In this document: piece by piece, positions 1 through 63,073 of the stretch
Layout of the letters: each line of letters opens with the position of its first letter
Numbering within the stretch: position 1 is the stretch's first letter
Assembly: GCA_024691085.1 (NCBI GenBank)
Contig: JAILNX010000001.1
Location: 1 to 63,073, forward strand
Source: Clostridiales bacterium
Lineage (GTDB): Bacteria > Bacillota > Clostridia > Christensenellales > CAG-138
DNA length: 63,073 bases
Reading direction: 5' to 3'
The notes under the pieces: model-generated
What the model was told of the DNA's origin: nothing
Databases searched by the model: none
Seen by the model: only the letters and a program-made list of their open reading frames with translations
Position numbers and translations under genes: made by a program

Positions 1-843
1 CTGGAAAACACCCTTGACTTCATCGTGCTCCTGGGGGATCAGGTCAGCATGGTCGATCGGTATGAGGACGCCCAGATCGCCAATGAGATCGCCTTCAAGA
101 TCACCGGCGGCATGATCCCGGTCGTCTATACCCGGGGCAACCACGAGATCAAGGGCGAGTATGCTGAAGATCTGTACAAGTATACCGGCAGCCAGAACGG
201 CAACTTCTATTACACCTTCCGGCTTTCGGACATATACGGCATCATGCTCGATCTGGGCGAGGATCACGACGACGACTGGTGGGAGTATTTTGAAACGGCC
301 CAGTTCGACCTGTACCGGGAGGAGCAGACCCGCATGCTGGACGAGATCATTGCCGCAGGTGAATATACGAACGCCGCCTACACCATGGCCGTCTGCCACA
401 TCCCCATCCCCTTTGTGAACGCGCGCCACAACCACGAAGCAGTCAAGGCCGCCTGGACGGAGCGGCTGAACGAGATCGGCGTGGATATCCTCATCACCGG
501 CCATCAGCATGATCTATATCCGTTCCTGGAGGGGACCATCCCGCCCAACACGAAGCTGGTGTACAACAAGGACTTCTCCGGCACGGAGGGCAAGACCTAC
601 AATGGATACATGACGGACTATCGCTTCAACGCCTTCATCTGCGGCAAGCGGGGGCTGACCCAGCACGACGAAGCACCCGCCGGGAATCATACCGATTACG
701 TGGGTATGCTGGTGAACGTGGACCTTTCCAGCGGCAGCCAGTCCTGCGTCTACATGAATTCCAAAGGAGAGATCGTCCCCGTGGTAAATCCTTTTGCGGA
801 TTATAATTACGGCACGGAACCGATCGTGACGACGCTGAAATAA
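1..843 (+). CDS. calcineurin-like metallophosphoesterase, 5' end outside window
   Basis: The frame is open from base 1, so the first ATG at 25 is internal and the gene starts upstream of the window. The visible 280 residues carry the metallophosphoesterase signature in order: a GDQVS metal-binding segment (around residue 12), RGNHE (around 54), a CHIP segment and GHQHD (around 168). These motifs place two metal ions in phosphodiesterases and phosphatases of this superfamily. The substrate cannot be read from the sequence. The last 19 codons and the bases after the stop are repeated 1.7 kb downstream (2498-2586), on the far side of the hipBA operon, so a related gene once lay there. Confidence 0.85.
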   Translation: MENTLDFIVLLGDQVSMVDRYEDAQIANEIAFKITGGMIPVVYTRGNHEIKGEYAEDLYKYTGSQNGNFYYTFRLSDIYGIMLDLGEDHDDDWWEYFETAQFDLYREEQTRMLDEIIAAGEYTNAAYTMAVCHIPIPFVNARHNHEAVKAAWTERLNEIGVDILITGHQHDLYPFLEGTIPPNTKLVYNKDFSGTEGKTYNGYMTDYRFNAFICGKRGLTQHDEAPAGNHTDYVGMLVNVDLSSGSQSCVYMNSKGEIVPVVNPFADYNYGTEPIVTTLK

Positions 844-868
844 ATAGACAATTTACAACTTGGAAAAA
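784..868 (+). repeat. left copy of a duplicated metallophosphoesterase 3' tail
   Basis: This segment (last codons of the phosphoesterase, stop, and about 25 bases beyond) matches 2498-2586. About 51 of the first 57 positions are identical, and a shared AACTTGGAAAAA block follows the stop in both copies. The copies flank the hipBA operon as direct repeats. Confidence 0.8.
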
Positions 869-903
869 ACCACTCCATTAGAATGATTGAAAAGGAGAAC
901 ACA

Positions 904-957
904 ATGGAAAAATACAGGTGTAATGTTTTCGCTTATTTCTGGAATAGTTCGGTATGA
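904..957 (+). pseudogene. 17-codon start of a broken gene
   Basis: A good ribosome binding site (AAAGGAGA at 891-898) sits 6 bases before an ATG that opens a frame of only 17 codons, MEKYRCNVFAYFWNSSV. The first residues resemble rubredoxin starts (MEKY.C.VCGY), after which the frame diverges. The likely reading is a gene head cut off when the hipBA segment arrived. The rubredoxin link is a guess from eight residues. Confidence 0.3.
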
Positions 958-1014
958 TTCTTTATCTCGCCACAAGTCAGTTTTCCGCAGCTCATGCCAC
1001 GCGGTATCTTATCT

Positions 1015-1077
1015 TGCTAATATATGACAGATTATTTGACATATTCGATAGGATATGCTAATATATGAGCGATAGGA
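1015..1077 (+). promoter_or_regulatory. direct-repeat operator candidates of hipBA
   Basis: Two interleaved direct repeats surround the promoter: TGCTAATATATGA at 1015-1027 and 1056-1068 (41 bp apart), and CGATAGGA at 1046-1053 and 1070-1077. The second long copy contains the -10 box. Toxin-antitoxin operons are usually repressed by the antitoxin at such sites, so these are the natural HipB binding sites; that is inference. Confidence 0.5.
1036..1064 (+). promoter_or_regulatory. sigma-A promoter of hipBA
   Basis: TTGACA at 1036-1041, a 17 bp spacer and TAATAT at 1059-1064, 24 bases before the hipB start codon. Confidence 0.75.
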
Positions 1078-1087
1078 GATGAACGAT

Positions 1088-1360
1088 ATGATTCTGGAAA
1101 CACCGTATGAAATGGCACTCGGCGTCGCGGAACGGTTCCGCGCGCTTCGAAAAGCAAAAAAGATCACATTGAAAGAAGTGACCGAGAAAAGCGGAGTACC
1201 GTATTCCACGATCCGTCGGTTTGAAAGCAAGGGTGAGATTTCTTTTCTTGCCTTTGCGAAGATCGTTTCAGCAATTGGCGAGGATGATGCAATCACCGGA
1301 TTGTTTGCAGAACGTATTCCCGATTCCATCGAGGAGGTCATTCGTGGAAATCATAGATAA
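1088..1360 (+). CDS. hipB: HipB-like antitoxin, XRE-family helix-turn-helix
   Basis: The 90-residue protein is one helix-turn-helix domain of the Cro/CI (XRE) type: residues about 13-60 hold ALRKAKKITLKEVTEKSG followed by a recognition helix in VPYSTIRRFES. The ATG at 1088 is preferred over 1079 because the GGAG at 1075-1078 would touch the earlier ATG. The last 17 bases overlap hipA, which suits translational coupling. By analogy with hipBA it should neutralise the HipA kinase and repress its own promoter at the direct repeats just upstream. The coupling to hipA makes the assignment firm; the target DNA is inferred. Confidence 0.85.
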   Translation: MILETPYEMALGVAERFRALRKAKKITLKEVTEKSGVPYSTIRRFESKGEISFLAFAKIVSAIGEDDAITGLFAERIPDSIEEVIRGNHR

Positions 1361-2465
1361 GCTTGAGGTTTATTATGCCGGAAGACATGTCGGAACAATG
1401 GCCCCATACCGAAGGTATCTGACCGCATTTGAGTATTCCGCTGAATGGCTGCAAAACGGATTTTCCATCAGCCCATTCTCATTGCCGCTTACCCCCGGTG
1501 TGAAAATTGCAAGGATTGACCCGTTTGACGGGTTATTCGGCGTCTTTGCAGATTCGCTTCCGGACGGCTGGAACCGGTTGCTGGTGGATCGTATGCTGCG
1601 AAAAGTTGGCGATAATCCCGAACAGATTACCTCGCTTCAACGGTTGTCTATTGTCGGTGATTCCGGTATGGGCGCATTGGAATACAGACCGGTCTATCAG
1701 TGGCAAAACATTGAGGCGGTGCAGGATCTTGATCGCCTCGCAACAGAATGTAAAAAGATTCTGCAATCCGAAGATTCGGATGATTTGGACACACTGTTTG
1801 CCATGGGCGGCTCCTCCGGCGGGGCAAGGCCGAAGGTGCTGATCAAACTGGAAGACGGCGAATGGCTCGTCAAGTTCCCTTCTTCGGGCGATTCGAAGGA
1901 CGTCGGGCTTATGGAATATGAGTATAATCTCTGTGCCAGAGCCTGTGGGATCGACATTCCAGAAGTCAAGCTGTTTCCCTCTGCAAATTGCGCCGGATAT
2001 TTCGGCAGCAAACGTTTTGACAGAACACTGGGCAATGGCGGAGTGCGTAAACTGCACATGGCTTCTGCGTCCGCACTCCTGGAAGTTTCACACAGAGTTC
2101 CGGCACTGGACTATTCCTCCCTGATGTCTCTCACGTGGCAGTTGACAAAGCAGGCGGACGACCTTAAAAAGTTGTTCACGCTGATGTGCTTCAACGTATT
2201 CGCACACAACAGGGACGATCACTCCAACAACTTTAGTTTCCTTTGTGACAATGGGAATTGGCGGCTTGCTCCGGCGTATGATTTGACGTACTCCAACTCT
2301 ATCGGCGGAGAACACGCAACCACCGTCGCGGGAGAAGGCAGACACCCCGGCATCGCAGATATACTGAAAGTAGCAAAGAAAGCGGGCATGAAGGAATCGC
2401 AGGCGCGACAGCTCGCTGAAAAGGTACAGGAAACGGTATCCTCACGGTTGTCTGCCTATCTATAA
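1344..2465 (+). CDS. hipA: HipA-family Ser/Thr kinase toxin
   Basis: The start is GTG at 1344, with GAGGAGG 6 bases upstream inside hipB. The 373-residue protein begins with the HipA N-terminal beta domain (LEVYYAGRHVG, then a DGLFGVFADSLPDGW stretch) and continues with the kinase-like core. That core has a Gly/Ser-rich loop GGSSGGARPK (about residue 153), a catalytic segment AHNRDDHSNNFSFL (about 290) and a metal-binding PAYDLTYS (about 311). E. coli HipA phosphorylates glutamyl-tRNA synthetase and halts growth; the target here is unknown. It is shorter than E. coli HipA (440) but complete by motif. The operon lies in an unstable region between duplicated phosphoesterase tails. Confidence 0.85.
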   Translation: MEIIDKLEVYYAGRHVGTMAPYRRYLTAFEYSAEWLQNGFSISPFSLPLTPGVKIARIDPFDGLFGVFADSLPDGWNRLLVDRMLRKVGDNPEQITSLQRLSIVGDSGMGALEYRPVYQWQNIEAVQDLDRLATECKKILQSEDSDDLDTLFAMGGSSGGARPKVLIKLEDGEWLVKFPSSGDSKDVGLMEYEYNLCARACGIDIPEVKLFPSANCAGYFGSKRFDRTLGNGGVRKLHMASASALLEVSHRVPALDYSSLMSLTWQLTKQADDLKKLFTLMCFNVFAHNRDDHSNNFSFLCDNGNWRLAPAYDLTYSNSIGGEHATTVAGEGRHPGIADILKVAKKAGMKESQARQLAEKVQETVSSRLSAYL

Positions 2466-2497
2466 TTTGTTTTAGTGGCAGGATAACACGCAAAAAA

Positions 2498-2554
2498 GTA
2501 AATCCCTTTGCAGATTATAATTTCGGCATGGACCCGATCGTGACGACGCTGTAA
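2498..2554 (+). pseudogene. remnant of a second metallophosphoesterase (last 18 codons)
   Basis: VNPFADYNFGMDPIVTTL followed by a stop matches the end of the phosphoesterase at 1-843 (VNPFADYNYGTEPIVTTLK), and similarity continues to about 2586. The rest of this paralog is gone and hipBA occupies its place. Confidence 0.8.
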
Positions 2555-2633
2555 TAAAGAGGAAATTTTCAACTTGGAAAAAGGCAACTAAAGTGAGCCC
2601 AAAAGTGCAACATTTTTACCACATTTATATTAG

Positions 2634-2840
2634 AATGTTGCACTGTCGAGAAGAAGCTCAAAAGAATGCAAGGACAGCTCGCCCCGCAGGGACGACCCCA
2701 AGGGCAGTAAGCCTTCTGTTGAAAAGAAGCTCGAGGAGAACAAGCGCAAGCTTGAACGCGAGAGCAAGAAGCAGAAGGACCGTACCCGCGATAAGAGCCG
2801 TTCTAAGCAGAAGTCCAAGCCCAAGACAAAGGAACGCTGA
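2634..2840 (+). pseudogene. 3' remnant of a Lys/Arg/Glu-rich protein
   Basis: An open frame of 68 codons without a plausible start codon ends in a strongly charged tail (VEKKLEENKRKLERESKKQK, then KSRSKQKSKPKTKER). Its TGA overlaps the ATG of the next gene as TGATG, the way coupled genes overlap. It looks like the end of a longer basic protein of the conjugative element, possibly a mobilisation protein. I do not recognise the family. Confidence 0.45.
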
Positions 2841-3040
2841 TGGACAAACCGACCGCCAAATCCCGGGAGTGGGTATTCTTCCGTGATGATAGCGGAATGA
2901 TCGCCTTTAACCCGAAGTGCAACGAATGCGCCAAAGAGTGCAAACAGAGTTTCAGGGCAACGCTTGTGCGCTGCCCTGTGTTTGTAAAGAGCAAGGGTAA
3001 GGACGGCAGTTTTGATAATCCCTGTGACGAGAGACGTTGA
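2840..3040 (+). CDS. small Cys-rich protein, unknown function
   Basis: The 66-residue protein is translationally coupled to the remnant upstream (TGATG overlap). It contains four cysteines in CNECAKEC and two later ones (RCPVF, NPCDER), a layout that could hold a metal ion. No signal peptide or membrane segment is visible. Its position between mobile-element debris and the serine hydrolase promoter suggests it belongs to the same decayed element. I do not recognise the family. Its upstream partner is truncated, so expression is doubtful. Confidence 0.45.
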   Translation: MDKPTAKSREWVFFRDDSGMIAFNPKCNECAKECKQSFRATLVRCPVFVKSKGKDGSFDNPCDERR

Positions 3041-3065
3041 TTATCGCTTCATGTTGTGGTATACT
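3037..3065 (+). promoter_or_regulatory. sigma-A promoter of the serine hydrolase gene
   Basis: TTGATT at 3037-3042, a 17 bp spacer and TATACT at 3060-3065. It begins inside the last codons of the preceding small gene, so the hydrolase is transcribed on its own. Confidence 0.7.
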
Positions 3066-3098
3066 TATCTCGATAAATCGATGTTTATGGAGGCAATT

Positions 3099-4457
3099 AT
3101 GGATAAAAAAACGATCATGGAAAACTTCGTCCGGGAGGCGTATGAAAAAGGCGTTTTCACGGGAACCTGGCTATATGCAGAGCACGGTGAGGTCGTATCC
3201 AAGGGTGCGGTCGGTTTCCGTGACAGCGGCGATACGCTTCCTATGAAGGAGGACAGCATATTCAACCTTGCTTCGGTATCGAAGCAGTTCACAGCAAGCG
3301 CGATAATGCTCCTGATGCGGAAAGGACTCCTGAGCCTCGAAGATGAGATAACGAGGTTTTTCCCGGAGATCCCTTATCAGGGCGTGAGCGTTCGTCATCT
3401 TTTGACGCATACCGGCGGACTCCCCGATTATATGGACTGGGTGATCGAAACAGCGAAGGCTGAAAACCGTATCCCCGGGAACGAAGTGATCGTTCGCTTC
3501 CTTGCGGAAAGCGGAGAAGAACCAGAGTTTAGGCCGGGTGAAAGGTACGAGTATTCCAACACTGGCTATTGTCTGCTGGCGCAGATCGTTGAAAAGGTTT
3601 CCGGAGTCCCGTTTGAGGACTTTATGAAGCAGAACGTTTTCGAGCCTGCCTGCCTGACCTCAACCTTTGTAGGCCATCCATATAAGGACGGCATTACGAT
3701 CGAGAACGGCGTCTGCGGAATGTTCCGCGGCGAGGGCGGGTTTATAAGCGCCGAAGACACGGGGTGGAAGGACTACTTCACCCTGCTCGATGGCGGCGCC
3801 GGCTGCGGCTACGTTTACAGCAACATTTTGGATCTGTTCAAATGGGATAAGGCGCTGAGGGAAAACCTTGTCCTAAGCGCAGAGGAGCAAAAGCTCATGT
3901 CTGCCCCGGCCATGCTCAATAACGGAGAACCCGTTGACAATGACGAAGGCGGAAGTTACGGCTTCGGATGGGGTATCGAAAACGATGAAAACCTCGGCCT
4001 CATACTCACCCACAGCGGAGGCTGGGCGGGCTTCAACACCTGGTTTGAACGCTTCGTCGACGCGAACAGAGTGTTCGTCCTGCTGAACTGCCGCGAGACT
4101 GACGACGTCCGGGGCCTCGATAGCTTTGAGACCGGAATGCGGGAGATCGCAAGGGATAAAGAACCGGCGCCCATCACCTGTATCGAGGATCTTGGGGACG
4201 AGGATATGGACAGATCCGAGTGGGCGTCGTTCTGCGGCAGGTACGAGCATCCGGAGAATGACGGCTTCGCCATTGACGAAGTTTATCTTAATGCAGGAGA
4301 GCTCTTCGCGAAGGCTGTCGACGATGACGGCGACGAAATGGAGTTCCGCCTCTATCCCATCGGCAAAAACAAGTTCGGTCGGAAAGCTGGCATGCTGGAG
4401 CTGACCTTCGGCGACGGCTGCCTGTTATACGATGATTATACCTGCAAGAAACTGTAA
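3099..4457 (+). CDS. beta-lactamase-family serine hydrolase
   Basis: The start is ATG at 3099, with TGGAGG 5 bases upstream; an earlier in-frame start at 3012 precedes the promoter and is not used. The 452-residue protein has the class C beta-lactamase/esterase fold motifs: SVSK (SxxK, Ser about 59), YSN (about 152) and a C-terminal HSGG (about 308). A small barrel-like domain follows from about residue 365 (GRYEHPENDG to the end), as in DUF3471-type hydrolases. There is no signal peptide, so it acts in the cytosol, probably on small esters, amides or peptides rather than the wall. A promoter and terminator of its own, between mobile-element remnants, suggest cargo. Resistance to beta-lactams is not implied. 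Confidence 0.85.
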   Translation: MDKKTIMENFVREAYEKGVFTGTWLYAEHGEVVSKGAVGFRDSGDTLPMKEDSIFNLASVSKQFTASAIMLLMRKGLLSLEDEITRFFPEIPYQGVSVRHLLTHTGGLPDYMDWVIETAKAENRIPGNEVIVRFLAESGEEPEFRPGERYEYSNTGYCLLAQIVEKVSGVPFEDFMKQNVFEPACLTSTFVGHPYKDGITIENGVCGMFRGEGGFISAEDTGWKDYFTLLDGGAGCGYVYSNILDLFKWDKALRENLVLSAEEQKLMSAPAMLNNGEPVDNDEGGSYGFGWGIENDENLGLILTHSGGWAGFNTWFERFVDANRVFVLLNCRETDDVRGLDSFETGMREIARDKEPAPITCIEDLGDEDMDRSEWASFCGRYEHPENDGFAIDEVYLNAGELFAKAVDDDGDEMEFRLYPIGKNKFGRKAGMLELTFGDGCLLYDDYTCKKL

Positions 4458-4516
4458 GCGGCCGACTTACAAATTCCAGTTTGTCGAGCTCTTAACAACT
4501 AGATTCAACAAACATT

Positions 4517-4541
4517 AAGCACCGTTCCCGCGGTGCTTTTT
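4517..4541 (+). terminator. intrinsic terminator after the serine hydrolase gene
   Basis: AAGCACCG/CGGTGCTT stem (4517-4524, 4531-4538) with a 6-base loop, running into a T tract. Confidence 0.75.
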
Positions 4542-4575
4542 CTATGCAAAAAACTATAAGGAAGGAGAAAAACTC

Positions 4576-4749
4576 ATGGCAGAATACAAGCTCAAAATGA
4601 CGCAGGATGAGAAGACGACCGTGCAGAACGCGCTCATCAATATGCGTTACTCATCCGCGGTGGACGAGATACTTGCCGATAAGCTGGACGCGCTCATAGC
4701 GCAGCTTCAGGCACTGCGTCCCGTGCAGAAGTTGGGATATGAACGATAA
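4576..4749 (+). CDS. 57-residue protein of the conjugative element
   Basis: An ATG at 4576 with AAGGAGAA 8 bases upstream opens a 57-codon frame rich in Leu, Ala and Gln (ADKLDALIAQLQAL), probably helical. It overlaps the start of the VirD4 gene by 11 bases, so the two were translated together. Small proteins of this kind often precede the coupling protein in Gram-positive conjugative elements. I do not recognise this one. With its partner broken, it is probably a relic. Confidence 0.5.
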   Translation: MAEYKLKMTQDEKTTVQNALINMRYSSAVDEILADKLDALIAQLQALRPVQKLGYER

Positions 4750-5373
4750 AAAGCAAGAGCGATGGATCTACGCCGTCGCTCTTCTCATACCGGTGGTATG
4801 GCTCGCGCTGCTCACGGCCCCGTGCCTCGGAGGAACCATAATTGACGTAATGAAGCGGCTGACAGAGGCGATAAAGTCACCGCTTCATATCGTTTGGTGC
4901 GAAAACAGCCTGAAGTGCATACTGGTCTTCCTCGGCCTGTACGCCTTCGGCATACTCCTAAACCTCGGAAGCAGGGGCAATACCCGTGACGGCGAGGAGC
5001 ACGGCTCGGCCAAATGGGGCACTCCGCAGGAGCTCAATAAGGAGCTGAAACAGAAAACGAACTTCCCACTCTCGAAGGAGATACGCTTGGGAATGGATAC
5101 GCATAAGCACAGGCGAAACCTTAACGTGTTCGTTCTCGGCGGCTCCGGTGCGGGCAAGACGAGGTTCGTTGCGCTGCCGAATATTTTGGAGGCCAACTGC
5201 AGCTACGTTATCACCGACCCGAAGGGAGAGATACTTGCCAACACCGGCTATTTCCTTAGGAGCACGGTTACGACGTGCATGTGTTCAACCTTGTCGATTT
5301 CAATGCCTCGGACGGGTACAATCCGTTTCGGTATCTGAGGGATGACAAGGACGTGCTGAAGCTCATTACGAAT
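4739..5373 (+). pseudogene. VirD4/TraG coupling protein, frameshifted and truncated
   Basis: The frame from 4739 encodes two hydrophobic segments (about residues 10-30 and 58-80), the EEHGSAKWG segment and the Walker A GGSGAGKTR (about 137) of T4SS coupling ATPases, followed by ITDPKGEILANTGYFLR. At about 5260 the frame breaks: restoring one A (AGGAAGCAC for AGGAGCAC) gives LRKHGYDVHVFNLVDF and the expected YNPFRYLRDDKDVLKLITN of the family. Just after ITN (about 5373) the coding sequence switches to an integrase. So the gene carries a one-base deletion and has lost about two thirds of its length. It once pumped DNA into the conjugation channel and cannot do so now. Confidence 0.85.
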
Positions 5374-6222
5374 GAGTATTTGCTGAAAAACCCTATTTTC
5401 CCATCTATAGGCGACATAAAGCTTCCTGAAATAACGCCAGCTATGATCAATACTATGCTTGTTAAGTATCAAGCTACAGGCAAAGCGCACACATCCTGTG
5501 TAAAGGTTTACGCATTGATGAATTGCATTTTTAAATCTGCATTCCTTGATGATACTATAATCAATAACCCTATGCTAAAAGTTCGAAGACCTAAACCGCG
5601 AAAAGATGAGAAAGGACAAACCACCACGGACTCCTTTACTGTCGAAGAGACCAAGCACATACTTTCAATCCTCGAAGCCGAACCGTTAAAGTGGAAGGTA
5701 TACACTCGTTTATTGATCGATACCGGCATAAGGCATGGAGAAGCATGTGGCCTACAGTGGAAAGATATAAACTTCAGGGATGCCACCGCTAGAATAGTCA
5801 GAACGCTGAACTACACTCCGCAAAAAGGGGTTTACACAGATACAACAAAGAACGGCAAAGCAAGAACCATACCGTTGACTAATACGGTAATGGCGCTGCT
5901 GAAGCAGTTATTATCATTCCAAAGCAAATCATGTATAAGCGAATGGGTGTTCACGCAAGACGGTAACGCTGAGCCTATGCATCCGGACAGTCCCACCAAA
6001 TACTTTAAGCTGCTGACGGATCGATGCGGAATAAAGCATCTCCACCCACACAAGCTAAGGCATACTTTTGCGAGTATAGCCATTACACACGGAGCGGATG
6101 TGGCAAGCGTATCCGAAACACTCGGACATTCCGATAAAGCGGTTACCCTGCGAATGTACACTCATGCAAACGAAGAATCAAAAAGAAAGGTCACAAATCT
6201 GGTCGAAGAGCTGTTGAAATAG
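5374..6222 (+). pseudogene. tyrosine integrase lacking its N-terminal arm-binding part
   Basis: From about 5374 the frame encodes the end of a SAM-like core-binding domain (IGDIKLPEITPAMINTML) and a full catalytic domain. The active-site set is intact: Arg in TGIRHGE, Lys in TKNGKART, HKLRHTF, LGHSDKA and the nucleophile in LRMYTH. The first roughly 70-100 residues normally present are replaced by coupling-protein codons in the same frame, and no ribosome binding site precedes any start. It lies next to the 3' end of a tRNA-Thr gene, the usual target of such integrases. The deletion that joined it to virD4 removed the body of the element. Confidence 0.85.
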
Positions 6223-6236
6223 ACCTCAAAAAAAGT

Positions 6237-6266
6237 CGGTGCAAGTCAAAAACTTGCACCGTTTTT
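6237..6266 (+). terminator. intrinsic terminator after the integrase remnant
   Basis: CGGTGCAAG/CTTGCACCG stem (6237-6245, 6253-6261), 7-base loop, then TTTTT. Confidence 0.85.
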
Positions 6267-6270
6267 ATGC

Positions 6271-6294
6271 ATGTCTGGGAAAATGTCTGGGAAA
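6271..6294. repeat. 12-bp perfect tandem repeat near the attachment site
   Basis: ATGTCTGGGAAA occurs twice head to tail between the integrase terminator and the tRNA. It could be integrase arm-site sequence; no copy was seen elsewhere in the window. Confidence 0.5.
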
Positions 6295-6316
6295 ACTATA
6301 TATTCTTTGTAGTGTC

Positions 6317-6361
6317 AAAAAAGAGCAGCCCCGAAAAACCTAAGGTTTTCCGGGGTTTTTT
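6317..6361. terminator. terminator of tRNA-Thr, usable in both directions
   Basis: The stem CCCCGAAAAACC/GGTTTTCCGGGG (6329-6355, one mismatch) is flanked by A6 on the left and T6 on the right. Read on the minus strand it ends the tRNA transcript. Confidence 0.65.
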
Positions 6362-6362
6362 C

Positions 6363-6438
6363 TGGAGCTGGTGAGCAGATTCGGACTGCCTACCTCTTCA
6401 TTACCAATGAAGTGCTCTACCTACTGAGCTACACCAGC
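6363..6438 (-). tRNA. tRNA-Thr (GGT)
   Basis: The minus strand folds as a 76-base tRNA including an encoded CCA: acceptor GCTGGTG/CACCAGC, D arm GCTC/GAGC, anticodon arm CTTCA-TTGGTAA-TGAAG with anticodon GGT, five-base variable loop, T arm GGCAG/CTGCT, discriminator T. The T loop is TCCGAAT, with C in place of the near-universal T at position 55, and the first T-stem pair is G-T. An integrase remnant lies immediately beyond its 3' end, so this 3' half may have been rewritten by element insertion. Confidence 0.92.
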
Positions 6439-6460
6439 GATTCGTCAAGCGACGAAAGCT

Positions 6461-6489
6461 ATTATAGCGAATCCGATCGCTTATTGCAA
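6461..6489 (-). promoter_or_regulatory. promoter of tRNA-Thr
   Basis: On the minus strand, TTGCAA (6484-6489), 17 bp, then TATAAT (6461-6466), 22 bases before the tRNA 5' end. Confidence 0.7.
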
Positions 6490-6550
6490 GCCTTTTTGCG
6501 TGATTGAGAGCAATATATTTTATCGGGAGCCTTTTTTTCAAAGAAAGATA

Positions 6551-6579
6551 TTGCAAATCAGAAGTCTTTGTTGTACAAT
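6551..6579 (+). promoter_or_regulatory. promoter of the DUF1292 gene
   Basis: TTGCAA at 6551-6556, 17 bp, TACAAT at 6574-6579. Confidence 0.65.
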
Positions 6580-6612
6580 CCCATTAATTGAGCTGAAAGG
6601 AGTTTCAATAAA

Positions 6613-6990
6613 ATGGACGAAGAAAGAGATTATGTTGTTTTTACCGATGACGAAGGCAACGAGTTTGAGCTCGACGTCATTACTTATTTTGATTTCAAGG
6701 ATAACGAGTACGCGATTCTTGCAGACTGCAACTGCGGTTGTGAGGAGTGCGACGATGAGTGTGATGAGGACGAAGGTCTTTACATCATGAAGATCGTTAC
6801 CAGCGAGGACGGTCAGACAGAGGAATTCGTACCTCCCGCAGAAGAGGACATGGATGAGCTTATCGCCCTTGCGGAGGAGATCCTTTCCGAGGACTGCTGC
6901 TGCGACGAGTGCGACTGTGAAGACTGCGATCACGATGATTGCAACGGTGAAGACGGCGAATGCACCTGCGGCTGTCATGACAAGAAATAA
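6613..6990 (+). CDS. DUF1292 (YrzB-like) protein with Cys/Asp-rich clusters
   Basis: The start follows AAAGGAG by about 10 bases. The 125-residue protein opens with the DUF1292 core (DYVVFTDDEGNEFELDVITYF..., then YIMKIVTSEDG, FVPPAEEDM), a small acidic beta protein widespread in Firmicutes with no settled function. Unusually it holds 15 cysteines: five in a loop inside the core (CNCGCEECDDEC) and ten in the C-terminal tail (CCCDECDCEDC..., CTCGC), each set among Asp and Glu. Such clusters bind metals in other proteins, so metal storage or sensing is possible but unproven. It has its own promoter and terminator. Confidence 0.8.
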   Translation: MDEERDYVVFTDDEGNEFELDVITYFDFKDNEYAILADCNCGCEECDDECDEDEGLYIMKIVTSEDGQTEEFVPPAEEDMDELIALAEEILSEDCCCDECDCEDCDHDDCNGEDGECTCGCHDKK

Positions 6991-7003
6991 GCATTTATGC
7001 TTT

Positions 7004-7033
7004 CCCGGCCTATAAATGGCCGGGTCTTTTTTT
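7004..7033 (+). terminator. intrinsic terminator after the DUF1292 gene
   Basis: CCCGGCC/GGCCGGG stem with loop TATAAAT, then TCTTTTTTT. Confidence 0.9.
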
Positions 7034-7107
7034 ATTCATGGAATTTTAAAGTCTCCCCCGTCATATCAATTTAATGCCATATTTGAATAGATGAAGGGAG
7101 AAACCTT

Positions 7108-8592
7108 ATGGAGAGAGCGGAGCTTTACCGTGATATAGCAAAAAGAACGCAGGGAGATATCTACATCGGAGTCGTCGGTCCCGTAAGAACGGGTAAATCG
7201 ACCTTTATCAAGCGTTTCATGGACACGCTGATAGTTCCCGAGATCAAGAACGAATACATCCGCGAACGCGTGATCGACGAACTTCCTCAGTCGGGCTCGG
7301 GAAAGACGGTGATGACTACGCAGCCCAAATTTGTCCCGAACGACGCAGTCAGCCTGAGACTGGGAGGCGACGACAGCGCGGAGCTCTCCGTAAGAATGAT
7401 CGACTGCGTGGGGTTCATGGTCGACGGCGCTCTCGGCAATTACGAGGAGGATCTCCCCCGCATGGTCAGAACTCCGTGGTACGAATACGATATCCCGTTC
7501 GACGAGGCCGCGGAGATCGGAACGAGGAAGGTCATTTCGGAGCATTCGACCGTGGGCATCGTCGTACTGACCGACGGTTCGATCACGGGAATTCCACAGG
7601 AAGCGTACTCCGGAGCCGAGGAAAAGGTATTCGAAGAGATAAAGAGGACAGGAAAGCCTTTCGCGGTGATACTCAACAGCACGCATCCGGCAAGTGAAGA
7701 AACTGCCGCTCTTGCGAACAGGCTCGGAGAGAAATACTCCGTAGACGTGCTTCCCGTTAACGTCATGGAAATGACGGTCGACGATATCAACCGTCTGCTG
7801 GAGAATCTGCTTCTGAACTTCCCCCTGCGCTCGGTTATGATCGAGATGCCAGGATGGCTCAAGCTGATCGATAATGACGATCCCATCATCAAGTCGATCA
7901 TTGATCCGCTCAAGGAGAGCATGCCGCAATTAAACTGCATGAAGGATCACGACGCGATACGCCGCGCGCTATCCGGGATAGAGGACTTCAACGATGCCGC
8001 TCTCATCAAGCTGACACCCGGCGACGGAACCGTTCTTTATAAACTGACGCCGAAGGACAACGTTTTCTACCGTGTTTTAAGCCGCGACTGCGGTTATGAG
8101 ATAAAAGACGAGTTCGAGCTTATGCGGTCTCTGAAGGATTTTGTTGCCGCGAAGACCGAATACGACCGTATTGAATCCGCTCTGAAGAGCGCAGCAGAGT
8201 TCGGATACGGTCTTGTTCCGCCGAAGATCGACGAAATGCAGCTCGACAAGCCCGAGATCGTAAGACACGGGAACAGGTTCGGGGTAAAACTCAAGGCGCA
8301 CGCGTCGGGACTGCATATAATCCGCGTGGATATCGAAAGCGAAGTTAATCCGCTCGTGGGTACCGAGGAACAGGGCGAAGAGCTCGCCGGTTATCTTATG
8401 AACACGTTCGAAACAAATCCCGACGAACTGTGGGCGACGAACATCTTCGGCAAGCCGATCTACGATCTTGTCAGGGACGGAATGACCGGGAAGGTAAACG
8501 CGCTTCCTCCCGACGTTCAGATGAGGCTTCGCGAAACGATAAACCGAATGGTGAACGACGGGTGCAACGGACTGATCTGCATACTGCTGTAA
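7108..8592 (+). CDS. spoIVA: stage IV sporulation protein A, spore coat ATPase
   Basis: The 494 residues match the family length (492 in B. subtilis). The N-terminus MERAELYRDIAKRTQGDIYIG and the Walker A GPVRTGKST (about 24-32) are diagnostic, and the protein ends in the typical CNGLICILL. SpoIVA binds ATP, polymerises on the forespore surface and forms the base layer on which the coat and cortex depend. GGGAG lies 8 bases before the start. In B. subtilis it is made in the mother cell from sigma-E promoters; CATATTTG lies about 30 bases upstream here but without a well-spaced -35, so I do not call a promoter. It is the clearest sign that this organism forms endospores. Confidence 0.97.
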   Translation: MERAELYRDIAKRTQGDIYIGVVGPVRTGKSTFIKRFMDTLIVPEIKNEYIRERVIDELPQSGSGKTVMTTQPKFVPNDAVSLRLGGDDSAELSVRMIDCVGFMVDGALGNYEEDLPRMVRTPWYEYDIPFDEAAEIGTRKVISEHSTVGIVVLTDGSITGIPQEAYSGAEEKVFEEIKRTGKPFAVILNSTHPASEETAALANRLGEKYSVDVLPVNVMEMTVDDINRLLENLLLNFPLRSVMIEMPGWLKLIDNDDPIIKSIIDPLKESMPQLNCMKDHDAIRRALSGIEDFNDAALIKLTPGDGTVLYKLTPKDNVFYRVLSRDCGYEIKDEFELMRSLKDFVAAKTEYDRIESALKSAAEFGYGLVPPKIDEMQLDKPEIVRHGNRFGVKLKAHASGLHIIRVDIESEVNPLVGTEEQGEELAGYLMNTFETNPDELWATNIFGKPIYDLVRDGMTGKVNALPPDVQMRLRETINRMVNDGCNGLICILL

Positions 8593-8597
8593 AGAAA

Positions 8598-8629
8598 AAT
8601 GCTGCGGAGGTTTCCGCAGCATTCGTTTT
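8598..8629. terminator. shared terminator between spoIVA and dnaE
   Basis: AATGCTGCGG/CCGCAGCATT stem (8598-8607, 8614-8623) between the converging genes. GTTTT follows on the plus strand and ATTTTTCTTT on the minus strand. Confidence 0.75.
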
Positions 8630-11600
8630 ACTTATTGACCTTTATCAGCTTGACGTTCTCCGGCCCTAAAAGGTTCCCCATAATTTCGATCAGCGAATCG
8701 GATCCGTTTATGCAGAGTTCTCTCGGCGCCAGCTCCTGTTTTCCTGTCGTTGAATAATAGAACACGACCTCGTGCTCGCCGGGGTAGCGCATAAGTACAT
8801 TAATGATCCGGTCTCTCTTTTGGACGGTATCTTCCGTAAACTTCAGATACAGTCTGTATCTTTCTGCTTTTTCAAGGCGCGATACCTCGTCGATCATTAC
8901 GGTGTTCGCCTTATCCTCACGCATGGATATCCTGCCTGAAACCTTGACCGGCACGCCGTCCGTGAAGAGCTCCCTGTATTTGGAGTACACCGTCGGGAAC
9001 GCGGCGAACTCGACTTGGCCGGTCATATCCTCTATCACGCCGTATGCCATGAAGCCGTTTCCGGACTTAACCTGCCTTGAGCGCACGCCGCCGAAGATGC
9101 CCGCGACAGTCACCCGGTCGTTATCGAGAAGGTACGAGCTGCCGTCGGCTTCGGACAGCTCCTTGCAGGTGTTCTTAAGAAGTCTCAGCTGCGACTCATA
9201 CTCCATCAGCGGATGTCCGCTAAGATAGATTCCTATCGCGTCCTTCTCCATCGACAGGAGCTCGTTCATGCTGAACTCCTCGCGGCTCGGCTGAACTGCG
9301 GGCATCGTTTTGATCGGAGAATCGTCCTCGAACATATCGAATATCGACATCTGCCCCGATTCGATCCTTTTCTTTTCGGACGCTGCGGCATTCATCTCGG
9401 CTTCGTAATTATTCATAAGCCAAAGCCTCGTCACGCCCATTCCGTCAAAGCATCCCGCCTTTATAAGCCCCTCGATCATGCGCTTGTTGATGCCGTCTGT
9501 CCGCATGAGAAAATCGGTGAAATCGCTAAAGGGGCCGTTTTCCCTGCGCTCTTTCAGCATCTGATCCATGGCTTCTTCTCCGACGTTTCTAATAGCGACG
9601 AGGCCGAAACGGATCTTTCCGTTCTCGACGGTAAAATGGGGCTCGGATCTGTTGATATCGGGCGGGAGCAGCTCGATCCCGCGTTTTCTGCAGTAATAGA
9701 TATAATCCGCGATCTTGTCGGGAGAGCCGATAAAGCTGTTTATAAGCGCGGTCATCATCTCGACAGGATAGTAGTTTTTGAGATACGCCGTCCTGTACGC
9801 AACGACAGCGTAGCATGCCGCGTGCGCTTTATTGAACGCGTACGAAGCGAAATCGGTCATCTCGTCGAATATCTTGTTCGCCGTCGCTTCGGGTATGCCG
9901 TTTCGGACGGCGCCGGGAACGGAGATCGTACCGTCCTCATTCAAAATGCCGTTAATGAAGTTGACGCGCTCTTTCTCCATGACGTCATGCTTCTTTTTGC
10001 TCATAGCGCGCCTGATAAGATCGCTCCTGCCGTATGAATAGCCGGCAAGATCGCGAACTATCTGCATGACCTGCTCCTGGTAGACCATACATCCGTACGT
10101 GGTGCTTAATATGGGCTTCAGCTTTTCGTGAACGTAAGTGACGGTCGACGCGTCCTGTTTTCCGGCAAGATACCTCGGGATCTGCTCCATGGGGCCCGGT
10201 CTGAACAGAGCGATGCCCGCGATGATGTCCTCGAAACATCCCGGCTTCATCTGCATCATGAAGTTTGTCATGCCGGAGGACTCAAGCTGGAATATGCCGA
10301 TAGTATCTCCGGAGCTTATAAGGTCATAAACGTTCTTATCGTCAAATCCGAGCTTCGAAAAATCGGGCGCCTCTCCCCCGCTCTTTTTTATGAACTCGCA
10401 GCAGTCGTGGATAACGGTAAGCGTCCTTAATCCCAAAAAGTCCATCTTAAGCATGCCAAGCGCCTCAAGCGTGCCCATGGGATACTGCGTGGTGATCGAA
10501 TCCTCGTTGCGCTGCAGGGGTACAAGATCCATTGTCGGAGCGGACGAGATAACGACGCCCGCGGCGTGAGTCGACGCGTGGCGAGGAAGGCCTTCCAGCT
10601 TCATGGATAGGTCGATCAGTTTCTTATAGGTTTCGTTGCCGTCATAGAGTTCCTTAAGCTCCGGCACCATCTCGAGAGCCTGCTTCAAAGTGATTTTAAG
10701 CATCTGCGGGATGAGCTTGGCTATTTTATCTACCTCGTTGTAAGGAACCCTCAGAACGCGTCCTACGTCGCGTACGACGGCTCTCGCGGCCATAGTACCG
10801 AAGGTGATTATCTGCGCGACGTGATCGGAGCCGTACTTCCTTATGACGTAATCGATGACCTCCTGGCGGCGTTCGTAGCAGAAATCGACGTCGATATCGG
10901 GCATCGTGATGCGCTCGGGATTAAGGAAGCGCTCGAAAAGGAGGCTGTACTTAATAGGATCGAGGTCGGTGATCTCAAGGGTGTACGCGACAATTGACGC
11001 GGCGCCCGATCCCCTGCCGGGGCCAACGGGGATGCCGTGAGTTTTGGCGTAGTGAATAAAATCCCACACGATAAGGAAATAATCGACGAAGCCCATCTTC
11101 GCGATAACGCCGATCTCGTATTCCAGCCTGTCCGCATATTCCTTCGCGGGATGATCGCCGAAGCGCTTCTTCATGCCGTCAGAGCAGAGCTTGCGAAGGT
11201 ATTCCTCGTTCGTCATCCCGTCGGGAGAGGTGAAACCGGGGAGATGCCTTCCGCCGAGCTCGATCTCAAGCTCGCATTTATCGGCGATCTCCGATGTGGT
11301 CTCGAGGGCTTCCTCGTAACCCAAAAAGCGTTTTGCCATTTCGGCTTCGGATTTTAAGTAAAACTCCTCCGCCTCCATCTTCATCCTGTTCGTCTCGTCG
11401 ACGAAATGCCCGGTCTGTATGCACAGAAGCGCGTCCTGCGCTTCCGCGTCGTCCCTGTCGACGTAATGAACGTCGTTCGTTGCGACCGTCTTTATCCCAA
11501 GCTCTTCGGCAAGCGCCTTGAGCCTCGGCATAACGACCTGCTGTTCCGGAAGCCCGTGGTTCTGTATCTCGATATAGTAATCGGGTCCGAATACGCCCTT

Positions 11601-12077
11601 CATCCTCAAAGCAAGTTTCTTCGCCTCGTCGTACTGTTCGTTAAGAAGGTATTGAGGGATATCTCCGGCAAGGCAGGCGGAGAGACAGATAAGGCCTTCA
11701 TGGTATTTTTCAAGAAGGTCGTAATCGATCCTGGGTTTATAATAGAAGCCGTCGACGAAAGCGATGGACGAAAGCTTCATGAGGTTCTTATATCCCGTCT
11801 CGTTTTTGCAGAGAAGAATGAGATGCGCTCTGTCGCGGAGCGTAGGCGCGTTGTAAATGCTCTCGTGAGCGACGTACGCCTCCATGCCGATTATGGGTTT
11901 TATGCCGCTCTTTTTGCACGCGTTGTAAAAATCTATGGCGCCGTACATGCATCCGTGATCGGTTATCGCAAGGGCGTTCATATTAAGATCGACAGCTCTT
12001 TTTACAAGATCGCCGATCCTCGCTGCGCCGTCCAGAAGACTGTACTCGGTATGAACATGCAGATGTGTAAAACTCAT
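8628..12077 (-). CDS. dnaE: DNA polymerase III alpha subunit, DnaE type
   Basis: The 1149-residue protein begins with the PHP domain (HLHVHTEYSLLDGA, residues 5-18) and carries the polymerase core with GPGRGSGAAS and the catalytic aspartates in PDIDVDF (about 400). HASTHAAGVVI follows, then helix-hairpin-helix and OB-fold regions (VTVAGIFGGVRSRQVKSGNG about 990). In Firmicutes it works beside PolC, extending primers on the lagging strand; like others of its type it has no exonuclease domain. Its ATG overlaps the whiA stop as ATGA, making it the last gene of murB-rapZ-whiA-dnaE. The family is clear; which DnaE subgroup is less so. Confidence 0.97.
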   Translation of the reverse strand: MSFTHLHVHTEYSLLDGAARIGDLVKRAVDLNMNALAITDHGCMYGAIDFYNACKKSGIKPIIGMEAYVAHESIYNAPTLRDRAHLILLCKNETGYKNLMKLSSIAFVDGFYYKPRIDYDLLEKYHEGLICLSACLAGDIPQYLLNEQYDEAKKLALRMKGVFGPDYYIEIQNHGLPEQQVVMPRLKALAEELGIKTVATNDVHYVDRDDAEAQDALLCIQTGHFVDETNRMKMEAEEFYLKSEAEMAKRFLGYEEALETTSEIADKCELEIELGGRHLPGFTSPDGMTNEEYLRKLCSDGMKKRFGDHPAKEYADRLEYEIGVIAKMGFVDYFLIVWDFIHYAKTHGIPVGPGRGSGAASIVAYTLEITDLDPIKYSLLFERFLNPERITMPDIDVDFCYERRQEVIDYVIRKYGSDHVAQIITFGTMAARAVVRDVGRVLRVPYNEVDKIAKLIPQMLKITLKQALEMVPELKELYDGNETYKKLIDLSMKLEGLPRHASTHAAGVVISSAPTMDLVPLQRNEDSITTQYPMGTLEALGMLKMDFLGLRTLTVIHDCCEFIKKSGGEAPDFSKLGFDDKNVYDLISSGDTIGIFQLESSGMTNFMMQMKPGCFEDIIAGIALFRPGPMEQIPRYLAGKQDASTVTYVHEKLKPILSTTYGCMVYQEQVMQIVRDLAGYSYGRSDLIRRAMSKKKHDVMEKERVNFINGILNEDGTISVPGAVRNGIPEATANKIFDEMTDFASYAFNKAHAACYAVVAYRTAYLKNYYPVEMMTALINSFIGSPDKIADYIYYCRKRGIELLPPDINRSEPHFTVENGKIRFGLVAIRNVGEEAMDQMLKERRENGPFSDFTDFLMRTDGINKRMIEGLIKAGCFDGMGVTRLWLMNNYEAEMNAAASEKKRIESGQMSIFDMFEDDSPIKTMPAVQPSREEFSMNELLSMEKDAIGIYLSGHPLMEYESQLRLLKNTCKELSEADGSSYLLDNDRVTVAGIFGGVRSRQVKSGNGFMAYGVIEDMTGQVEFAAFPTVYSKYRELFTDGVPVKVSGRISMREDKANTVMIDEVSRLEKAERYRLYLKFTEDTVQKRDRIINVLMRYPGEHEVVFYYSTTGKQELAPRELCINGSDSLIEIMGNLLGPENVKLIKVNK

Positions 12078-13018
12078 TTCTTCTCAGTCCTCAATTCGCT
12101 TGCTATCTTCGCTATTTTTTTGAGTCTGTAATTCGCCGCGGATCTTCCGATGCCGAGCTTGTCGGCAAGCTGCGTGAGCGACAACTCAGGATTATCGAGT
12201 CTCTCCCTCGCGATCTCGTAAAGATCGTCGGAGAGCGCGTCAAAGCCGACCGTGGATACTATAAGGTCTATGTCTTCGATCTGTGAAACGGAAGCCTTGG
12301 CGGTCTTCTCGAGGTTCGCGGAGAAGCAGTTGAGCTCCCTGTTGACGTTATTCGCGGCGTCGCGTATCATTCGGGATTCGCTCACCCTGAGCATGGATTC
12401 TCCCGCGCCCATGAACGTAAGAAAATCTTCTACTGTCTCGCCGTTTTTAATATAGACGACGAACATGTTCCGCCTTCTTGCGAGCTTCGGAGGAATGCCT
12501 TTTTCTGAAAGAAGCCTCGTTATTTCTTTAGCGGTAAGCTCGTTTTTCAAAACTAGTTCCGCATGGCAGCCCTTGTTAGGATCCGCGACTGAGCCGCACA
12601 TGAGGAACACCCCGCGAATAAACGCCCTGAGGGAATGCTCGTTCTCAAGGCCGTCGGGCATATGCGTTTCATATGATCTTTCGCCCGATTCGTCGACGGA
12701 CATAAGTCCGGATTCGAAGCAGAGCCTGTCAAGACCGTCGCCGTAAAGAAAGAGCTCCGTGTTCCTCGCGTTAAGCCGTTCGTGTACGTTAAGCGAGATC
12801 TGATTCTCAAGACCGTATGAACGCCTGGCGAGCTTGGCAATAAGATCGATGCAGGCTTCGTTCTCGCTGACGAGATTGAGTCCCCAAAGCCTTAACTTCT
12901 GGGAGTACTTCAAAGAGGCGGCGGCAAGAACTGCTCCGCATACGAGTTTTGCTCCGTCGTCCTCGCGGCGGAGACGGACTTCTATGAGTTCTTCTTTTAC
13001 CTCTTTGGAAAAAGACAT
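12074..13018 (-). CDS. whiA: WhiA, DNA-binding cell division/sporulation regulator
   Basis: The 314 residues show the two-part WhiA layout: an N-terminal domain related to LAGLIDADG homing endonucleases (SFSKEVKEEL to about 200, including the RAFIRGVFLMCGSVADP signature) and a C-terminal helix-turn-helix (LSLTQLADKLGIGRSAANYRLKKI, about 277-300). WhiA affects division and chromosome segregation in B. subtilis and sporulation in Streptomyces. It overlaps rapZ by one base (TGATG) and dnaE by four. The usual gene between rapZ and whiA, yvcK/mgfK, is missing here. Confidence 0.95.
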   Translation of the reverse strand: MSFSKEVKEELIEVRLRREDDGAKLVCGAVLAAASLKYSQKLRLWGLNLVSENEACIDLIAKLARRSYGLENQISLNVHERLNARNTELFLYGDGLDRLCFESGLMSVDESGERSYETHMPDGLENEHSLRAFIRGVFLMCGSVADPNKGCHAELVLKNELTAKEITRLLSEKGIPPKLARRRNMFVVYIKNGETVEDFLTFMGAGESMLRVSESRMIRDAANNVNRELNCFSANLEKTAKASVSQIEDIDLIVSTVGFDALSDDLYEIARERLDNPELSLTQLADKLGIGRSAANYRLKKIAKIASELRTEKK

Positions 13019-13893
13019 CAGCTTTCGAACCTTTCGGATATCGATTCCGCCTCGATCACGAGATCGCGGTGTTTTACGACCGTATTTCTGAAATCCTTCA
13101 TGTTTTCATACAGCGCTTCTGCCATTGCGACCGACCTGTGTCTGCCGCCTGTACAGCCGAAGGAAACCATAAGGCGATGCTTGCCCTCTCGCTCATACGC
13201 GGGAATAAGCGATTTCAGCATCTTCGTCATCTCGCTCAGATGCCTGCGCACAAGCGGATCGCTCATAACAAAATCGAAGACGGGTTTATCCCTGCCTGAG
13301 AGATTTCTCAGATTTTCTTCATAGAAGGGATTCGCCGTGTAACGCATATCGACAACGATATCGGAATTGATCGGAATGCCTCGTTTAAAGCCGAAGCTGG
13401 CGATAATGAGTCTGAAGCGATCGCCTTCGCCGTTCTTTATGGTATCACCAAGCGTCCTTGAAAGCTCGACGGGCGTCATCCCGCTCGTATCGATTATGTA
13501 ATTCGCCCTCTGGCGAAGAGGCTCGAGAAGCTCGCGCTCCATAAGGATCCCGGCATAGATATCGTCGTGCATGGGATGTCTGCGTCGAGTCTCGGAATAA
13601 CGCCTCTGAAGCACCTCGTTAGAGCAGTCAAGGAAGAGTATCTCGTAGGGATCGCTTATCAAGTCGAGCGAATTGAACATCCGCTCAGTACTGTATCTGA
13701 AAACGGACGAACGGCTGTCGATAACGATCGCGACTCTTTCGATAGGAGGCACAGTCTTACGGCAAAGATCGAGCAGGTCCTCGACCAGAAGGCCGGGCAG
13801 GTTATCGACGCAAGTATAACCCATGTCCTCAAGGACACGGAGTGCGACGGATTTGCCTGCGCCGCTTAATCCAGTAACGATCAGAACGTTCAT
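13018..13893 (-). CDS. rapZ: RapZ/YvcJ nucleotide-binding protein
   Basis: The 291-residue protein has a Walker A GLSGAGKS (about 8-15), the VDNLPG segment, a Walker B-like IVIDSR and the C-terminal CTGGRHRSVAMAE that marks the family. In E. coli RapZ guides RNase E to small RNAs that set glucosamine-6-phosphate synthase level; in B. subtilis YvcJ binds GTP and influences competence. It lies 12 bases after murB and overlaps whiA by one base. Membership is certain; the role in this organism is not visible. Confidence 0.95.
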   Translation of the reverse strand: MNVLIVTGLSGAGKSVALRVLEDMGYTCVDNLPGLLVEDLLDLCRKTVPPIERVAIVIDSRSSVFRYSTERMFNSLDLISDPYEILFLDCSNEVLQRRYSETRRRHPMHDDIYAGILMERELLEPLRQRANYIIDTSGMTPVELSRTLGDTIKNGEGDRFRLIIASFGFKRGIPINSDIVVDMRYTANPFYEENLRNLSGRDKPVFDFVMSDPLVRRHLSEMTKMLKSLIPAYEREGKHRLMVSFGCTGGRHRSVAMAEALYENMKDFRNTVVKHRDLVIEAESISERFES

Positions 13894-13905
13894 GATCCTC
13901 TCCTC

Positions 13906-14805
13906 TTATTTCAACACTATCACTTCGGGTTCGAGATGAACGCCGAACTTTTCGTAAACGGTTTTATGAACGATCTCCATAAGATCTGTCACGTCTCTTG
14001 ACTTTGCGTTCATATCGTTGACAATAAATCCCGCGTGCTTCTCGCTGACGCAGGCGCCGCCGACCCTTGTGCCCTTTAACCCTGCCTGATCGATAAGCGC
14101 GGCAGCGTAGTATCCCTTCGGCCGTTTGAAAGTACTGCCGGCGGAAGGATAATTCAAAGGCTGGGAATTTTTCCTCTTTTGATTGTAGAACTCCATACGA
14201 TCCCGCGCTCCTCCGTCATCGGGCTGAAGCTCAAATTCCGCTGTAAGCACTGTCATATTGGGGAAAGCGTACTCCGAATGCCTGTAAGCCATCAAATCCG
14301 GATCGACTTTCAAATCAACTATTCTTCCTTGATAGACAGCGGTGATCCTCTTTAGGATCTGTCTGATCTCGCCGTCATACGCGCTCGCGTTCATCGCTAT
14401 AGCGCCGCCGACAGAACCTGGAATGCCCGAGGCCCACTCGAAGCCCATAAGACCTTCGGCGACGGACGCTTTCGCCGCTGCCGCAAGAGACGCGCCCGCT
14501 CCGCAGAAGACGGTATTGTTCTTGATCTCGAACTCTTTAAGCTTTCCGGACAGTCTGATAAACAGGATATCGAGGCCTTCGTCCGGGATAAGAAGATTGC
14601 TTCCGTTGCCGATAATGAAATACCGAAGTCCTTTTTCCGCGGCATAATTGATGACGAGGAGCGCCTCTTCGGATGTTTCCGGCTCTGCAACGAAACGCAC
14701 GTCGCCGCCGGTCCTGAACGTAGTAAGGCTCGAGCCTAAAACATTCTCCCTAAAAGCGATTCCGTTTACGTTTAGAAAAGATTTCAATTCGTTTATATCA
14801 GTCAT
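13906..14805 (-). CDS. murB: UDP-N-acetylenolpyruvoylglucosamine reductase
   Basis: At 299 residues it matches type II MurB, the flavoenzyme that reduces the enolpyruvyl group in UDP-MurNAc synthesis. Visible motifs are the FAD-binding IGNGSNLL (about 63), GIPGSVGGAIAMNASAYDGE (about 127), YRHSEYAF and the Ser-containing PSAGSTFKRP (about 220, proton donor), ending in LEPEVIVLK. AAGAGG lies ahead of the start. It is the first gene of the operon with rapZ, whiA and dnaE and has a clear promoter after the terminator of the lipoprotein gene. Confidence 0.96.
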   Translation of the reverse strand: MTDINELKSFLNVNGIAFRENVLGSSLTTFRTGGDVRFVAEPETSEEALLVINYAAEKGLRYFIIGNGSNLLIPDEGLDILFIRLSGKLKEFEIKNNTVFCGAGASLAAAAKASVAEGLMGFEWASGIPGSVGGAIAMNASAYDGEIRQILKRITAVYQGRIVDLKVDPDLMAYRHSEYAFPNMTVLTAEFELQPDDGGARDRMEFYNQKRKNSQPLNYPSAGSTFKRPKGYYAAALIDQAGLKGTRVGGACVSEKHAGFIVNDMNAKSRDVTDLMEIVHKTVYEKFGVHLEPEVIVLK

Positions 14806-14838
14806 TGTTTCAACCTCTTTTTATAATTCACCATAATA

Positions 14839-14867
14839 ATTATACATTTTCATTTTGGAGATTACAA
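14839..14867 (-). promoter_or_regulatory. promoter of murB-rapZ-whiA-dnaE
   Basis: Minus strand TTGTAA (14862-14867), 17 bp, TATAAT (14839-14844). Confidence 0.7.
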
Positions 14868-14875
14868 GCGGCAAA

Positions 14876-14905
14876 CAAAAAAAGCTCCGGCAAATTGCAC
14901 GGAGC
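14876..14905 (-). terminator. terminator of the lipoprotein gene
   Basis: Minus strand GCTCCG/CGGAGC stem (14884-14905) with a 10-base loop, followed by a T tract. Confidence 0.8.
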
Positions 14906-14919
14906 GAAATAATACTGAC

Positions 14920-15984
14920 TCAATTAATAAACGTAAGATCGGAGAAGTATTCCGACATTTCCTTGCCCTCGTAAAGGAGCTTGCCGTCGGAGCTAACCGT
15001 TATCGAAATAAACGCGTCGGCCATTGTGTCGAGCCTAAGATCGATCTTCGTCTCGAGATCGGTACCCACAGGAACGAGCCTGTACCCCGGGTAGATGAAT
15101 CCCATCTCGTTTTCAAGTCCGCTCGTATAATAGTTGATGAACATTTGCTGCGAAAGCGTGCACCATCTGCCTTCCTCGGGGACGACGTTCCAATACCGTT
15201 CGACCTGATCGAGCGAAAAACCGGAAGAAGTGAACCTGAATTCACTCGTACAGGTCCAGGTGCCGATAACGTCGATCTTCCTTGCGACCTTTATCTTATC
15301 ATCGATTATGCCGTCTACCCAGCCGTCGACAAGACAGGTATCGAGATCGGAAGACAAACCGTTAAGCCTCGCGCACAGGATAAACTCGTTCCTCGTTCCT
15401 TTTGCGGCGGAAACAACGATCTCATATCTCGATCCGGATGCGCCGAAATCATTGACGAACGCGGAGATTATCCCGTCGGCTTCCTTTGATACAGTTATAT
15501 TCTTTCCGTTCTTTCCGACGGTTACCGAAAGAATGATCCTGCCTTGGGAATACGAAAGCTCGAGAAGATCAAGCTTGCCGTCAAAATTAAGATCGCAGCA
15601 TACTTTCGCGGGAACGTTAAGCCACGTTAGACCGGAAACGGTCACGGGAGCTGCAGTCGGCGCGGGCGTCGGTACGGCTGTAGGCACGGGAGTAACGTCG
15701 GGAGTACTTGCCGTCGGAGACGCGTCAGGAGTATCAGTCGGAACAGCTGTAGGGGTTTCAGTGGAAATTTCAGTAACGGAAGGCGTCTCGGAAGGAGTCG
15801 GCGGTACGGTAATAACAGGAGAATCGGTTATCGCGGGTGTATCGGAAACCCAGACGGGGATCCCCTCCGTCCTTTTAACAACGTTCTGATTGGTATTGTT
15901 ATTCCTGCAGGCAGCCAGCGGCATGATCATAAAGACAGCCGTAAGAAGCAGCGCGAATGTTTTTTTGCTCATGTACCTTGCCAT
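14920..15984 (-). CDS. lipoprotein with Pro/Thr-rich linker, unknown function
   Basis: The 354-residue protein starts with a type II signal peptide ending in PLAAC, so the Cys near residue 26 is lipidated and the protein sits on the outer face of the membrane. Residues about 45-115 are a Pro/Thr/Ser-rich linker (TPSETPSVTE, PTAVPTPAPTAAP), likely a spacer through the wall. The rest is a folded domain with a DLNFDGKLDLLEL segment like calcium-binding or VCBS-type repeats. GGGAGG lies close to the start; the in-frame ATG at 15972 is an alternative. It is transcribed alone and divergently from the acyltransferase. I do not recognise the C-terminal domain. Confidence 0.75.
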   Translation of the reverse strand: MARYMSKKTFALLLTAVFMIMPLAACRNNNTNQNVVKRTEGIPVWVSDTPAITDSPVITVPPTPSETPSVTEISTETPTAVPTDTPDASPTASTPDVTPVPTAVPTPAPTAAPVTVSGLTWLNVPAKVCCDLNFDGKLDLLELSYSQGRIILSVTVGKNGKNITVSKEADGIISAFVNDFGASGSRYEIVVSAAKGTRNEFILCARLNGLSSDLDTCLVDGWVDGIIDDKIKVARKIDVIGTWTCTSEFRFTSSGFSLDQVERYWNVVPEEGRWCTLSQQMFINYYTSGLENEMGFIYPGYRLVPVGTDLETKIDLRLDTMADAFISITVSSDGKLLYEGKEMSEYFSDLTFIN

Positions 15985-16005
15985 TATCCTCCCGAAGATA
16001 TGGGT

Positions 16006-16034
16006 ATTATAAATCCATTCGCTTCAATCGTCAA
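16006..16034 (-). promoter_or_regulatory. promoter of the lipoprotein gene
   Basis: Minus strand TTGACG (16029-16034), 17 bp, TATAAT (16006-16011). It lies back to back with the acyltransferase promoter, the two -35 boxes only 5 bases apart. Confidence 0.75.
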
Positions 16035-16039
16035 GATAA

Positions 16040-16068
16040 TTGATTTCCCTTGTAAAATGTGCTAATAT
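16040..16068 (+). promoter_or_regulatory. promoter of the acyltransferase gene, giving a leaderless mRNA
   Basis: TTGATT at 16040-16045, 17 bp, TAATAT at 16063-16068. Only six bases separate the -10 box from the ATG at 16075, so transcription should begin at or beside the start codon. Confidence 0.65.
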
Positions 16069-16074
16069 TGTTGT

Positions 16075-17436
16075 ATGGAAAAGAAAGACCTCATCTCAAC
16101 AAAGCACATCGACGTCCTTGACGGCATAAGGGCGATAAGCGTTATTATCGTTCTCATTTTCCATTTCTGGCAGCAGACGTGGATATTCCCGATAATCAAG
16201 ACGCCGTTCCTCGGATTCATGGGCGTCGAGAGGATCGATTTCACGCCTCTCGCCAAAGTCGGATATCTGTTTGTGGATATGATGATCCTGATAAGCGGGT
16301 TCCTGCTCTTCCTTCCTGTTGCGAGGAACGTGTTTTCCGGCGATCCAATCGAAAAATGGTCGACGTTTTTCAAGAAACGCGCCATCAGGATCCTGCCAAG
16401 CTACCTTCTCTGCATCGTACTGCTCTTCTTTTACGAGCTGATCGCAGGGGGATACGGCAGGCCGATCAACTGGGGCGTTGCCTTCAGCGACCTGATCCTT
16501 CACCTTACGTTCATGCAGACATGGACTACGCAGTCATACCTTGCGACAAAGCTGAACGTGGTGCTTTGGACGCTCGCTATCGAGGTTTGGTTCTACGTCC
16601 TCTTCCCCGTCATCGCCGGCATTATCAGACGGCGTAAGAAAGAAAAGGACGCTTTGGGATGCATATTCCGCGCAAGCGTTACTTTCGCCGTTATGATCGG
16701 CATTTCGATCGCATACATTTACGGCTACGTTCTCAACACGGGAAGCGCGTTCTCAAGCTCTGTCGATAAATTCCTTTTGGGGATAAAGATAGGTTCAATG
16801 CAGGTAGGCATTCGGTCCGATTATCTTTCGATGGTAATTAACCAGCTTCCCGCATTCATGGGACTTTACGCGGTCGGTATCGCGGGCTCGATGATCTATG
16901 TTTTCGCCGCCGGAAAGCTGAAACGAAAATGGTGGATCGGGACGATCTTCACCGTTATCGCTATCGTGTTCTTATGGCTCATAATTGTTATGATAAAGGA
17001 TTGCGCGTCGAAAAACGCCGAGGAAGCGCAGATATGGCAAATGACCGAGAGGCTGAAGCTCGCGCTTGTCTACATGGGATTCATTCTTTCGTCCGCATTT
17101 GCCGTGAAACCGTTCAGATTCCTACTGTCGAACAAGCTGATGGTATTCCTCTCGACGATCTCGTATAACCTCTACATCTGGCATCAGTGGCTCTGCGTAA
17201 AGCTGAAGTACGAATGGCGCGTCCCCTATTGGACGGGCGATACCCCTCCCAATCAGCTATACGGGCCTGAGTCCGACGTGTGGAAGGCAAAGTATGCCGT
17301 CATTATCACAATCGGAGCTTTCGCGCTTGCCGCTTTAATGACTTATCTATTCGAAAGACCGATGTCCGATCTTCTGAATAAACGGCCTTCGATCTATAAC
17401 GGAAAACTGAAAACATTATTCAAGAAAAAGCAGTAA
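16075..17436 (+). CDS. membrane acyltransferase (acyltransferase 3 family)
   Basis: The 453-residue protein has about ten hydrophobic segments and the family start DVLDGIRAISVIIVLIFHFW, where the His at the membrane border is the conserved catalytic residue of acyltransferase-3 (OafA/YrhL) enzymes. These proteins move acetyl or other acyl groups across the membrane onto sugars of surface polymers. The late LSTISYNLYIWHQWL segment is also typical. The acceptor is unknown, and no polysaccharide cluster adjoins it. There is no Shine-Dalgarno before the ATG, which fits the leaderless arrangement. Confidence 0.88.
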   Translation: MEKKDLISTKHIDVLDGIRAISVIIVLIFHFWQQTWIFPIIKTPFLGFMGVERIDFTPLAKVGYLFVDMMILISGFLLFLPVARNVFSGDPIEKWSTFFKKRAIRILPSYLLCIVLLFFYELIAGGYGRPINWGVAFSDLILHLTFMQTWTTQSYLATKLNVVLWTLAIEVWFYVLFPVIAGIIRRRKKEKDALGCIFRASVTFAVMIGISIAYIYGYVLNTGSAFSSSVDKFLLGIKIGSMQVGIRSDYLSMVINQLPAFMGLYAVGIAGSMIYVFAAGKLKRKWWIGTIFTVIAIVFLWLIIVMIKDCASKNAEEAQIWQMTERLKLALVYMGFILSSAFAVKPFRFLLSNKLMVFLSTISYNLYIWHQWLCVKLKYEWRVPYWTGDTPPNQLYGPESDVWKAKYAVIITIGAFALAALMTYLFERPMSDLLNKRPSIYNGKLKTLFKKKQ

Positions 17437-17440
17437 TATA

Positions 17441-17465
17441 AAAGGCACCCGGCAGGGTGCCTTTT
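17441..17465. terminator. bidirectional terminator
   Basis: AAAGGCACCC/GGGTGCCTTTT hairpin with loop GGCA, between the converging acyltransferase and ECF genes. Confidence 0.85.
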
Positions 17466-17477
17466 CATATCTGTTTG

Positions 17478-18302
17478 TCAGCTGTTCTTCTTTGCTATGC
17501 TCTTTTCGCCGATCTTGATGATGGTGACGATAACCGGGCAGAGGATAAGATTGATGGCGAGCTCTACGATAAAGTTAAGGCCGACAAGTCCGAAGATCAT
17601 ATAAGCGCCGACGTTGCTTCCGCCCGCCCACTCTTTGATGGTTTCGTAGAAGAAGAGACGGCAGCCGAGAAGGAAGATACCCGTGTTCACGATCGGGCAG
17701 ATCGCTGCGGACGCGAAGACTGCTGAGGAAAGGCTTACCGTGGGCTTCTTTACTATAACGTAGACTATCATGAAAACGCCGACCAACGCAAGCACTGCGC
17801 CTATCGCGATAACTGCGGGCGCGGGGATGGTAAGCATGGAATGCCTCGTGGTGAATACGAAGAGTTCCTTCGTGCCCTTCGCCTGCATAATACCGTATAC
17901 GGTAAGGAATATCCCGCTTAATGTGAGCAGAGAACCGCTGATGACGATAGCAGCGCGTCCATTGGACTTGTTCTTTGCGATCACGTTATAGAGAAGTCCG
18001 GCTGCGGCGCCGGCAAGAGCGCCCTTCAGAATGACGGTAACGATCGTGCCGAACGGATTGATCGCCATAAATACAGAAGCGTCCCCGGAAAGAAGCACGA
18101 CGATACCGAAGACAAGACCGAGCCATGCGCCTGCTCCTATACCGTAGAGCGCCGCGCCGATAACAATAGGCATAAGCGCGAAAGTTACGGAGAACGGACC
18201 GAGCTTTATCGCGGCCGCGATCATCTGGAGCACAACGACTATCGCCGTAAGAAGTCCCATGCCGACGATGACCCTTGTGTTAAAAATGGTTTTTTTGTTC
18301 AT
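17478..18302 (-). CDS. ECF transporter substrate-binding (S) membrane protein
   Basis: The start is ATG at 18302, with CGAGGT 8 bases upstream; earlier in-frame starts lie at or ahead of that site. The 274 residues are very hydrophobic, with about seven or eight membrane segments. The N-terminal half reads like an ECF S component (VGMGLLTAIVVVLQMI..., GPFSVTFALMPIVIGAALYG, GAGAWLGLVFG, ALAGAAAGLLYN). S components capture a vitamin or metabolite and dock on a shared EcfT/EcfA module, not present in this window. No riboswitch is visible in the roughly 80-base leader, so the substrate stays open. The middle (about 125-195) is longer than in most S components. Confidence 0.75.
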   Translation of the reverse strand: MNKKTIFNTRVIVGMGLLTAIVVVLQMIAAAIKLGPFSVTFALMPIVIGAALYGIGAGAWLGLVFGIVVLLSGDASVFMAINPFGTIVTVILKGALAGAAAGLLYNVIAKNKSNGRAAIVISGSLLTLSGIFLTVYGIMQAKGTKELFVFTTRHSMLTIPAPAVIAIGAVLALVGVFMIVYVIVKKPTVSLSSAVFASAAICPIVNTGIFLLGCRLFFYETIKEWAGGSNVGAYMIFGLVGLNFIVELAINLILCPVIVTIIKIGEKSIAKKNS

Positions 18303-18341
18303 TATGATACCTCGCATAAAAATTAATAACGACCGTATTGA

Positions 18342-18370
18342 ATTATACATAATCAGCCATGATTTGTAAA
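18342..18370 (-). promoter_or_regulatory. promoter of the ECF S-component gene
   Basis: Minus strand TTTACA (18365-18370), 17 bp, TATAAT (18342-18347). Confidence 0.7.
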
Positions 18371-18396
18371 GTACATAATTCAATATATTAGATGCG

Positions 18397-19044
18397 TTAC
18401 GCGGGCTCGATCGTGACCGTAAACAGCGCGTCTGTGCCGTTCAGCTCCGTCTTGACGATATAGCTTCCGAATAGGAACGAACTTTTCACGGTCTTTCCGT
18501 CGGTGAAGTTCAAGAGCGTTTCGCAGATCTTATTCTTGAAAACAGAATAATCTTCGGTTTTGTAAACAGCTGACAGGATATCCGCAAGCTCATCTGCTAC
18601 CTTTTCTATATTCAAAACAGAATAGCTCGTTTCAGAGGAACCGTTATCGCTGCCGAAGATATCCTTCGGCTCGGGAGTCGATACGACGACGCCTAATTGC
18701 CTTACGATCTCTATACATTCTATTCCGGATTTTTTATAGATCCTGACTGCGGTATCGCATCCGTCCGCCTTACTTTGAAAGTTTATTAGATAGATGCCGT
18801 CGCCGGAGGTCACGTCTCCGCCGTAGACGGAGTTGAGATAGTTCGCGGAAACCGCTGTCGGATCGTCCGTAACAAACGGAGTAATCTCGGGGTAGAGTTC
18901 AAAACAGCCCGTATTTCTGCTCGATAGGATCCCTAGGATAAGAAAAGCGGCAAGCGCAAGCGCGCCGACGACGGTCATAATGATCTTCTCGGTGCGGATG
19001 CGTTTTTCAGTTTTTGCTTTTTCAGCGCCTGTTCTTGTTGGCAT
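18397..19044 (-). CDS. single-pass membrane-anchored protein, unknown function
   Basis: The 215-residue protein has a charged N-terminus, one membrane segment (IIMTVVGALALAAFLILGIL, about 21-40) and an outside domain of about 170 residues with no motif I recognise. The start codon follows the leuS terminator directly and lacks a Shine-Dalgarno; expression may depend on read-through from leuS or on a weak promoter inside the terminator region (TATAAA just before the ATG). The length, composition and absence of stops argue that it is a real gene. Confidence 0.6.
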   Translation of the reverse strand: MPTRTGAEKAKTEKRIRTEKIIMTVVGALALAAFLILGILSSRNTGCFELYPEITPFVTDDPTAVSANYLNSVYGGDVTSGDGIYLINFQSKADGCDTAVRIYKKSGIECIEIVRQLGVVVSTPEPKDIFGSDNGSSETSYSVLNIEKVADELADILSAVYKTEDYSVFKNKICETLLNFTDGKTVKSSFLFGSYIVKTELNGTDALFTVTIEPA

Positions 19045-19051
19045 GATTTAT

Positions 19052-19081
19052 AAAACGGAGCGCGAAATCAGATCGCGCTCC
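19052..19081 (-). terminator. terminator of leuS
   Basis: Minus strand GGAGCGCGA/TCGCGCTCC stem (19057-19081) followed by GTTTTA. Confidence 0.8.
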
Positions 19082-19088
19082 ATGATAG

Positions 19089-21497
<2,409 letters not shown>

Positions 21498-21538
21498 AAT
21501 AGGTTTCTCCTTAATGATAATTGCCTCGTTAAATAGAT

Positions 21539-21567
21539 ATTTTACAACCGTATCATGTCTTTGTCAA
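21539..21567 (-). promoter_or_regulatory. promoter of leuS
   Basis: Minus strand TTGACA (21562-21567), 17 bp, TAAAAT (21539-21544). The -35 overlaps the T tract of the preceding terminator. Confidence 0.75.
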
Positions 21568-21595
21568 GAAAAAAGCCGGCGCGCGTGCGTCGGCT
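21566..21595 (-). terminator. terminator of spoVT
   Basis: Minus strand AGCCG...CGGCT stem (21574-21595) around a GC-rich loop, followed by a T tract. Confidence 0.75.
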
Positions 21596-21608
21596 TATTA
21601 TCGTAAAC

Positions 21609-22163
21609 TCAGCTTTCCATCTGCTTTCCCATGAATCCCGCGGCTGTCTCGCAAACCTTGATCTCCGTCTGATCGAAGCTTGCTCCGTCCTCCTTTGAAA
21701 GCAGGATCACGGCGCCTATTGCGTCTCCCGCGGATATTATGGGAATGATGAGCTCGGCGGTGTATCGGTCGCCAGTATCGTCGGTCGTTATCGGAATTAG
21801 GCTCTCTCCGTCCGAAGTGCTGGCGCAGATCCTCGTTCTCGACTGCATGAGCTGTTCGATCTCCTCGTTAACGGGACGCTCGTACAGTTCCTTCTTACCC
21901 GCGCCGGATACGGCTATGATGGAGTCTCTGTCGCAGATAGCGGCGATATGCCCAACAGCCTGATGTATGGATTCTGCGTATTCTTTTGCAAAATCTCCAA
22001 GCTCGCCTATCGGAGAGTACTTTTTAAGGATCACTCCGCCCTCGCGGTCAACAAATATCTCAAGAGGATCGCCTTCTCTTATCCTTAACGTGCGTCTGAT
22101 CTCCTTCGGTATCACGACCCTCCCCAGCTCGTCGATCCTTCTCACAATTCCCGTTGCTTTCAT
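21609..22163 (-). CDS. spoVT: stage V sporulation protein T, AbrB/GAF regulator
   Basis: The 184 residues begin with an AbrB-type swapped-hairpin DNA-binding domain (MKATGIVRRIDELGRVVIPKEIRRTLRI to about 50), then a GAF-like domain (about 60-180, ending AAGFMGKQMES). The length agrees with B. subtilis SpoVT (178), which tunes sigma-G genes in the forespore. AAGGAG lies 8 bases before the ATG. Upstream on the minus strand are GTATA and CAAATAATA elements about 15 bases apart, which could be a forespore promoter, but the spacing is not ideal. Confidence 0.93.
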   Translation of the reverse strand: MKATGIVRRIDELGRVVIPKEIRRTLRIREGDPLEIFVDREGGVILKKYSPIGELGDFAKEYAESIHQAVGHIAAICDRDSIIAVSGAGKKELYERPVNEEIEQLMQSRTRICASTSDGESLIPITTDDTGDRYTAELIIPIISAGDAIGAVILLSKEDGASFDQTEIKVCETAAGFMGKQMES

Positions 22164-22249
22164 TTAAAATCTCCTTGAAAAAGTTTCTGCTCCTATTATT
22201 TGCGAATCAAGGGCAATTATACTTTGGCAAAGATTTACACGGATTTTAC

Positions 22250-22278
22250 TTGACATTCGTTTTTCCGGAGTCTATAAT
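22250..22278 (+). promoter_or_regulatory. consensus promoter of the ABC-GntR operon
   Basis: TTGACA (22250-22255), 17 bp, TATAAT (22273-22278): a perfect sigma-A promoter, as expected for an operon held off by a repressor. Confidence 0.9.
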
Positions 22279-22303
22279 TGTGCTTGTCAAATAAGCACAA
22301 TTA
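22275..22303. promoter_or_regulatory. inverted-repeat operator, likely for the operon's own GntR repressor
   Basis: TAATTGTGCTT (22275-22285) and AAGCACAATTA (22293-22303) are perfect 11-bp arms with a 7-base gap, covering the last part of the -10 box and the start site. The GntR gene is third in the operon, so feedback repression is the simple reading. Confidence 0.75.
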
Positions 22304-22317
22304 CGGAGGTGCGACTG

Positions 22318-23166
22318 ATGCTTCTTGAAGTAAACGGGCTCACGAAGTATTATCGTGAATTCAAGCTCGACAACGTCGCGTTCTCGCTGGATGAAGGCTA
22401 CATAATGGGCTTTATCGGCAGGAACGGCGCAGGTAAATCTACGACGATCAAATCCATGCTCAACCTCGTTCACAGGGACGGCGGCAGCGTGTATTTCGAA
22501 GGTAAGGACTTCTTTCAGAACGAAACCGAATCGAAGGCTCATATAGGCGTCGTTCTCGGCGAGTTCAACTGTTACAATCAGTCGAAGCTCAAAGACATCA
22601 CGGCCGTGACAAAAAGGTTCTATCCCGAATGGGACGATAATGTCTATAAGAGCTATCTTGAAAAGTTCTCGCTTGACGAATCGAAAAAGGTAAAAGAGCT
22701 TTCTGCGGGTATGAAGGTCAAATACGCCCTCACCCTCGCGCTTTCGCATAACGCGAAGCTTCTGATACTAGACGAGCCTACCTCCGGTCTCGACCCCGTA
22801 TCGAGGGACGATCTCCTTGACGTGTTCAGATCAATCATCGAGGACGGTACGAGGAGCATACTCTTCTCTACGCACATCATCTCGGACCTTGAGAAATGCG
22901 CGGACTACATCACATATATAAAAAACGGCAAGGTCTATATCTCTCAGGACGTCGAGAGCTTCAAGGACGGCTTCAGACTGGTTTCCGGTGAAGCCGAAGA
23001 TCTTATAAAGCTGAAGGATCATCTGATCGGTTACAAGGAGCACGCCTTCGGATTTACGGGACTCGTCAAAAAGGAGGATCTTGACTTCTTCGAAGGGCTC
23101 AAGCAGGCGCCAGCCGATCTTGAATCGATCATGATCTACGTCGAACAGGAGGAAAAACATGAGTAA
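22318..23166 (+). CDS. ABC transporter ATP-binding protein
   Basis: The start is ATG at 22318, preceded by GGAGG at 22305-22309; a GTG at 22309 overlaps that site. The 282-residue subunit has Walker A GRNGAGKST (about 38), a signature ELSAGMKVK (about 130), Walker B LLILDEPTSGLDP (about 150) and the switch His in STHI. It belongs to the group that pairs with small ABC-2 permeases under YtrA-type regulators. It overlaps the permease by 8 bases. Export of a peptide or antibiotic, or a response to wall stress, is typical of the group; the substrate is not visible. Confidence 0.92.
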   Translation: MLLEVNGLTKYYREFKLDNVAFSLDEGYIMGFIGRNGAGKSTTIKSMLNLVHRDGGSVYFEGKDFFQNETESKAHIGVVLGEFNCYNQSKLKDITAVTKRFYPEWDDNVYKSYLEKFSLDESKKVKELSAGMKVKYALTLALSHNAKLLILDEPTSGLDPVSRDDLLDVFRSIIEDGTRSILFSTHIISDLEKCADYITYIKNGKVYISQDVESFKDGFRLVSGEAEDLIKLKDHLIGYKEHAFGFTGLVKKEDLDFFEGLKQAPADLESIMIYVEQEEKHE

Positions 23167-23842
23167 TCTTCTGCGAAAGAACTTCAAGCTTTGCTTTATT
23201 CCGCTCATCGCGGCGTTTTATCTGTTCGCGCTGATGCTTCTTATCCCGAACTACATATATCTGATACCGTGTTTCTTTACGACGAACGCGATATTCTATA
23301 TGTTCCAGCGGTGCGTACTCAACAATGATTTCCTCTACACCTCTTTCCTGCCCGTATCAAAGCGCGACTCGGTAAAGGCAATGTTCATATTAGTCGTTAT
23401 TATCGAGCTCGTCATGCTCGCGCTTTACGTTCCGATGATCTTCCTGAACAGGGTTGCGGTATCGACGCCGAACAGCGCAGGCGTGGACACGTCCGTCACG
23501 CTGATCGCGATGGGCTTCTGCGTGTTTTCCATATTCAATCTCGTGTTCCTGCCGAGCTTTTATAAGACCGCATACAAAGCGGGGAACAGTTTCTTGAAGG
23601 CGTCTGTTGCCGTGTTCTGCTTCATCTTCGTTTCCGAAGGCGTATTTATCGCCGCAAACTCCTTAGGAGACAAAGTAGGTTTCTTCGGGTGGATCAAGGA
23701 TCATCTCGACTGCTGGCCGGGATCAGCCGAAACGCTGGTACCTCAGCTGATCGTTCTTGCGGCAGCAGTCGTCATATTCGCCGCGCTCACAATGATCTCG
23801 CTCAAAAGGTCGGAGAAGAACTTCGAGATGGTTGACCTGTAA
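23159..23842 (+). CDS. ABC-2 type permease
   Basis: The 227-residue membrane protein has six hydrophobic segments (about 12-30, 33-50, 74-96, 118-140, 150-170, 198-218) and lies between the ATPase and the GntR gene, overlapping both. A FLYTSFLPVSKRD segment after the second helix is typical of ABC2_membrane_5-type permeases, where it joins the ATPase. With the upstream ATPase it forms a complete small exporter. Confidence 0.85.
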   Translation: MSNLLRKNFKLCFIPLIAAFYLFALMLLIPNYIYLIPCFFTTNAIFYMFQRCVLNNDFLYTSFLPVSKRDSVKAMFILVVIIELVMLALYVPMIFLNRVAVSTPNSAGVDTSVTLIAMGFCVFSIFNLVFLPSFYKTAYKAGNSFLKASVAVFCFIFVSEGVFIAANSLGDKVGFFGWIKDHLDCWPGSAETLVPQLIVLAAAVVIFAALTMISLKRSEKNFEMVDL

Positions 23843-24204
23843 TGGATCTCGATATTATTCCGAACAGTCCTATTCCGGCCTATAAGCAGCTCTTTGACAA
23901 GGTGTCTTCGCAGATCCTTTCGGGTAAGATCGCGGGCGGCAGTCCCCTGCCTCCCATCCGCACAGTCTCAAAGGAGCTGGGTATAAGCGTAATTACCGTC
24001 AGAAGCGCCTGGGATATGCTCCTTAACGAGGGCTATATCGAGTCACGCGCCGGGAGCGGATGCTTTGCCGCCGATCTTTCGGAACGTGAGAAGTCTTTAA
24101 GACGGCAGGCGATTATTAAAGAACCTGTAAAAAAAGCGGTCGATAAAGCCGAATCCCTGGGATTCAGCAAAGATGATCTGATTAAAATGATAAGAGAAAC
24201 GTAA
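23842..24204 (+). CDS. GntR-family repressor, YtrA type
   Basis: The 120-residue protein has the GntR winged helix (PIPAYKQLFDKVSSQILSG..., ISVITVRSAWDMLLNEGYIE, about 10-70) and only a short helical tail, the YtrA arrangement without a large ligand domain. Its ATG shares a base with the permease stop (TAATG). It should bind the inverted repeat over the operon promoter and be released by envelope-acting compounds, as known for YtrA relatives; the signal here is unknown. Confidence 0.9.
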   Translation: MDLDIIPNSPIPAYKQLFDKVSSQILSGKIAGGSPLPPIRTVSKELGISVITVRSAWDMLLNEGYIESRAGSGCFAADLSEREKSLRRQAIIKEPVKKAVDKAESLGFSKDDLIKMIRET

Positions 24205-24251
24205 TAAAAAAAGCCGTCCGGGACGCAAGGCACTATAAAGGACAGTAAATG

Positions 24252-24298
24252 AAAAACCGGCTGAAGAAGGAAATAATCCTTATTTCAGTCGGCTTTTT
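24252..24298 (+). terminator. terminator of the ABC-GntR operon
   Basis: A long stem (AAAAACCGGCTGAA with TTCAGTCGGCTTTTT) carries an inner AAGGA/TCCTT hairpin and ends in TTTTT. A weaker GC-rich element (AGCCGTCCGGGAC) precedes it. Confidence 0.8.
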
Positions 24299-24340
24299 GT
24301 CGCAAATCGACACACATATGCCGAACGCCGAAGGAGTCAG

Positions 24341-24544
24341 TGATGTTTGCCCTGCCGGGCATGTGATGCAGTTCGCTTTGCGAACCATGATGTTTTGCGG
24401 ATTTGCCGCAAAGTGATGTGATGCGTTCCGCAAATGTGCCGAAGGCACACATCACTCGCGAAGCGCACATCACGTCCAAAGGACGCATCACGTTCCGCTG
24501 TGCGGAACACATCGTTCGCCGAGTGTCCTTAAGAACACTCGGCG
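24341..24544. repeat. modular hairpin array with TGATG/CATCA boxes
   Basis: The 358-base gap between the GntR gene and polC holds at least eight short perfect hairpins: 24349-24360, 24371-24385, 24394-24412, 24435-24449, 24457-24465, 24473-24485, 24492-24508 and 24517-24544. The left half is punctuated by five TGATG boxes (24341, 24364, 24388, 24414, 24419) and the right half by three CATCA boxes (24450, 24468, 24486) plus a CATCG (24510), so the halves can also pair with each other. An outer pair AGCCGTCC (24212) and GGACGGCT (24548) brackets everything. No open reading frame. It resembles a non-coding repeat element rather than CRISPR. Confidence 0.8.
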
Positions 24545-24562
24545 GAAGGACGGCTATTTTTG

Positions 24563-27500
24563 TCAGAAGCTGAATTTTATCTGGTCTGTATCGGGCAGAT
24601 CGCGGAAGCATCCGAGACGATCGAGCTTATCCATTATCGCGGTGTTCGCTTTCGTCCTGTTGGCGAAGTCCTCCTTCGAGGAATACGCGCCGTCCTTCGC
24701 TCCGTTTTCGATCAGGACCGCGACGTTCTCGCCGAGACCTGCGACTGAGGTGAACGGCGGACGGATCTTTCCGTCCTCGATGACAAAGGTCTTTGCCTTC
24801 GACTTATAGATATCGACGGGCAAAAGCTCGAATCCGCGCATATTCATTTCGGCGACGACCTCGAGTATGGTTATCGCGTCCTTTTCCTTCTGGTCGGGCT
24901 TGTCCTTAGCTTTAAGGATCTTAAGGTTCTGCATGACCTCGTCAAGCCCGCCGAGGCAAAGCTCGATATCGAAGGTATCCGCCCTTACCGTAAAGTACAC
25001 CGCGTAGAACTCCAGAGGATAATGGACCTTGTAATACGCGATGCGGAAGCTCATCATAACGTAAGCCGCGGCGTGCGCTCTCGGGAACATGTACTTGATC
25101 TTCTTGCAGCTGTCGACGAACCATGACGGGATCTTGTTTTCATCCATCATTTGCTCCATCTCGGGCTTTAATCCCCTGCCCTTTCGGACGCTCTCCATCG
25201 TCTTGAACGACATGGACGGATCGCAGCCCTGCGAGATCAGATAATTCATAATGTCGTCGCGGGTGCAGATGACCTCCATCAAAGTGGCGATCTTGTTCTG
25301 CACGAGCACCTGCGCGTTGTTGTTCCAGACGTCGGTGCCGTGGGAAAGGCCGGATATCCTGACGAGCTCCTCCATCGTCTTCGGCCTTGTTTCGATCAGC
25401 ATTCCGCGAACGAAATTTGTGCCGAATTCGGGGATCGCGAGCGAGCCGACGTCGCAGCCGAGGGGCTCGAGGCTAACGCCCAGCGCTTTATCGGTCGAAT
25501 AGATCGACAAGGTCTCGGGATCGTCGAGCGGGATGGTCCTCGGATCGAGTCCGGTTATGTCGTTAAGCATTCTCAGTACGGTCGGATCATCATGGCCGAG
25601 TATGTCAAGCTTGACCAGCTTATCGTCGAGCGCGTGGAAATCAAAATGCGTGGTGACGGATCCGGCGTCGTTCTTATCGGCGGGATGCTGAACGGGGCAG
25701 AAATCAAAGATCTCGTAATCCTCGGGAACGATAACGATGCCGCCCGGGTGCTGGCCGGATGTTTTCTTGACGCCGAGACAGCCCTGCACGAGCCTGTTGA
25801 TCTCCGGCTCGGTCTTGTTGAGTCCGAGTTCTTCGCAGTAATGCTTTACGTAGCCGTAAACCGTCTTATCCTGCACGGCCGAAATGGTGCCGGCGCGGAA
25901 AGCGTGACCTTTGCCGAACATCTCCTCGGTAAAGTGATGCGCTACGGGCTGATAATCGCCCGAGAAGTTAAGGTCGATATCCGGAGTCTTGTCGCCCTTG
26001 AATCCCAGGAATACCTCGAACGGAATATCGTATCCCTCTTTTTTCAGCTTTGTTCCGCAGACGGGACAGTTCTTGTCGGGAAGGTCGATGCCGCACCTTG
26101 ACTTGGCGTCCTGAACAAACTCCGAATACTTGCAGTTCGGGCAGAGATAATGCGGCGGAAGCGAATTGACCTCGGTGATGCCGAGCATCGTCGCGACAAA
26201 GCTCGAGCCGACCGAGCCTCGCGAGCCGACAAGGTATCCGTCGCCCAAAGACTTCGAAACAAGCTTCTGTGCGACCATATAGAGCGAAGAATAACCGTTT
26301 CCGACTATAGACTTGAGCTCCTTGTCAAGACGCTTCTGAACGACCTCGGGCAGAGGGTCGCCGTAGCGTCTGTGAGCCTCGTTCATGGTCATGCTCTCAA
26401 GAATCTCCTTCGCGTTCGGAAGCTCGGGAGAATAGGTGAACTTCTCGTCAAGGAACGGATGGAGCTGTTCGCCGCACATGTCAGCAATTATATTCGGATT
26501 TGTGATAACGACTTCCTTCGCCCTCTCTTCGCCGAGATACGAGAACTCCCCGAGCATCTCTTCCGTCGTTCTGAAATAGAGAGGCGTCATACGGCTCGCG
26601 TCGGGATAGCCCTGGGAATGCAGGAGGATCGAACGGAATATCGCGTCGTCGGGATCCTGGAAATGAACGTCGCAGGTAGCGACGGTGAGCTTGTTAAGCT
26701 TGTCGCCTATCTCGATAACGCGCCGGTTGAAATTGCGAAGATCTTCAATCGAATAGGCAGAATCCGGCGATTCGGTCATGAACATATTGTTGTCGAGCGG
26801 CTGGATCTCAAGATAATCGTAGAAGCCCGCGATACGCTCCTGTTCCTCCTCGCTCTTGCCGCGGCTGACCGCGCGGTAAAGCTCGCCCGCTTCACACGCC
26901 GAGCCGAGGATCAGACCCTCGCGCAGCATATGAAGAAGGCTCCTCGGGACGCAGGGGCGTTTGTGGAAGTACTGAAGATGCGAGTATGATACGAGCTTGT
27001 AAAGGTTTTTGAGGCCTTTAAGCGAAGCGGCAAGGATAATGATGTGAAATCTCTGCAGCTTCTTAAGATCTGCTTTTGTCCTGTTAAAATACGGAAGACC
27101 TTTTACTTCCCTCTCGACCAGCTCGGAAACGAGCCCGGAAGATATCCCGACCAGAGCGTCAATATCTTCTGCCATACTTCTTCTGGGAAGCTCTTCGAAT
27201 CTGCCGCTTATCGGACAGCAGCCGGACTCCATGCTGTAATCCTTGATATCAAGGTGCATATTGAGTTCGAGCTTGTTTATGTCAACGTATTCCACCGGGA
27301 AAACGTCGTCGGTAAATGAAAGCGAAGCGATCGCGTTCAATATGTTTTCGTTGAAAGCGAAAACGACGGAACCGTCGATAAAGTCAAGGAGCGACTTTAT
27401 TACTTTCTCCCCGTCGGGCGCAGATGCGTAATCCTCTTCCTTGATGCCGCATTCCTCCGTCGCCCATTTGGGAAGGGCGGCGCCGTTATTGACGAGCGTG

Positions 27501-28852
27501 TCGAATCGACCGAGGATATTGCCTTCGCGGTCGAATTTAGCGGCGCTTACGGCAAAGACGCTTGACTCCGTATTGCCCTTTGCGAAGATCGCTGAAACGG
27601 CGCAGTAAGGCCTCTCGTCGATTTCATGGATCACGGAATCGCTGACGAGGTATCCTTCGCATCCGAATATGACCTTGATATTGTTTGCTTTTGCGGCCTT
27701 CATCGCTTCGGGGAGCGAATGAACTACGCCGTGATCAGTGATGGCGATCGCCTTATGACCCCATTTCGCGGCGGTGGCGATGACCTCGGAGACCTTGGTA
27801 AGAGCGTCCATCGTTGAGGACTGGGTATGCAGATGAAGCTCTACGCGTTTCTCACCGTCGTAAGCGTCTTTGCGTTTTACAGCCTCGCACCTGTTGACGT
27901 CGTTGACGAAGAAGATGTAGTCCCTCGTATAGCTGTCGTATTTGTAGTTTCCGCGGGCGACGATCATATCTCCTGAAGAGATGATATCCTTGATGCGCTG
28001 CTCAATGGAGGCGCACTTTTCGGATTCAATAAAGAACTTCGCGGTGATCGTGTTCGTTTTGTCGGAAAAATCGATCTTGAAGATATTCTTTGCCTTGTCC
28101 CTCGTTTCGGTGATCTCGTAACCGATGATATAGCCCATTGCGCAGGCGTTTCCCGTAGTCTCGGAAAAATCCTGCATCTTTGTAAGATCGCGCTTAACTA
28201 TCTCCTTGCCGAAAACGATATCCGCCGGATCGATCGCAGGCTTCCTTGCCTGCGGCTTTTTAAAGCTTTTGCGCACTTCTTTGACGTGATCAGGATTCGA
28301 AGAGGTCTTTTCTCCCGCGAATACGCCGACGTCGTTTCTCATAACCGGAACGGCTTTCAATTCGCGCTCAGTTTCGTCCTCCGTAATGACCATTCCGAAT
28401 CTCCAGCCCCATTCCTCAAATGCTTTCCTTTTGAAAGCGGATATGCTGTCGCGGTCGACCGCCTTATACAGCACCTTCGGGATCTTAACGTTAAAAGTCA
28501 GACCGCCGTCTGACGTGTCGGATTCGATAACGGAGTTCTCAATTACAGGATAAAGCTCCGGGCTGAAATCCTCCCAGACCTTTTTGAATGACGAAACGAT
28601 ATCCTCGTCAGTCTGGAATAATATGGTATCGATAACGGTCGAAAAATCGAAGTCAAGATCGACTCTGTCGCTCCCGAGCTTATCGCAAACAAGGCGTTTT
28701 ACGGCTTCACGCTCGGTCTGATCCATAAACTTCAGTGCTTTTACGCGTATTGAAAATCTTCCGGTGCTCAACGATATCGAAGCACCGGAGATCTCAAATG
28801 CTTTATTCGAAAGAAGTTTTTCGCCAACCGAAATGTATTCCTGCCCGCTCAT
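24563..28852 (-). CDS. polC: DNA polymerase III PolC, exonuclease motifs lost
   Basis: The 1429-residue Gram-positive replicase has the usual order: an N-terminal region, an OB fold (about 235-325), PHP part one (VELHLHTQSSTMDA, 337-350; ITDHG; GCEGYLV, 397-403), the exonuclease position (about 415-580), PHP part two, a zinc motif CPNC...CPVC (904-932) and the palm with PDIDLNFSG (957-965). FPRAHAAAYV follows. The polymerase centre is intact. In the exonuclease position the DxE motif reads VSAIFAKG (D to S420, E to I422) and the HNxxFD motif reads FNENILN, so proofreading by this domain is very unlikely. It ends the frr-to-polC operon, overlapping ispG by four bases. Confidence 0.96.
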   Translation of the reverse strand: MSGQEYISVGEKLLSNKAFEISGASISLSTGRFSIRVKALKFMDQTEREAVKRLVCDKLGSDRVDLDFDFSTVIDTILFQTDEDIVSSFKKVWEDFSPELYPVIENSVIESDTSDGGLTFNVKIPKVLYKAVDRDSISAFKRKAFEEWGWRFGMVITEDETERELKAVPVMRNDVGVFAGEKTSSNPDHVKEVRKSFKKPQARKPAIDPADIVFGKEIVKRDLTKMQDFSETTGNACAMGYIIGYEITETRDKAKNIFKIDFSDKTNTITAKFFIESEKCASIEQRIKDIISSGDMIVARGNYKYDSYTRDYIFFVNDVNRCEAVKRKDAYDGEKRVELHLHTQSSTMDALTKVSEVIATAAKWGHKAIAITDHGVVHSLPEAMKAAKANNIKVIFGCEGYLVSDSVIHEIDERPYCAVSAIFAKGNTESSVFAVSAAKFDREGNILGRFDTLVNNGAALPKWATEECGIKEEDYASAPDGEKVIKSLLDFIDGSVVFAFNENILNAIASLSFTDDVFPVEYVDINKLELNMHLDIKDYSMESGCCPISGRFEELPRRSMAEDIDALVGISSGLVSELVEREVKGLPYFNRTKADLKKLQRFHIIILAASLKGLKNLYKLVSYSHLQYFHKRPCVPRSLLHMLREGLILGSACEAGELYRAVSRGKSEEEQERIAGFYDYLEIQPLDNNMFMTESPDSAYSIEDLRNFNRRVIEIGDKLNKLTVATCDVHFQDPDDAIFRSILLHSQGYPDASRMTPLYFRTTEEMLGEFSYLGEERAKEVVITNPNIIADMCGEQLHPFLDEKFTYSPELPNAKEILESMTMNEAHRRYGDPLPEVVQKRLDKELKSIVGNGYSSLYMVAQKLVSKSLGDGYLVGSRGSVGSSFVATMLGITEVNSLPPHYLCPNCKYSEFVQDAKSRCGIDLPDKNCPVCGTKLKKEGYDIPFEVFLGFKGDKTPDIDLNFSGDYQPVAHHFTEEMFGKGHAFRAGTISAVQDKTVYGYVKHYCEELGLNKTEPEINRLVQGCLGVKKTSGQHPGGIVIVPEDYEIFDFCPVQHPADKNDAGSVTTHFDFHALDDKLVKLDILGHDDPTVLRMLNDITGLDPRTIPLDDPETLSIYSTDKALGVSLEPLGCDVGSLAIPEFGTNFVRGMLIETRPKTMEELVRISGLSHGTDVWNNNAQVLVQNKIATLMEVICTRDDIMNYLISQGCDPSMSFKTMESVRKGRGLKPEMEQMMDENKIPSWFVDSCKKIKYMFPRAHAAAYVMMSFRIAYYKVHYPLEFYAVYFTVRADTFDIELCLGGLDEVMQNLKILKAKDKPDQKEKDAITILEVVAEMNMRGFELLPVDIYKSKAKTFVIEDGKIRPPFTSVAGLGENVAVLIENGAKDGAYSSKEDFANRTKANTAIMDKLDRLGCFRDLPDTDQIKFSF

Positions 28853-29892
28853 GAAAGTTCCTTTTTAACGTCGTCAATAAATCTGTCAATAACGGCCGGA
28901 AGCTTGTCCGAATAAAGAAGCTCGCCTTTCCTGAAAACGACCGCGTTCTTGCTCCCGAAGGCGATGCCGAGGTCGGCCTCCCTCGCCTCTCCGGGACCGT
29001 TCACGGCGCATCCCATTACGGCGATGCGAAGCGATCTCTTCGTGTCGGGAAGCGAGTCGCGAACCTTTTTGACGATCGAAGCAAGATCGACCCTCGTCCT
29101 GCCGCAGGTCGGGCAGCTTACGACCTCAACGCCTTCCGACCTTAAGCCTACGGCATGGAGTATGTGCCTTGCCGCATAGACTTCCCTTACGGGATCGCCG
29201 GTCAGAGATACCCTTATCGTATCGCCGATGCCGTCAAGAAGCAGCGAGCCTATGCCGACCGACGATTTGACGAGTGCCGCGTCGTCCATACCGGCTTCCG
29301 TAACTCCGAGATGAAGAGGATACGGCGTCTGTTTCCTTGCGAGGCGGTTAGCCTCAACAGTCTTCTGAACGGTGGAGGCTTTAAGCGACAGAACGATGTC
29401 GTAAAAGCCGCATTTTTCAAGGATCGAAACGTGCTTGAGAGCGCTCTCGAGCATGGCTTCGGCAGTCACGCCGTATTTTGCAAGGACGTCCTTCTCCAAA
29501 GAACCGCCGTTTACGCCGATCCTGATGGGGATCTTCCTGTCCTTTGCCGCGGCGACAAGCTCCCTGACCTTCGATTCGGAACCGATATTTCCGGGGTTGA
29601 TCCTGACCTTGTCGATGCCGTTTTCGATCGCCGCTATCGCGAGCCTGTGGTCGAAATGGATATCGGCCACGAGCGGGATATGCGTGTGGGATCGGATATA
29701 CGGGATAGCTTCGGCGCACTGCTCGTCGTAGACGGAAAAACGGACGATCTCGCATCCCGCGCTCTCAAGGCGGAGTATCTGCTCCGTAGTTTTAGCCGCG
29801 TCGCGGGTATCGGTGTTCGTCATTGACTGGATCGTGACGGGATTTCCGCCGCCGATCGGGATATTTCTGATCAAAAAACTCTTTGTTTCCAT
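28849..29892 (-). CDS. ispG: 4-hydroxy-3-methylbut-2-enyl diphosphate synthase
   Basis: The 347-residue iron-sulfur enzyme of the MEP isoprenoid pathway shows the barrel start VTIQSMTNTDTRD (about 19-31), RINPGN (about 97) and the C-terminal cluster Cys residues in SCPTCGR and MGCAVNGPGE. It turns MEcPP into HMBPP. It lies with dxr, uppS, cdsA and rseP in one operon, linking isoprenoid supply to undecaprenyl-phosphate and lipid synthesis. A GAGG site precedes the ATG, and the stop overlaps the polC start as ATGA. Confidence 0.96.
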   Translation of the reverse strand: METKSFLIRNIPIGGGNPVTIQSMTNTDTRDAAKTTEQILRLESAGCEIVRFSVYDEQCAEAIPYIRSHTHIPLVADIHFDHRLAIAAIENGIDKVRINPGNIGSESKVRELVAAAKDRKIPIRIGVNGGSLEKDVLAKYGVTAEAMLESALKHVSILEKCGFYDIVLSLKASTVQKTVEANRLARKQTPYPLHLGVTEAGMDDAALVKSSVGIGSLLLDGIGDTIRVSLTGDPVREVYAARHILHAVGLRSEGVEVVSCPTCGRTRVDLASIVKKVRDSLPDTKRSLRIAVMGCAVNGPGEAREADLGIAFGSKNAVVFRKGELLYSDKLPAVIDRFIDDVKKELS

Positions 29893-29897
29893 AATCC

Positions 29898-30998
29898 TCA
29901 GAAGTTAAATAATCCGCTGAAAAGTCCCTTTATGTCTCCGATCGTCGCGAAGACGAACAGAACGATTATAAGTCCTACTCCTATAAGGCTCAATACCGTC
30001 TGTATCTTCCTCGGAACGGGTTTGCCCGCGATAAGCTCGATAAAGTCGAACAGCAGATGACCTCCGTCCATCGGGAGAATCGGAAGCAGGTTCATTATTC
30101 CGAGGCTCATCGAGATAAGAGCCATCACCAACAGCAAGTAGTATAAGCCCATCGACGCCATCTTCATGGTGATCGCGACGGTCCCCACGATGCCGGATAC
30201 GTCGCCCGCTTTGAAGCCGTATTTGAAGCCTCCTGTGATCGCCTTATACGTTTGAACGACTACGTCGACCAAGAACCCACCTGCCTTTCCGAGCGACTCA
30301 AAGAAGCCGTAGGGAACGAAATACTCGGCGTAGCCCATGGTGATGCCGAGGAAGTTGCGGTTTTCCTTCTCGTTGTAAATATCCGAAACGAAAAGGTCAA
30401 CGTTGTCTTCGCCGCGTTGGACGGTCATTTTCACGCCTTCCTTGGGCGCGGAAACGATGGCTTTGGAGATCGCGTCCGTTTTGTCCTCATAGGACTCGGG
30501 AGCGTTCACGACGTCGGTATCGCCTATCGAAAGAATAACGTCGCCCTCCTTTATCCCCGCTTTATCGGCAGGGCTGCCGGCAGTGACCTCGTTTATCGTG
30601 ATGGCGTAATTGCCGTTAGAATATGCTCTGATCTCACGGCTGCCGAAGGAGACCATCATTATCACGGCGAGGACGTACGCGAGAACTAAGTTCATGAACG
30701 GACCCGCGAAATAAACGATTAGCCTCTTCCACGGTTTCTGTGAGTTGAATGCGACGGCGTCGTCGATCTTGTCGTCCTCTTCGCCGTAAAAGCGGCAAGC
30801 GCCGCCGAGCGGTATCGAGCGGAGAGCGTAAGTGATATCCTTCTTTTTGAACTTGAATATCGCAGGCCCGAAGCCGATCGAAAAATCAAGGATCTTAAAA
30901 CCGAGGAGCATGCCCGCCGTATAATGACCGAGCTCATGAATGAATATCATGAACGCGATAACAAGTACCGCTATAAGAAAATACAGAACGCTAATCAT
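29898..30998 (-). CDS. rseP: site-2 intramembrane metalloprotease RseP/RasP
   Basis: I choose the ATG at 30998, with AAAGG 9 bases upstream; a TTG at 31007 sits on that site. The 366-residue protein has the zinc-binding HELGH in its first membrane helix (about 22-26), a PDZ domain (about 130-220, DKAGIKEGDVILSIG) and the second active-site segment NLLPILPMDGGHLLFDF near the C-terminus. It cuts membrane anchors of anti-sigma factors and leftover signal peptides. Its place between dxr and ispG is the classic Firmicute order. Confidence 0.94.
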   Translation of the reverse strand: MISVLYFLIAVLVIAFMIFIHELGHYTAGMLLGFKILDFSIGFGPAIFKFKKKDITYALRSIPLGGACRFYGEEDDKIDDAVAFNSQKPWKRLIVYFAGPFMNLVLAYVLAVIMMVSFGSREIRAYSNGNYAITINEVTAGSPADKAGIKEGDVILSIGDTDVVNAPESYEDKTDAISKAIVSAPKEGVKMTVQRGEDNVDLFVSDIYNEKENRNFLGITMGYAEYFVPYGFFESLGKAGGFLVDVVVQTYKAITGGFKYGFKAGDVSGIVGTVAITMKMASMGLYYLLLVMALISMSLGIMNLLPILPMDGGHLLFDFIELIAGKPVPRKIQTVLSLIGVGLIIVLFVFATIGDIKGLFSGLFNF

Positions 30999-31003
30999 TT
31001 TGA

Positions 31004-32149
31004 TCAACCTTTCGGGATATACTCCGAGGCAAGCCTCCTCGCCTCGGAATCGATATAGAGCAGCGTATCCATATCGGATATGCGTATCATTTCAATTTTG
31101 TTCATAGCATATTCCACGCAGCCGGGAATATCCGTAAACTTAAGCTCGCCCCGCACAAATCGATCAACCGCGATCTCATTGCCAGAGTTGTAAGCGACGG
31201 GCTGACTCCCGCCCGTCTTAAGCGCCGTATACGCCATAGGAAGCGCGGGCCATCTGTCAAAGTCGGGCTCGCGGAAGGAAAGACCGGCGATCTTCGCGAA
31301 ATCGAGCGGCTCGACCGGCGAGGCGTTCCTTTCGGGATACGTCATCGCATACTGTATCGCAAGGCGCATATCCGGAACGGAAAGCTGTGCGATAACTGAT
31401 CCGTCGTTATACTCGACCATAGAATGAACGATCGACTGCGGATGGATAAGCACACTTATATGCTCGGCGTCCGAATCGAACAGGAACGCCGCCTCCATCA
31501 CTTCAAGTCCCTTGTTGAACAGTGTAGCAGAATCGATGGTAATTTTTCGTCCCATGTTCCAGGTCGGGTGCTTCATAGCCATCTCGGGCGTTACGTCTGC
31601 GAGCTTCTCTATGGGCAGATCCCTGAAAGCTCCGCCCGAAGCGGTGAGGATAAGCCTTTTAACGTCGCTCCTTCTGCCGGCGGATAGCGCCTGGAATATC
31701 GCGCTCTGCTCGCTGTCGACGGGAAGGATCCTTCCTCCGCCCGAAGCCAACGCATTTTTAAAGATCTCGCCCGCGCAGACGACGCTTTCCTTGTTTGCTA
31801 AAGCTACGGTCTTTCCGGCATTAATAGCTTTAATAAGCGGGAATACTCCGCTGAATCCGCTCACGCCGTTTACGACCGTATCGACGCGGCTGTCCGCCGC
31901 AAGATCCCAGACTTCATCGCCGGAAACAACGTTCAATCCGGGGAAAACGCTTTTGATCTTCTCCGCCGCCTCACGATCGTAAACGCCGACGTTTTTCGGA
32001 GAAAACTGCTTTATCTGCTCAATACTCTCTTTATAGTTTGAGCCCAATACGATCGTATAAACAGAAAACTTATCGGTGTTATTTGCGCACACCGATAAAG
32101 TCTGCCTGCCTATAGACCCTGTCGAGCCGAAAACCGCAACGTTTTTCAT
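31004..32149 (-). CDS. dxr: 1-deoxy-D-xylulose-5-phosphate reductoisomerase
   Basis: The 381 residues show the NADPH-binding FGSTGSIGRQ (7-16), NKESVVCAG (about 118), the metal and substrate site PVDSEQSA, and HPTWNMGRKITIDSATLFNKG with the flexible loop beyond. The enzyme makes MEP, the first committed step of the MEP pathway; fosmidomycin targets this enzyme family. It is followed closely by rseP and preceded by cdsA. Confidence 0.96.
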   Translation of the reverse strand: MKNVAVFGSTGSIGRQTLSVCANNTDKFSVYTIVLGSNYKESIEQIKQFSPKNVGVYDREAAEKIKSVFPGLNVVSGDEVWDLAADSRVDTVVNGVSGFSGVFPLIKAINAGKTVALANKESVVCAGEIFKNALASGGGRILPVDSEQSAIFQALSAGRRSDVKRLILTASGGAFRDLPIEKLADVTPEMAMKHPTWNMGRKITIDSATLFNKGLEVMEAAFLFDSDAEHISVLIHPQSIVHSMVEYNDGSVIAQLSVPDMRLAIQYAMTYPERNASPVEPLDFAKIAGLSFREPDFDRWPALPMAYTALKTGGSQPVAYNSGNEIAVDRFVRGELKFTDIPGCVEYAMNKIEMIRISDMDTLLYIDSEARRLASEYIPKG

Positions 32150-32156
32150 AAGGGGA

Positions 32157-32981
32157 TCACCTAATAAAATACCAGAATATGAAAGCGACGAACGGGGCGA
32201 AAACCATGGCGGAATCGAGTCGGTCGATCACTCCGCCGTGACCCGGGAATATCCTGCCGAAATCCTTGATACCCGACCAGCGTTTGAACGTCGAAGCCAG
32301 AAGATCGCCGAACTGGCCGATGACCGCGCCGATAAGCCCGAGTCCGACGAGCCACGCCCAGTGGATATCGAATCCCCAGAGCTTCTGCATGAAATAGACG
32401 ATGAGACCGCCGATGGGGCCGCCGATCAGGCCTGCGATATAGCCCTCGACAGTCTTATGCGGGCTGATCGAGGGGCAAAGCTTATGCTTTCCGAATTTCG
32501 AGCCGAAGAGATACGCGTTGTTGTCGGCCATGCTGGGGCCGGCAAATACCATAAAGAGAGCCATTCGGGAAACGTCCCACCTGTTGAAACCGAAAAGTCC
32601 GAAGCACATGATGAGAAGAAGCGGATAGACCATGACGAAGAGGGTCGCGATAAAGTCTTCCGTCGTGCGTTTGCCGTTGAGGATCCTTTCGGTAACGATA
32701 TAAAGAAATACTATAATGAACAGAGCGGGCAGGCTGAACTTCGGGAAGCCGTACTCGCTGATAAGCATCAATAATACCGTTTGAAGACCGGCCTGGATGA
32801 AAAGCGGCGGCGTGAGGATCCTGATGCCCTTATTCCGGAACATCCTGTCCATTTCAATGACCGATACGACCGCGGCAAACGTGAACACGGCGACCTGTAT
32901 CCAGCCGCCGAAGATCAGCATCAACGCGAGCACGCCGAGAAGAACGACGGCGACGATCGACCTTTTCAAAAGATCGCTCAT
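32157..32981 (-). CDS. cdsA: phosphatidate cytidylyltransferase
   Basis: The 274-residue membrane enzyme makes CDP-diacylglycerol for all phospholipids. It has about eight membrane segments and the C-terminal signature STFKRWSGIKDFGRIFPGHG followed by GVIDRLDS. It starts one base after uppS ends and lies 7 bases before dxr, so it is certainly co-transcribed. Confidence 0.96.
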   Translation of the reverse strand: MSDLLKRSIVAVVLLGVLALMLIFGGWIQVAVFTFAAVVSVIEMDRMFRNKGIRILTPPLFIQAGLQTVLLMLISEYGFPKFSLPALFIIVFLYIVTERILNGKRTTEDFIATLFVMVYPLLLIMCFGLFGFNRWDVSRMALFMVFAGPSMADNNAYLFGSKFGKHKLCPSISPHKTVEGYIAGLIGGPIGGLIVYFMQKLWGFDIHWAWLVGLGLIGAVIGQFGDLLASTFKRWSGIKDFGRIFPGHGGVIDRLDSAMVFAPFVAFIFWYFIR

Positions 32982-32982
32982 A

Positions 32983-33729
32983 TCACTCTACGACCTTTCC
33001 GAACCTTCTGGTTCGTTTCATGAACTCGATAATATTGGCGCGAAGATTCTCCGGCTTGTAGTCCGGCCAGAGCGTATCGGTAAACACGAACTCCGCGTAC
33101 GCCGCCTGCCAGAGCAGGAAATTTGAAAGCCTTTGCTCCCCCGCCGTTCTGATAACGAGATCGAGCTCGGGAAGTCCCGCCGTGTAAAGATTATCGGAGA
33201 AGAGCTTTTCGTCGATCGATGCGGGATCCGCGCCGGATGCCGCGATATTCCTCACGGCCCTCAAGATCTCAGCTCTGCCGCCGTAGTTGAGGCAGAGGCA
33301 GAACGTGAGACCGGTGTTGTTTTTCGTTCTCTCCGAGGCATTCTCCATACAGATCCTTACCCTGTCGGGGAAAGCGGCAAGATCGCCGAGTGTGATGATC
33401 CTGACGCGATTGGCGTCAAGCTCGTCGATCTCCTTGACTATGAACTCAATAAACAGGGAGAAAAGCGTATTCACTTCCTGCTGGGGACGCTTCCAGTTCT
33501 CGGTCGAGAATGCGTAGACGGTAAGCGCCTTGAGATCGAGCTTTATGCACTCGCGGACTATATTGTGCAGGGATTCTATCCCAGCCCTGTGTCCAAAAGA
33601 CCTCGGCATAAGGCGCTTCTTCGCCCATCTGCCGTTGCCGTCCATTATTATGCCGACGTGCGCGGGAAGCGCGCCGGTAAGACCGAAGGAAGCAAGGTCG
33701 TCTTTGGTGTACAGCTTATGTATCTGCAT
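32983..33729 (-). CDS. uppS: undecaprenyl diphosphate synthase
   Basis: The start is ATG at 33729, placed 9 bases after AAAGAGG; the in-frame ATG at 33738 touches that site. The 248-residue cis-prenyltransferase shows HVGIIMDGNGRWAKKR with the catalytic Asp, the RSFGHRAG segment and the C-terminal EQRLSNFLLWQAAYAEFVF. It makes the C55 carrier for peptidoglycan and other wall polymers. Confidence 0.96.
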   Translation of the reverse strand: MQIHKLYTKDDLASFGLTGALPAHVGIIMDGNGRWAKKRLMPRSFGHRAGIESLHNIVRECIKLDLKALTVYAFSTENWKRPQQEVNTLFSLFIEFIVKEIDELDANRVRIITLGDLAAFPDRVRICMENASERTKNNTGLTFCLCLNYGGRAEILRAVRNIAASGADPASIDEKLFSDNLYTAGLPELDLVIRTAGEQRLSNFLLWQAAYAEFVFTDTLWPDYKPENLRANIIEFMKRTRRFGKVVE

Positions 33730-33744
33730 AAAGCTCATCCTCTT

Positions 33745-33942
33745 TCAGACTTTAGTTTTAAAAACGGAGTACGCAAGGCAAACGGTCCCATCGGAACCTG
33801 CCGGGCGTACCCTTATGACTTTTTTTTCATCGCCGTCCGGTACGCCCTTTCTAGAGCGTACCTCGGACAGAACGACATGATATCCTTCGCTTTCGAGAAT
33901 CCTTACGGCTTCTTTAAGCTCAAGTCCTCTGACATCCGTCAA
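33745..33942 (-). CDS. small PASTA-like protein between frr and uppS
   Basis: The 65-residue protein starts at a TTG whose TTGA overlaps the frr stop, with AAGGAG 11 bases upstream inside frr. Its sequence follows the PASTA-domain plan: a leading VRGLELKEAVRILESEGYHV (like VPDVVGMSLEEA...G), a central stretch, VIRVRPAGSDGTV (like VISQSPAAG) and a final strand. PASTA domains in other proteins bind wall precursors. A free-standing cytosolic unit without signal peptide is odd; it sits among genes for the undecaprenyl carrier. The family assignment is by eye. Confidence 0.6.
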   Translation of the reverse strand: MTDVRGLELKEAVRILESEGYHVVLSEVRSRKGVPDGDEKKVIRVRPAGSDGTVCLAYSVFKTKV

Positions 33943-34493
33943 AACTCCATGATCTCCTTTTCCTTCTCGGAAGCGATGCGGTCGATCTCCTTGATGGAAT
34001 CGTCGGTGATCTTCTGCGCGTCTTCTTCAAGGTTCTTCTGGTCGTCCTCGGTAATGACGCTGTCCTTCTTCTGCTTCTTGATGTTCTCGATGGCGTCCCT
34101 CCTGATGGATCGGATCGCTACCTTGGACTCCTCGGCTTTCTTCTTGATCGTCTTGACGAGATCCTTGCGGCGCTCCTCGGTGAGCTCGGGGAAAACGAGC
34201 CTGATGAGCTTGCCGTCGTTGGTGGGGTTGATGCCGAGGTCGGATTTCTGGATCGCCTTCTCCACCATGGGGATCATTTTGGGATCCCAAAGGTTGATAA
34301 CGAGAAGCCTGGGCTCAGGAGAAGAGATGTTGCCGATCTGATTGATAGGCGTCTGCGATCCGTAATAATCGACGGTGATCCTCTCAAGAAGCTGAGGGTT
34401 GGCGCGGCCGGCGCGGAGACCGCCGAGGTCCCTCTTCAGCACGTTGATGGTTTTATTCATTTTATCAGCTGCGATATCGATAATCTCGTTCAT
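33939..34493 (-). CDS. frr: ribosome recycling factor
   Basis: The 184-residue protein shows the three-helix RRF features LRAGRANPQLLERITVDYYG (about 25-45), PINQIGNISSPEPR and RLVFPELTEERRKDLVK. With EF-G it splits the ribosome after termination. GGAGG lies 8 bases before the ATG, and it has its own promoter although pyrH lies just upstream. Confidence 0.97.
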   Translation of the reverse strand: MNEIIDIAADKMNKTINVLKRDLGGLRAGRANPQLLERITVDYYGSQTPINQIGNISSPEPRLLVINLWDPKMIPMVEKAIQKSDLGINPTNDGKLIRLVFPELTEERRKDLVKTIKKKAEESKVAIRSIRRDAIENIKKQKKDSVITEDDQKNLEEDAQKITDDSIKEIDRIASEKEKEIMEF

Positions 34494-34526
34494 TAATTAA
34501 TCCTCCTATGGAATAGTTATCAATTC

Positions 34527-34555
34527 ATTTTATTAGAAACGAATCGGTTTGTCAA
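34527..34555 (-). promoter_or_regulatory. promoter of the frr-uppS-cdsA-dxr-rseP-ispG-polC operon
   Basis: Minus strand TTGACA (34550-34555), 17 bp, TAAAAT (34527-34532). Confidence 0.8.
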
Positions 34556-34584
34556 CTTAATAATTTCAGAAGAAATCAGTTGTA

Positions 34585-35286
34585 TCAGGAAATGACAGTC
34601 CCGACGTTTTCACCCATGGCGGCGCGCACGAACGCAGAGTCGTCCTCCATCGAGAAGACTACGATCTTCATTCCGGTATCGCGGCAGAGCGTGATCGCGG
34701 TCAGATCGGTAGCGCGAAGCTGGCGGGACACGACCTCGTCGTAAGTAAGCGTATCGAACTTCCTGGCGGTCGGATCCTTTTTGGGGTCTGCCGAGTACAC
34801 GCCGTCGATGTTCTTTGCGAGAAGCAGAGCGTCGGCGTGGATCTGAGCGGCGCGAAGCGCGGCAGCCGTATCGGTCGAGAAGAACGGAAGTCCCGAGCCG
34901 CAGGCGAATATAACGACTTCGCCGTCGTCGAGCGCCTTGTTCGCGAGCCTCGCGGAATAAGTGTCCATAAAGAGCTGAATGTCGACAGCAGACAGTACCC
35001 TTACGGGGACGCCCGCGTCGATCAGTCCCTGCTCAAGGCTGAGAGCATTGATCGCAGTCGCAAGCATTCCGATGGAGTCCGCGCGGTTCCGATCCATAGA
35101 GCCGGAATCGCGTCCGCGCATTATGTTTCCGCCGCCGCAGACGACGCCGACCTGTGCGCCCGCGTCATGCAGGGATTTGATATGCGCCGCGGCTTCGGCG
35201 ACTTTATTTGAGTCGACAGGAGCCTTGTCGCTTCCGAGAACCTCGCCGCTCATCTTAAGGAGTACGCGCTTGTATTTAAGATCCAT
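34585..35286 (-). CDS. pyrH: UMP kinase
   Basis: The 233-residue bacterial UMP kinase belongs to the amino acid kinase fold: LLKMSGEVLG (8-17), VCGGGNIMRGRD (about 49-60), the ADSIGMLATAINAL segment and the later KNIDGVYSADPKKDP. It phosphorylates UMP with ATP. GGAGGG precedes the ATG. The usual upstream partners rpsB and tsf are absent; instead an EF-G-like gene points away. A TGGTATAAT extended -10 about 35 bases upstream is the likely promoter. Confidence 0.96.
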   Translation of the reverse strand: MDLKYKRVLLKMSGEVLGSDKAPVDSNKVAEAAAHIKSLHDAGAQVGVVCGGGNIMRGRDSGSMDRNRADSIGMLATAINALSLEQGLIDAGVPVRVLSAVDIQLFMDTYSARLANKALDDGEVVIFACGSGLPFFSTDTAAALRAAQIHADALLLAKNIDGVYSADPKKDPTARKFDTLTYDEVVSRQLRATDLTAITLCRDTGMKIVVFSMEDDSAFVRAAMGENVGTVIS

Positions 35287-35392
35287 TTCAGCCCTCCGGT
35301 AGAAGAATTATACAACAAATATTATTATACCACATATGGCGCCGAAAAGAAATATATATCTTGAATTGCATTCATTATTTTTCAAAATTGGG

Positions 35393-35421
35393 TTTACACG
35401 GAATCAAATTTATGTTAAAAT
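35393..35421 (+). promoter_or_regulatory. promoter of the EF-G-like gene
   Basis: TTTACA (35393-35398), 17 bp, TAAAAT (35416-35421). Confidence 0.7.
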
Positions 35422-35484
35422 GTTAATTGCATGTTTATGTGCTTAAACAGATCATATTAACCGTTAGGGGGAACATATCCAACT

Positions 35485-37560
35485 ATGAAGAACTATCAAG
35501 CTGACAGCATTCGCAACGTCTGTGTTTTGGGTCACGGCGGCGAAGGAAAAACCACTCTGACAGAGGCCATGCTCTTTAACGCGGGTCTTCTGGACCGTAT
35601 GGGAAAAGTCGAAGACGGTTCCACCACCACCGACTATGACGTCGAGGAGACCAAGAGGCATATCTCCATTAGCACGGCGATCGCTCCCTTCGAGTGGAAC
35701 AACACCAAGATCAACCTTATCGACGCTCCCGGCTTCTTCGATTTCTACGGCGAGGTTTACGAGGCGATGGCCCTTGCCGATTCCGCGATCATTCTTTGCA
35801 GCGCAGTCTCCGGTCCTGTCGTAGGAACCGAGAAGGCCATGACAATGTGCAAAAAGGCCGAGATGCCCCGCATGCTCGTCATCAACCAGATGGACAAGGA
35901 AAACGCCAACTTCGAGAAGACCATGGAGTCCATCACCGAGAAGTTCGGCATCTCCGTCGTTCCCATTCAGCTCCCCATCATCGAGAAGGGCGCTTTCGTC
36001 GGCTACGTCGATCTTGTAAACATGACCGCCAAGCAGTTTGACGGCAAGAACGAGAAAGAGATCCCCGTTCCCGCCAACCTCCAGGCCGAGGCCGAGAAGC
36101 TCCGCGAGTCCCTTATGGAAGCTGCCGCCGAGTGCGACGAGGATCTTATGATGACTTACCTCGACACCATGGAGCTCTCTCATGACGAGCTCGTCAAGGG
36201 CATCAACATCGGCGTTCTTTCCGGTATGCTCACCCCCGTCTCCTGCTGCTGCGCGGCTCCCAACATCGGCGTCGTCACTCTAATGAACAACATCGTCAAG
36301 CTCATGCCGACCGCCAATATGTGCAAGGCTCGTCCCGCAGTCAACGCCAAGACCGGCGAACCCGCCGAGGTCAAGATGGGCGGTAAGCTTGCAGCTCAGG
36401 TCATGAAGACCGTCGCCGACCCCTTCGTCGGCAAGATCTCCATCTTCAAGGTCTACTCCGGCTCCATCTCCGCTGCCGTCGCTCCTTACAATTCCAACCA
36501 GGATAAGAGCGAGAAGAGCGGCAACGTGTTCATGATGCGCGGCAACAAGACCATCCCCGTCGACGTTGTATGCGAAGGCGATATCGGCGCCATGGCGAAA
36601 CTCCAGTTCACCGGCACAGGCGATACCCTTACCGACGCCGCCGAGCCCGTCAAGTTTGCTCCCATCGACTTCCCGCAGCCCTGCATCTCCCTCGCCGTTA
36701 CCGCCAAGAAGTCCGGCGAAGAGGATAAGGTCTTTGCTGGCCTCAACCGTCTTACCGAGGAAGATCCCACCATGCGCATAGACCGCAATGCCGAGACCGG
36801 CGACGTTCTCATCTGCGGTCTGGGCGAGATGCACATTGACGTTATCTGCGCCAAGCTCAAGAACAAGTTCAAGGTAGAGGCGGCTCTCTCCGATCCGCGT
36901 ATCCCCTACCGTGAAACCATCCGTTCCACCGCTTCCGCAGAAGGTAAACATAAGAAGCAGTCCGGCGGCGCAGGTCAGTTTGGCGTTGTTCAGATCAAGT
37001 TCGAGCCGCTCGCTGAAGGCGACTTCGAGTTCGTTGACGCTATCGTCGGCGGCGTTGTTCCCAACCAGTTCATTCCCGCGGTCGAGAAGGGTCTCGTAGA
37101 AGCGATGAAAAAAGGCGTTCTTGCCGGCTATCCCATGATCGGCGTCAAGGCCACTCTTTACGACGGAAAGTATCACCCCGTCGATTCCAAGGAAGTCGCG
37201 TTCAAGTCCGCTGCCCGTCTCTCCTATAAGGCTGCCTGCGCGAAGGCCAGCCCCGTCCTCATCGAGCCGATCTACAGCTATTACATCACTGTTCCGACCG
37301 ACTACATGGGCGATATCATGGGCGATATCAGCCGCCGCCGCGGCCGTCTTATCGGTTCCAACCAGCTTCCCGACGGACAGACCGAGATCATTGCGGAGGC
37401 CCCCCTCTCCGAAATGTTCAAGTACGCTACCGACCTCCGTTCCATGACTCAGGGCCGCGGTTCGTTCCGCAGCGAGTACATCCGCTATGAGGATGTTCCC
37501 GCCAACGTTGCTCAGAAGATCATCGAGAACGCCAAGAAGGACGAGGACGAAGAAGAGTAA
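35485..37560 (+). CDS. EF-G-like translational GTPase (non-canonical)
   Basis: The 691-residue protein has the five-domain EF-G plan but altered GTPase motifs: the P-loop is GHGGEGKTT (17-25), the switch II motif is DAPGFFDF where EF-G has DTPGHVDF, and G4 is NQMDK. The catalytic His of switch II is therefore Phe. This form is the FusA-like paralog group common in Clostridia, not the main EF-G; its role is unsettled. A GGGGG site lies 13 bases before the ATG, rather far. Codon use is strikingly rich in C-ending codons (GCC, ATC, AAG, CTC) compared with its neighbours, which suggests high expression. Confidence 0.9.
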   Translation: MKNYQADSIRNVCVLGHGGEGKTTLTEAMLFNAGLLDRMGKVEDGSTTTDYDVEETKRHISISTAIAPFEWNNTKINLIDAPGFFDFYGEVYEAMALADSAIILCSAVSGPVVGTEKAMTMCKKAEMPRMLVINQMDKENANFEKTMESITEKFGISVVPIQLPIIEKGAFVGYVDLVNMTAKQFDGKNEKEIPVPANLQAEAEKLRESLMEAAAECDEDLMMTYLDTMELSHDELVKGINIGVLSGMLTPVSCCCAAPNIGVVTLMNNIVKLMPTANMCKARPAVNAKTGEPAEVKMGGKLAAQVMKTVADPFVGKISIFKVYSGSISAAVAPYNSNQDKSEKSGNVFMMRGNKTIPVDVVCEGDIGAMAKLQFTGTGDTLTDAAEPVKFAPIDFPQPCISLAVTAKKSGEEDKVFAGLNRLTEEDPTMRIDRNAETGDVLICGLGEMHIDVICAKLKNKFKVEAALSDPRIPYRETIRSTASAEGKHKKQSGGAGQFGVVQIKFEPLAEGDFEFVDAIVGGVVPNQFIPAVEKGLVEAMKKGVLAGYPMIGVKATLYDGKYHPVDSKEVAFKSAARLSYKAACAKASPVLIEPIYSYYITVPTDYMGDIMGDISRRRGRLIGSNQLPDGQTEIIAEAPLSEMFKYATDLRSMTQGRGSFRSEYIRYEDVPANVAQKIIENAKKDEDEEE

Positions 37561-37580
37561 TCCCCCAAAGCAAAACGAAA

Positions 37581-37607
37581 AGGGCTCCGATCGGAGCCCT
37601 TTCTTTT
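37581..37607. terminator. bidirectional terminator
   Basis: Perfect palindrome AGGGCTCCGATCGGAGCCCT flanked by GAAA and TTCTTTT, between the converging EF-G-like and lpdA genes. Confidence 0.85.
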
Positions 37608-37615
37608 ATGCTCTG

Positions 37616-39013
37616 TTATTTCCTTTTGGGGAGCGCGTGGCAGCAGAGGCCTTCCCAATCGTGCGCGGCTTCCATGACTACCTCGGAAACAGTGGGATGA
37701 GGATGGATCGTGTCTGCGACGTCCTTGACGCTCGCGCCGAGCTTGATCGCCTCGGCAAGCTCCATGATCATATCGGTTGCGCGTGGGCACATAAGCTGCG
37801 CACCGATGAGCTTGCCGTTCTTATCGGCAATGAGCTTTGAGACGCCGATATTTTGGTTCATGACCATCGAGCGGCCGTTGCCGGCGACGTTATAAGACCC
37901 GACGGAGTACTCGATCCCCCGCTCCTTCGCCTTGTCCTCGGAAAGACCGACGAAAGCGATCTCGGGATTGGTATAGATGCAGGAGGGAACGATGGAATAA
38001 TCCATGGTCTCGTCACGCCCGCTGGCGTTTGCGGCGGCGACGGTTCCCTGCGCGGAAGCGACGTGCGCAAGCTGGATCTTGCCGGTAATGTCGCCTATCG
38101 CATAGATGTTCTCAACATTGGTGCGGCAATGGTCGTCGATAACGACGAATGCGCGATTCATTTCGATACCGCAGTTTTCAAGACCGATCTCCCTGGTCAT
38201 CGCCCTTCTGCCGACGCTTACGACGCAGCATCCGCCCTCGGCCGTCTTGACGGCGCCGTTCAGTTCATAAGTTACCGTAACGGTATCGCCGCCTTCGATC
38301 TTAGTGACCTTGGCGTTGTTTATTATCGAGACCTTCTTCTTTTTAAGAACGCGGAGAGCGGACCTGACAACGTCGGCGTCAGCGCCGGGAAGAATCGAAG
38401 GCATCATCTCGATAACGGTCACGGGCCTGCCGAGAGTCGCGAAAAGCGTAGCGAACTCAATGCCGATGACGCCGCCGCCGATAATAACGAAGCTCTCGGG
38501 AAGCTCGGTCATTGAAAGGATCTCGTCGGAAGTAACGACGTTCTTCCCGTCGATGCCCTCGATGGGAGGACGCGCAGGCGTGGAACCGGTTGCGAGAATG
38601 AGCTTATCGAAGGAGTATTCCTTGACCTCGCCCGAAGCGTCTGTAACGGCGACGTTATGCGTATCCTTAAGCCTGCCGAAGCCCTTTATGACCGTGACCT
38701 TGTAGGCCTTCTCAAGGCCCTCGATGCCGGAAACGAGTTTCTGGACGGTCGCATCCTTATAAGCCGCCATGCCAGCGTAGTCAAAACCGACTTCAGCCGC
38801 CTTTACGCCGAACACGGAAGCGGATTCGGTCTGCTCGTAGACCTCAGCGCAGTGCAGAAGCGCCTTGGTGGGTATGCATCCGCGGTTGAGACAGGTGCCG
38901 CCGAGCTCGCGCGCTTCGATAAGAGCGACCTTCTTGCCGTACTGCGCCGCCCTGATCGCGGCAATGTATCCGCCGGGGCCGCCGCCGAGAACGGCTATAT
39001 CAAAATCGTACAT
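37616..39013 (-). CDS. lpdA: dihydrolipoyl dehydrogenase
   Basis: The 465-residue flavoprotein disulfide reductase has the FAD motif VLGGGPGGYIAAIRAA (8-23), the redox pair in GGTCLNRGCIPTK (about 39-51), an NAD motif IGGGVIGIEFA (about 173), a second FAD motif YAIGDITG (about 304) and the C-terminal HPHPTVSEV supplying the catalytic His. It reoxidises lipoyl groups of 2-oxoacid dehydrogenase or glycine cleavage complexes. No partner subunit lies beside it. AGGAGG precedes the ATG. Confidence 0.94.
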   Translation of the reverse strand: MYDFDIAVLGGGPGGYIAAIRAAQYGKKVALIEARELGGTCLNRGCIPTKALLHCAEVYEQTESASVFGVKAAEVGFDYAGMAAYKDATVQKLVSGIEGLEKAYKVTVIKGFGRLKDTHNVAVTDASGEVKEYSFDKLILATGSTPARPPIEGIDGKNVVTSDEILSMTELPESFVIIGGGVIGIEFATLFATLGRPVTVIEMMPSILPGADADVVRSALRVLKKKKVSIINNAKVTKIEGGDTVTVTYELNGAVKTAEGGCCVVSVGRRAMTREIGLENCGIEMNRAFVVIDDHCRTNVENIYAIGDITGKIQLAHVASAQGTVAAANASGRDETMDYSIVPSCIYTNPEIAFVGLSEDKAKERGIEYSVGSYNVAGNGRSMVMNQNIGVSKLIADKNGKLIGAQLMCPRATDMIMELAEAIKLGASVKDVADTIHPHPTVSEVVMEAAHDWEGLCCHALPKRK

Positions 39014-39042
39014 GGAATGAACCTCCTTTTTTACTTGTGATT

Positions 39043-39071
39043 AGGATACCATATTTACCGTGCATTTTCAA
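39043..39071 (-). promoter_or_regulatory. promoter of lpdA
   Basis: Minus strand TTGAAA (39066-39071), 17 bp, TATCCT (39043-39048). Confidence 0.5.
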
Positions 39072-39126
39072 CATGAACAAATCGCGGAAATCGGATTATA
39101 TTTCAAAATTGAGCAATACTTAAAAT

Positions 39127-40758
39127 ATGGAAAATAAAGTTAGAAAAGTTACGAACGCGATCGCAGCGGTACTGAACGAGCTCCCGAAGGAGGTCCCGAG
39201 CGCGCCCACTTCGCCGAATTACCCTTTATTCCTTAAAGAGAATCTGCCTAAGCCTTCGTACCTAAAAAAACAGCGGAGTGCCGATAACGAAAACGGTCCG
39301 CTATTCTCGATCGTTATAGTATGCAATAATACTGCGGACGTGTTATTCCCGACCGTGATATCGCTGCTCGCCCAAACGTATGCGAACTGGGAGCTGATAA
39401 TCTCATCCGAAACAAGCGGCGACGATTTCCTCGCAGGAATCGATAAAAGAATAAGGATCATAGAAAGCGGCGATCCACTTAAAGCGGCTGAAAAAGAGAT
39501 CCGCGGGGATCTCGTAATTCGCTTACTTCCGCGCGACAGGCTCGAACCCGACGCACTATACTTATTCGCCGAAACTATCGGAAACGATCCTTCGGTATCG
39601 ACGATCTATGCCGATCACGACGTTCAAGACGAATACGGAAGAAGGTCGTCTCCCGTCTTTAAGCCGTCTTTCTCCCCCGTCACCGAGATCGCATTCGACT
39701 ACATAAAAAGACCGCTTGTCGTGAAAACCAGTATCCACATGGCAGCGGGAGGATTTATGGGATCCGGTGCAGACTTTAGTCACGCGTACATTCTTCGCTG
39801 CATAAAAAAAGCGAGACTCGTAAAAAACATCCCGCGTATACTCCTTTCCGCTTCTGAAGATAGTGACAGCGAACCGGGATCGGTTTTTTCCTTTGGGAAA
39901 ACGTTATACGCTTACGAGGGATCGTTCAAGGGAAGCTTCCGCATCAATTCCTTGAAAGATAAAAAGAGCTCCGTGACCTTGGTCATCGGAGACGCATCGG
40001 ACGCCGCAGCGCTAAAGCGAGCACTCGAATCCGTCGACACGATCTCGACATGTTTTGATTACAAAATTATTATCTGCGTCGGAAGCAGCATAGACGGGTC
40101 ACTTAACAAATACCTTGAAGCGCTGGGGAGAAACAAGGCTGCAAAAATAGTTCACGAGAAAATAGAGGTTTCTGTTCCGGCATTGCTGAACCGCGGCGCA
40201 GCAGCTTCTTTTTCCGAATACATCGTGTTCCTTTCATCCTATGCAGAGGTGATCAGCCCATCGTTCATTGAAGAGCTGATACTGCCGTTAAAGCTCAAAA
40301 ACGTTGCCGTAACGGGCGGAAAGCTTCTGTCTCCCGACGGGACCCTTTACAATACCGGTACCGTGATCGGGCTGGGAGGACCTTTGGGATCTCCCTTCTC
40401 CGGCACGGCGGACGATATGGAAGACAAAAAGAAATGCTTCTATACTTCCGTTCAAAGGAACGTCTCCGCGGTTTCGGGATGCATGATGGCGGTATCCGCC
40501 GAAGGGTTCATGAAAATTGGGATGTTCGACGAAAACCTTACGGATCACGGCTGGGATACCGAGTTCTGCATCCGTGCAATAAAAGCCGGAAAGCAGGTCG
40601 TTTATACGCCGTTCGCGGAGGCAAAGCTTACCCGTCTTCCCGATTATCCGGATGATAAGAGCACATTTTTAGAAGGCTATGAAAAGGATCCCTTTTTCAG
40701 TCCGAATTACGATCTAAGATTCACCGATCCTCAGCTCGCGATAAGTCCCGATCATTGA
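39127..40758 (+). CDS. glycosyltransferase family 2-type protein with two GT-A domains
   Basis: The 543-residue protein contains two glycosyltransferase-like halves. The first (about 60-290) starts LFSIVIVCNNTADVLFPTVISLLAQTYANWELI and has IYADHDV as its metal-binding region. The second (about 280-530) has SVTLVIGDASDAAALKRALES, a DGTLYNTGTVIGLGGPLGSPF segment and a MFDENLTDHGWDTEFCIRA segment typical of sugar transferases of surface polysaccharides. No signal peptide or membrane helix. The start lacks a Shine-Dalgarno, and the gene stands alone, away from any polysaccharide cluster. The sugar is unknown. Confidence 0.8.
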   Translation: MENKVRKVTNAIAAVLNELPKEVPSAPTSPNYPLFLKENLPKPSYLKKQRSADNENGPLFSIVIVCNNTADVLFPTVISLLAQTYANWELIISSETSGDDFLAGIDKRIRIIESGDPLKAAEKEIRGDLVIRLLPRDRLEPDALYLFAETIGNDPSVSTIYADHDVQDEYGRRSSPVFKPSFSPVTEIAFDYIKRPLVVKTSIHMAAGGFMGSGADFSHAYILRCIKKARLVKNIPRILLSASEDSDSEPGSVFSFGKTLYAYEGSFKGSFRINSLKDKKSSVTLVIGDASDAAALKRALESVDTISTCFDYKIIICVGSSIDGSLNKYLEALGRNKAAKIVHEKIEVSVPALLNRGAAASFSEYIVFLSSYAEVISPSFIEELILPLKLKNVAVTGGKLLSPDGTLYNTGTVIGLGGPLGSPFSGTADDMEDKKKCFYTSVQRNVSAVSGCMMAVSAEGFMKIGMFDENLTDHGWDTEFCIRAIKAGKQVVYTPFAEAKLTRLPDYPDDKSTFLEGYEKDPFFSPNYDLRFTDPQLAISPDH

Positions 40759-40782
40759 CAAATCAAAAGGAAGGTATATAAT
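40755..40782 (+). promoter_or_regulatory. promoter of the sirtuin gene
   Basis: TTGACA (40755-40760) overlapping the stop of the glycosyltransferase, 16 bp, TATAAT (40777-40782). Confidence 0.85.
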
Positions 40783-40810
40783 TTATCTAATAACTCCAGG
40801 AGGCGCTTTT

Positions 40811-41539
40811 ATGAACGGGATCGAAAAACTGAAGGAAATGATAAACAGCTCGGGGAGAATAGTATTTCTCGGAGGCGCCGGCGTTTCGACCGAAAGCGGG
40901 ATACCGGATTTCCGCAGCGAGAACGGCATTTTTAACGCCATCCGCGAGTTCGGCTACCCGCCCGAAACGCTTCTGTCGCGGTCGTTCTTCGACAGGAACC
41001 CGGAGGTATTCTTTAAGTACTACCGCACGCTTTTAATGAGCGGCGACGCGAAGCCCAACAAGGCGCACCTTGCCCTTGCGAAACTCGAGCAGGAAGGAAA
41101 GCTGACCGCGGTCGCAACGCAGAACATCGACGGTCTGCATACCATGGCGGGAAGCAAAAACGTATACGAGCTGCACGGTTCCATCAAGCGCAATTACTGC
41201 ATGAAATGCCACAAATTCTACGACGGTGATTTCGTGAAGAACGCGGACGGCGTACCGCGCTGCGAATGCGGCGGCATAGTCAAACCCGACGTTGTATTAT
41301 ACGAGGAAGGTCTCGATCACGATACGCTGAACGGAGCCGTAACGCACATCATGCGGGCGGATATGCTTATTGTAGGCGGTACCAGCCTTCAGGTGTACCC
41401 TGCCGCCGGACTTATCGATTACTACCGCGGAAACAAACTTGTTCTGATAAACAAATCGTCAACGCCATATGACCGATATGCCGATCTTGTTATAAACGAC
41501 TCGATCGGAAAGGTTTTGGGAGAGGCTGTCGGGATATAA
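40811..41539 (+). CDS. cobB: NAD-dependent protein deacylase, Sir2 family
   Basis: The 242-residue sirtuin shows GAGVSTESGIPDFRS (about 23-37), TQNIDGLH (about 98), the catalytic His in ELHGSIKRN, a zinc site CMKC...CECG (about 125-153) and GTSLQVYPAAGL. It removes acetyl or related acyl groups from lysines using NAD. AGGAGG lies 7 bases before the ATG. It is transcribed alone from a strong promoter and has its own terminator. Partner enzymes are not in the window. Confidence 0.95.
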   Translation: MNGIEKLKEMINSSGRIVFLGGAGVSTESGIPDFRSENGIFNAIREFGYPPETLLSRSFFDRNPEVFFKYYRTLLMSGDAKPNKAHLALAKLEQEGKLTAVATQNIDGLHTMAGSKNVYELHGSIKRNYCMKCHKFYDGDFVKNADGVPRCECGGIVKPDVVLYEEGLDHDTLNGAVTHIMRADMLIVGGTSLQVYPAAGLIDYYRGNKLVLINKSSTPYDRYADLVINDSIGKVLGEAVGI

Positions 41540-41548
41540 AAAAAGGCC

Positions 41549-41580
41549 GCGCCCTGCGTTTGATACGCAGGGCGCTTTTT
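41549..41580 (+). terminator. terminator after the sirtuin gene
   Basis: GCGCCCTGCGT/ACGCAGGGCGC stem (41549-41575) with loop TTGAT, then TTTTT. Confidence 0.9.
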
Positions 41581-41583
41581 CTT

Positions 41584-43764
41584 TCAGTCCAATACGGGAT
41601 CTGTATAATCTCCAACCTTATCGAAGTTTACCCTTCGCAGAACGTCAAGATCTCTGATCCTCGAAAGATCCTCATCGCTCAGCTTAAGGTAGATGACTTT
41701 TTCACTCGAATACGAGATGTTCTTCTCTTTGTGCCACGAAACGTAAACGGTGACCTGCAGAGCATTCTCCGGATCGTCTGACAGTTCGGCGTTTGCGAGC
41801 ATCTTGATCATCTCGTAGACCTCCGGATCGGCGTCCTTCGGAAGGAGCTTCGAATTATTTCCGGAGAAAGAGTTGACTCCGTAATTCGTGTCGTAGAAAT
41901 AGACGTTCGTTACGTTTCCGATATCGACGTAGTATTCGGATGAACCATTGTCTCCTCCGGTCTCGAACCATGCCTTCAGCTCGTCGAGCATCTTCAGCCC
42001 TTCGTCGCCGTTTCGCTGATTGATGATATCGATGTACATCTTAAGCGACTTCGGAGTAAAGTTATTGATTGCGAAAGATTCGTTGAAGTTCTTCGCTCCG
42101 ACGCATCCCGAGACCTGAAGAGTCATATTGAATCTGCCCGTGGAAACTTCGAACGGATCAACAGAATCTATGCCGAAAATGTAGCCGGACATGTTCGATT
42201 TGAGCATGAGCTTCTTTGCGTCGTCAAGAGAAGCGAATTCCTCTTCGTAAACGGCGGCAAGCTTCCTTGCTTCCTGTCTGGTAAGACCGTTCACGAAGAA
42301 GTACTTATGTCCCGGAGGGAACGCGATGCCCGCTTTATAGTAATCCTCGTTCTTCTCCAGCAGCTGGCTGAGAGTGTTGTATTCCGATTCGGAGAAGAGG
42401 ATATTCCTTACGATATCCGTGCCGTTAGTGCGGTCTATCTTCACGGTAAGCCACATGCCTGAACCGGTATCGCTGTTTTTATTGATCATAGATACGTTGC
42501 GGTCGTATGCTTTGCAGAGTATCTCTATCGCCTTATCGTCGGTGATCCTGATCTTTTCTTTCTTGATCGAGGAATAAGTCTGATCACCGCCAAGTCCGAA
42601 TTCGGAGAAGAAACCGTTTTCGGTCTTCAGAACGTAGAAGCCTTTCGTGCGGTTCTCGTCGACCTTAACGGTGCTCTCGGCCTTGATGATCAGTTTGGGG
42701 ATCACAAGGTAAAGGAGCGCGATGCCGACGCAGACAAAGTACAGAGGCATTGCCTTGACCATCTTCTTCGGACTCTTGGTCGAGATAAGCTCGTAGAGGC
42801 AGTAGAATATGAACGAGAACAGTACGAGGAATACTCCCGCGACAAGCGTAGCCTCTTCGTTGACAATGAGATACATGAGAAGGAGCAGAAGCGGGAGACC
42901 GATCGCCGTGCGTACGACAGTCTGGAAGAGCTTGCTCTTGGTGGGAATACCCGCGGTCTCGGAAGCGCGCTTATTGAACGCTATACCGCCGAGGAAGACG
43001 AGCAGGACCGACCAGCAAAGCGACCAGATCATCGCGGGGATCTTCGCGTAATTCACTGTATAGGCGCCGTTCGATATCATCTGCACGATCGAACCGTAAG
43101 GCGTCGCGATGATGTTGTACGACGGATCGAAGAACAGCGAATAGCTCGCGATGCTGCTGAGCATATACGGTGCGTCCGTCTCGATGAATACGCTCATAAC
43201 CGAAAGCAGGAAGCGGGGCACGAACAGAATGACTATCGAGGCGAACAGGTTGACAAACCTTGTGCCCGATATCGCGCAGGCTAACGAGACCGCGCCGACA
43301 ACTTCGATCGCTCCGATGAGCATATTGACGTAAACACAGAAGAACAGCAGATAGTTGAACGGAAGATCGAAGATCAGATAGATCAGCGAATGTACTATAG
43401 AGTACGCGGTCAGGCCGATCGCCATCCAGATGATTATCGCGAGGAAAGTCGAATAATACATCTGCTTCCTCGTTACCGGCAGCGCGTGATAGAAGTCACT
43501 GTATGCGCGTCGGTTGAGCCAGTTGTATGCGACGAAGGTGAACACGAGACCCGAGAGGTAAACGTACATCATCATCGGCATGGCGAGCTCAAACCCGCCG
43601 GGAATGCGGTTCGCTAAAACGCCCGTTTCGGAAGCGAAAGACATCAGCGCAGAGACGGCCGTGGTAAAGTTCGAAGCCATCAGTATGATCGCGGCAACGA
43701 TGCCGATGACCTTGAGCTGACGGAACATTTCGGAGAAATAACCCTTATGGAATATCTTATTCAT
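41584..43764 (-). CDS. large ABC-2 type membrane subunit
   Basis: The 726-residue protein has six membrane segments in the first 290 residues, including YNWLNRRAYSDFYHALPVTRKQMYYS, a loop typical of YtrC/YtrD-like permeases (about 80-105). Two or three more follow around 285-370, then a soluble domain of about 350 residues probably outside the membrane. It belongs to a GntR/ATPase/permease operon and starts 1 base after the ATPase gene. The large outer domain could sense wall-active compounds. Function by context only. Confidence 0.8.
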   Translation of the reverse strand: MNKIFHKGYFSEMFRQLKVIGIVAAIILMASNFTTAVSALMSFASETGVLANRIPGGFELAMPMMMYVYLSGLVFTFVAYNWLNRRAYSDFYHALPVTRKQMYYSTFLAIIIWMAIGLTAYSIVHSLIYLIFDLPFNYLLFFCVYVNMLIGAIEVVGAVSLACAISGTRFVNLFASIVILFVPRFLLSVMSVFIETDAPYMLSSIASYSLFFDPSYNIIATPYGSIVQMISNGAYTVNYAKIPAMIWSLCWSVLLVFLGGIAFNKRASETAGIPTKSKLFQTVVRTAIGLPLLLLLMYLIVNEEATLVAGVFLVLFSFIFYCLYELISTKSPKKMVKAMPLYFVCVGIALLYLVIPKLIIKAESTVKVDENRTKGFYVLKTENGFFSEFGLGGDQTYSSIKKEKIRITDDKAIEILCKAYDRNVSMINKNSDTGSGMWLTVKIDRTNGTDIVRNILFSESEYNTLSQLLEKNEDYYKAGIAFPPGHKYFFVNGLTRQEARKLAAVYEEEFASLDDAKKLMLKSNMSGYIFGIDSVDPFEVSTGRFNMTLQVSGCVGAKNFNESFAINNFTPKSLKMYIDIINQRNGDEGLKMLDELKAWFETGGDNGSSEYYVDIGNVTNVYFYDTNYGVNSFSGNNSKLLPKDADPEVYEMIKMLANAELSDDPENALQVTVYVSWHKEKNISYSSEKVIYLKLSDEDLSRIRDLDVLRRVNFDKVGDYTDPVLD

Positions 43765-43765
43765 A

Positions 43766-44677
43766 TTATTCCACCTCCTGCTTCAGAACGTCGGAGAACT
43801 CATATCCCAAAGCTCCCATCTCGTAAACGAACACCTCTTCGAGCGAAAGAGGAAGAATTTCAAAGAGGATCGGCTGCATCGCCTTGATCTTCGCCGTGGT
43901 TTCTTCTCGGTCGCCGCGGATTATGATCGAAGCAACGCTTCCGTGCTTGACGAAGGAAAGCATCTCGATGCCCTCGAAGCGAGACCTGTCGTACTCGCCT
44001 TCGAACGCGACCTGGACCTTGAAGAGCGAGGTCTTGAGGTTTCCGATATCGCTCTCGAAGATGATGCCGCCCTTATGCAGAAGCGAAAGCTGGTCGCAGG
44101 TATCTTCAAGCTCGCGGAGCGAGTGGCTCGTGATGACCGCGGTCGCATTTCGTTCCATGACGTCGTTGTAAAGAAGGTTCTTGACAAGGTTCCTCATGAC
44201 GGGATCGAGTCCGTCGAAGGTCTCATCAAAGAGAATGTAATCCGCTTTGCAGGAGAGCGCGAGTATCGTCGCAGCCTGCCGCTTCATGCCCTTTGAGAAA
44301 GTGCCGATGTTGGCGTTCGGATCGAGCCTGAAAGCGGCGGTGAGCTCTTTGAAGCGGTCATAGGAGAAGCGCTCGTATATCGAGGAATAAAGCTTCGCCA
44401 TCCTTAAAAGGCTTGCCCTCGGAAGGAAATAAAGCTCATCCGGAACGAATACAAGACGGCCCTTGATTTTGGGATTGTCATATACGTTCTCGCCGTCGAT
44501 CTCGACTGAGCCTCCGTCAGCCTTGTAAATGCCGCTGACAAGACGCAGAAGCGTCGATTTACCTGCGCCGTTCGAGCCGACCATGCCGTAGATGCAGCCC
44601 TCCGGAATCTTGCAGTTAAGCGCGTTCAGCGCTGTAAAACTATCGAATTTCTTGGTAAGATCCTTTGCGGTTATCAT
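43766..44677 (-). CDS. ABC transporter ATP-binding protein
   Basis: The 303-residue ATPase has Walker A GSNGAGKST (about 34), a variant signature TFSKGMKRQ (about 127), Walker B YILFDETFDGLDP (about 146) and the switch His in TSHS. The signature TFSKGM in place of LSGGQ is common in YtrB-like ATPases. It overlaps the GntR gene by four bases (ATGA) and works with the 726-residue permease next door. Confidence 0.92.
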   Translation of the reverse strand: MITAKDLTKKFDSFTALNALNCKIPEGCIYGMVGSNGAGKSTLLRLVSGIYKADGGSVEIDGENVYDNPKIKGRLVFVPDELYFLPRASLLRMAKLYSSIYERFSYDRFKELTAAFRLDPNANIGTFSKGMKRQAATILALSCKADYILFDETFDGLDPVMRNLVKNLLYNDVMERNATAVITSHSLRELEDTCDQLSLLHKGGIIFESDIGNLKTSLFKVQVAFEGEYDRSRFEGIEMLSFVKHGSVASIIIRGDREETTAKIKAMQPILFEILPLSLEEVFVYEMGALGYEFSDVLKQEVE

Positions 44678-45060
44678 TCCGCGATCACCTTCCCTTCTCC
44701 TGAATAAACTCTGTTAACGATGCCGACCAAAGTTTCCATTTTAACGCCCTTGCCCTTGAGTTCCGAAACAAGCTCTTCAAACTCGGAAGTCTTTGATTCG
44801 GCAGCTTCGCGAAGTTTTATAAGCGCGTCCTTTGCGATATACCTGCCGTTGCCCGGAACCGTATAGCAGAGGCCGCGTCTTTCGATCTCGGCATAAGCCC
44901 TTTGAAGAGTGTTCGGATTGACGCTCAGCGTCTGCGACAAGTATCTCACCGACGGGAGCTGTCCCTCGGGACCTATGTCGCCGCTTAAAATGCAAAGCTC
45001 AAACTGATCGATAAGCTGCTCGTAAATAGGCGTTCTTGAAAGCTTATCAATTGCGAACAT
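44674..45060 (-). CDS. GntR-family repressor, YtrA type
   Basis: The start is ATG at 45060, preceded by GGAGGAG; an upstream GTG-frame start lies in the promoter. The 128-residue protein has the GntR winged helix (TPIYEQLIDQFELCILSG, LSVNPNTLQRAYAEIERRGL) and a short tail. First in its operon, it is expected to repress it at the inverted repeat over the -10 box and to respond to envelope stress like other YtrA proteins. Confidence 0.9.
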   Translation of the reverse strand: MFAIDKLSRTPIYEQLIDQFELCILSGDIGPEGQLPSVRYLSQTLSVNPNTLQRAYAEIERRGLCYTVPGNGRYIAKDALIKLREAAESKTSEFEELVSELKGKGVKMETLVGIVNRVYSGEGKVIAE

Positions 45061-45086
45061 ACGTCTCCTCCTTCTTATCGTTATTG

Positions 45087-45109
45087 CTGTGTTAGTAATA
45101 TTAATACAG
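45087..45109. promoter_or_regulatory. inverted-repeat operator over the second GntR promoter
   Basis: CTGTGTTA (45087-45094) and TAATACAG (45102-45109) are 8-bp arms with one mismatch and a 7-base gap, covering the -10 box. The geometry equals that at 22275-22303. Confidence 0.6.
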
Positions 45110-45126
45110 TTAAAACGGTTTGTCAA
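45098..45126 (-). promoter_or_regulatory. promoter of the second GntR-ABC operon
   Basis: Minus strand TTGACA (45121-45126), 17 bp, TAATAT (45098-45103). Confidence 0.85.
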
Positions 45127-45164
45127 TACCCAGATTAAAAAATCCGTTAAAAACGGGTTTTAGA

Positions 45165-46172
45165 TCAATATCTTCTGCTTCCGGAGAAGCGTTCGTCGGT
45201 CACGTCGTAAACGTTTATGCTGTGATCAGCGGCATATAGTTTTCTGTAATGATAGAAAAGGTCCCGCTGACGGTAAAGCTTCGTTCCGTCGGAATCGCCG
45301 TACAGTTCGGCAAGCTCGGAAAAAGACGGGTACGCCGCATAATAGGCTTCGTCAAGTCCCTCTATCTCGCGCAGAAGATCGAATGGATCCATTGATTCAT
45401 ATCTGTCGATGTTTTCGGGATAAAGCGAAATGAGGATCGCCCTCTTGGTTTCTTCCTTATAGAACTCTCCTGTGACCCATTCGCGTTCGGGACGGAATAA
45501 GTTTCTGTTGAACATGGCGGCATGATCTTGAGAGATATTAGTAAGATCCCCTTCTGTGAGCCTCGCGGATGCTAGCGAGGCACCCCTGCCCTCTTCGTGC
45601 GGAACGAACAGCGAGAGCTTGTCGATCTTTAAGGTATCCGTCAAAGAGTTAATTACGTCGTTGATAGAAACGATGTTTTCCTTGGTGACGGGAATGCCTA
45701 CGCTAACTTCAAGTCCGGCTTCTGCAGCCGCGCGCATCATACGGATAATCAGCGCGTGATCGCTTTTTCTTCCCGCGAAGCGATCGTGATAATCCTCATC
45801 TCCGTATACGGTGAAATTGAGGTGCTTAACTCCTGCGTTTTTTAAATCGGAAACGAGTTTAAAACACTCCTTTTCGTCCCGCATTCGCATACCGTCGCAC
45901 TGAAGGAACTCCGCCTGCGGGCTCCCGATACGTTTAAGCAGGCCGACCGTTTCGAGGAGGTTGGGGTGTTCCATCGAATACCCAAAAGCAAAGCTTACAG
46001 ATACTTCCGGTCTTTCATTTATAATGCCTTCGCGGAATCTCTTGGCGAATCGAATACTCCGTTCCCATTCGACGCCCGAAAGACTGCCGTCCCACGAAAG
46101 GAGGCAGTATCTGCATTTATTAAAGCAAGGGACTATCAGGTTCTGAATGAGAACGGATTCTGTCTTTATCAT
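45165..46172 (-). CDS. radical SAM protein, unknown substrate
   Basis: The 335-residue protein has the 4Fe-4S motif CFNKCRYC (CxxxCxxC, about 16-23) followed by a radical SAM barrel (NFTVYGDEDYHDRFAGRKSDH is in the middle) and no extra cluster domain that I can see. The DRFAGRKSDHALIIR wording resembles radical SAM enzymes acting on peptides or cofactors, but no peptide gene lies nearby. The ATG has no Shine-Dalgarno and follows the rpsI terminator region directly. Confidence 0.8.
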   Translation of the reverse strand: MIKTESVLIQNLIVPCFNKCRYCLLSWDGSLSGVEWERSIRFAKRFREGIINERPEVSVSFAFGYSMEHPNLLETVGLLKRIGSPQAEFLQCDGMRMRDEKECFKLVSDLKNAGVKHLNFTVYGDEDYHDRFAGRKSDHALIIRMMRAAAEAGLEVSVGIPVTKENIVSINDVINSLTDTLKIDKLSLFVPHEEGRGASLASARLTEGDLTNISQDHAAMFNRNLFRPEREWVTGEFYKEETKRAILISLYPENIDRYESMDPFDLLREIEGLDEAYYAAYPSFSELAELYGDSDGTKLYRQRDLFYHYRKLYAADHSINVYDVTDERFSGSRRY

Positions 46173-46186
46173 TTTAGTTTAATAAG

Positions 46187-46219
46187 AAAACCCCGATGAC
46201 CGGATGGCAACGGGGTTTT
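46187..46219 (-). terminator. terminator of rplM-rpsI
   Basis: AAAACCCCG/CGGGGTTTT stem (46187-46195, 46211-46219) with a 15-base loop; on the minus strand it runs into TTTTCTTATT. Confidence 0.8.
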
Positions 46220-46230
46220 GTTAGTAATGA

Positions 46231-46626
46231 TTAACGCTTCGAGAACTGCGGAGCACGGCGAGCCGCTTTGAGACCGTACTTTTTGCGCTCCTTCATACGA
46301 GGATCGCGGGTAAGGAAACCGGCCTTTTTGAGCTGACCGCGGAGTTCGGGATCGGCATTGATAAGCGCACGGGATACGCCGTGACGGATAGCGCCTGCCT
46401 GACCGGTGAAACCGCCGCCATAAACGTTGACGATAACGTCGAACTTGCCGAGGGTCTCGGTGAGCTTGAGAGGATCGCGGACGATCATCTTGAGGGTCTC
46501 ATATCCGAAGTAGTCCTCGATGTCCCTCTTGTTGATGGTGATGACGCCGGTACCGGGAACGAGGCGAACTCTGGCAACAGACTTTTTACGCCTGCCTGTA
46601 CCAAGATACTGAGTAGTATTAGCCAT
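46231..46626 (-). CDS. rpsI: 30S ribosomal protein uS9
   Basis: The 131-residue protein shows the S9 features [18 protein letters not shown] (about 11-28), [15 protein letters not shown] and the C-terminal [17 protein letters not shown] whose tail reaches the P-site tRNA. It follows rplM by 20 bases with its own GGAGGA site. Confidence 0.98.
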
Positions 46627-46646
46627 AATAATTTTCCTCCTCCCGA

Positions 46647-47078
46647 TTATTTAAGCACGAGGACTTCGGGCTTCTGGGCGGCCTGCTTATGCTCGGCGCC
46701 GCGATAAATGCGGACCTTGGTGAGCATCTGCCTGCCGAGGGGGCCCTTGGGCATCATGCAGCGGATTGCTTCGTAAACGGCGAATTCGGGCTTCTTGGCC
46801 ATGAGATCACGGTACTTGACTTCCTTCAGTCCGCCGGGATAGCTGGAGTGATGACGATAAAGCTTCTCATCAAGCTTCTTGCCGGTAAGAACGACCTTGT
46901 CGGCGTTGATGATGATAACGTGATCACCGCAGTCAACGTGCGGGGTATAGATGGGCTTATGCTTGCCGCGGAGAATAGCAGCAACCTGGGATGCGAGACG
47001 GCCGAGCACCATGCCCTCTGCGTCGACAAGATACCACTTGTGTTCCACGGTCTCTGCGTTTGCCATATAGCTCTTCAT
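46647..47078 (-). CDS. rplM: 50S ribosomal protein uL13
   Basis: The 143-residue protein shows [19 protein letters not shown] (about 15-33), [19 protein letters not shown], the [12 protein letters not shown] segment and [15 protein letters not shown] lies 7 bases before the ATG. It is the first gene of the uL13-uS9 operon and is preceded by a 100-base leader. Confidence 0.98.
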
Positions 47079-47177
47079 GCAATGACCTCCAATTAGGTAG
47101 TAACATTAATCTTAATTTATAATGGATCATCACGTTCGGGGCTAATGACCGTGCTACTCCACCATAAACAAAGCACA
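47079..47177 (-). ncRNA. 5' leader of rplM, possible ribosomal-protein leader RNA
   Basis: The roughly 100-base transcript between the start site and rplM can pair TATGG (about 47165) with CCATTATA (about 47120) and CACG with CGTG inside. Firmicute rplM operons often carry an autoregulatory L13 leader at this place. I match it by position and rough shape only. Confidence 0.4.
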
Positions 47178-47197
47178 AGGTGCATTATACCTTGTGC
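47173..47197. promoter_or_regulatory. inverted repeat enclosing the rplM -10 box
   Basis: GCACAAGGT (47173-47181) and ACCTTGTGC (47189-47197) are perfect 9-bp arms with a 7-base gap that holds most of the -10 box. It looks like a repressor operator, unusual for a ribosomal protein promoter. Confidence 0.55.
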
Positions 47198-47212
47198 CGA
47201 TTCGTTTGTCAA
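47184..47212 (-). promoter_or_regulatory. consensus promoter of rplM-rpsI
   Basis: Minus strand TTGACA (47207-47212), 17 bp, TATAAT (47184-47189). Confidence 0.9.
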
Positions 47213-47243
47213 CACCCGATTTCTCAAAAAAGCCAAGAATTAA

Positions 47244-48731
47244 CTATATATTTTTAATGGAATAATCCTCAACGTGCATAGCGGGATTCTTTTTGAAAAG
47301 GATTATTCTGCTGCTCAGCTCGGGTGTCATTATGCAGTCCTCCTCGACGTTCTCCTCGAGGATCTTAATTACAGCGGGATTGGCGGTGACGGTAAACTCG
47401 TGAAGTCCGGGATCGCCGTCTATCCTCGAAAGTATCTCCCTGCGGATCTTCAGAGCGACAATTTCCGGAGACAGGACCAGCCCCGAGCCGTGACAGTAAG
47501 GACAGGTCTCCTGCATGGACGCGGAAATGCTCGAACCGAGCTTCTTTCTTGTGACTTCGACGAGTCCGAGCTGAGTCATGCCGAGAACGACGCTCTTGGT
47601 ACCGTCGCAGCGCAAGTGCTCGTTGAGCATATTCATGACCTCAATCCGGTCGTGTTCGTCCTCCATATCGATAAAGTCGATAATGATTATTCCGCCTATG
47701 TCGCGGAGCCTAAGCTGCCTCGCGATCTCGACCGCAGCTTCCTTATTGGTGTCGACTATCGTCTTTCCGAGGCTGACGTTGCCGGTGTATTTGCCCGTAT
47801 TTACGTCGATGCTCGTGAGCGCCTCGGTCTGATCTATGATGATATACGCTCCGCTCTTGAGCCAGACACGTCTTGAAAGGGCGGCGTCGATCTCCTGCTC
47901 AACGCCGTACCGGTCAAAGAGATCCGCGCCCTCATAGTATTCTACCATCTCAACGCAGTTCTCGGGCACGAGCGAGCATATAAGCTCATACTGCTCTTTA
48001 TCGTTGACAACGAGCTTCTTTACGTTGCCCGTAAACATATCGCGGACGGTACGCGAGATGAGGCTGTCGTCCTTATGAATTATCGCGGGAGCTTTTACTT
48101 CGTTATAGCGGCGCTGGATCTGTTCCCATTCCCTGATCAGAGAATTGAGGTCGTCGACGATCAGCTCCTCGTCAAGTCCCTCCGCGGCGGTCCGGACGAT
48201 AACACCCATGCCCTTCGGAAGCGCACTTGCGATAATGCCCTTTAAGCGTTTGCGTTCGGCGTCGTTCGTGATGCGCTTGCTTATGCCGACAAACTCTATA
48301 AGCGGCATGAACACAAGAAGCCTTCCGGGAAGAGTGATCTGCGTCGTGGCGCGGGCGCCCTTCGTGCCGATCGGTTCCTTGATGATCTGCACCATAATAT
48401 CCTGACCGGAACGGATGACGCTTAAGAGCTGATTCGGCGTGGGCTTTCCATCGAACTGCTCTCCGTCGAACATTGAGGGATCTGGAATTATGTCTCCGGC
48501 GTAGAGGAACGCGTTGCGCTGTTCCTTTATGTCGACGAAGGCCGCGAACATGCCGGGAAGAACGTTCTGCACCCTTCCTTTATAGATATTGCCTACAAGT
48601 CTGCCGAGGCTTCTTCTTTCAATATAGTACTCTACCGGAATGCCGTTTTCGAGCAGCATGACCCTCGTCATGAAATGATTGACGTCAACGAGGATCACCT
48701 TTTCGGCATTGTCGTTCAAGCGGGATTTCAT
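47244..48731 (-). CDS. rng: ribonuclease E/G family endoribonuclease
   Basis: The 495-residue protein has the S1-containing N-terminal part (LVGNIYKGRVQNVLPGMFAAFVDI, about 44-67), the catalytic region with TSIDVNTGKYTG and IIIIDFIDMEDEHDR (two metal-binding Asp), and a zinc-link CPYCHG near residue 410. The length is that of RNase G. It follows the TIGR03960/TIGR03936 pair as in many Clostridia, though rplU and rpmA, which usually come next, are replaced by the separately promoted rplM-rpsI. AAAGGAG precedes the ATG. Confidence 0.95.
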   Translation of the reverse strand: MKSRLNDNAEKVILVDVNHFMTRVMLLENGIPVEYYIERRSLGRLVGNIYKGRVQNVLPGMFAAFVDIKEQRNAFLYAGDIIPDPSMFDGEQFDGKPTPNQLLSVIRSGQDIMVQIIKEPIGTKGARATTQITLPGRLLVFMPLIEFVGISKRITNDAERKRLKGIIASALPKGMGVIVRTAAEGLDEELIVDDLNSLIREWEQIQRRYNEVKAPAIIHKDDSLISRTVRDMFTGNVKKLVVNDKEQYELICSLVPENCVEMVEYYEGADLFDRYGVEQEIDAALSRRVWLKSGAYIIIDQTEALTSIDVNTGKYTGNVSLGKTIVDTNKEAAVEIARQLRLRDIGGIIIIDFIDMEDEHDRIEVMNMLNEHLRCDGTKSVVLGMTQLGLVEVTRKKLGSSISASMQETCPYCHGSGLVLSPEIVALKIRREILSRIDGDPGLHEFTVTANPAVIKILEENVEEDCIMTPELSSRIILFKKNPAMHVEDYSIKNI

Positions 48732-48742
48732 ATTATCTCCTT

Positions 48743-49408
48743 TTACTTCAAAAGCTCCCTGTCAAGGACCGTTTTCGTTCTTTCCGTCTCGAGCGCCGCG
48801 TCCGCAGAAAGTTTCTTTAAAAGCTCGTTCATGAACATCTCGGGGTTAAGACCGCCCTCGGCTGAGAGCACTCCGCTTACATTAAAATATGCGGTGCAGC
48901 CGTCCGTCTCCGCGATATCAGCGGATATGACCATGGGGCGTATGTCGGTCGGCTTGATACCGCCCTTGGTCTTTTTATCGACGACGATCTCCGAACCGAG
49001 GAGTTCGTCTAACGCAGCTTTCAGCTCATTATAAGTTACCGGACTGTCGAATACGGCCTTAACGGTGTATTCGGCTGATCTCATGGCTGATGTAAGGCTC
49101 TTCCTGGAATCGCCGAGATCGAAGACTTCGACAATATTTATCCCTTCGGGAAGGGCTTTCTGAGCAGCGTCTTTAAACTCCTCCGGCGTCATCGGCTCGG
49201 TCAGCGTAATGTCAAGATATTCGCCTCTCGACGTGTACCCTACGGAGAGCGCCGTTGCAAACGAAATAAGCGGATGAGGGTTGAATCCCTGCGAGTACGC
49301 AAGCGGCAGCTTTGCCCTTCTGAAAGCGCGCTGAAACAGCCTCTGAACGTCGAGATGCGATACGAATCTGACCTCCGGCCCTTTTGAGAAAACAACGCAG
49401 AGCCTCAT
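48743..49408 (-). CDS. TIGR03936/DUF2344 protein
   Basis: The 221-residue protein begins MRLCVVFSKGPEVRFVSHLDVQRLFQRA, the family hallmark, with LPLAYSQGFNPHPLISFA next. In many bacteria this domain is fused to or placed beside the TIGR03960 radical SAM protein, as here (one base apart). The pair is thought to modify RNA or ribosome-linked targets, but the reaction is not established. GGAGG precedes the ATG. Confidence 0.88.
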   Translation of the reverse strand: MRLCVVFSKGPEVRFVSHLDVQRLFQRAFRRAKLPLAYSQGFNPHPLISFATALSVGYTSRGEYLDITLTEPMTPEEFKDAAQKALPEGINIVEVFDLGDSRKSLTSAMRSAEYTVKAVFDSPVTYNELKAALDELLGSEIVVDKKTKGGIKPTDIRPMVISADIAETDGCTAYFNVSGVLSAEGGLNPEMFMNELLKKLSADAALETERTKTVLDRELLK

Positions 49409-49409
49409 A

Positions 49410-51275
49410 TCAATCGCCTCCCTTTCTGCCGCAGACGGATAAAGATCTCGCGCCGAAGCACCCGTTGCAGCCCTTTCTGCAGTCGCGCGTCGTCACGGCG
49501 GCGTATGCCTTCTCATGCTCCCTGATAAAGTATGCAGGATCCACGAGCGAGTCCATATGGCTCCACGCCAAAGGCTCGTCCTTTCCTATCCTGCGGTTCG
49601 CGAACTGTTCGACGGTAAGCCCGTTTTCGGTAAAGGCTTCCTCCCACGCGTCCTTGTTGAAATGCTCGTCCCAGGAATCGAGCCTTGCTCCGTGCCTGTA
49701 GGCGGAAACGAGAACGTCGGAAAGTCTCCTGTCGCCCCTTGCGAAAGCGGCTTCGAGCCTGCTCGTTTCGGAATAATGGCAGGAGAACTCGACTCCGCGG
49801 ATCCCCTTAAGAGCGTTCCTTAAAAGCGCCTGTCGTCTCAGCACCTCGTCGGTCGGTATCTGCGGCTCCCATTGGAACGGAGTAAACGGCTTCGGAACAA
49901 AAGTGGACGCCGAGACCGTGCACCTTAAGCCTTTTCCGCGAAGCTCTTTCGGCATTGAATAGAACTCGCGGCTTACCTTCCTTACGAGTTCGGCAATACC
50001 GAGCACGTCTTCGTCCGTTTCCGTCGGAAGACCGATCATGAAATACAGCTTTACGCCGTGCCAGCCTGATTCGAAAGCGTCGCGCACGCTCCTTAAAAGG
50101 TCTTCTTCGGTAACGCCTTTATTGATCACGTCGCGAAGCCTCTGCGTACCCGCTTCGGGAGCGAACGTAAGGCCTGATTTTCTGACCTTCTGTATCTTCT
50201 CAAGGTCGTCCTTCAGGAAGGAATCGATGCGGAGCGACGGAAGCGAAATGCTTACTTTGTCGTCCTCATATCTGTCGAGGATATAGGGCACAAGCTCGTG
50301 AATATGCGAATAGTCGCCGCTCGAAAGGGAGAACAGCGAGATCTCATCGTATCCGGTGCAGTCTAAAGATTCGTCGCACTGGCGAACTACGGTGTCCATC
50401 TCACGCTCACGAACGGGACGGTAGATGAAGCCCGCCTGGCAGAAACGGCAGCCTCTCGTACAGCCGCGGAATATCTCAAGCGCGACGCGGTCGTGGACGA
50501 TGCTCATATACGGAACGATCAAATCTCCGGTATAGACTGCCTTATCGAGATCCTTTACGATCCTGCGCTCAATGGATTCAGGCGCGGAAGGCTCGGTCTT
50601 GTTAAGTGCGGAGAAGTTCCCGTCGGGATCGTAATCGGCCGAGTAGAACGACGGAACGTAGATACCCTTGACAGCGGAAAGCCTTATCAGAAGCTCGCGC
50701 TTCGAAAGATCTTCAGACTTTGCATCGTTGAAGGCGTCCATAAGCTCGTTCATGACCTCTTCGCCGTCGCCGAATACGAAGGCGTCGATAATACCTGAGA
50801 GCGGTTCGGGATTGCATACGCAGGGGCCGCCTGCAATGATAAGAGGCTGCTCCTCCCCGCGCTCAACGTTCCTTAACGGGATACCCGCAAGATCGAGCAT
50901 GGTCAGGATATTCGTATAGCACATCTCGTAAAGGAGCGAGAATCCAATAATATCAAACCGTGCAAGCGGAGTCTTGGTTTCGAGCGAATAGATCGGGATC
51001 CCGTTTTCCCTTAACGCGGTCTCCATATCGAACCACGGCGCGTAGCACCTCTCGCAGTAGGTATCGTCCCGTAAATTGAGAACGTTGTAAACGATCCTCG
51101 AGCCGAGATGGCTCATACCTATCTCGTAAACGTCGGGAAAGCAAAGGGCGAATCTGGCCCTCTTTGATCCGTCGTCGCGGACAAGCGGCTTTACGCGCAT
51201 ATTAAGCTCCCCGCCTGTATAGCGCGAGGGCTTTTCAACTTTTTTCAGTATGCCGTTTAAAAAAACTTCAGTCAA
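49410..51275 (-). CDS. TIGR03960 B12-binding-type radical SAM protein
   Basis: The start is TTG at 51275, with GGAGG 5 bases upstream. The 621 residues comprise a B12-binding-like N-terminal domain (ALCFPDVYEIGMSHLGSRI about 43-61, IIAGGPCVCNPEPLS) and a radical SAM core with CTRGCRFCQAGF (about 275). It ends with a Cys-rich tail (CRKGCNGCFG). It forms a conserved trio with the DUF2344 gene and rng. The substrate is unknown. Confidence 0.92.
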   Translation of the reverse strand: MTEVFLNGILKKVEKPSRYTGGELNMRVKPLVRDDGSKRARFALCFPDVYEIGMSHLGSRIVYNVLNLRDDTYCERCYAPWFDMETALRENGIPIYSLETKTPLARFDIIGFSLLYEMCYTNILTMLDLAGIPLRNVERGEEQPLIIAGGPCVCNPEPLSGIIDAFVFGDGEEVMNELMDAFNDAKSEDLSKRELLIRLSAVKGIYVPSFYSADYDPDGNFSALNKTEPSAPESIERRIVKDLDKAVYTGDLIVPYMSIVHDRVALEIFRGCTRGCRFCQAGFIYRPVREREMDTVVRQCDESLDCTGYDEISLFSLSSGDYSHIHELVPYILDRYEDDKVSISLPSLRIDSFLKDDLEKIQKVRKSGLTFAPEAGTQRLRDVINKGVTEEDLLRSVRDAFESGWHGVKLYFMIGLPTETDEDVLGIAELVRKVSREFYSMPKELRGKGLRCTVSASTFVPKPFTPFQWEPQIPTDEVLRRQALLRNALKGIRGVEFSCHYSETSRLEAAFARGDRRLSDVLVSAYRHGARLDSWDEHFNKDAWEEAFTENGLTVEQFANRRIGKDEPLAWSHMDSLVDPAYFIREHEKAYAAVTTRDCRKGCNGCFGARSLSVCGRKGGD

Positions 51276-51313
51276 AACAGCCTCCGAATTATATGCATTC
51301 TTTTACAAATCTC

Positions 51314-51342
51314 ATTATAATACAAGCTTCGGTTTCCTGCAA
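51314..51342 (-). promoter_or_regulatory. promoter of the TIGR03960-DUF2344-rng operon
   Basis: Minus strand TTGCAG (51337-51342), 17 bp, TATAAT (51314-51319). Confidence 0.7.
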
Positions 51343-51420
51343 CGATTTTTATAATGTAACGAAATAATTTTTCACAATTCGACTGAATAGTATTAATTAC
51401 GCACAAAGAAGGAGGATACC

Positions 51421-52566
51421 ATGAAGAGGTTTATTTCCGCGTTGATCGCATTTACAATACTGTTCACGCTCTTCCCCGCCCTTGCCGAGCCGAACGATAC
51501 CGTCGGCATTTCGAAAGCGGCGTCCGCATTATTGATGGATGCGGACTCGGGAAAAGTCATTATGGAAAAAGATTCCGGAAAAAAGACCGAAGCCGCAGGT
51601 TTAAAACGGCTCCCCGCTCTGTTAACTGTATGCAGAGCGTTCGACAGCGGCGAATTGACAGAAGAAACTGTCGTGACCGTTTGCGATGAAGCGGCGAAGA
51701 TAAAAGGACCGACCGCGTTTATCTCGGCAAACGAAAGGATCTTAGCTGGACAGCTCCTAAAGGCGGCTGTTATACTGACGGCGGGTGACGCGATTTACGC
51801 GCTGCTAAGGTCGGTCTACAAGTCGGAAACTGCGTCGCTTGAAGCCGTCAACAACGTGCTGAAAGAAGAAGGTCTTGATCCGCTTGCAGGAGACAGCATC
51901 GGAAACGGAACATTCTTTTCGGCTAACGACGTTGCGAGAATATCGTTCTCACTTTCAAAGAGCGGAGCTTTCCTTAAGTACTCGTCCGTTTATCTCGATA
52001 CAGTCACGCATGAAAACGCGAAACCGACGGAGCTGACGAATCCCAACAGACTCGTGAGGTTTTATACCGGATGCTTTGGCGTCGCGACCGGCTCTGTCGG
52101 CTCGAGCGAGTACGCGGGAGCTTTCATCGCTCGCCGCGGAAGCACTTGTTTTCTCGCCGTCATCCTCGGTATGCCGGATTCCGGTTCGAGATTCTCCCTC
52201 GCGACTAATATGCTCGATTACGGATTCAGTATGTTCCGGTCCGTGAATATAGGAAAGAACTGCGACGATCTCGGCAGCGTTCCCGTCATCGGCGGAAAGG
52301 AAAGATCGGTCGAAGTCGGCGCCGACGGTGTTATGAACGTGCTTATGCCCATCGGAGACACGAAGATCAAAACCGAGGTCATCCTTCCCGAAGAGATCGA
52401 AGCGCCGGTTGAAAAAGGGGCTGTGATCGGGACGTTTAAGATATTCAATTCAAGCGGAGAGCTGATCGGAGAGGTTCCGATCACAGCAAAAAACACGGTC
52501 GAAAAGGCCGTGTTTGGGGATTACTTTATCCTGATGCTGCTGTCGTGGCTGAGGATCAGATCATAA
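51421..52566 (+). CDS. catalytically degenerate D-Ala-D-Ala carboxypeptidase-like protein
   Basis: The 381-residue protein has a signal peptide (MKRFISALIAFTILFTLFPALA), the S11 peptidase domain, the C-terminal beta domain and a hydrophobic tail anchor (FGDYFILMLLSWLRIRS), as in DacA/DacF. All three catalytic motifs are altered: SxxK reads AGLK (A59-K62), SxN reads TAG (120-122) and KTG reads ATG (222-224). The surrounding family wording is kept (LTNPNRLVRFYTG). It therefore should not cleave D-Ala but may still bind wall peptides. GGAGG lies 5 bases upstream of the ATG. It converges with priA, overlapping it by 6 bases. Confidence 0.85.
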   Translation: MKRFISALIAFTILFTLFPALAEPNDTVGISKAASALLMDADSGKVIMEKDSGKKTEAAGLKRLPALLTVCRAFDSGELTEETVVTVCDEAAKIKGPTAFISANERILAGQLLKAAVILTAGDAIYALLRSVYKSETASLEAVNNVLKEEGLDPLAGDSIGNGTFFSANDVARISFSLSKSGAFLKYSSVYLDTVTHENAKPTELTNPNRLVRFYTGCFGVATGSVGSSEYAGAFIARRGSTCFLAVILGMPDSGSRFSLATNMLDYGFSMFRSVNIGKNCDDLGSVPVIGGKERSVEVGADGVMNVLMPIGDTKIKTEVILPEEIEAPVEKGAVIGTFKIFNSSGELIGEVPITAKNTVEKAVFGDYFILMLLSWLRIRS

Positions 52567-54828
52567 CAGGTCGTCGGGATTGATCTCGATACCGCGGAAG
52601 CCTTCAACGCGCAGGCTGTCGGCAAACGCTCTTAACGCGTTGATCGCGAATGAAGTGTTTTCGGATCTAAGGAGTTTGACGATTACGGCATAGCGGTAAA
52701 GATTCGCCCTTTTGCGTATAGGCGCGGGACCGGAAGTCACGAAGAGGATGTCCTTCTCGGCGTTGTGCCCGCTCATTACGTTTTTGAGGATCTCGCAGGT
52801 CTTTCTTTCGAAATCCGTGCATACTTCCGCCGCCTCTTTTTCGTCGCGCATCTCAAACAGAGCTCTTACAAAAACGGAAAACGGCGGGAAAAGAGTCCTG
52901 AGCCTGTCCCGTATCTCGAGGTCGAAGAAGGTCTTATAATCATGCTGAGCGGAAAGCCTGACTGCGCGGTGATCCGGTGCGTTGGTCTGAATGACGACCT
53001 TTCCCCTGTTCACTTTGCCGTCGCTTAACGCCCTGCCTGCGCGGCCGGCAACCTGGGTAAGCAGCTGGAAGGTGCGCTCGCCGCTGCGGTAGTCCGAGTG
53101 GAAAAGCGAAGTGTCGGCGAAAACGACGCCAACGAGAGTAACGCCGGGAATATCAAGCCCCTTCGCTATCATCTGAGTACCGATAAGCACATCGGCTCCT
53201 CCGTTTGAGAAGCTGTCAAGAATATCCCTGTATGACGATTTCGCGCCCGTTGTGTCGGTATCCATCCTAAGGACTCTTATGCCGGGTATCAGCGATTTAA
53301 GCTGTTCCTCGACCTGCTGCGTGCCGAATCCGGTATACTTGATAAACGTCGATCCGCAGGACGGACAGACGGACGGAACGCGCGTCGAAAAACCGCAGTA
53401 ATGGCAGCGGAGAGAATTGTCGAACTTATGATACGTCAAAGCGACGTCGCAGTTCGGGCAGGTAAAAACGAACCCGCAGGCACGGCATTCGCCGTGATAG
53501 GAATAGCCGCGTCTGTTGAGGAACAGTATCGCCTGTTCGCCCTTCGATACGCATTTTTTAAGCTTGTCCGTGAGGTCTCTTGAGAAAATTCCGTTATTGC
53601 CGGATAGGAACTCCGATCGCATATCGACGATCTCGACCTCGGGCATGGGTATGCCGTTTATCCTTTCCGTAAGCTCAAGCAGCGTGTACGCTCCCTGCTT
53701 CGCGCGGAAATATGACCTGAGCTGAGGAGTCGCGCTTCCGAGAACGAGCCTGCCTCCAGAAAGAGCGGCGCGGCGGATCGCGACCTCATCCGCGGAATAG
53801 CATGGGGCGTGCTCCGATCTGTACGACGGCTCGTGCTCCTCGTCGATGACGATGAGCTTAAGATCCTCAACCGGAGCAAAAACTGCGGATCGCGCTCCTA
53901 CTACGACGCGCGCTTTGCCTAGGCGGATCCTTCGCCACTCGTCATAGCGCTCGCCCGCGCCGAGGCGGCTGTGAAGAACGGCGACCGTATCGCCGAAACG
54001 GCGTCTGAACCGGTCGGTGGTCTGCGGAGTAAGCGAGATCTCGGGGACAAGCACGATCGCTCCCCCGCCCTTTTCAAGAACGTCGCTTATCGCGTTAAGA
54101 TAGACCTCCGTCTTTCCGCTGCCCGTAACGCCGTGAAGCAGAAATACCTCGCCGGGTTTCCCCGCTTTTATGCACTCTACGGCGGCAGTCTGTTTCTCGG
54201 TCAATTCAGGCGAAGCATCCGGTGAAACAACGTTCGTGAACGGATTACGGAAGGTAACGTGTCCTTCCTCGCAGGCATATCCTTTCTTGATCAGCGCTGC
54301 AACTGCGGCGCTCGCGGAGGGAATATAGGCGTTAAGGTCCTCCATAGAGACAGGCGCGTTCAGCTTAACGAGAAGGTCGAAGACCTCAAGCTGCTTCGGC
54401 GACCTTGGAGTGCCATCCTTTTTTAGGAGAGACGCCCTTGCCGTGGATACCTCGAGTCCGGGGGAAAGGAGTATCGTCCTGACCGTCTTTTCCTTGACTC
54501 TCGATCCTCTTAGCTGCGCGGGAAGCATCAGCCTGAGCGCCTCGCACAGGGTGCAGTCGTAGGCTCTGCAGATCCATTTTGCGAGCCCGAGCTGATCCTC
54601 ATTCAGCGCGGTATAGGGTTCAAGCGTCTTAATGACGCTTTTAAGAGTCCGATCCGTCAAGGCGTCGTCCGCAAGCTCGATAACGAAGCCTTCAATGGGC
54701 TTGTTGCCCCTTCCAAAAGGCACAAGAACCCGATGCCCCGGACGGACATCGAGCTCTTCGGGAACGGCATAAGTGAACAGCTTGTCAACATTCGAGTTGG
54801 CTATATCAACGATAAGCCTTGCAAACAA
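52561..54828 (-). CDS. priA: primosomal protein N', replication restart helicase
   Basis: The start is TTG at 54828, with GAGGTG 7 bases upstream. The 755-residue protein has the 3'-DNA-binding domain (ARLIVDIANSNVDKLFTY...), Walker A GVTGSGKTEVYL (about 233), DEEH (about 326), four CxxC-type zinc motifs (CRACGFVFTCPNC, CHYCG, CPSCG, about 445-495) and helicase motifs V/VI (GTQMIAKGLDIPGV, QVAGRAGR). It reloads the replicative helicase at stalled forks. It follows gmk and rpoZ, the common Firmicute order. Confidence 0.97.
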   Translation of the reverse strand: MFARLIVDIANSNVDKLFTYAVPEELDVRPGHRVLVPFGRGNKPIEGFVIELADDALTDRTLKSVIKTLEPYTALNEDQLGLAKWICRAYDCTLCEALRLMLPAQLRGSRVKEKTVRTILLSPGLEVSTARASLLKKDGTPRSPKQLEVFDLLVKLNAPVSMEDLNAYIPSASAAVAALIKKGYACEEGHVTFRNPFTNVVSPDASPELTEKQTAAVECIKAGKPGEVFLLHGVTGSGKTEVYLNAISDVLEKGGGAIVLVPEISLTPQTTDRFRRRFGDTVAVLHSRLGAGERYDEWRRIRLGKARVVVGARSAVFAPVEDLKLIVIDEEHEPSYRSEHAPCYSADEVAIRRAALSGGRLVLGSATPQLRSYFRAKQGAYTLLELTERINGIPMPEVEIVDMRSEFLSGNNGIFSRDLTDKLKKCVSKGEQAILFLNRRGYSYHGECRACGFVFTCPNCDVALTYHKFDNSLRCHYCGFSTRVPSVCPSCGSTFIKYTGFGTQQVEEQLKSLIPGIRVLRMDTDTTGAKSSYRDILDSFSNGGADVLIGTQMIAKGLDIPGVTLVGVVFADTSLFHSDYRSGERTFQLLTQVAGRAGRALSDGKVNRGKVVIQTNAPDHRAVRLSAQHDYKTFFDLEIRDRLRTLFPPFSVFVRALFEMRDEKEAAEVCTDFERKTCEILKNVMSGHNAEKDILFVTSGPAPIRKRANLYRYAVIVKLLRSENTSFAINALRAFADSLRVEGFRGIEINPDDLL

Positions 54829-54856
54829 AGCCGTTCACCTCACACTTAATTCTTGA

Positions 54857-55069
54857 TCAAAACTCCGAAGTCTTCTTATACTCTTCGGGATAGCGGATAA
54901 CGAGCTTATCCTCGTTAAGCTCCTCGACCGCGATGGAGACCGGCTTCTCGTTGCCGATGTCCTCGCCGGAGCGCATGATCTGCCTCGCGCGCCTCGCGAC
55001 GCTGGTTACAAGCATATAGCGGCATCCGGCCTTTACCTCGATCTCGTTTACCGGCGGCTGATTCATCAT
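54857..55069 (-). CDS. rpoZ: RNA polymerase omega subunit
   Basis: The ATG at 55069 lies 9 bases after AGGAGG; a second ATG follows directly at 55066. The 70-residue protein has the omega signature CRYMLVTSVARRARQI (about 15-30) and a VSIAVEEL segment. Omega helps assemble RNA polymerase. It lies between gmk and priA. Confidence 0.88.
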   Translation of the reverse strand: MMNQPPVNEIEVKAGCRYMLVTSVARRARQIMRSGEDIGNEKPVSIAVEELNEDKLVIRYPEEYKKTSEF

Positions 55070-55095
55070 AGTGGTATTCCTCCTGATAATAATAT

Positions 55096-55713
55096 TCAGA
55101 AATCCTCGTTCTTGAGGCTGTCGACAAGCTCCGCGCACTGAGCGGGCTTATGACGGCTTGCCTCGAGGATAAGTTTTGCATCGTCGATCGCGACGGAAAG
55201 ATCGTCGTTGACCACAACGAAGTCGTACTCCGTCATACGGTCAAGCTCGCTCTTTGCCTCGGCAAGACGGCGCTCGATGACTTCCTGCGTCTCGGTCCCC
55301 CTTGTTTCGAGCCTGCGCCTTAATTCCTTCATGGAAGGCGGAGCGAGCATCATAAGAACGGCTTCGGGGCAGTTCTCCTTGACCTTCATCGCGCCGTTGA
55401 CGTCGATATCAAGAAGCACATCCTTTCCTAAAGAAAGCTGTTCCTCGACGAATATGCGGGGAGTGCCGTAATTGTTCCTGCCGAATACCTTCATGTATTC
55501 GAGGAACTCGCCGTTTGCGATCATACGGTCAAACTCCTCGTCGGAAACGAAGAAGTATTCCCTGCCGTGCACCTCGCCCTCCCTGGGAGCTCGGGTGGTA
55601 GCGGAAACGGAGAACACCATACGGCCTTCGCCGCTCTCAAGCAGCGCTTTCGCGACGGTTCCCTTGCCTACGCCGGACGGTCCGGAAATGATAAACAAAA
55701 CGCCTCTTTGCAT
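55096..55713 (-). CDS. gmk: guanylate kinase
   Basis: The 205-residue protein has the P-loop GPSGVGKGT (11-19), SATTRAPREGEVHGREYFFV (about 37-56), the LLDIDVNGAMKVKE segment and RLETRGTETQEVIERRL. It phosphorylates GMP. GGAGG precedes the ATG. It sits 11 bases after yicC; the remA gene usually placed between them is absent. Confidence 0.97.
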   Translation of the reverse strand: MQRGVLFIISGPSGVGKGTVAKALLESGEGRMVFSVSATTRAPREGEVHGREYFFVSDEEFDRMIANGEFLEYMKVFGRNNYGTPRIFVEEQLSLGKDVLLDIDVNGAMKVKENCPEAVLMMLAPPSMKELRRRLETRGTETQEVIERRLAEAKSELDRMTEYDFVVVNDDLSVAIDDAKLILEASRHKPAQCAELVDSLKNEDF

Positions 55714-55724
55714 TTTTCCTCCGA

Positions 55725-56603
55725 TTACTCCAGGTTCTGAACCTGTTCCCTGATCTTTTCTATCTCAGCCTTGCCTTCGATAACAAGCGCAGTGATCTCT
55801 TTGTCGTTCGCCTTGGAACCGATGGTGTTGAACTCCCTGTTCATCTCCTGAACGATGAAGTCAAGCTTGCGGCCGGCAGCAGAACCGTTGTTCATAAGCT
55901 CCTTCGCCGAGGCGACGTGGCTTAACAGCCTTACGAGCTCTTCGTCGATGTTGGCCTTGTCCGCAAAGATCGCGACCTCCGCGGCAAGTCTGTTGGGATC
56001 CACGTCCGCAGACGAAAGAACGGTATTGATGCGGTCGGTAAGTTTTACCCTGTACTCCTCAACGACGAGAGGTGCGCGGACAATTATCTTCTCCCTTATC
56101 GCAAGGACTGTGTCGAGCCTTACAAGAAGATCGGCGCAAAGCCTGTCGCCCTCTACGGAGCGCATCTTTATAAGCTCGTCGCAGGCATTATTGAGCGCGT
56201 CCTTAAGGAGCGAACGCACCGCTTCGACGTCCTCGTCGGCTTCCGAAACGGTAATGACGTCGGGAAGACGCATGGCGCTGGTTACGGTAAGATCGTTGCG
56301 GAGCCCGTACTTTTCCGCGCATTCTGACGCGGCGGCGAGATAAGCCTCAAGAAGCGAAGCGTCGAAGTCGACCTTCCTCGCGTCCGAACGCCTGTTGACG
56401 TAGGTCAGATAGACGTCAACGTGACCGCGCGTGAGCCTTTCGGAAAGGAGCCTTCTGATATCGTCCTCAAGGAACGAGATATGTCTCGGCATTCTGAAGG
56501 AAAGATCCAGATATCTGTGATTAACGCTTTTCAGCTCGACAGTCATCTCTCTTCCGTCGACGAAAAGATTCGCTCTGCCGAAGCCCGTCATGCTGTTGGC
56601 CAT
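55725..56603 (-). CDS. yicC: YicC-family endoribonuclease
   Basis: The 292-residue protein starts with the family hallmark SMTGFGRA (4-11) and VELKSVNHRYLDLSFRMP (about 21-38), and ends with KLDFIVQEMNREFNTIGSKA and the C-terminal VEGKAEIEKIREQVQNLE. YicC/YloC proteins cut RNA. AGGAGG precedes the ATG. It begins the yicC-gmk-rpoZ-priA run. Confidence 0.94.
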   Translation of the reverse strand: MANSMTGFGRANLFVDGREMTVELKSVNHRYLDLSFRMPRHISFLEDDIRRLLSERLTRGHVDVYLTYVNRRSDARKVDFDASLLEAYLAAASECAEKYGLRNDLTVTSAMRLPDVITVSEADEDVEAVRSLLKDALNNACDELIKMRSVEGDRLCADLLVRLDTVLAIREKIIVRAPLVVEEYRVKLTDRINTVLSSADVDPNRLAAEVAIFADKANIDEELVRLLSHVASAKELMNNGSAAGRKLDFIVQEMNREFNTIGSKANDKEITALVIEGKAEIEKIREQVQNLE

Positions 56604-56636
56604 TTAAGAACCTCCTGTTTTACGAGGGAAATATAG

Positions 56637-58604
56637 TCACGCGGACTTGACCTGATCGTTCTTCTTATGATTGAAGTTGGGGACGATCTCCTCGATACAT
56701 TCGATAACGGCGTAGCTGTTGATCTCCGCAAGCGAGTGTAGCTCGTCCAGCTTCTCGTAGAACACCTCGGAGTCGATCTGTTCGGGATGAGCCTTCATGA
56801 TCCTCCCGTGAGAGGTCTTTTCCATCGCGTTGACCTCGTCGGGAGTGAGAAGCTCTTCATACATCTTTTCGCCTGGACGAAGGCCGGTGATCTCGATAGG
56901 CATATCGACGTTCGGCTCGTAGCCGTGGAATCTTATGACCTTTTCCGCAAGATCGTAGATCTTTACTGGTTCGCCCATATCAAGAACGTAGATAGCGCCC
57001 GTCTCGCCGAGAGCGCCTGCCTGAAGCACGAGCTGAGCCGCCTCGGGTATGGTCATGAAATACCTGGTGATATTTCTGTCGGTAACGAGAACAGGGCCGC
57101 CGGATTGGATCTGCCTCTCGAATAGAGGAATTACGCTTCCGTGGGAGCCGAGAACATTGCCGAATCGGACGGTCATACAGCGCATGACGCTCCTGTTGGC
57201 GTACTGCTGCACGATCATTTCGGTAATACGCTTGGTCGCGCCCATAACGTTCGTGGGATTGACGGCCTTATCCGTCGAAAGCTGAACGAAACGCTTTACG
57301 CCGTGCTCGTCGGCAGATTTTAACACGTTAAGAGTGCCGAACACGTTGTTCTTGACAGCCTCTGCAGGACTGTCCTCCATAAGCGGAACGTGCTTGTGTG
57401 CGGCGGTATGAAGGACTATATCGGGATGAAACTCCTCCATTACGGCATCCAGCCTGTCCTTATCGCGAACGGAGCCGATCCTAATGAGAACGTTGAGCCA
57501 GGGATATTTCTGTTTGAGCTCGCAGTAAAGTTCGTAAGCGCAGTTTTCGTAGATATCGAATATTACAAGCGTCGACGGAAAAAACTTCGAGGCCTGCCTG
57601 CAGATCTCGGAACCGATGGAACCGCCGCCGCCCGTAACGAGTACGACTTTATGTTCAAGGTAGTCGGCGATGCTTCTCGTATCGAGATCGACTTCGGGTC
57701 TAAACAGGATATCGTTGATGTTCGTCTCACGGATGTTCTTCATCGTGGGCGATTCCTTATCCTTCTTGTCGAGATCGCGGAGCGGCGTCATCATGCGGAC
57801 GTGGCACTTCGTATCACGGCAGATGCTTACAAGCTCTGCCTGACGGTCCCTTGTAATGGAAGGGATCGCGATGATGATCTCCTGGATATTCTTACGTTTG
57901 ACGATATCGGGGATATCCTCGCTGGTGCCGAGGACCTTGATGCCGTCGATCATCATGCCGACCTTGGATTTATCGTCGTCAACAAATGCGGCAGTATAGC
58001 AATCGGAGATCTCGTGACCGCCGGAGATCTGGGAATGGACGTACGCGCCGAAATAGCCAGCGCCCACGATAAGCGTCGGCTTCTTGCCCTCGTGTTTGTC
58101 GGAATGAACGGCGTCATTGATAATCTTTCTTAAAATGCGGACGCCGAATCTCGATATGAAGACAGCTGCGGCTATGAACATTCCGGCAAGAACGATGCCT
58201 ACCTTGCCCGTATTGTTAAAACCGAGATGTTTTGCAAACGGCCAAAGCGATAAAAGGAAGTTTGACACGACGCAAAGGCCCATTCCTACGGCGCAGGCGG
58301 CGATTATCATGATGCCTTCGTTTAGTCCGGATACGCTCCAGATGCTGCTGTAAAGGCCAAAGAGAACGAAGCAAAGAATGTACAGTACGATGAAGAACAG
58401 TACCTGATAGAAGGTGTAATACTGCTTTAAGGGAGCGCCAACGTATTCAGCGGCATAGAACGGGAACTTATATCCGTCCTTTACCGCGCTGTGCATAAAC
58501 CAGGTGGCAAGAGCAAACGAAGCGAAGCAGATAACTATATCTATCGCAAGAAGCAATACCCTCCTTGCGTTCTTCTCAAGTCTTGCGTTCCTCATTTCAT
58601 TCAT
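56637..58604 (-). CDS. membrane nucleoside-diphosphate-sugar epimerase/dehydratase (CapD/PglF type)
   Basis: The start is ATG at 58604, with AAGGAGG 9 bases upstream; longer frames run into the preceding gene. The 655-residue protein has four or five membrane helices (about 14-160), a first nucleotide-binding domain (LIVGAGYFGAYV, about 190) and the catalytic Rossmann domain (VLVTGGGGSIGSEI about 335, HTAAHKHVPLMEDSP, LSTDKAVNPTNVMGATKR). The MxxxK in place of YxxxK is normal in this subfamily, which dehydrates or epimerises UDP-sugars. It is translated with the NusG-like gene (8-base overlap), so the antiterminator probably serves this polysaccharide gene. Confidence 0.9.
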   Translation of the reverse strand: MNEMRNARLEKNARRVLLLAIDIVICFASFALATWFMHSAVKDGYKFPFYAAEYVGAPLKQYYTFYQVLFFIVLYILCFVLFGLYSSIWSVSGLNEGIMIIAACAVGMGLCVVSNFLLSLWPFAKHLGFNNTGKVGIVLAGMFIAAAVFISRFGVRILRKIINDAVHSDKHEGKKPTLIVGAGYFGAYVHSQISGGHEISDCYTAAFVDDDKSKVGMMIDGIKVLGTSEDIPDIVKRKNIQEIIIAIPSITRDRQAELVSICRDTKCHVRMMTPLRDLDKKDKESPTMKNIRETNINDILFRPEVDLDTRSIADYLEHKVVLVTGGGGSIGSEICRQASKFFPSTLVIFDIYENCAYELYCELKQKYPWLNVLIRIGSVRDKDRLDAVMEEFHPDIVLHTAAHKHVPLMEDSPAEAVKNNVFGTLNVLKSADEHGVKRFVQLSTDKAVNPTNVMGATKRITEMIVQQYANRSVMRCMTVRFGNVLGSHGSVIPLFERQIQSGGPVLVTDRNITRYFMTIPEAAQLVLQAGALGETGAIYVLDMGEPVKIYDLAEKVIRFHGYEPNVDMPIEITGLRPGEKMYEELLTPDEVNAMEKTSHGRIMKAHPEQIDSEVFYEKLDELHSLAEINSYAVIECIEEIVPNFNHKKNDQVKSA

Positions 58605-59163
58605 CGGCGTTATCCTCCTTGTCAACCGACCTGAGCCATTCAAAGCCCATCCAGACGTAACGGGTGACGTCTCCAAGTCTGATCGCGACTTTCGCAATGC
58701 GTTTTTGTCTTTTAACTTCGACGATCGAACCCTCGTAATCCTTAAGCGGGCCGTCGGCAACTCTTATCTTCGTGCCGTCTTTTACGGCAAGGGACATGCC
58801 GATCATGCCGCCGTGAGCGTGTACCCATTCGGCAAACAGCCTGTCAGCTCCCTTAAGGCGGTAATCTCCATCGTTGTATTTTAGAACTCTCAGTATGCCC
58901 GAAACCCGCACGAGCTCCGAGACCGGGACAGGGACGTCGGAGTAAACGAAGACGTATCCGGGAAGCATTCGTCGTAAGCATTTTTCCCATACGCCCGAGT
59001 GGCATTCCTCTTTCTCGACCTTGGGTGAGATCGCAAACGCGTGAAGCCCCTTTAAAACGTTCTCAGCCGCGATATCGTCCCTGCCGCTCTCGCAGAAAAC
59101 GCAGTAAGCGAATCCCGGACATGGCGAAGTATCGGATGGTAGAGAAAAATCATTATCGGTCAC
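58597..59163 (-). CDS. specialised NusG paralog (LoaP-like antiterminator)
   Basis: The 188-residue protein has a NusG N-terminal domain (YCVFCESGRDDIAAENVL, about 20-37; RRMLPGYVFVYS, about 64-75) and a KOW motif (VADGPLKDYEGSIVEVKRQ, about 134-152). Short NusG paralogs of this kind (LoaP, UpxY) let RNA polymerase read through terminators in long polysaccharide or antibiotic operons. The only start is GTG at 59163, and the good Shine-Dalgarno (AAGGAGAA near 59195) is about 28 bases away, separated by a hairpin. The gene overlaps the epimerase by 8 bases. Confidence 0.85.
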   Translation of the reverse strand: MTDNDFSLPSDTSPCPGFAYCVFCESGRDDIAAENVLKGLHAFAISPKVEKEECHSGVWEKCLRRMLPGYVFVYSDVPVPVSELVRVSGILRVLKYNDGDYRLKGADRLFAEWVHAHGGMIGMSLAVKDGTKIRVADGPLKDYEGSIVEVKRQKRIAKVAIRLGDVTRYVWMGFEWLRSVDKEDNADE

Positions 59164-59227
59164 GGCATACTGTTCGGGAAACGCCCCGAAGTTCTCCTTC
59201 TTGAAAAACGGTCATACTTATAACCAT
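59153..59227 (-). other. 24-codon upstream reading frame in the NusG-paralog leader
   Basis: ATG at 59227 lies 8 bases beyond the -10 box, so it is at or next to the transcription start. The frame (MVISMTVFQEGELRGVSRTV...) runs through the Shine-Dalgarno and hairpin and stops at 59153, 11 bases past the GTG of the NusG paralog. Whether it is translated is unknown. Confidence 0.35.
59173..59190 (-). promoter_or_regulatory. hairpin between Shine-Dalgarno and start of the NusG paralog
   Basis: TTCGGG/CCCGAA stem with a 6-base loop. It lies exactly between AAGGAGAA and the GTG, shortening the effective spacing when folded. Confidence 0.5.
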
Positions 59228-59235
59228 TATATTTG

Positions 59236-59264
59236 ATTATACATCATTAAGTAAATGATTGCAA
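59236..59264 (-). promoter_or_regulatory. promoter of the NusG-paralog/epimerase operon
   Basis: Minus strand TTGCAA (59259-59264), 17 bp, TATAAT (59236-59241). Confidence 0.7.
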
Positions 59265-59305
59265 GAATAACAGGATAAGAAATGATACTTTTTGTTGGGA
59301 ATAAG

Positions 59306-59336
59306 CAAAAAAATAAGAGCCCGTGACAGGGCCCTT
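59306..59336 (-). terminator. terminator of the amidohydrolase gene
   Basis: Minus strand AAGGGCCC/GGGCTCTT stem (59315-59336), followed by a long T tract. Confidence 0.8.
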
Positions 59337-59341
59337 CAGGA

Positions 59342-60949
59342 TCAATAAACGCGTTTGCCTCCGAGATACGTCTCCTCCGCTTTTATGGTATGTATCATGC
59401 GCGGAGGAACCTTGAACGGGTCTCCGCTCAATATCACGAAATCTGCGAGCATGCCTTCATTTATCATACCCTTTACGCTTTCTTCAAAGCTCGCGTGCGC
59501 TGAATTGACGGTGAAGCTGTCAAGCGCCTCGCCTACGGTAAACGCTTCGTCGGGAAGGTAAGGTCCGGTTCCGTCAAGCGACGTGCGCGTCACGGCGCAC
59601 TCGACGCCCTTCATAACGTCCGGAAGCTCGACCGGACAGTCGGAACCGTTCGAAACGCAAGCTCCGCCTTTCATAAGCGTCTTGAATGAATAGCTTGTAT
59701 CTCTGAGCGTTGGATCTACGAGAACGTCGACGATACGGTTGTCGTAATCAAGGAACACGGTCTGTGCGTAAACGTGAAGCCCGAGCGAGAGTATGCGCTC
59801 AAGCTGATCCTTTCGTGTGATCTGGCAGTGAACGACGCCGTGACGGTGATCGTTCCGCGGGCATTCGATCAGCGCTTTTTCAAACGCGTCGAGCACGTTG
59901 TCAAGGCATGCGTCTCCTATCGAATGAACGGCGATCTGCATTCCGTTCGAGTTAGCGAAAGAGATAAGACCGTTAAGCTGTTCTTTGGTGAAAAGAGAAA
60001 ATCCGAAGTTGTCGGGATCGTTCAAATACGGCTGCGTAAGATGCGCTGTTCTGCTTCCGAGCGCGCCGTCGCCTAAAAGCTTCAATGGCCCGATCCTGAA
60101 CATCGCGTCGCCTTTCCCAGTCATGTTGCCGTCATGAACGAAGCGTTTCAGCTCGTCGAGTTCCGTGAAGTTAGCCTGCTCATATACGCGGACGGTCAGT
60201 TCTCCGCTTTTTGCAAGCTCGCGGTATGCCTCGTTGACGGTATCATAAGGGACGGAACGGAATACGCAGTAATCGTCGGTCTGGACGCTCGTGACGCCGA
60301 ATGAGTTGACCTCTTTCGATGCAAGCCGTATCATCCGTTTGATCCCCTCTTTATCGGGAACAGGCATTTTATCGAAAGCAAGATCCATCGCGTTGTCGAA
60401 AAGCCGTCCGTCTGGCACTTCGTCCGTCATGCCGATCGAGCCTCCTTCCGGAGGAACGCTGGACGAATTGATCCCGCAGAGCTCCAAAGCCTTTGAATTG
60501 AGCACGCAGCAATGCCCGCAGGTGCGGGTGATGATTATCGGTATATCCTTTGAAACGAGATCAAGATCCAACCTTGACGGCATACGGTGTACATCATTGA
60601 AGTAATCCTGGTTCCATCCGCGTCCGGTAAGCCATTCGCCGTCAGCCGGCTGATGCTTTTTGAGATGCTCCTTAAGACACGCAATGACCGCTTCAAGGCT
60701 TTCAGTATGCTCATAGAGCTTTGCCGATAGAAGCGACTGCCCGTAATTCAGAAGATGCATATGCGAGTCGTTGAACCCCGCGCAGACAAATCTGCCGTTA
60801 AAATCGATCTTTTCGGCGTCTGCATCCGCAGCCCAGAGAACTTCAGCATTCGTCCCCGCCTTTTCAAAAAGACCGTCAACGACGTAAAAAGCTTCGGCGA
60901 AAGCACCTTTCCCGAGATACACATTTCCGTTATAATAAACCTGTTTCAT
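59342..60949 (-). CDS. amidohydrolase (YtcJ-like metal-dependent hydrolase)
   Basis: The 535-residue protein belongs to the amidohydrolase-3 group: HMHLL metal ligands in GFNDSHMHLL (about 58-67), GDACLDNVLDAFEKA with AVHSIGD ahead of it (about 342), the VHCQI segment and the late Asp in NGSDCPVELPDV (about 445). It is cytosolic, with no signal peptide. Members cleave amide, ester or cyclic bonds of small metabolites; the substrate cannot be read. GAGGAG precedes the ATG, and the gene has its own promoter and terminator. Confidence 0.88.
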   Translation of the reverse strand: MKQVYYNGNVYLGKGAFAEAFYVVDGLFEKAGTNAEVLWAADADAEKIDFNGRFVCAGFNDSHMHLLNYGQSLLSAKLYEHTESLEAVIACLKEHLKKHQPADGEWLTGRGWNQDYFNDVHRMPSRLDLDLVSKDIPIIITRTCGHCCVLNSKALELCGINSSSVPPEGGSIGMTDEVPDGRLFDNAMDLAFDKMPVPDKEGIKRMIRLASKEVNSFGVTSVQTDDYCVFRSVPYDTVNEAYRELAKSGELTVRVYEQANFTELDELKRFVHDGNMTGKGDAMFRIGPLKLLGDGALGSRTAHLTQPYLNDPDNFGFSLFTKEQLNGLISFANSNGMQIAVHSIGDACLDNVLDAFEKALIECPRNDHRHGVVHCQITRKDQLERILSLGLHVYAQTVFLDYDNRIVDVLVDPTLRDTSYSFKTLMKGGACVSNGSDCPVELPDVMKGVECAVTRTSLDGTGPYLPDEAFTVGEALDSFTVNSAHASFEESVKGMINEGMLADFVILSGDPFKVPPRMIHTIKAEETYLGGKRVY

Positions 60950-60986
60950 AGCTCCTCGCGTTCGGTTATCTTATTATTGTAATTAG

Positions 60987-61015
60987 AGTTTAGCATATCG
61001 CTGTACGCATTTCAA
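60987..61015 (-). promoter_or_regulatory. promoter of the amidohydrolase gene
   Basis: Minus strand TTGAAA (61010-61015), 17 bp, TAAACT (60987-60992). Confidence 0.55.
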
Positions 61016-61051
61016 CATATAACAGCTTTCGGAAGCATTGAAAAAACGGGC

Positions 61052-61080
61052 TTGAAGAATCGTTCCTCCGTGCTTATAAT
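61052..61080 (+). promoter_or_regulatory. promoter of the ROK gene
   Basis: TTGAAG (61052-61057), 17 bp, TATAAT (61075-61080). Confidence 0.8.
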
Positions 61081-61111
61081 ATATACGAACAATCCGATCC
61101 GGAGGTGCATC

Positions 61112-62044
61112 ATGATGTACATAGGAATAGATCTCGGCGGAATCAACACCGCGGCGGGGCTTGTCAGCGATTCCGGTGAAATATCGTCAAAAAGGAGCGT
61201 ACCGACGCCCAGGACTCCCGAAGCCGTAGCCGACGCGATAGCTGAGCATGTCAAAAATCTTTTGGAACTATCCGACGGATCGGTCAAGTACATCGGCGTA
61301 GGATCTCCCGGGGCGATCGATCCGGGTAACGGAGTAATCGAATACTGGGCAAATCTCGGGTTCAACAACGTGCCTCTCGGAAGGATGATCGAGGAGCGAA
61401 CGGGGCTCCCGGTAATCATCGAAAACGACGCGGCCTGCGCCGCTCTCGGAGAATTCAGATCCGGCGCGGGAAAAGGCGTTAGTTCGCTTCTTGCCGTGAC
61501 ACTCGGCACGGGCGTAGGCGGCGGAGCCGTGCTGGACGGAAAGCTCTATACCGGTATCAACCATGCGTCTCTCGAGATAGGCCACCTTGTCATTGAACAC
61601 AACGGCCGTCCCTGCACCTGCGGCCGAAAAGGTTGCTTCGAGGCATACTGCTCAGCGACCGCGCTTATAAAGGAGGCAAGGAAAGCGATGGATCTCTGTC
61701 CCGATTCCCTCCTTTGGAAGCTCGCGGGATCGAAGGAAAATGTTAACGGAAAGGTTGTTTTCGACGCGTTCGAAGCGGAAGATCCAGCCGCAGTCAAAGT
61801 CGTTGAAGAGTACATAAGCTATCTCGGATGCGGTATTACGAACCTTGTGAACGTTTTCCAACCCGACGTCGTGTGCATAGGCGGAGGCGTTTCCGGCGCA
61901 GGAGAGACGCTACTCTCCCCCGTCCGCCGGATACTTGACAGCGAGGATTACGCAAGAGGCTGCAAAAAGCGCGCGCGGCTCGTCCAAGCGGAACTCGGAA
62001 ACGACGCCGGAATCATCGGAGCTGCGTTACTAGGAGTAAACTGA
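61112..62044 (+). CDS. ROK-family sugar kinase (glucokinase-like)
   Basis: The start is ATG at 61112, with GGAGGT 5-6 bases upstream. The 310-residue protein has the ATP-binding YIGIDLGGINT (about 3-13), the sugar-site VIIENDAACAALGEF (about 100-114), TLGTGVGGGAV (about 130) and the ROK zinc motif CTCGRKGCFEAY (about 169-180). No N-terminal DNA-binding domain is present, so it is a kinase and not a NagC-type repressor. Glucose or N-acetylmannosamine are typical substrates. It is transcribed alone. Confidence 0.93.
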   Translation: MMYIGIDLGGINTAAGLVSDSGEISSKRSVPTPRTPEAVADAIAEHVKNLLELSDGSVKYIGVGSPGAIDPGNGVIEYWANLGFNNVPLGRMIEERTGLPVIIENDAACAALGEFRSGAGKGVSSLLAVTLGTGVGGGAVLDGKLYTGINHASLEIGHLVIEHNGRPCTCGRKGCFEAYCSATALIKEARKAMDLCPDSLLWKLAGSKENVNGKVVFDAFEAEDPAAVKVVEEYISYLGCGITNLVNVFQPDVVCIGGGVSGAGETLLSPVRRILDSEDYARGCKKRARLVQAELGNDAGIIGAALLGVN

Positions 62045-62052
62045 TGAAAAAA

Positions 62053-62071
62053 AGACGCCTAAACCGCGTCT
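62053..62071 (+). terminator. weak terminator after the ROK gene
   Basis: AGACGC/GCGTCT stem with a 7-base loop preceded by A7; only a short T-rich stretch (ATTTAGTT) follows. Confidence 0.5.
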
Positions 62072-62081
62072 ATTTAGTTGT

Positions 62082-62132
62082 GTGTTAGCGCCTAAATGAT
62101 AACTTTTCAATAGGTGTTGCGCGTAAATGATA
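62082..62132. repeat. imperfect direct repeats, possible insertion-sequence end
   Basis: GTGTTAGCGCCTAAATGATA (62082-62101) and GTGTTGCGCGTAAATGATA (62114-62132) repeat at 32-bp spacing in a gene-free stretch. Multiple transposase-binding repeats of this sort occur at IS21-type ends. No transposase gene is present. Confidence 0.4.
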
Positions 62133-62160
62133 CGTGCCGGTCAGCTCGACAAACGGGATT

Positions 62161-62625
62161 TTAGAGTTTCAAAACAAAAATAGCTTCTCCGTCTTCTATC
62201 TCGCCCGTTTCCCTAAAGCCCGCCTTATGGTACACGTGCAGTCCGACTCCGTTCTCAGGCGCAGTCGACAGATAGATCATGTCCACACCGTTCTCTTTGA
62301 AATACTTGATGATCTCATGAAGCGCCGCCTGACCGTAGCCCTTGCCCTGTTCGTTTTTGTCAATCATAAAACGCCAGAGACAGTACCTGTCGACGGGATT
62401 CTCGTCCTCGGGGTCCAAGGCGAGCATACAGAAGCCGACAAGCTTTTCACCCGCATAGATCGCAAATGGCCTCGCCGTGCCGGGCGCCTTGGCATTGGCG
62501 TCATCGGCCTCGCTCAATGAATAATCGTTTGGCGCGACAAATGGCTGATCTTCGCGCACTGTGAGCGCCAGTACAGCCTCGCGATTAGTATCGTTAATCG
62601 GTTCCAGTTTGATTTTCATATCCAT
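62161..62625 (-). CDS. GNAT-family N-acetyltransferase (diamine acetyltransferase-like)
   Basis: The start is ATG at 62625, with GGAGG 9 bases upstream; longer frames include the intergenic region. The 154-residue protein has the GNAT acetyl-CoA motif with QGKGYGQAAL (about 93-102) after WRFMIDKNE, and the late YHKAGFRETGEI. The wording around WRFMIDKNEQGKGYG resembles BltD/PaiA-type spermidine or diamine acetyltransferases. The substrate is inferred from similarity by eye only. Confidence 0.82.
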   Translation of the reverse strand: MDMKIKLEPINDTNREAVLALTVREDQPFVAPNDYSLSEADDANAKAPGTARPFAIYAGEKLVGFCMLALDPEDENPVDRYCLWRFMIDKNEQGKGYGQAALHEIIKYFKENGVDMIYLSTAPENGVGLHVYHKAGFRETGEIEDGEAIFVLKL

Positions 62626-62700
62626 ATTGCATTGCCTCCACAAATACCGATTTGGTGAGATAAGTTTACCACAACCGCCGCTCCGATTCAACCGGGCGCG

Positions 62701-62727
62701 GAAAAGAAAAGAGCCGCGTCGAGGCTC
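62701..62727 (-). terminator. terminator of the histidine phosphatase gene
   Basis: Minus strand GAGCC/GGCTC hairpin (62711-62727) followed by TTTTCTTTTC. Confidence 0.7.
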
Positions 62728-62740
62728 GGTAAACGGGAAT

Positions 62741-63073
62741 TTATCGTACAAATGACATGTCACTGATTCGCTTTATCATTCTTTTCCCATCATCCCGCAC
62801 AATCATCTGGGATACCCCGCCGGCAAAGCCAAACAATTCACATGCGTTCAGTGACTCGACTTCAAGGCCAAGGAACATTGAATTGAAAACGCTCAGCAGA
62901 TCGCCATGGGAAACGATAATGATGTTTACGGAATCTTCTGCCATCACCTGGTCGAAAAAGGGCTTCAGCCTGTTCCATTCATCACGTCGGCTTTCTGCAT
63001 CAGAGAAAAGACGGTCATCAATTGTCTTTTCATCGCATTCCAGATTTTCCCGTAACCATTGTACAGACTTTCC
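62741..63073 (-). CDS. histidine phosphatase-family protein, 5' end outside window
   Basis: The frame is open to the window edge (110 residues visible). It shows the back half of the phosphoglycerate-mutase/histidine phosphatase fold: an SVQWLRENLECDEKTIDDRL segment, SRRDEWNRLKPFF, then IIIVSHGDLLSVF, whose His is the second catalytic His. The first half with the RHG motif lies beyond the window. Substrate unknown. Confidence 0.75.
   Translation of the reverse strand, partial: GKSVQWLRENLECDEKTIDDRLFSDAESRRDEWNRLKPFFDQVMAEDSVNIIIVSHGDLLSVFNSMFLGLEVESLNACELFGFAGGVSQMIVRDDGKRMIKRISDMSFVR

Follow-up and report, generated by a model that had tools for sequence, protein, structure and literature searches.

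A degenerate proofreading exonuclease domain retained in the PolC of 13 genera of an uncultured clostridial family

The polC locus and its exonuclease insert

The stretch of DNA analysed here (63,073 nucleotides, hereafter the window) belongs to a genome that is 94% complete and encodes two replicative DNA polymerases, PolC and DnaE1, the latter label being that given to clostridial DnaE in PMC12926913. The polC gene is complete, lies on the minus strand, and occupies positions 24563-28852, as initially annotated; dxr, rseP and ispG precede it on the same strand. Its product belongs to PolC according to the NCBIfam models PRK00448 (1487.9 bits, cut-off 873) and TIGR01405 (1362.7 bits, cut-off 1043.45), and a Pfam search of the whole protein at E <= 0.001 found PHP, polymerase III alpha, finger and HHH domains, while an RNase_T domain was not found at this threshold. 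The features to which we refer below are the following:

24563..28852, minus strand: polC, encoding a PolC-type alpha subunit of DNA polymerase III (1429 aa, then the stop codon; PRK00448, TIGR01405)
27638..27850, minus strand: N-terminal part of the PHP domain, residues ~335-405, ligands H340, H342, D349, H374 and E399 (Pfam PHP at 338-405, alignment)
27053..27637, minus strand: putative pseudo-exonuclease, a domain of DnaQ/DEDDh fold without the catalytic set, residues ~406-600 (alignment, predicted fold, RNase_T remnant)
27575..27607, minus strand: ExoI position, YCAVSAIFAKG, residues 416-426, with S420 and I422 in place of DxE (family alignment)
27341-27556, minus strand: sub-threshold RNase_T remnant, residues 433-504 (permissive genome-wide profile search)
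27335..27367, minus strand: ExoII position, VVFAFNENILN, residues 496-506, with I504 in place of Asp (family alignment)
27194..27301, minus strand: stretch newly conserved in the genus, residues 518-553, EYVDINKLELN...SGC.PI.GR.E (genus-invariant columns, 10 rows)
27146..27184, minus strand: ExoIII position, catalytic His deleted, Asp563 remaining (family alignment)
26453..27052, minus strand: C-terminal part of the PHP domain, residues ~601-800 (approximate), ligands H603, C653, D728 and H730 (alignment)
25958..25987, minus strand: polymerase active-site motif TPDIDLNFSG with D958 and D960 (family alignment)
8628..12077, minus strand: DnaE1, second replicative alpha subunit (PRK06826, 1644.2 bits, cut-off 1260; PHP ligands by alignment)

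The PHP domain of the window's PolC is interrupted by a DnaQ-like insert of full length (205 aa, E399 to H603). The initial annotation had described this insert as being of usual size but degenerate in ExoI (VSAIFAKG) and ExoII (FNENILN), with ExoIII beyond recognition, and the motifs indeed read in this way: in the family alignment the five DEDDh columns (D, E, D, H, D; hereafter DEDHD) hold S420, I422, I504, a gap and D563, i.e. four of the five residues are lost, and the His-Arg-Ala-x-x-Asp stretch of ExoIII is unrecognisable. Judged by these five residues, the insert is not a DEDDh proofreading exonuclease. Similarly, no acid stands opposite D431 and E433 of the Enterococcus faecium PolC 9qpc, either in a pairwise alignment, whose register differs from that of the family alignment, or in a profile of five degenerate sequences; these are the two residues changed in the exonuclease-inactivated form of that enzyme, in which robust polymerisation persists (PMC12592400). 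The RNase_T matches of the insert remain below the cut-off of 24 bits (19.5 bits with E 0.00136 for residues 433-504, and 19.8 bits), and the NCBIfam models of DEDD exonucleases match it at E 2.6e-8 and weaker, all under their own cut-offs. Despite these sub-threshold scores, the insert is a genuine homologue of DnaQ-type exonucleases.

Polymerase and PHP sites had been described as intact, and both are: the catalytic aspartates D958 and D960 are present in PDIDLNFSG, and the nine PHP ligands H340, H342, D349, H374, E399, H603, C653, D728 and H730 conform to the pattern HHDHEH[C/H]DH, which a 2026 survey uses as its criterion for an active PHP-type proofreading exonuclease (PMC12926913). H625 was considered as the sixth ligand and rejected, since H, N, C, F, Y and M all occur in its column and H603 aligns with the DnaE ligand. 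At the level of sequence it is confirmed that the window's PolC combines intact polymerase and PHP sites with an exonuclease that has degenerated.

Extent and ancestry of the catalytic loss

The initial annotation was unaware of how far the degeneration extends through the clade and that the fold is predicted to persist. The family (f1) comprises 103 genomes of 26 genera, with a PolC match in 94; 91 PolC rows were read, the matches in G082, G105 and G123 being left out. Alignment with many relatives, a check proposed at the outset, reveals that the catalytic set is missing in all 44 PolC rows from 13 genera (row L203 starts only downstream of ExoI), while DEDHD is complete in 46 of the 47 rows from nine sister genera, the exception (L021, genome G017) having Tyr for the first Asp. 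Since the loss is common to 44 rows from separate genomes, a sequencing or frame error in a single genome is excluded, and its occurrence in every row of 13 genera argues against chance. Across the five columns the 44 degenerate rows display 38 distinct combinations of letters, and 38 of these rows have a gap at the His column. Each of the 43 readable ones keeps the full domain of ~200 aa, and a clean deletion of the domain occurs in none of these.

Beyond the family, 76 of the best 80 of 578 named relatives carry DEDHD and four are degenerate (L061-L064); the PolC of these four, which include the MAGs RGIG7138 and Hs463_bin26, are identical to family rows already counted, RGIG7138 sharing its PolC with G021. 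In a sample drawn evenly from the class, PolC was found in 139 of 147 genomes, and 127 PolC loci were read from 126 of these: 105 have DEDHD, 17 are without insert, contig ends truncate two, one is masked, and two others (L398, L406) possess an insert without the catalytic residues. In the inserts of these last two Pfam found nothing at E <= 10, and they are not counted as independent cases of a degenerate exonuclease in other families.

Two PolC trees, both calculated without the exonuclease columns and with intact outgroups, place the degenerate rows together, in the first on one side of a single branch (42 rows, support 93) and in the second, under a mixture model, likewise (20 rows, support 98). 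This grouping makes a single loss the simplest reading, according to which the inserted DnaQ-type exonuclease would have been inactivated a single time, in the common ancestor of the 13 degenerate genera among the 22 family genera read. In the DnaE1 tree the degenerate genera are paraphyletic and four label changes are needed; one degenerate clade is compatible with the DnaE1 data (p-AU 0.185), as is an arrangement like the DnaE1 tree with the PolC data (p-AU 0.146), and several independent losses are possible. With regard to a loss of PolC as the next step after that of the exonuclease, G023 and G032 group with degenerate genera in the DnaE1 tree and G029 with intact ones. A PolC match is, however, missing from only 4 of the 50 high-quality genomes of the family, which incompleteness alone could produce, so that we make no claim of such a step. 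In the PolC trees L030, of the same order, adjoins the PolC of an uncultured Christensenella sp. (L110), and the family probably belongs near Christensenella.

Predicted fold and constraint of the degenerate domain

A model built from five degenerate sequences alone, the modelling of the domain having been suggested in the initial annotation, adopts a DEDDh fold; a model from 52 sequences was also built, and VIA-align and Foldseek were run on the five-sequence model. Canonical PolC (9qpc, 9qrn and 9qrl of E. faecium, 3f2b of Geobacillus kaustophilus) provides the best matches among solved structures. When the whole model is matched to 9qpc by Foldseek, the rmsd is large (16.0), with the two domains placed uncertainly relative to each other. 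The degenerate PolC are thus predicted to retain the domain fold.

Selection on the exonuclease domain is relaxed yet still present, with a pN/pS of 0.45 for the whole domain versus 0.27 for residues 511-555. For the polymerase part the ratio is 0.11-0.18 in degenerate versus 0.07-0.15 in intact genera; none of these values has been corrected, and with pS close to saturation in several genera they overstate dN/dS. Polymerase and PHP are both under strong constraint, which excludes a general decay of polC, as had been argued initially. Loose clamp-like patterns occur in 5 of the 43 degenerate inserts and not in that of the window, and a clamp-binding motif was rejected as a general feature of the domain.

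Probable proofreading by the PHP domain and alternative explanations

All nine PHP ligands are present in the 43 readable degenerate PolC, in the 47 intact PolC of the family, and in 21 of 21 DnaE1, of which 20 belong to degenerate genera and one to an intact genus; by the survey's nine-ligand pattern the PHP sites of all three groups would count as active. Degenerate genera do not conserve the PHP site more strongly than intact ones, a point against the PHP explanation given below. Among the best 80 of 578 named relatives, seven (L100, L104, L109, L118, L132, L139, L140), which from their titles we take to be Bacilli, represent the reverse arrangement, with Asn at the D728 position and a complete set of exonuclease residues. 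A changed PHP site occurs in none of 63 PolC whose exonuclease is lost, absent or altered (L398, L406 and L021 included) and in 9 of 225 with a complete exonuclease, counted on 300 rows minus eight duplicates, three cut in the PHP part and one masked; with about 2 of 63 expected under independence, rows that are related to each other, and PHP strings of L405 and L407 that are possibly misaligned, a rule by which the two proofreaders are never both lost from one PolC is only suggestive.

The initial annotation had reasoned that replication would need another proofreader, a separate DnaQ-like protein or the PHP domain, or else accept a high error rate. The separate protein finds no candidate in the window's genome, where a permissive search yielded no RNase_T match at E <= 10 besides the PolC remnant, while the PHP domain accords with the intact ligands described above. 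Because these ligands are kept, separate RNase_T genes are patchy and mutS is present, proofreading by PHP is the best inference. We consider it probable that the exonuclease was inactivated in an ancestor, that a folded, non-catalytic domain was kept, and that proofreading is carried out by PHP; the domain itself would most likely be a structurally retained pseudo-exonuclease. At the fork, proofreading would fall to the PHP metal sites of PolC and of DnaE1, its partner, with mismatch repair following behind, and the degenerate domain, situated in a loop beside the PHP site, could hold the PHP halves together or guide the primer end. The loop that carries the insert in PolC corresponds to the one lining the groove to the PHP site in Mycobacterium tuberculosis DnaE1 (PMC5636811), and the persistence of the insert here, when it is cleanly absent from 17 of 127 PolC in the class, suggests that it serves as a structural element or as a guide. 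A stronger version, in which the dead DEDDh fold has itself become a functional element of PHP proofreading that closes over or guides the primer end beside the PHP metal site, and the clade proofreads PolC by PHP (zinc) chemistry only, appears tentative and rather doubtful.

Among the alternatives, an absence of proofreading by PolC, with a high replication error tolerated and corrected mainly by MutS-dependent mismatch repair, fares best and is still unlikely. It agrees with the lack of another DnaQ-family gene in the window's genome and with the occurrence of mutS (PF01624) in each of the genus's 13 genomes and in 85 of the family's 103; however, mutS is kept in intact genera too, and nine ligands preserved in every readable row of 13 genera are unexpected for a useless site. 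We regard it as improbable that DnaE1 took over accurate bulk synthesis and left PolC as a reduced partner with dispensable proofreading: a DnaE1 with intact PHP is present, and in 12 of 24 genomes drawn from different families of the same order all PolC matches are weak and DnaE-like, but the polymerase part of PolC is under the strong purifying selection described above.

Proofreading of PolC in trans by a separate DnaQ-family exonuclease could be envisaged from a stand-alone protein of ~190 aa, with DEDDh residues intact by eye, in 5 of the 13 genomes of the genus. A separate RNase_T match at E <= 1e-6 was found in 15 of 27 genomes with degenerate PolC, but also, and more commonly, in 18 of 21 with intact PolC (tallied by hand for genomes at least 90% complete whose PolC was read, others such as G012 being left out). 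It is missing from 12 of the 27 (G000, G003, G006, G011, G028, G065, G067, G070, G074, G091, G092, G094), that of the window among them, of which ~6% may be lacking from the assembly, and from three intact ones (G018, G030, G108); the separate genes read are, moreover, of several types and lengths. This makes the trans explanation very unlikely. That a rebuilt active site made up of atypical residues still supports exonuclease activity is scarcely credible: the predicted fold and one acid, D563, remain in the window's protein, but a rebuilt site should be conserved, in contrast to the diversity of letters and the frequent His gap of the degenerate rows.

Comparison with known polymerases

Canonical PolC (9qpc, 9qrn and 9qrl; 3f2b) shares with the window's protein the order of domains, the splitting of PHP by the exonuclease insert, and the polymerase motifs, but possesses the active DEDDh residues that are lost here. 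PolC without the exonuclease was described in 2013 for 6% of sequences, from Clostridia and Negativicutes (PMC3919608). It likewise lacks DnaQ-type proofreading, and keeps the PHP ligands in 17 of 17 rows of our class sample; yet in sampled rows only 18-59 aa lie between the positions of E399 and H603, whereas the window's PolC, with its insert retained, falls outside this class. The PolA2/APEX of Actinobacteria resembles the degenerate PolC in that its 3'-5' exonuclease domain is vestigial, but this polymerase is of the A family, and its vestigial domain carries a clamp-binding QxxLF; the same survey states that, for Pol III alpha, it is not the DnaQ proofreader that is inactivated (PMC12926913).

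A parallel for the PHP site is M. tuberculosis DnaE1, where nine ligands of the same kinds form a trinuclear zinc exonuclease that serves as its proofreader, a change of D226 abolishes this activity, and no canonical DnaQ-type proofreader is used; it differs in being of DnaE type, with a loop of 29 residues where PolC has the exonuclease insert (PMC5636811). In G. kaustophilus PolC one PHP ligand is changed and PHP nuclease activity is absent (PMC5636811), and we found no report of such activity for any PolC. Nor did open-access full text yield any description of a PolC that keeps a dead exonuclease, a condition that we consider real. By keeping the dead domain, this uncultured clade offers a natural experiment on whether the PHP domain of PolC can proofread a genome, and it supplies complete enzymes that would allow PHP activity to be measured in the absence of a canonical exonuclease, with the intact sister genera as controls.

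An altered ExoI motif among intact PolC proteins

In the half of the family whose PolC retains the DEDDh residues, the five catalytic positions of the DnaQ-type exonuclease domain inserted in the PHP domain, one PolC (L021, from genome G017 of genus g6) has the first catalytic Asp replaced by Tyr and reads FYIETTG, with the remaining four catalytic residues retained. It is the one PolC so altered in this half, and the change is possibly a second, recent inactivation, or else an assembly error.

DnaQ-like and PolC-related frames in the genus

A stand-alone DnaQ-like protein of about 180-190 aa and of the FDVETPN type (L204-L208, L214), in which the DEDDh residues are complete as judged by eye, has a patchy occurrence: five of the 13 genomes of the window's genus encode it, as does a single genome from a distant genus with degenerate PolC. 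The protein's open frame is longer in L207 than in the others.

Three of the 13 genus genomes carry a further open frame, akin to the palm and finger parts of PolC and devoid of the PDIDL motif:

L408:1991-3154 (G003), PolC-related open frame of 388 aa; also in L411 (G011) and L412 (G001)

In G003 the frame has a DUF2779/Cas4-like protein on one side and an AAA protein on the other; the G001 copy has an internal stop, and the window's genome gave no match to the frame at E<=1e-20.

PolC in other families

The PolC matches of three genomes (G139, G170, G218), among six of family f39 in the matches listed, each contain one in-frame TGA. In two other families of the class, the PolC inserts between the PHP ligands E399 and H603 (numbering of the window's PolC) measure 163 aa (L398, G209) and 349 aa (L406, G264); they lack the DEDDh residues, gave no Pfam match at E<=10, and may be decayed exonucleases or something else. 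Within the order, PolC seems to be missing from 12 of the 24 genomes sampled from its other families (G037-G060): their PolC matches are only weak and DnaE-like, and several of these genomes are 95-100% complete.
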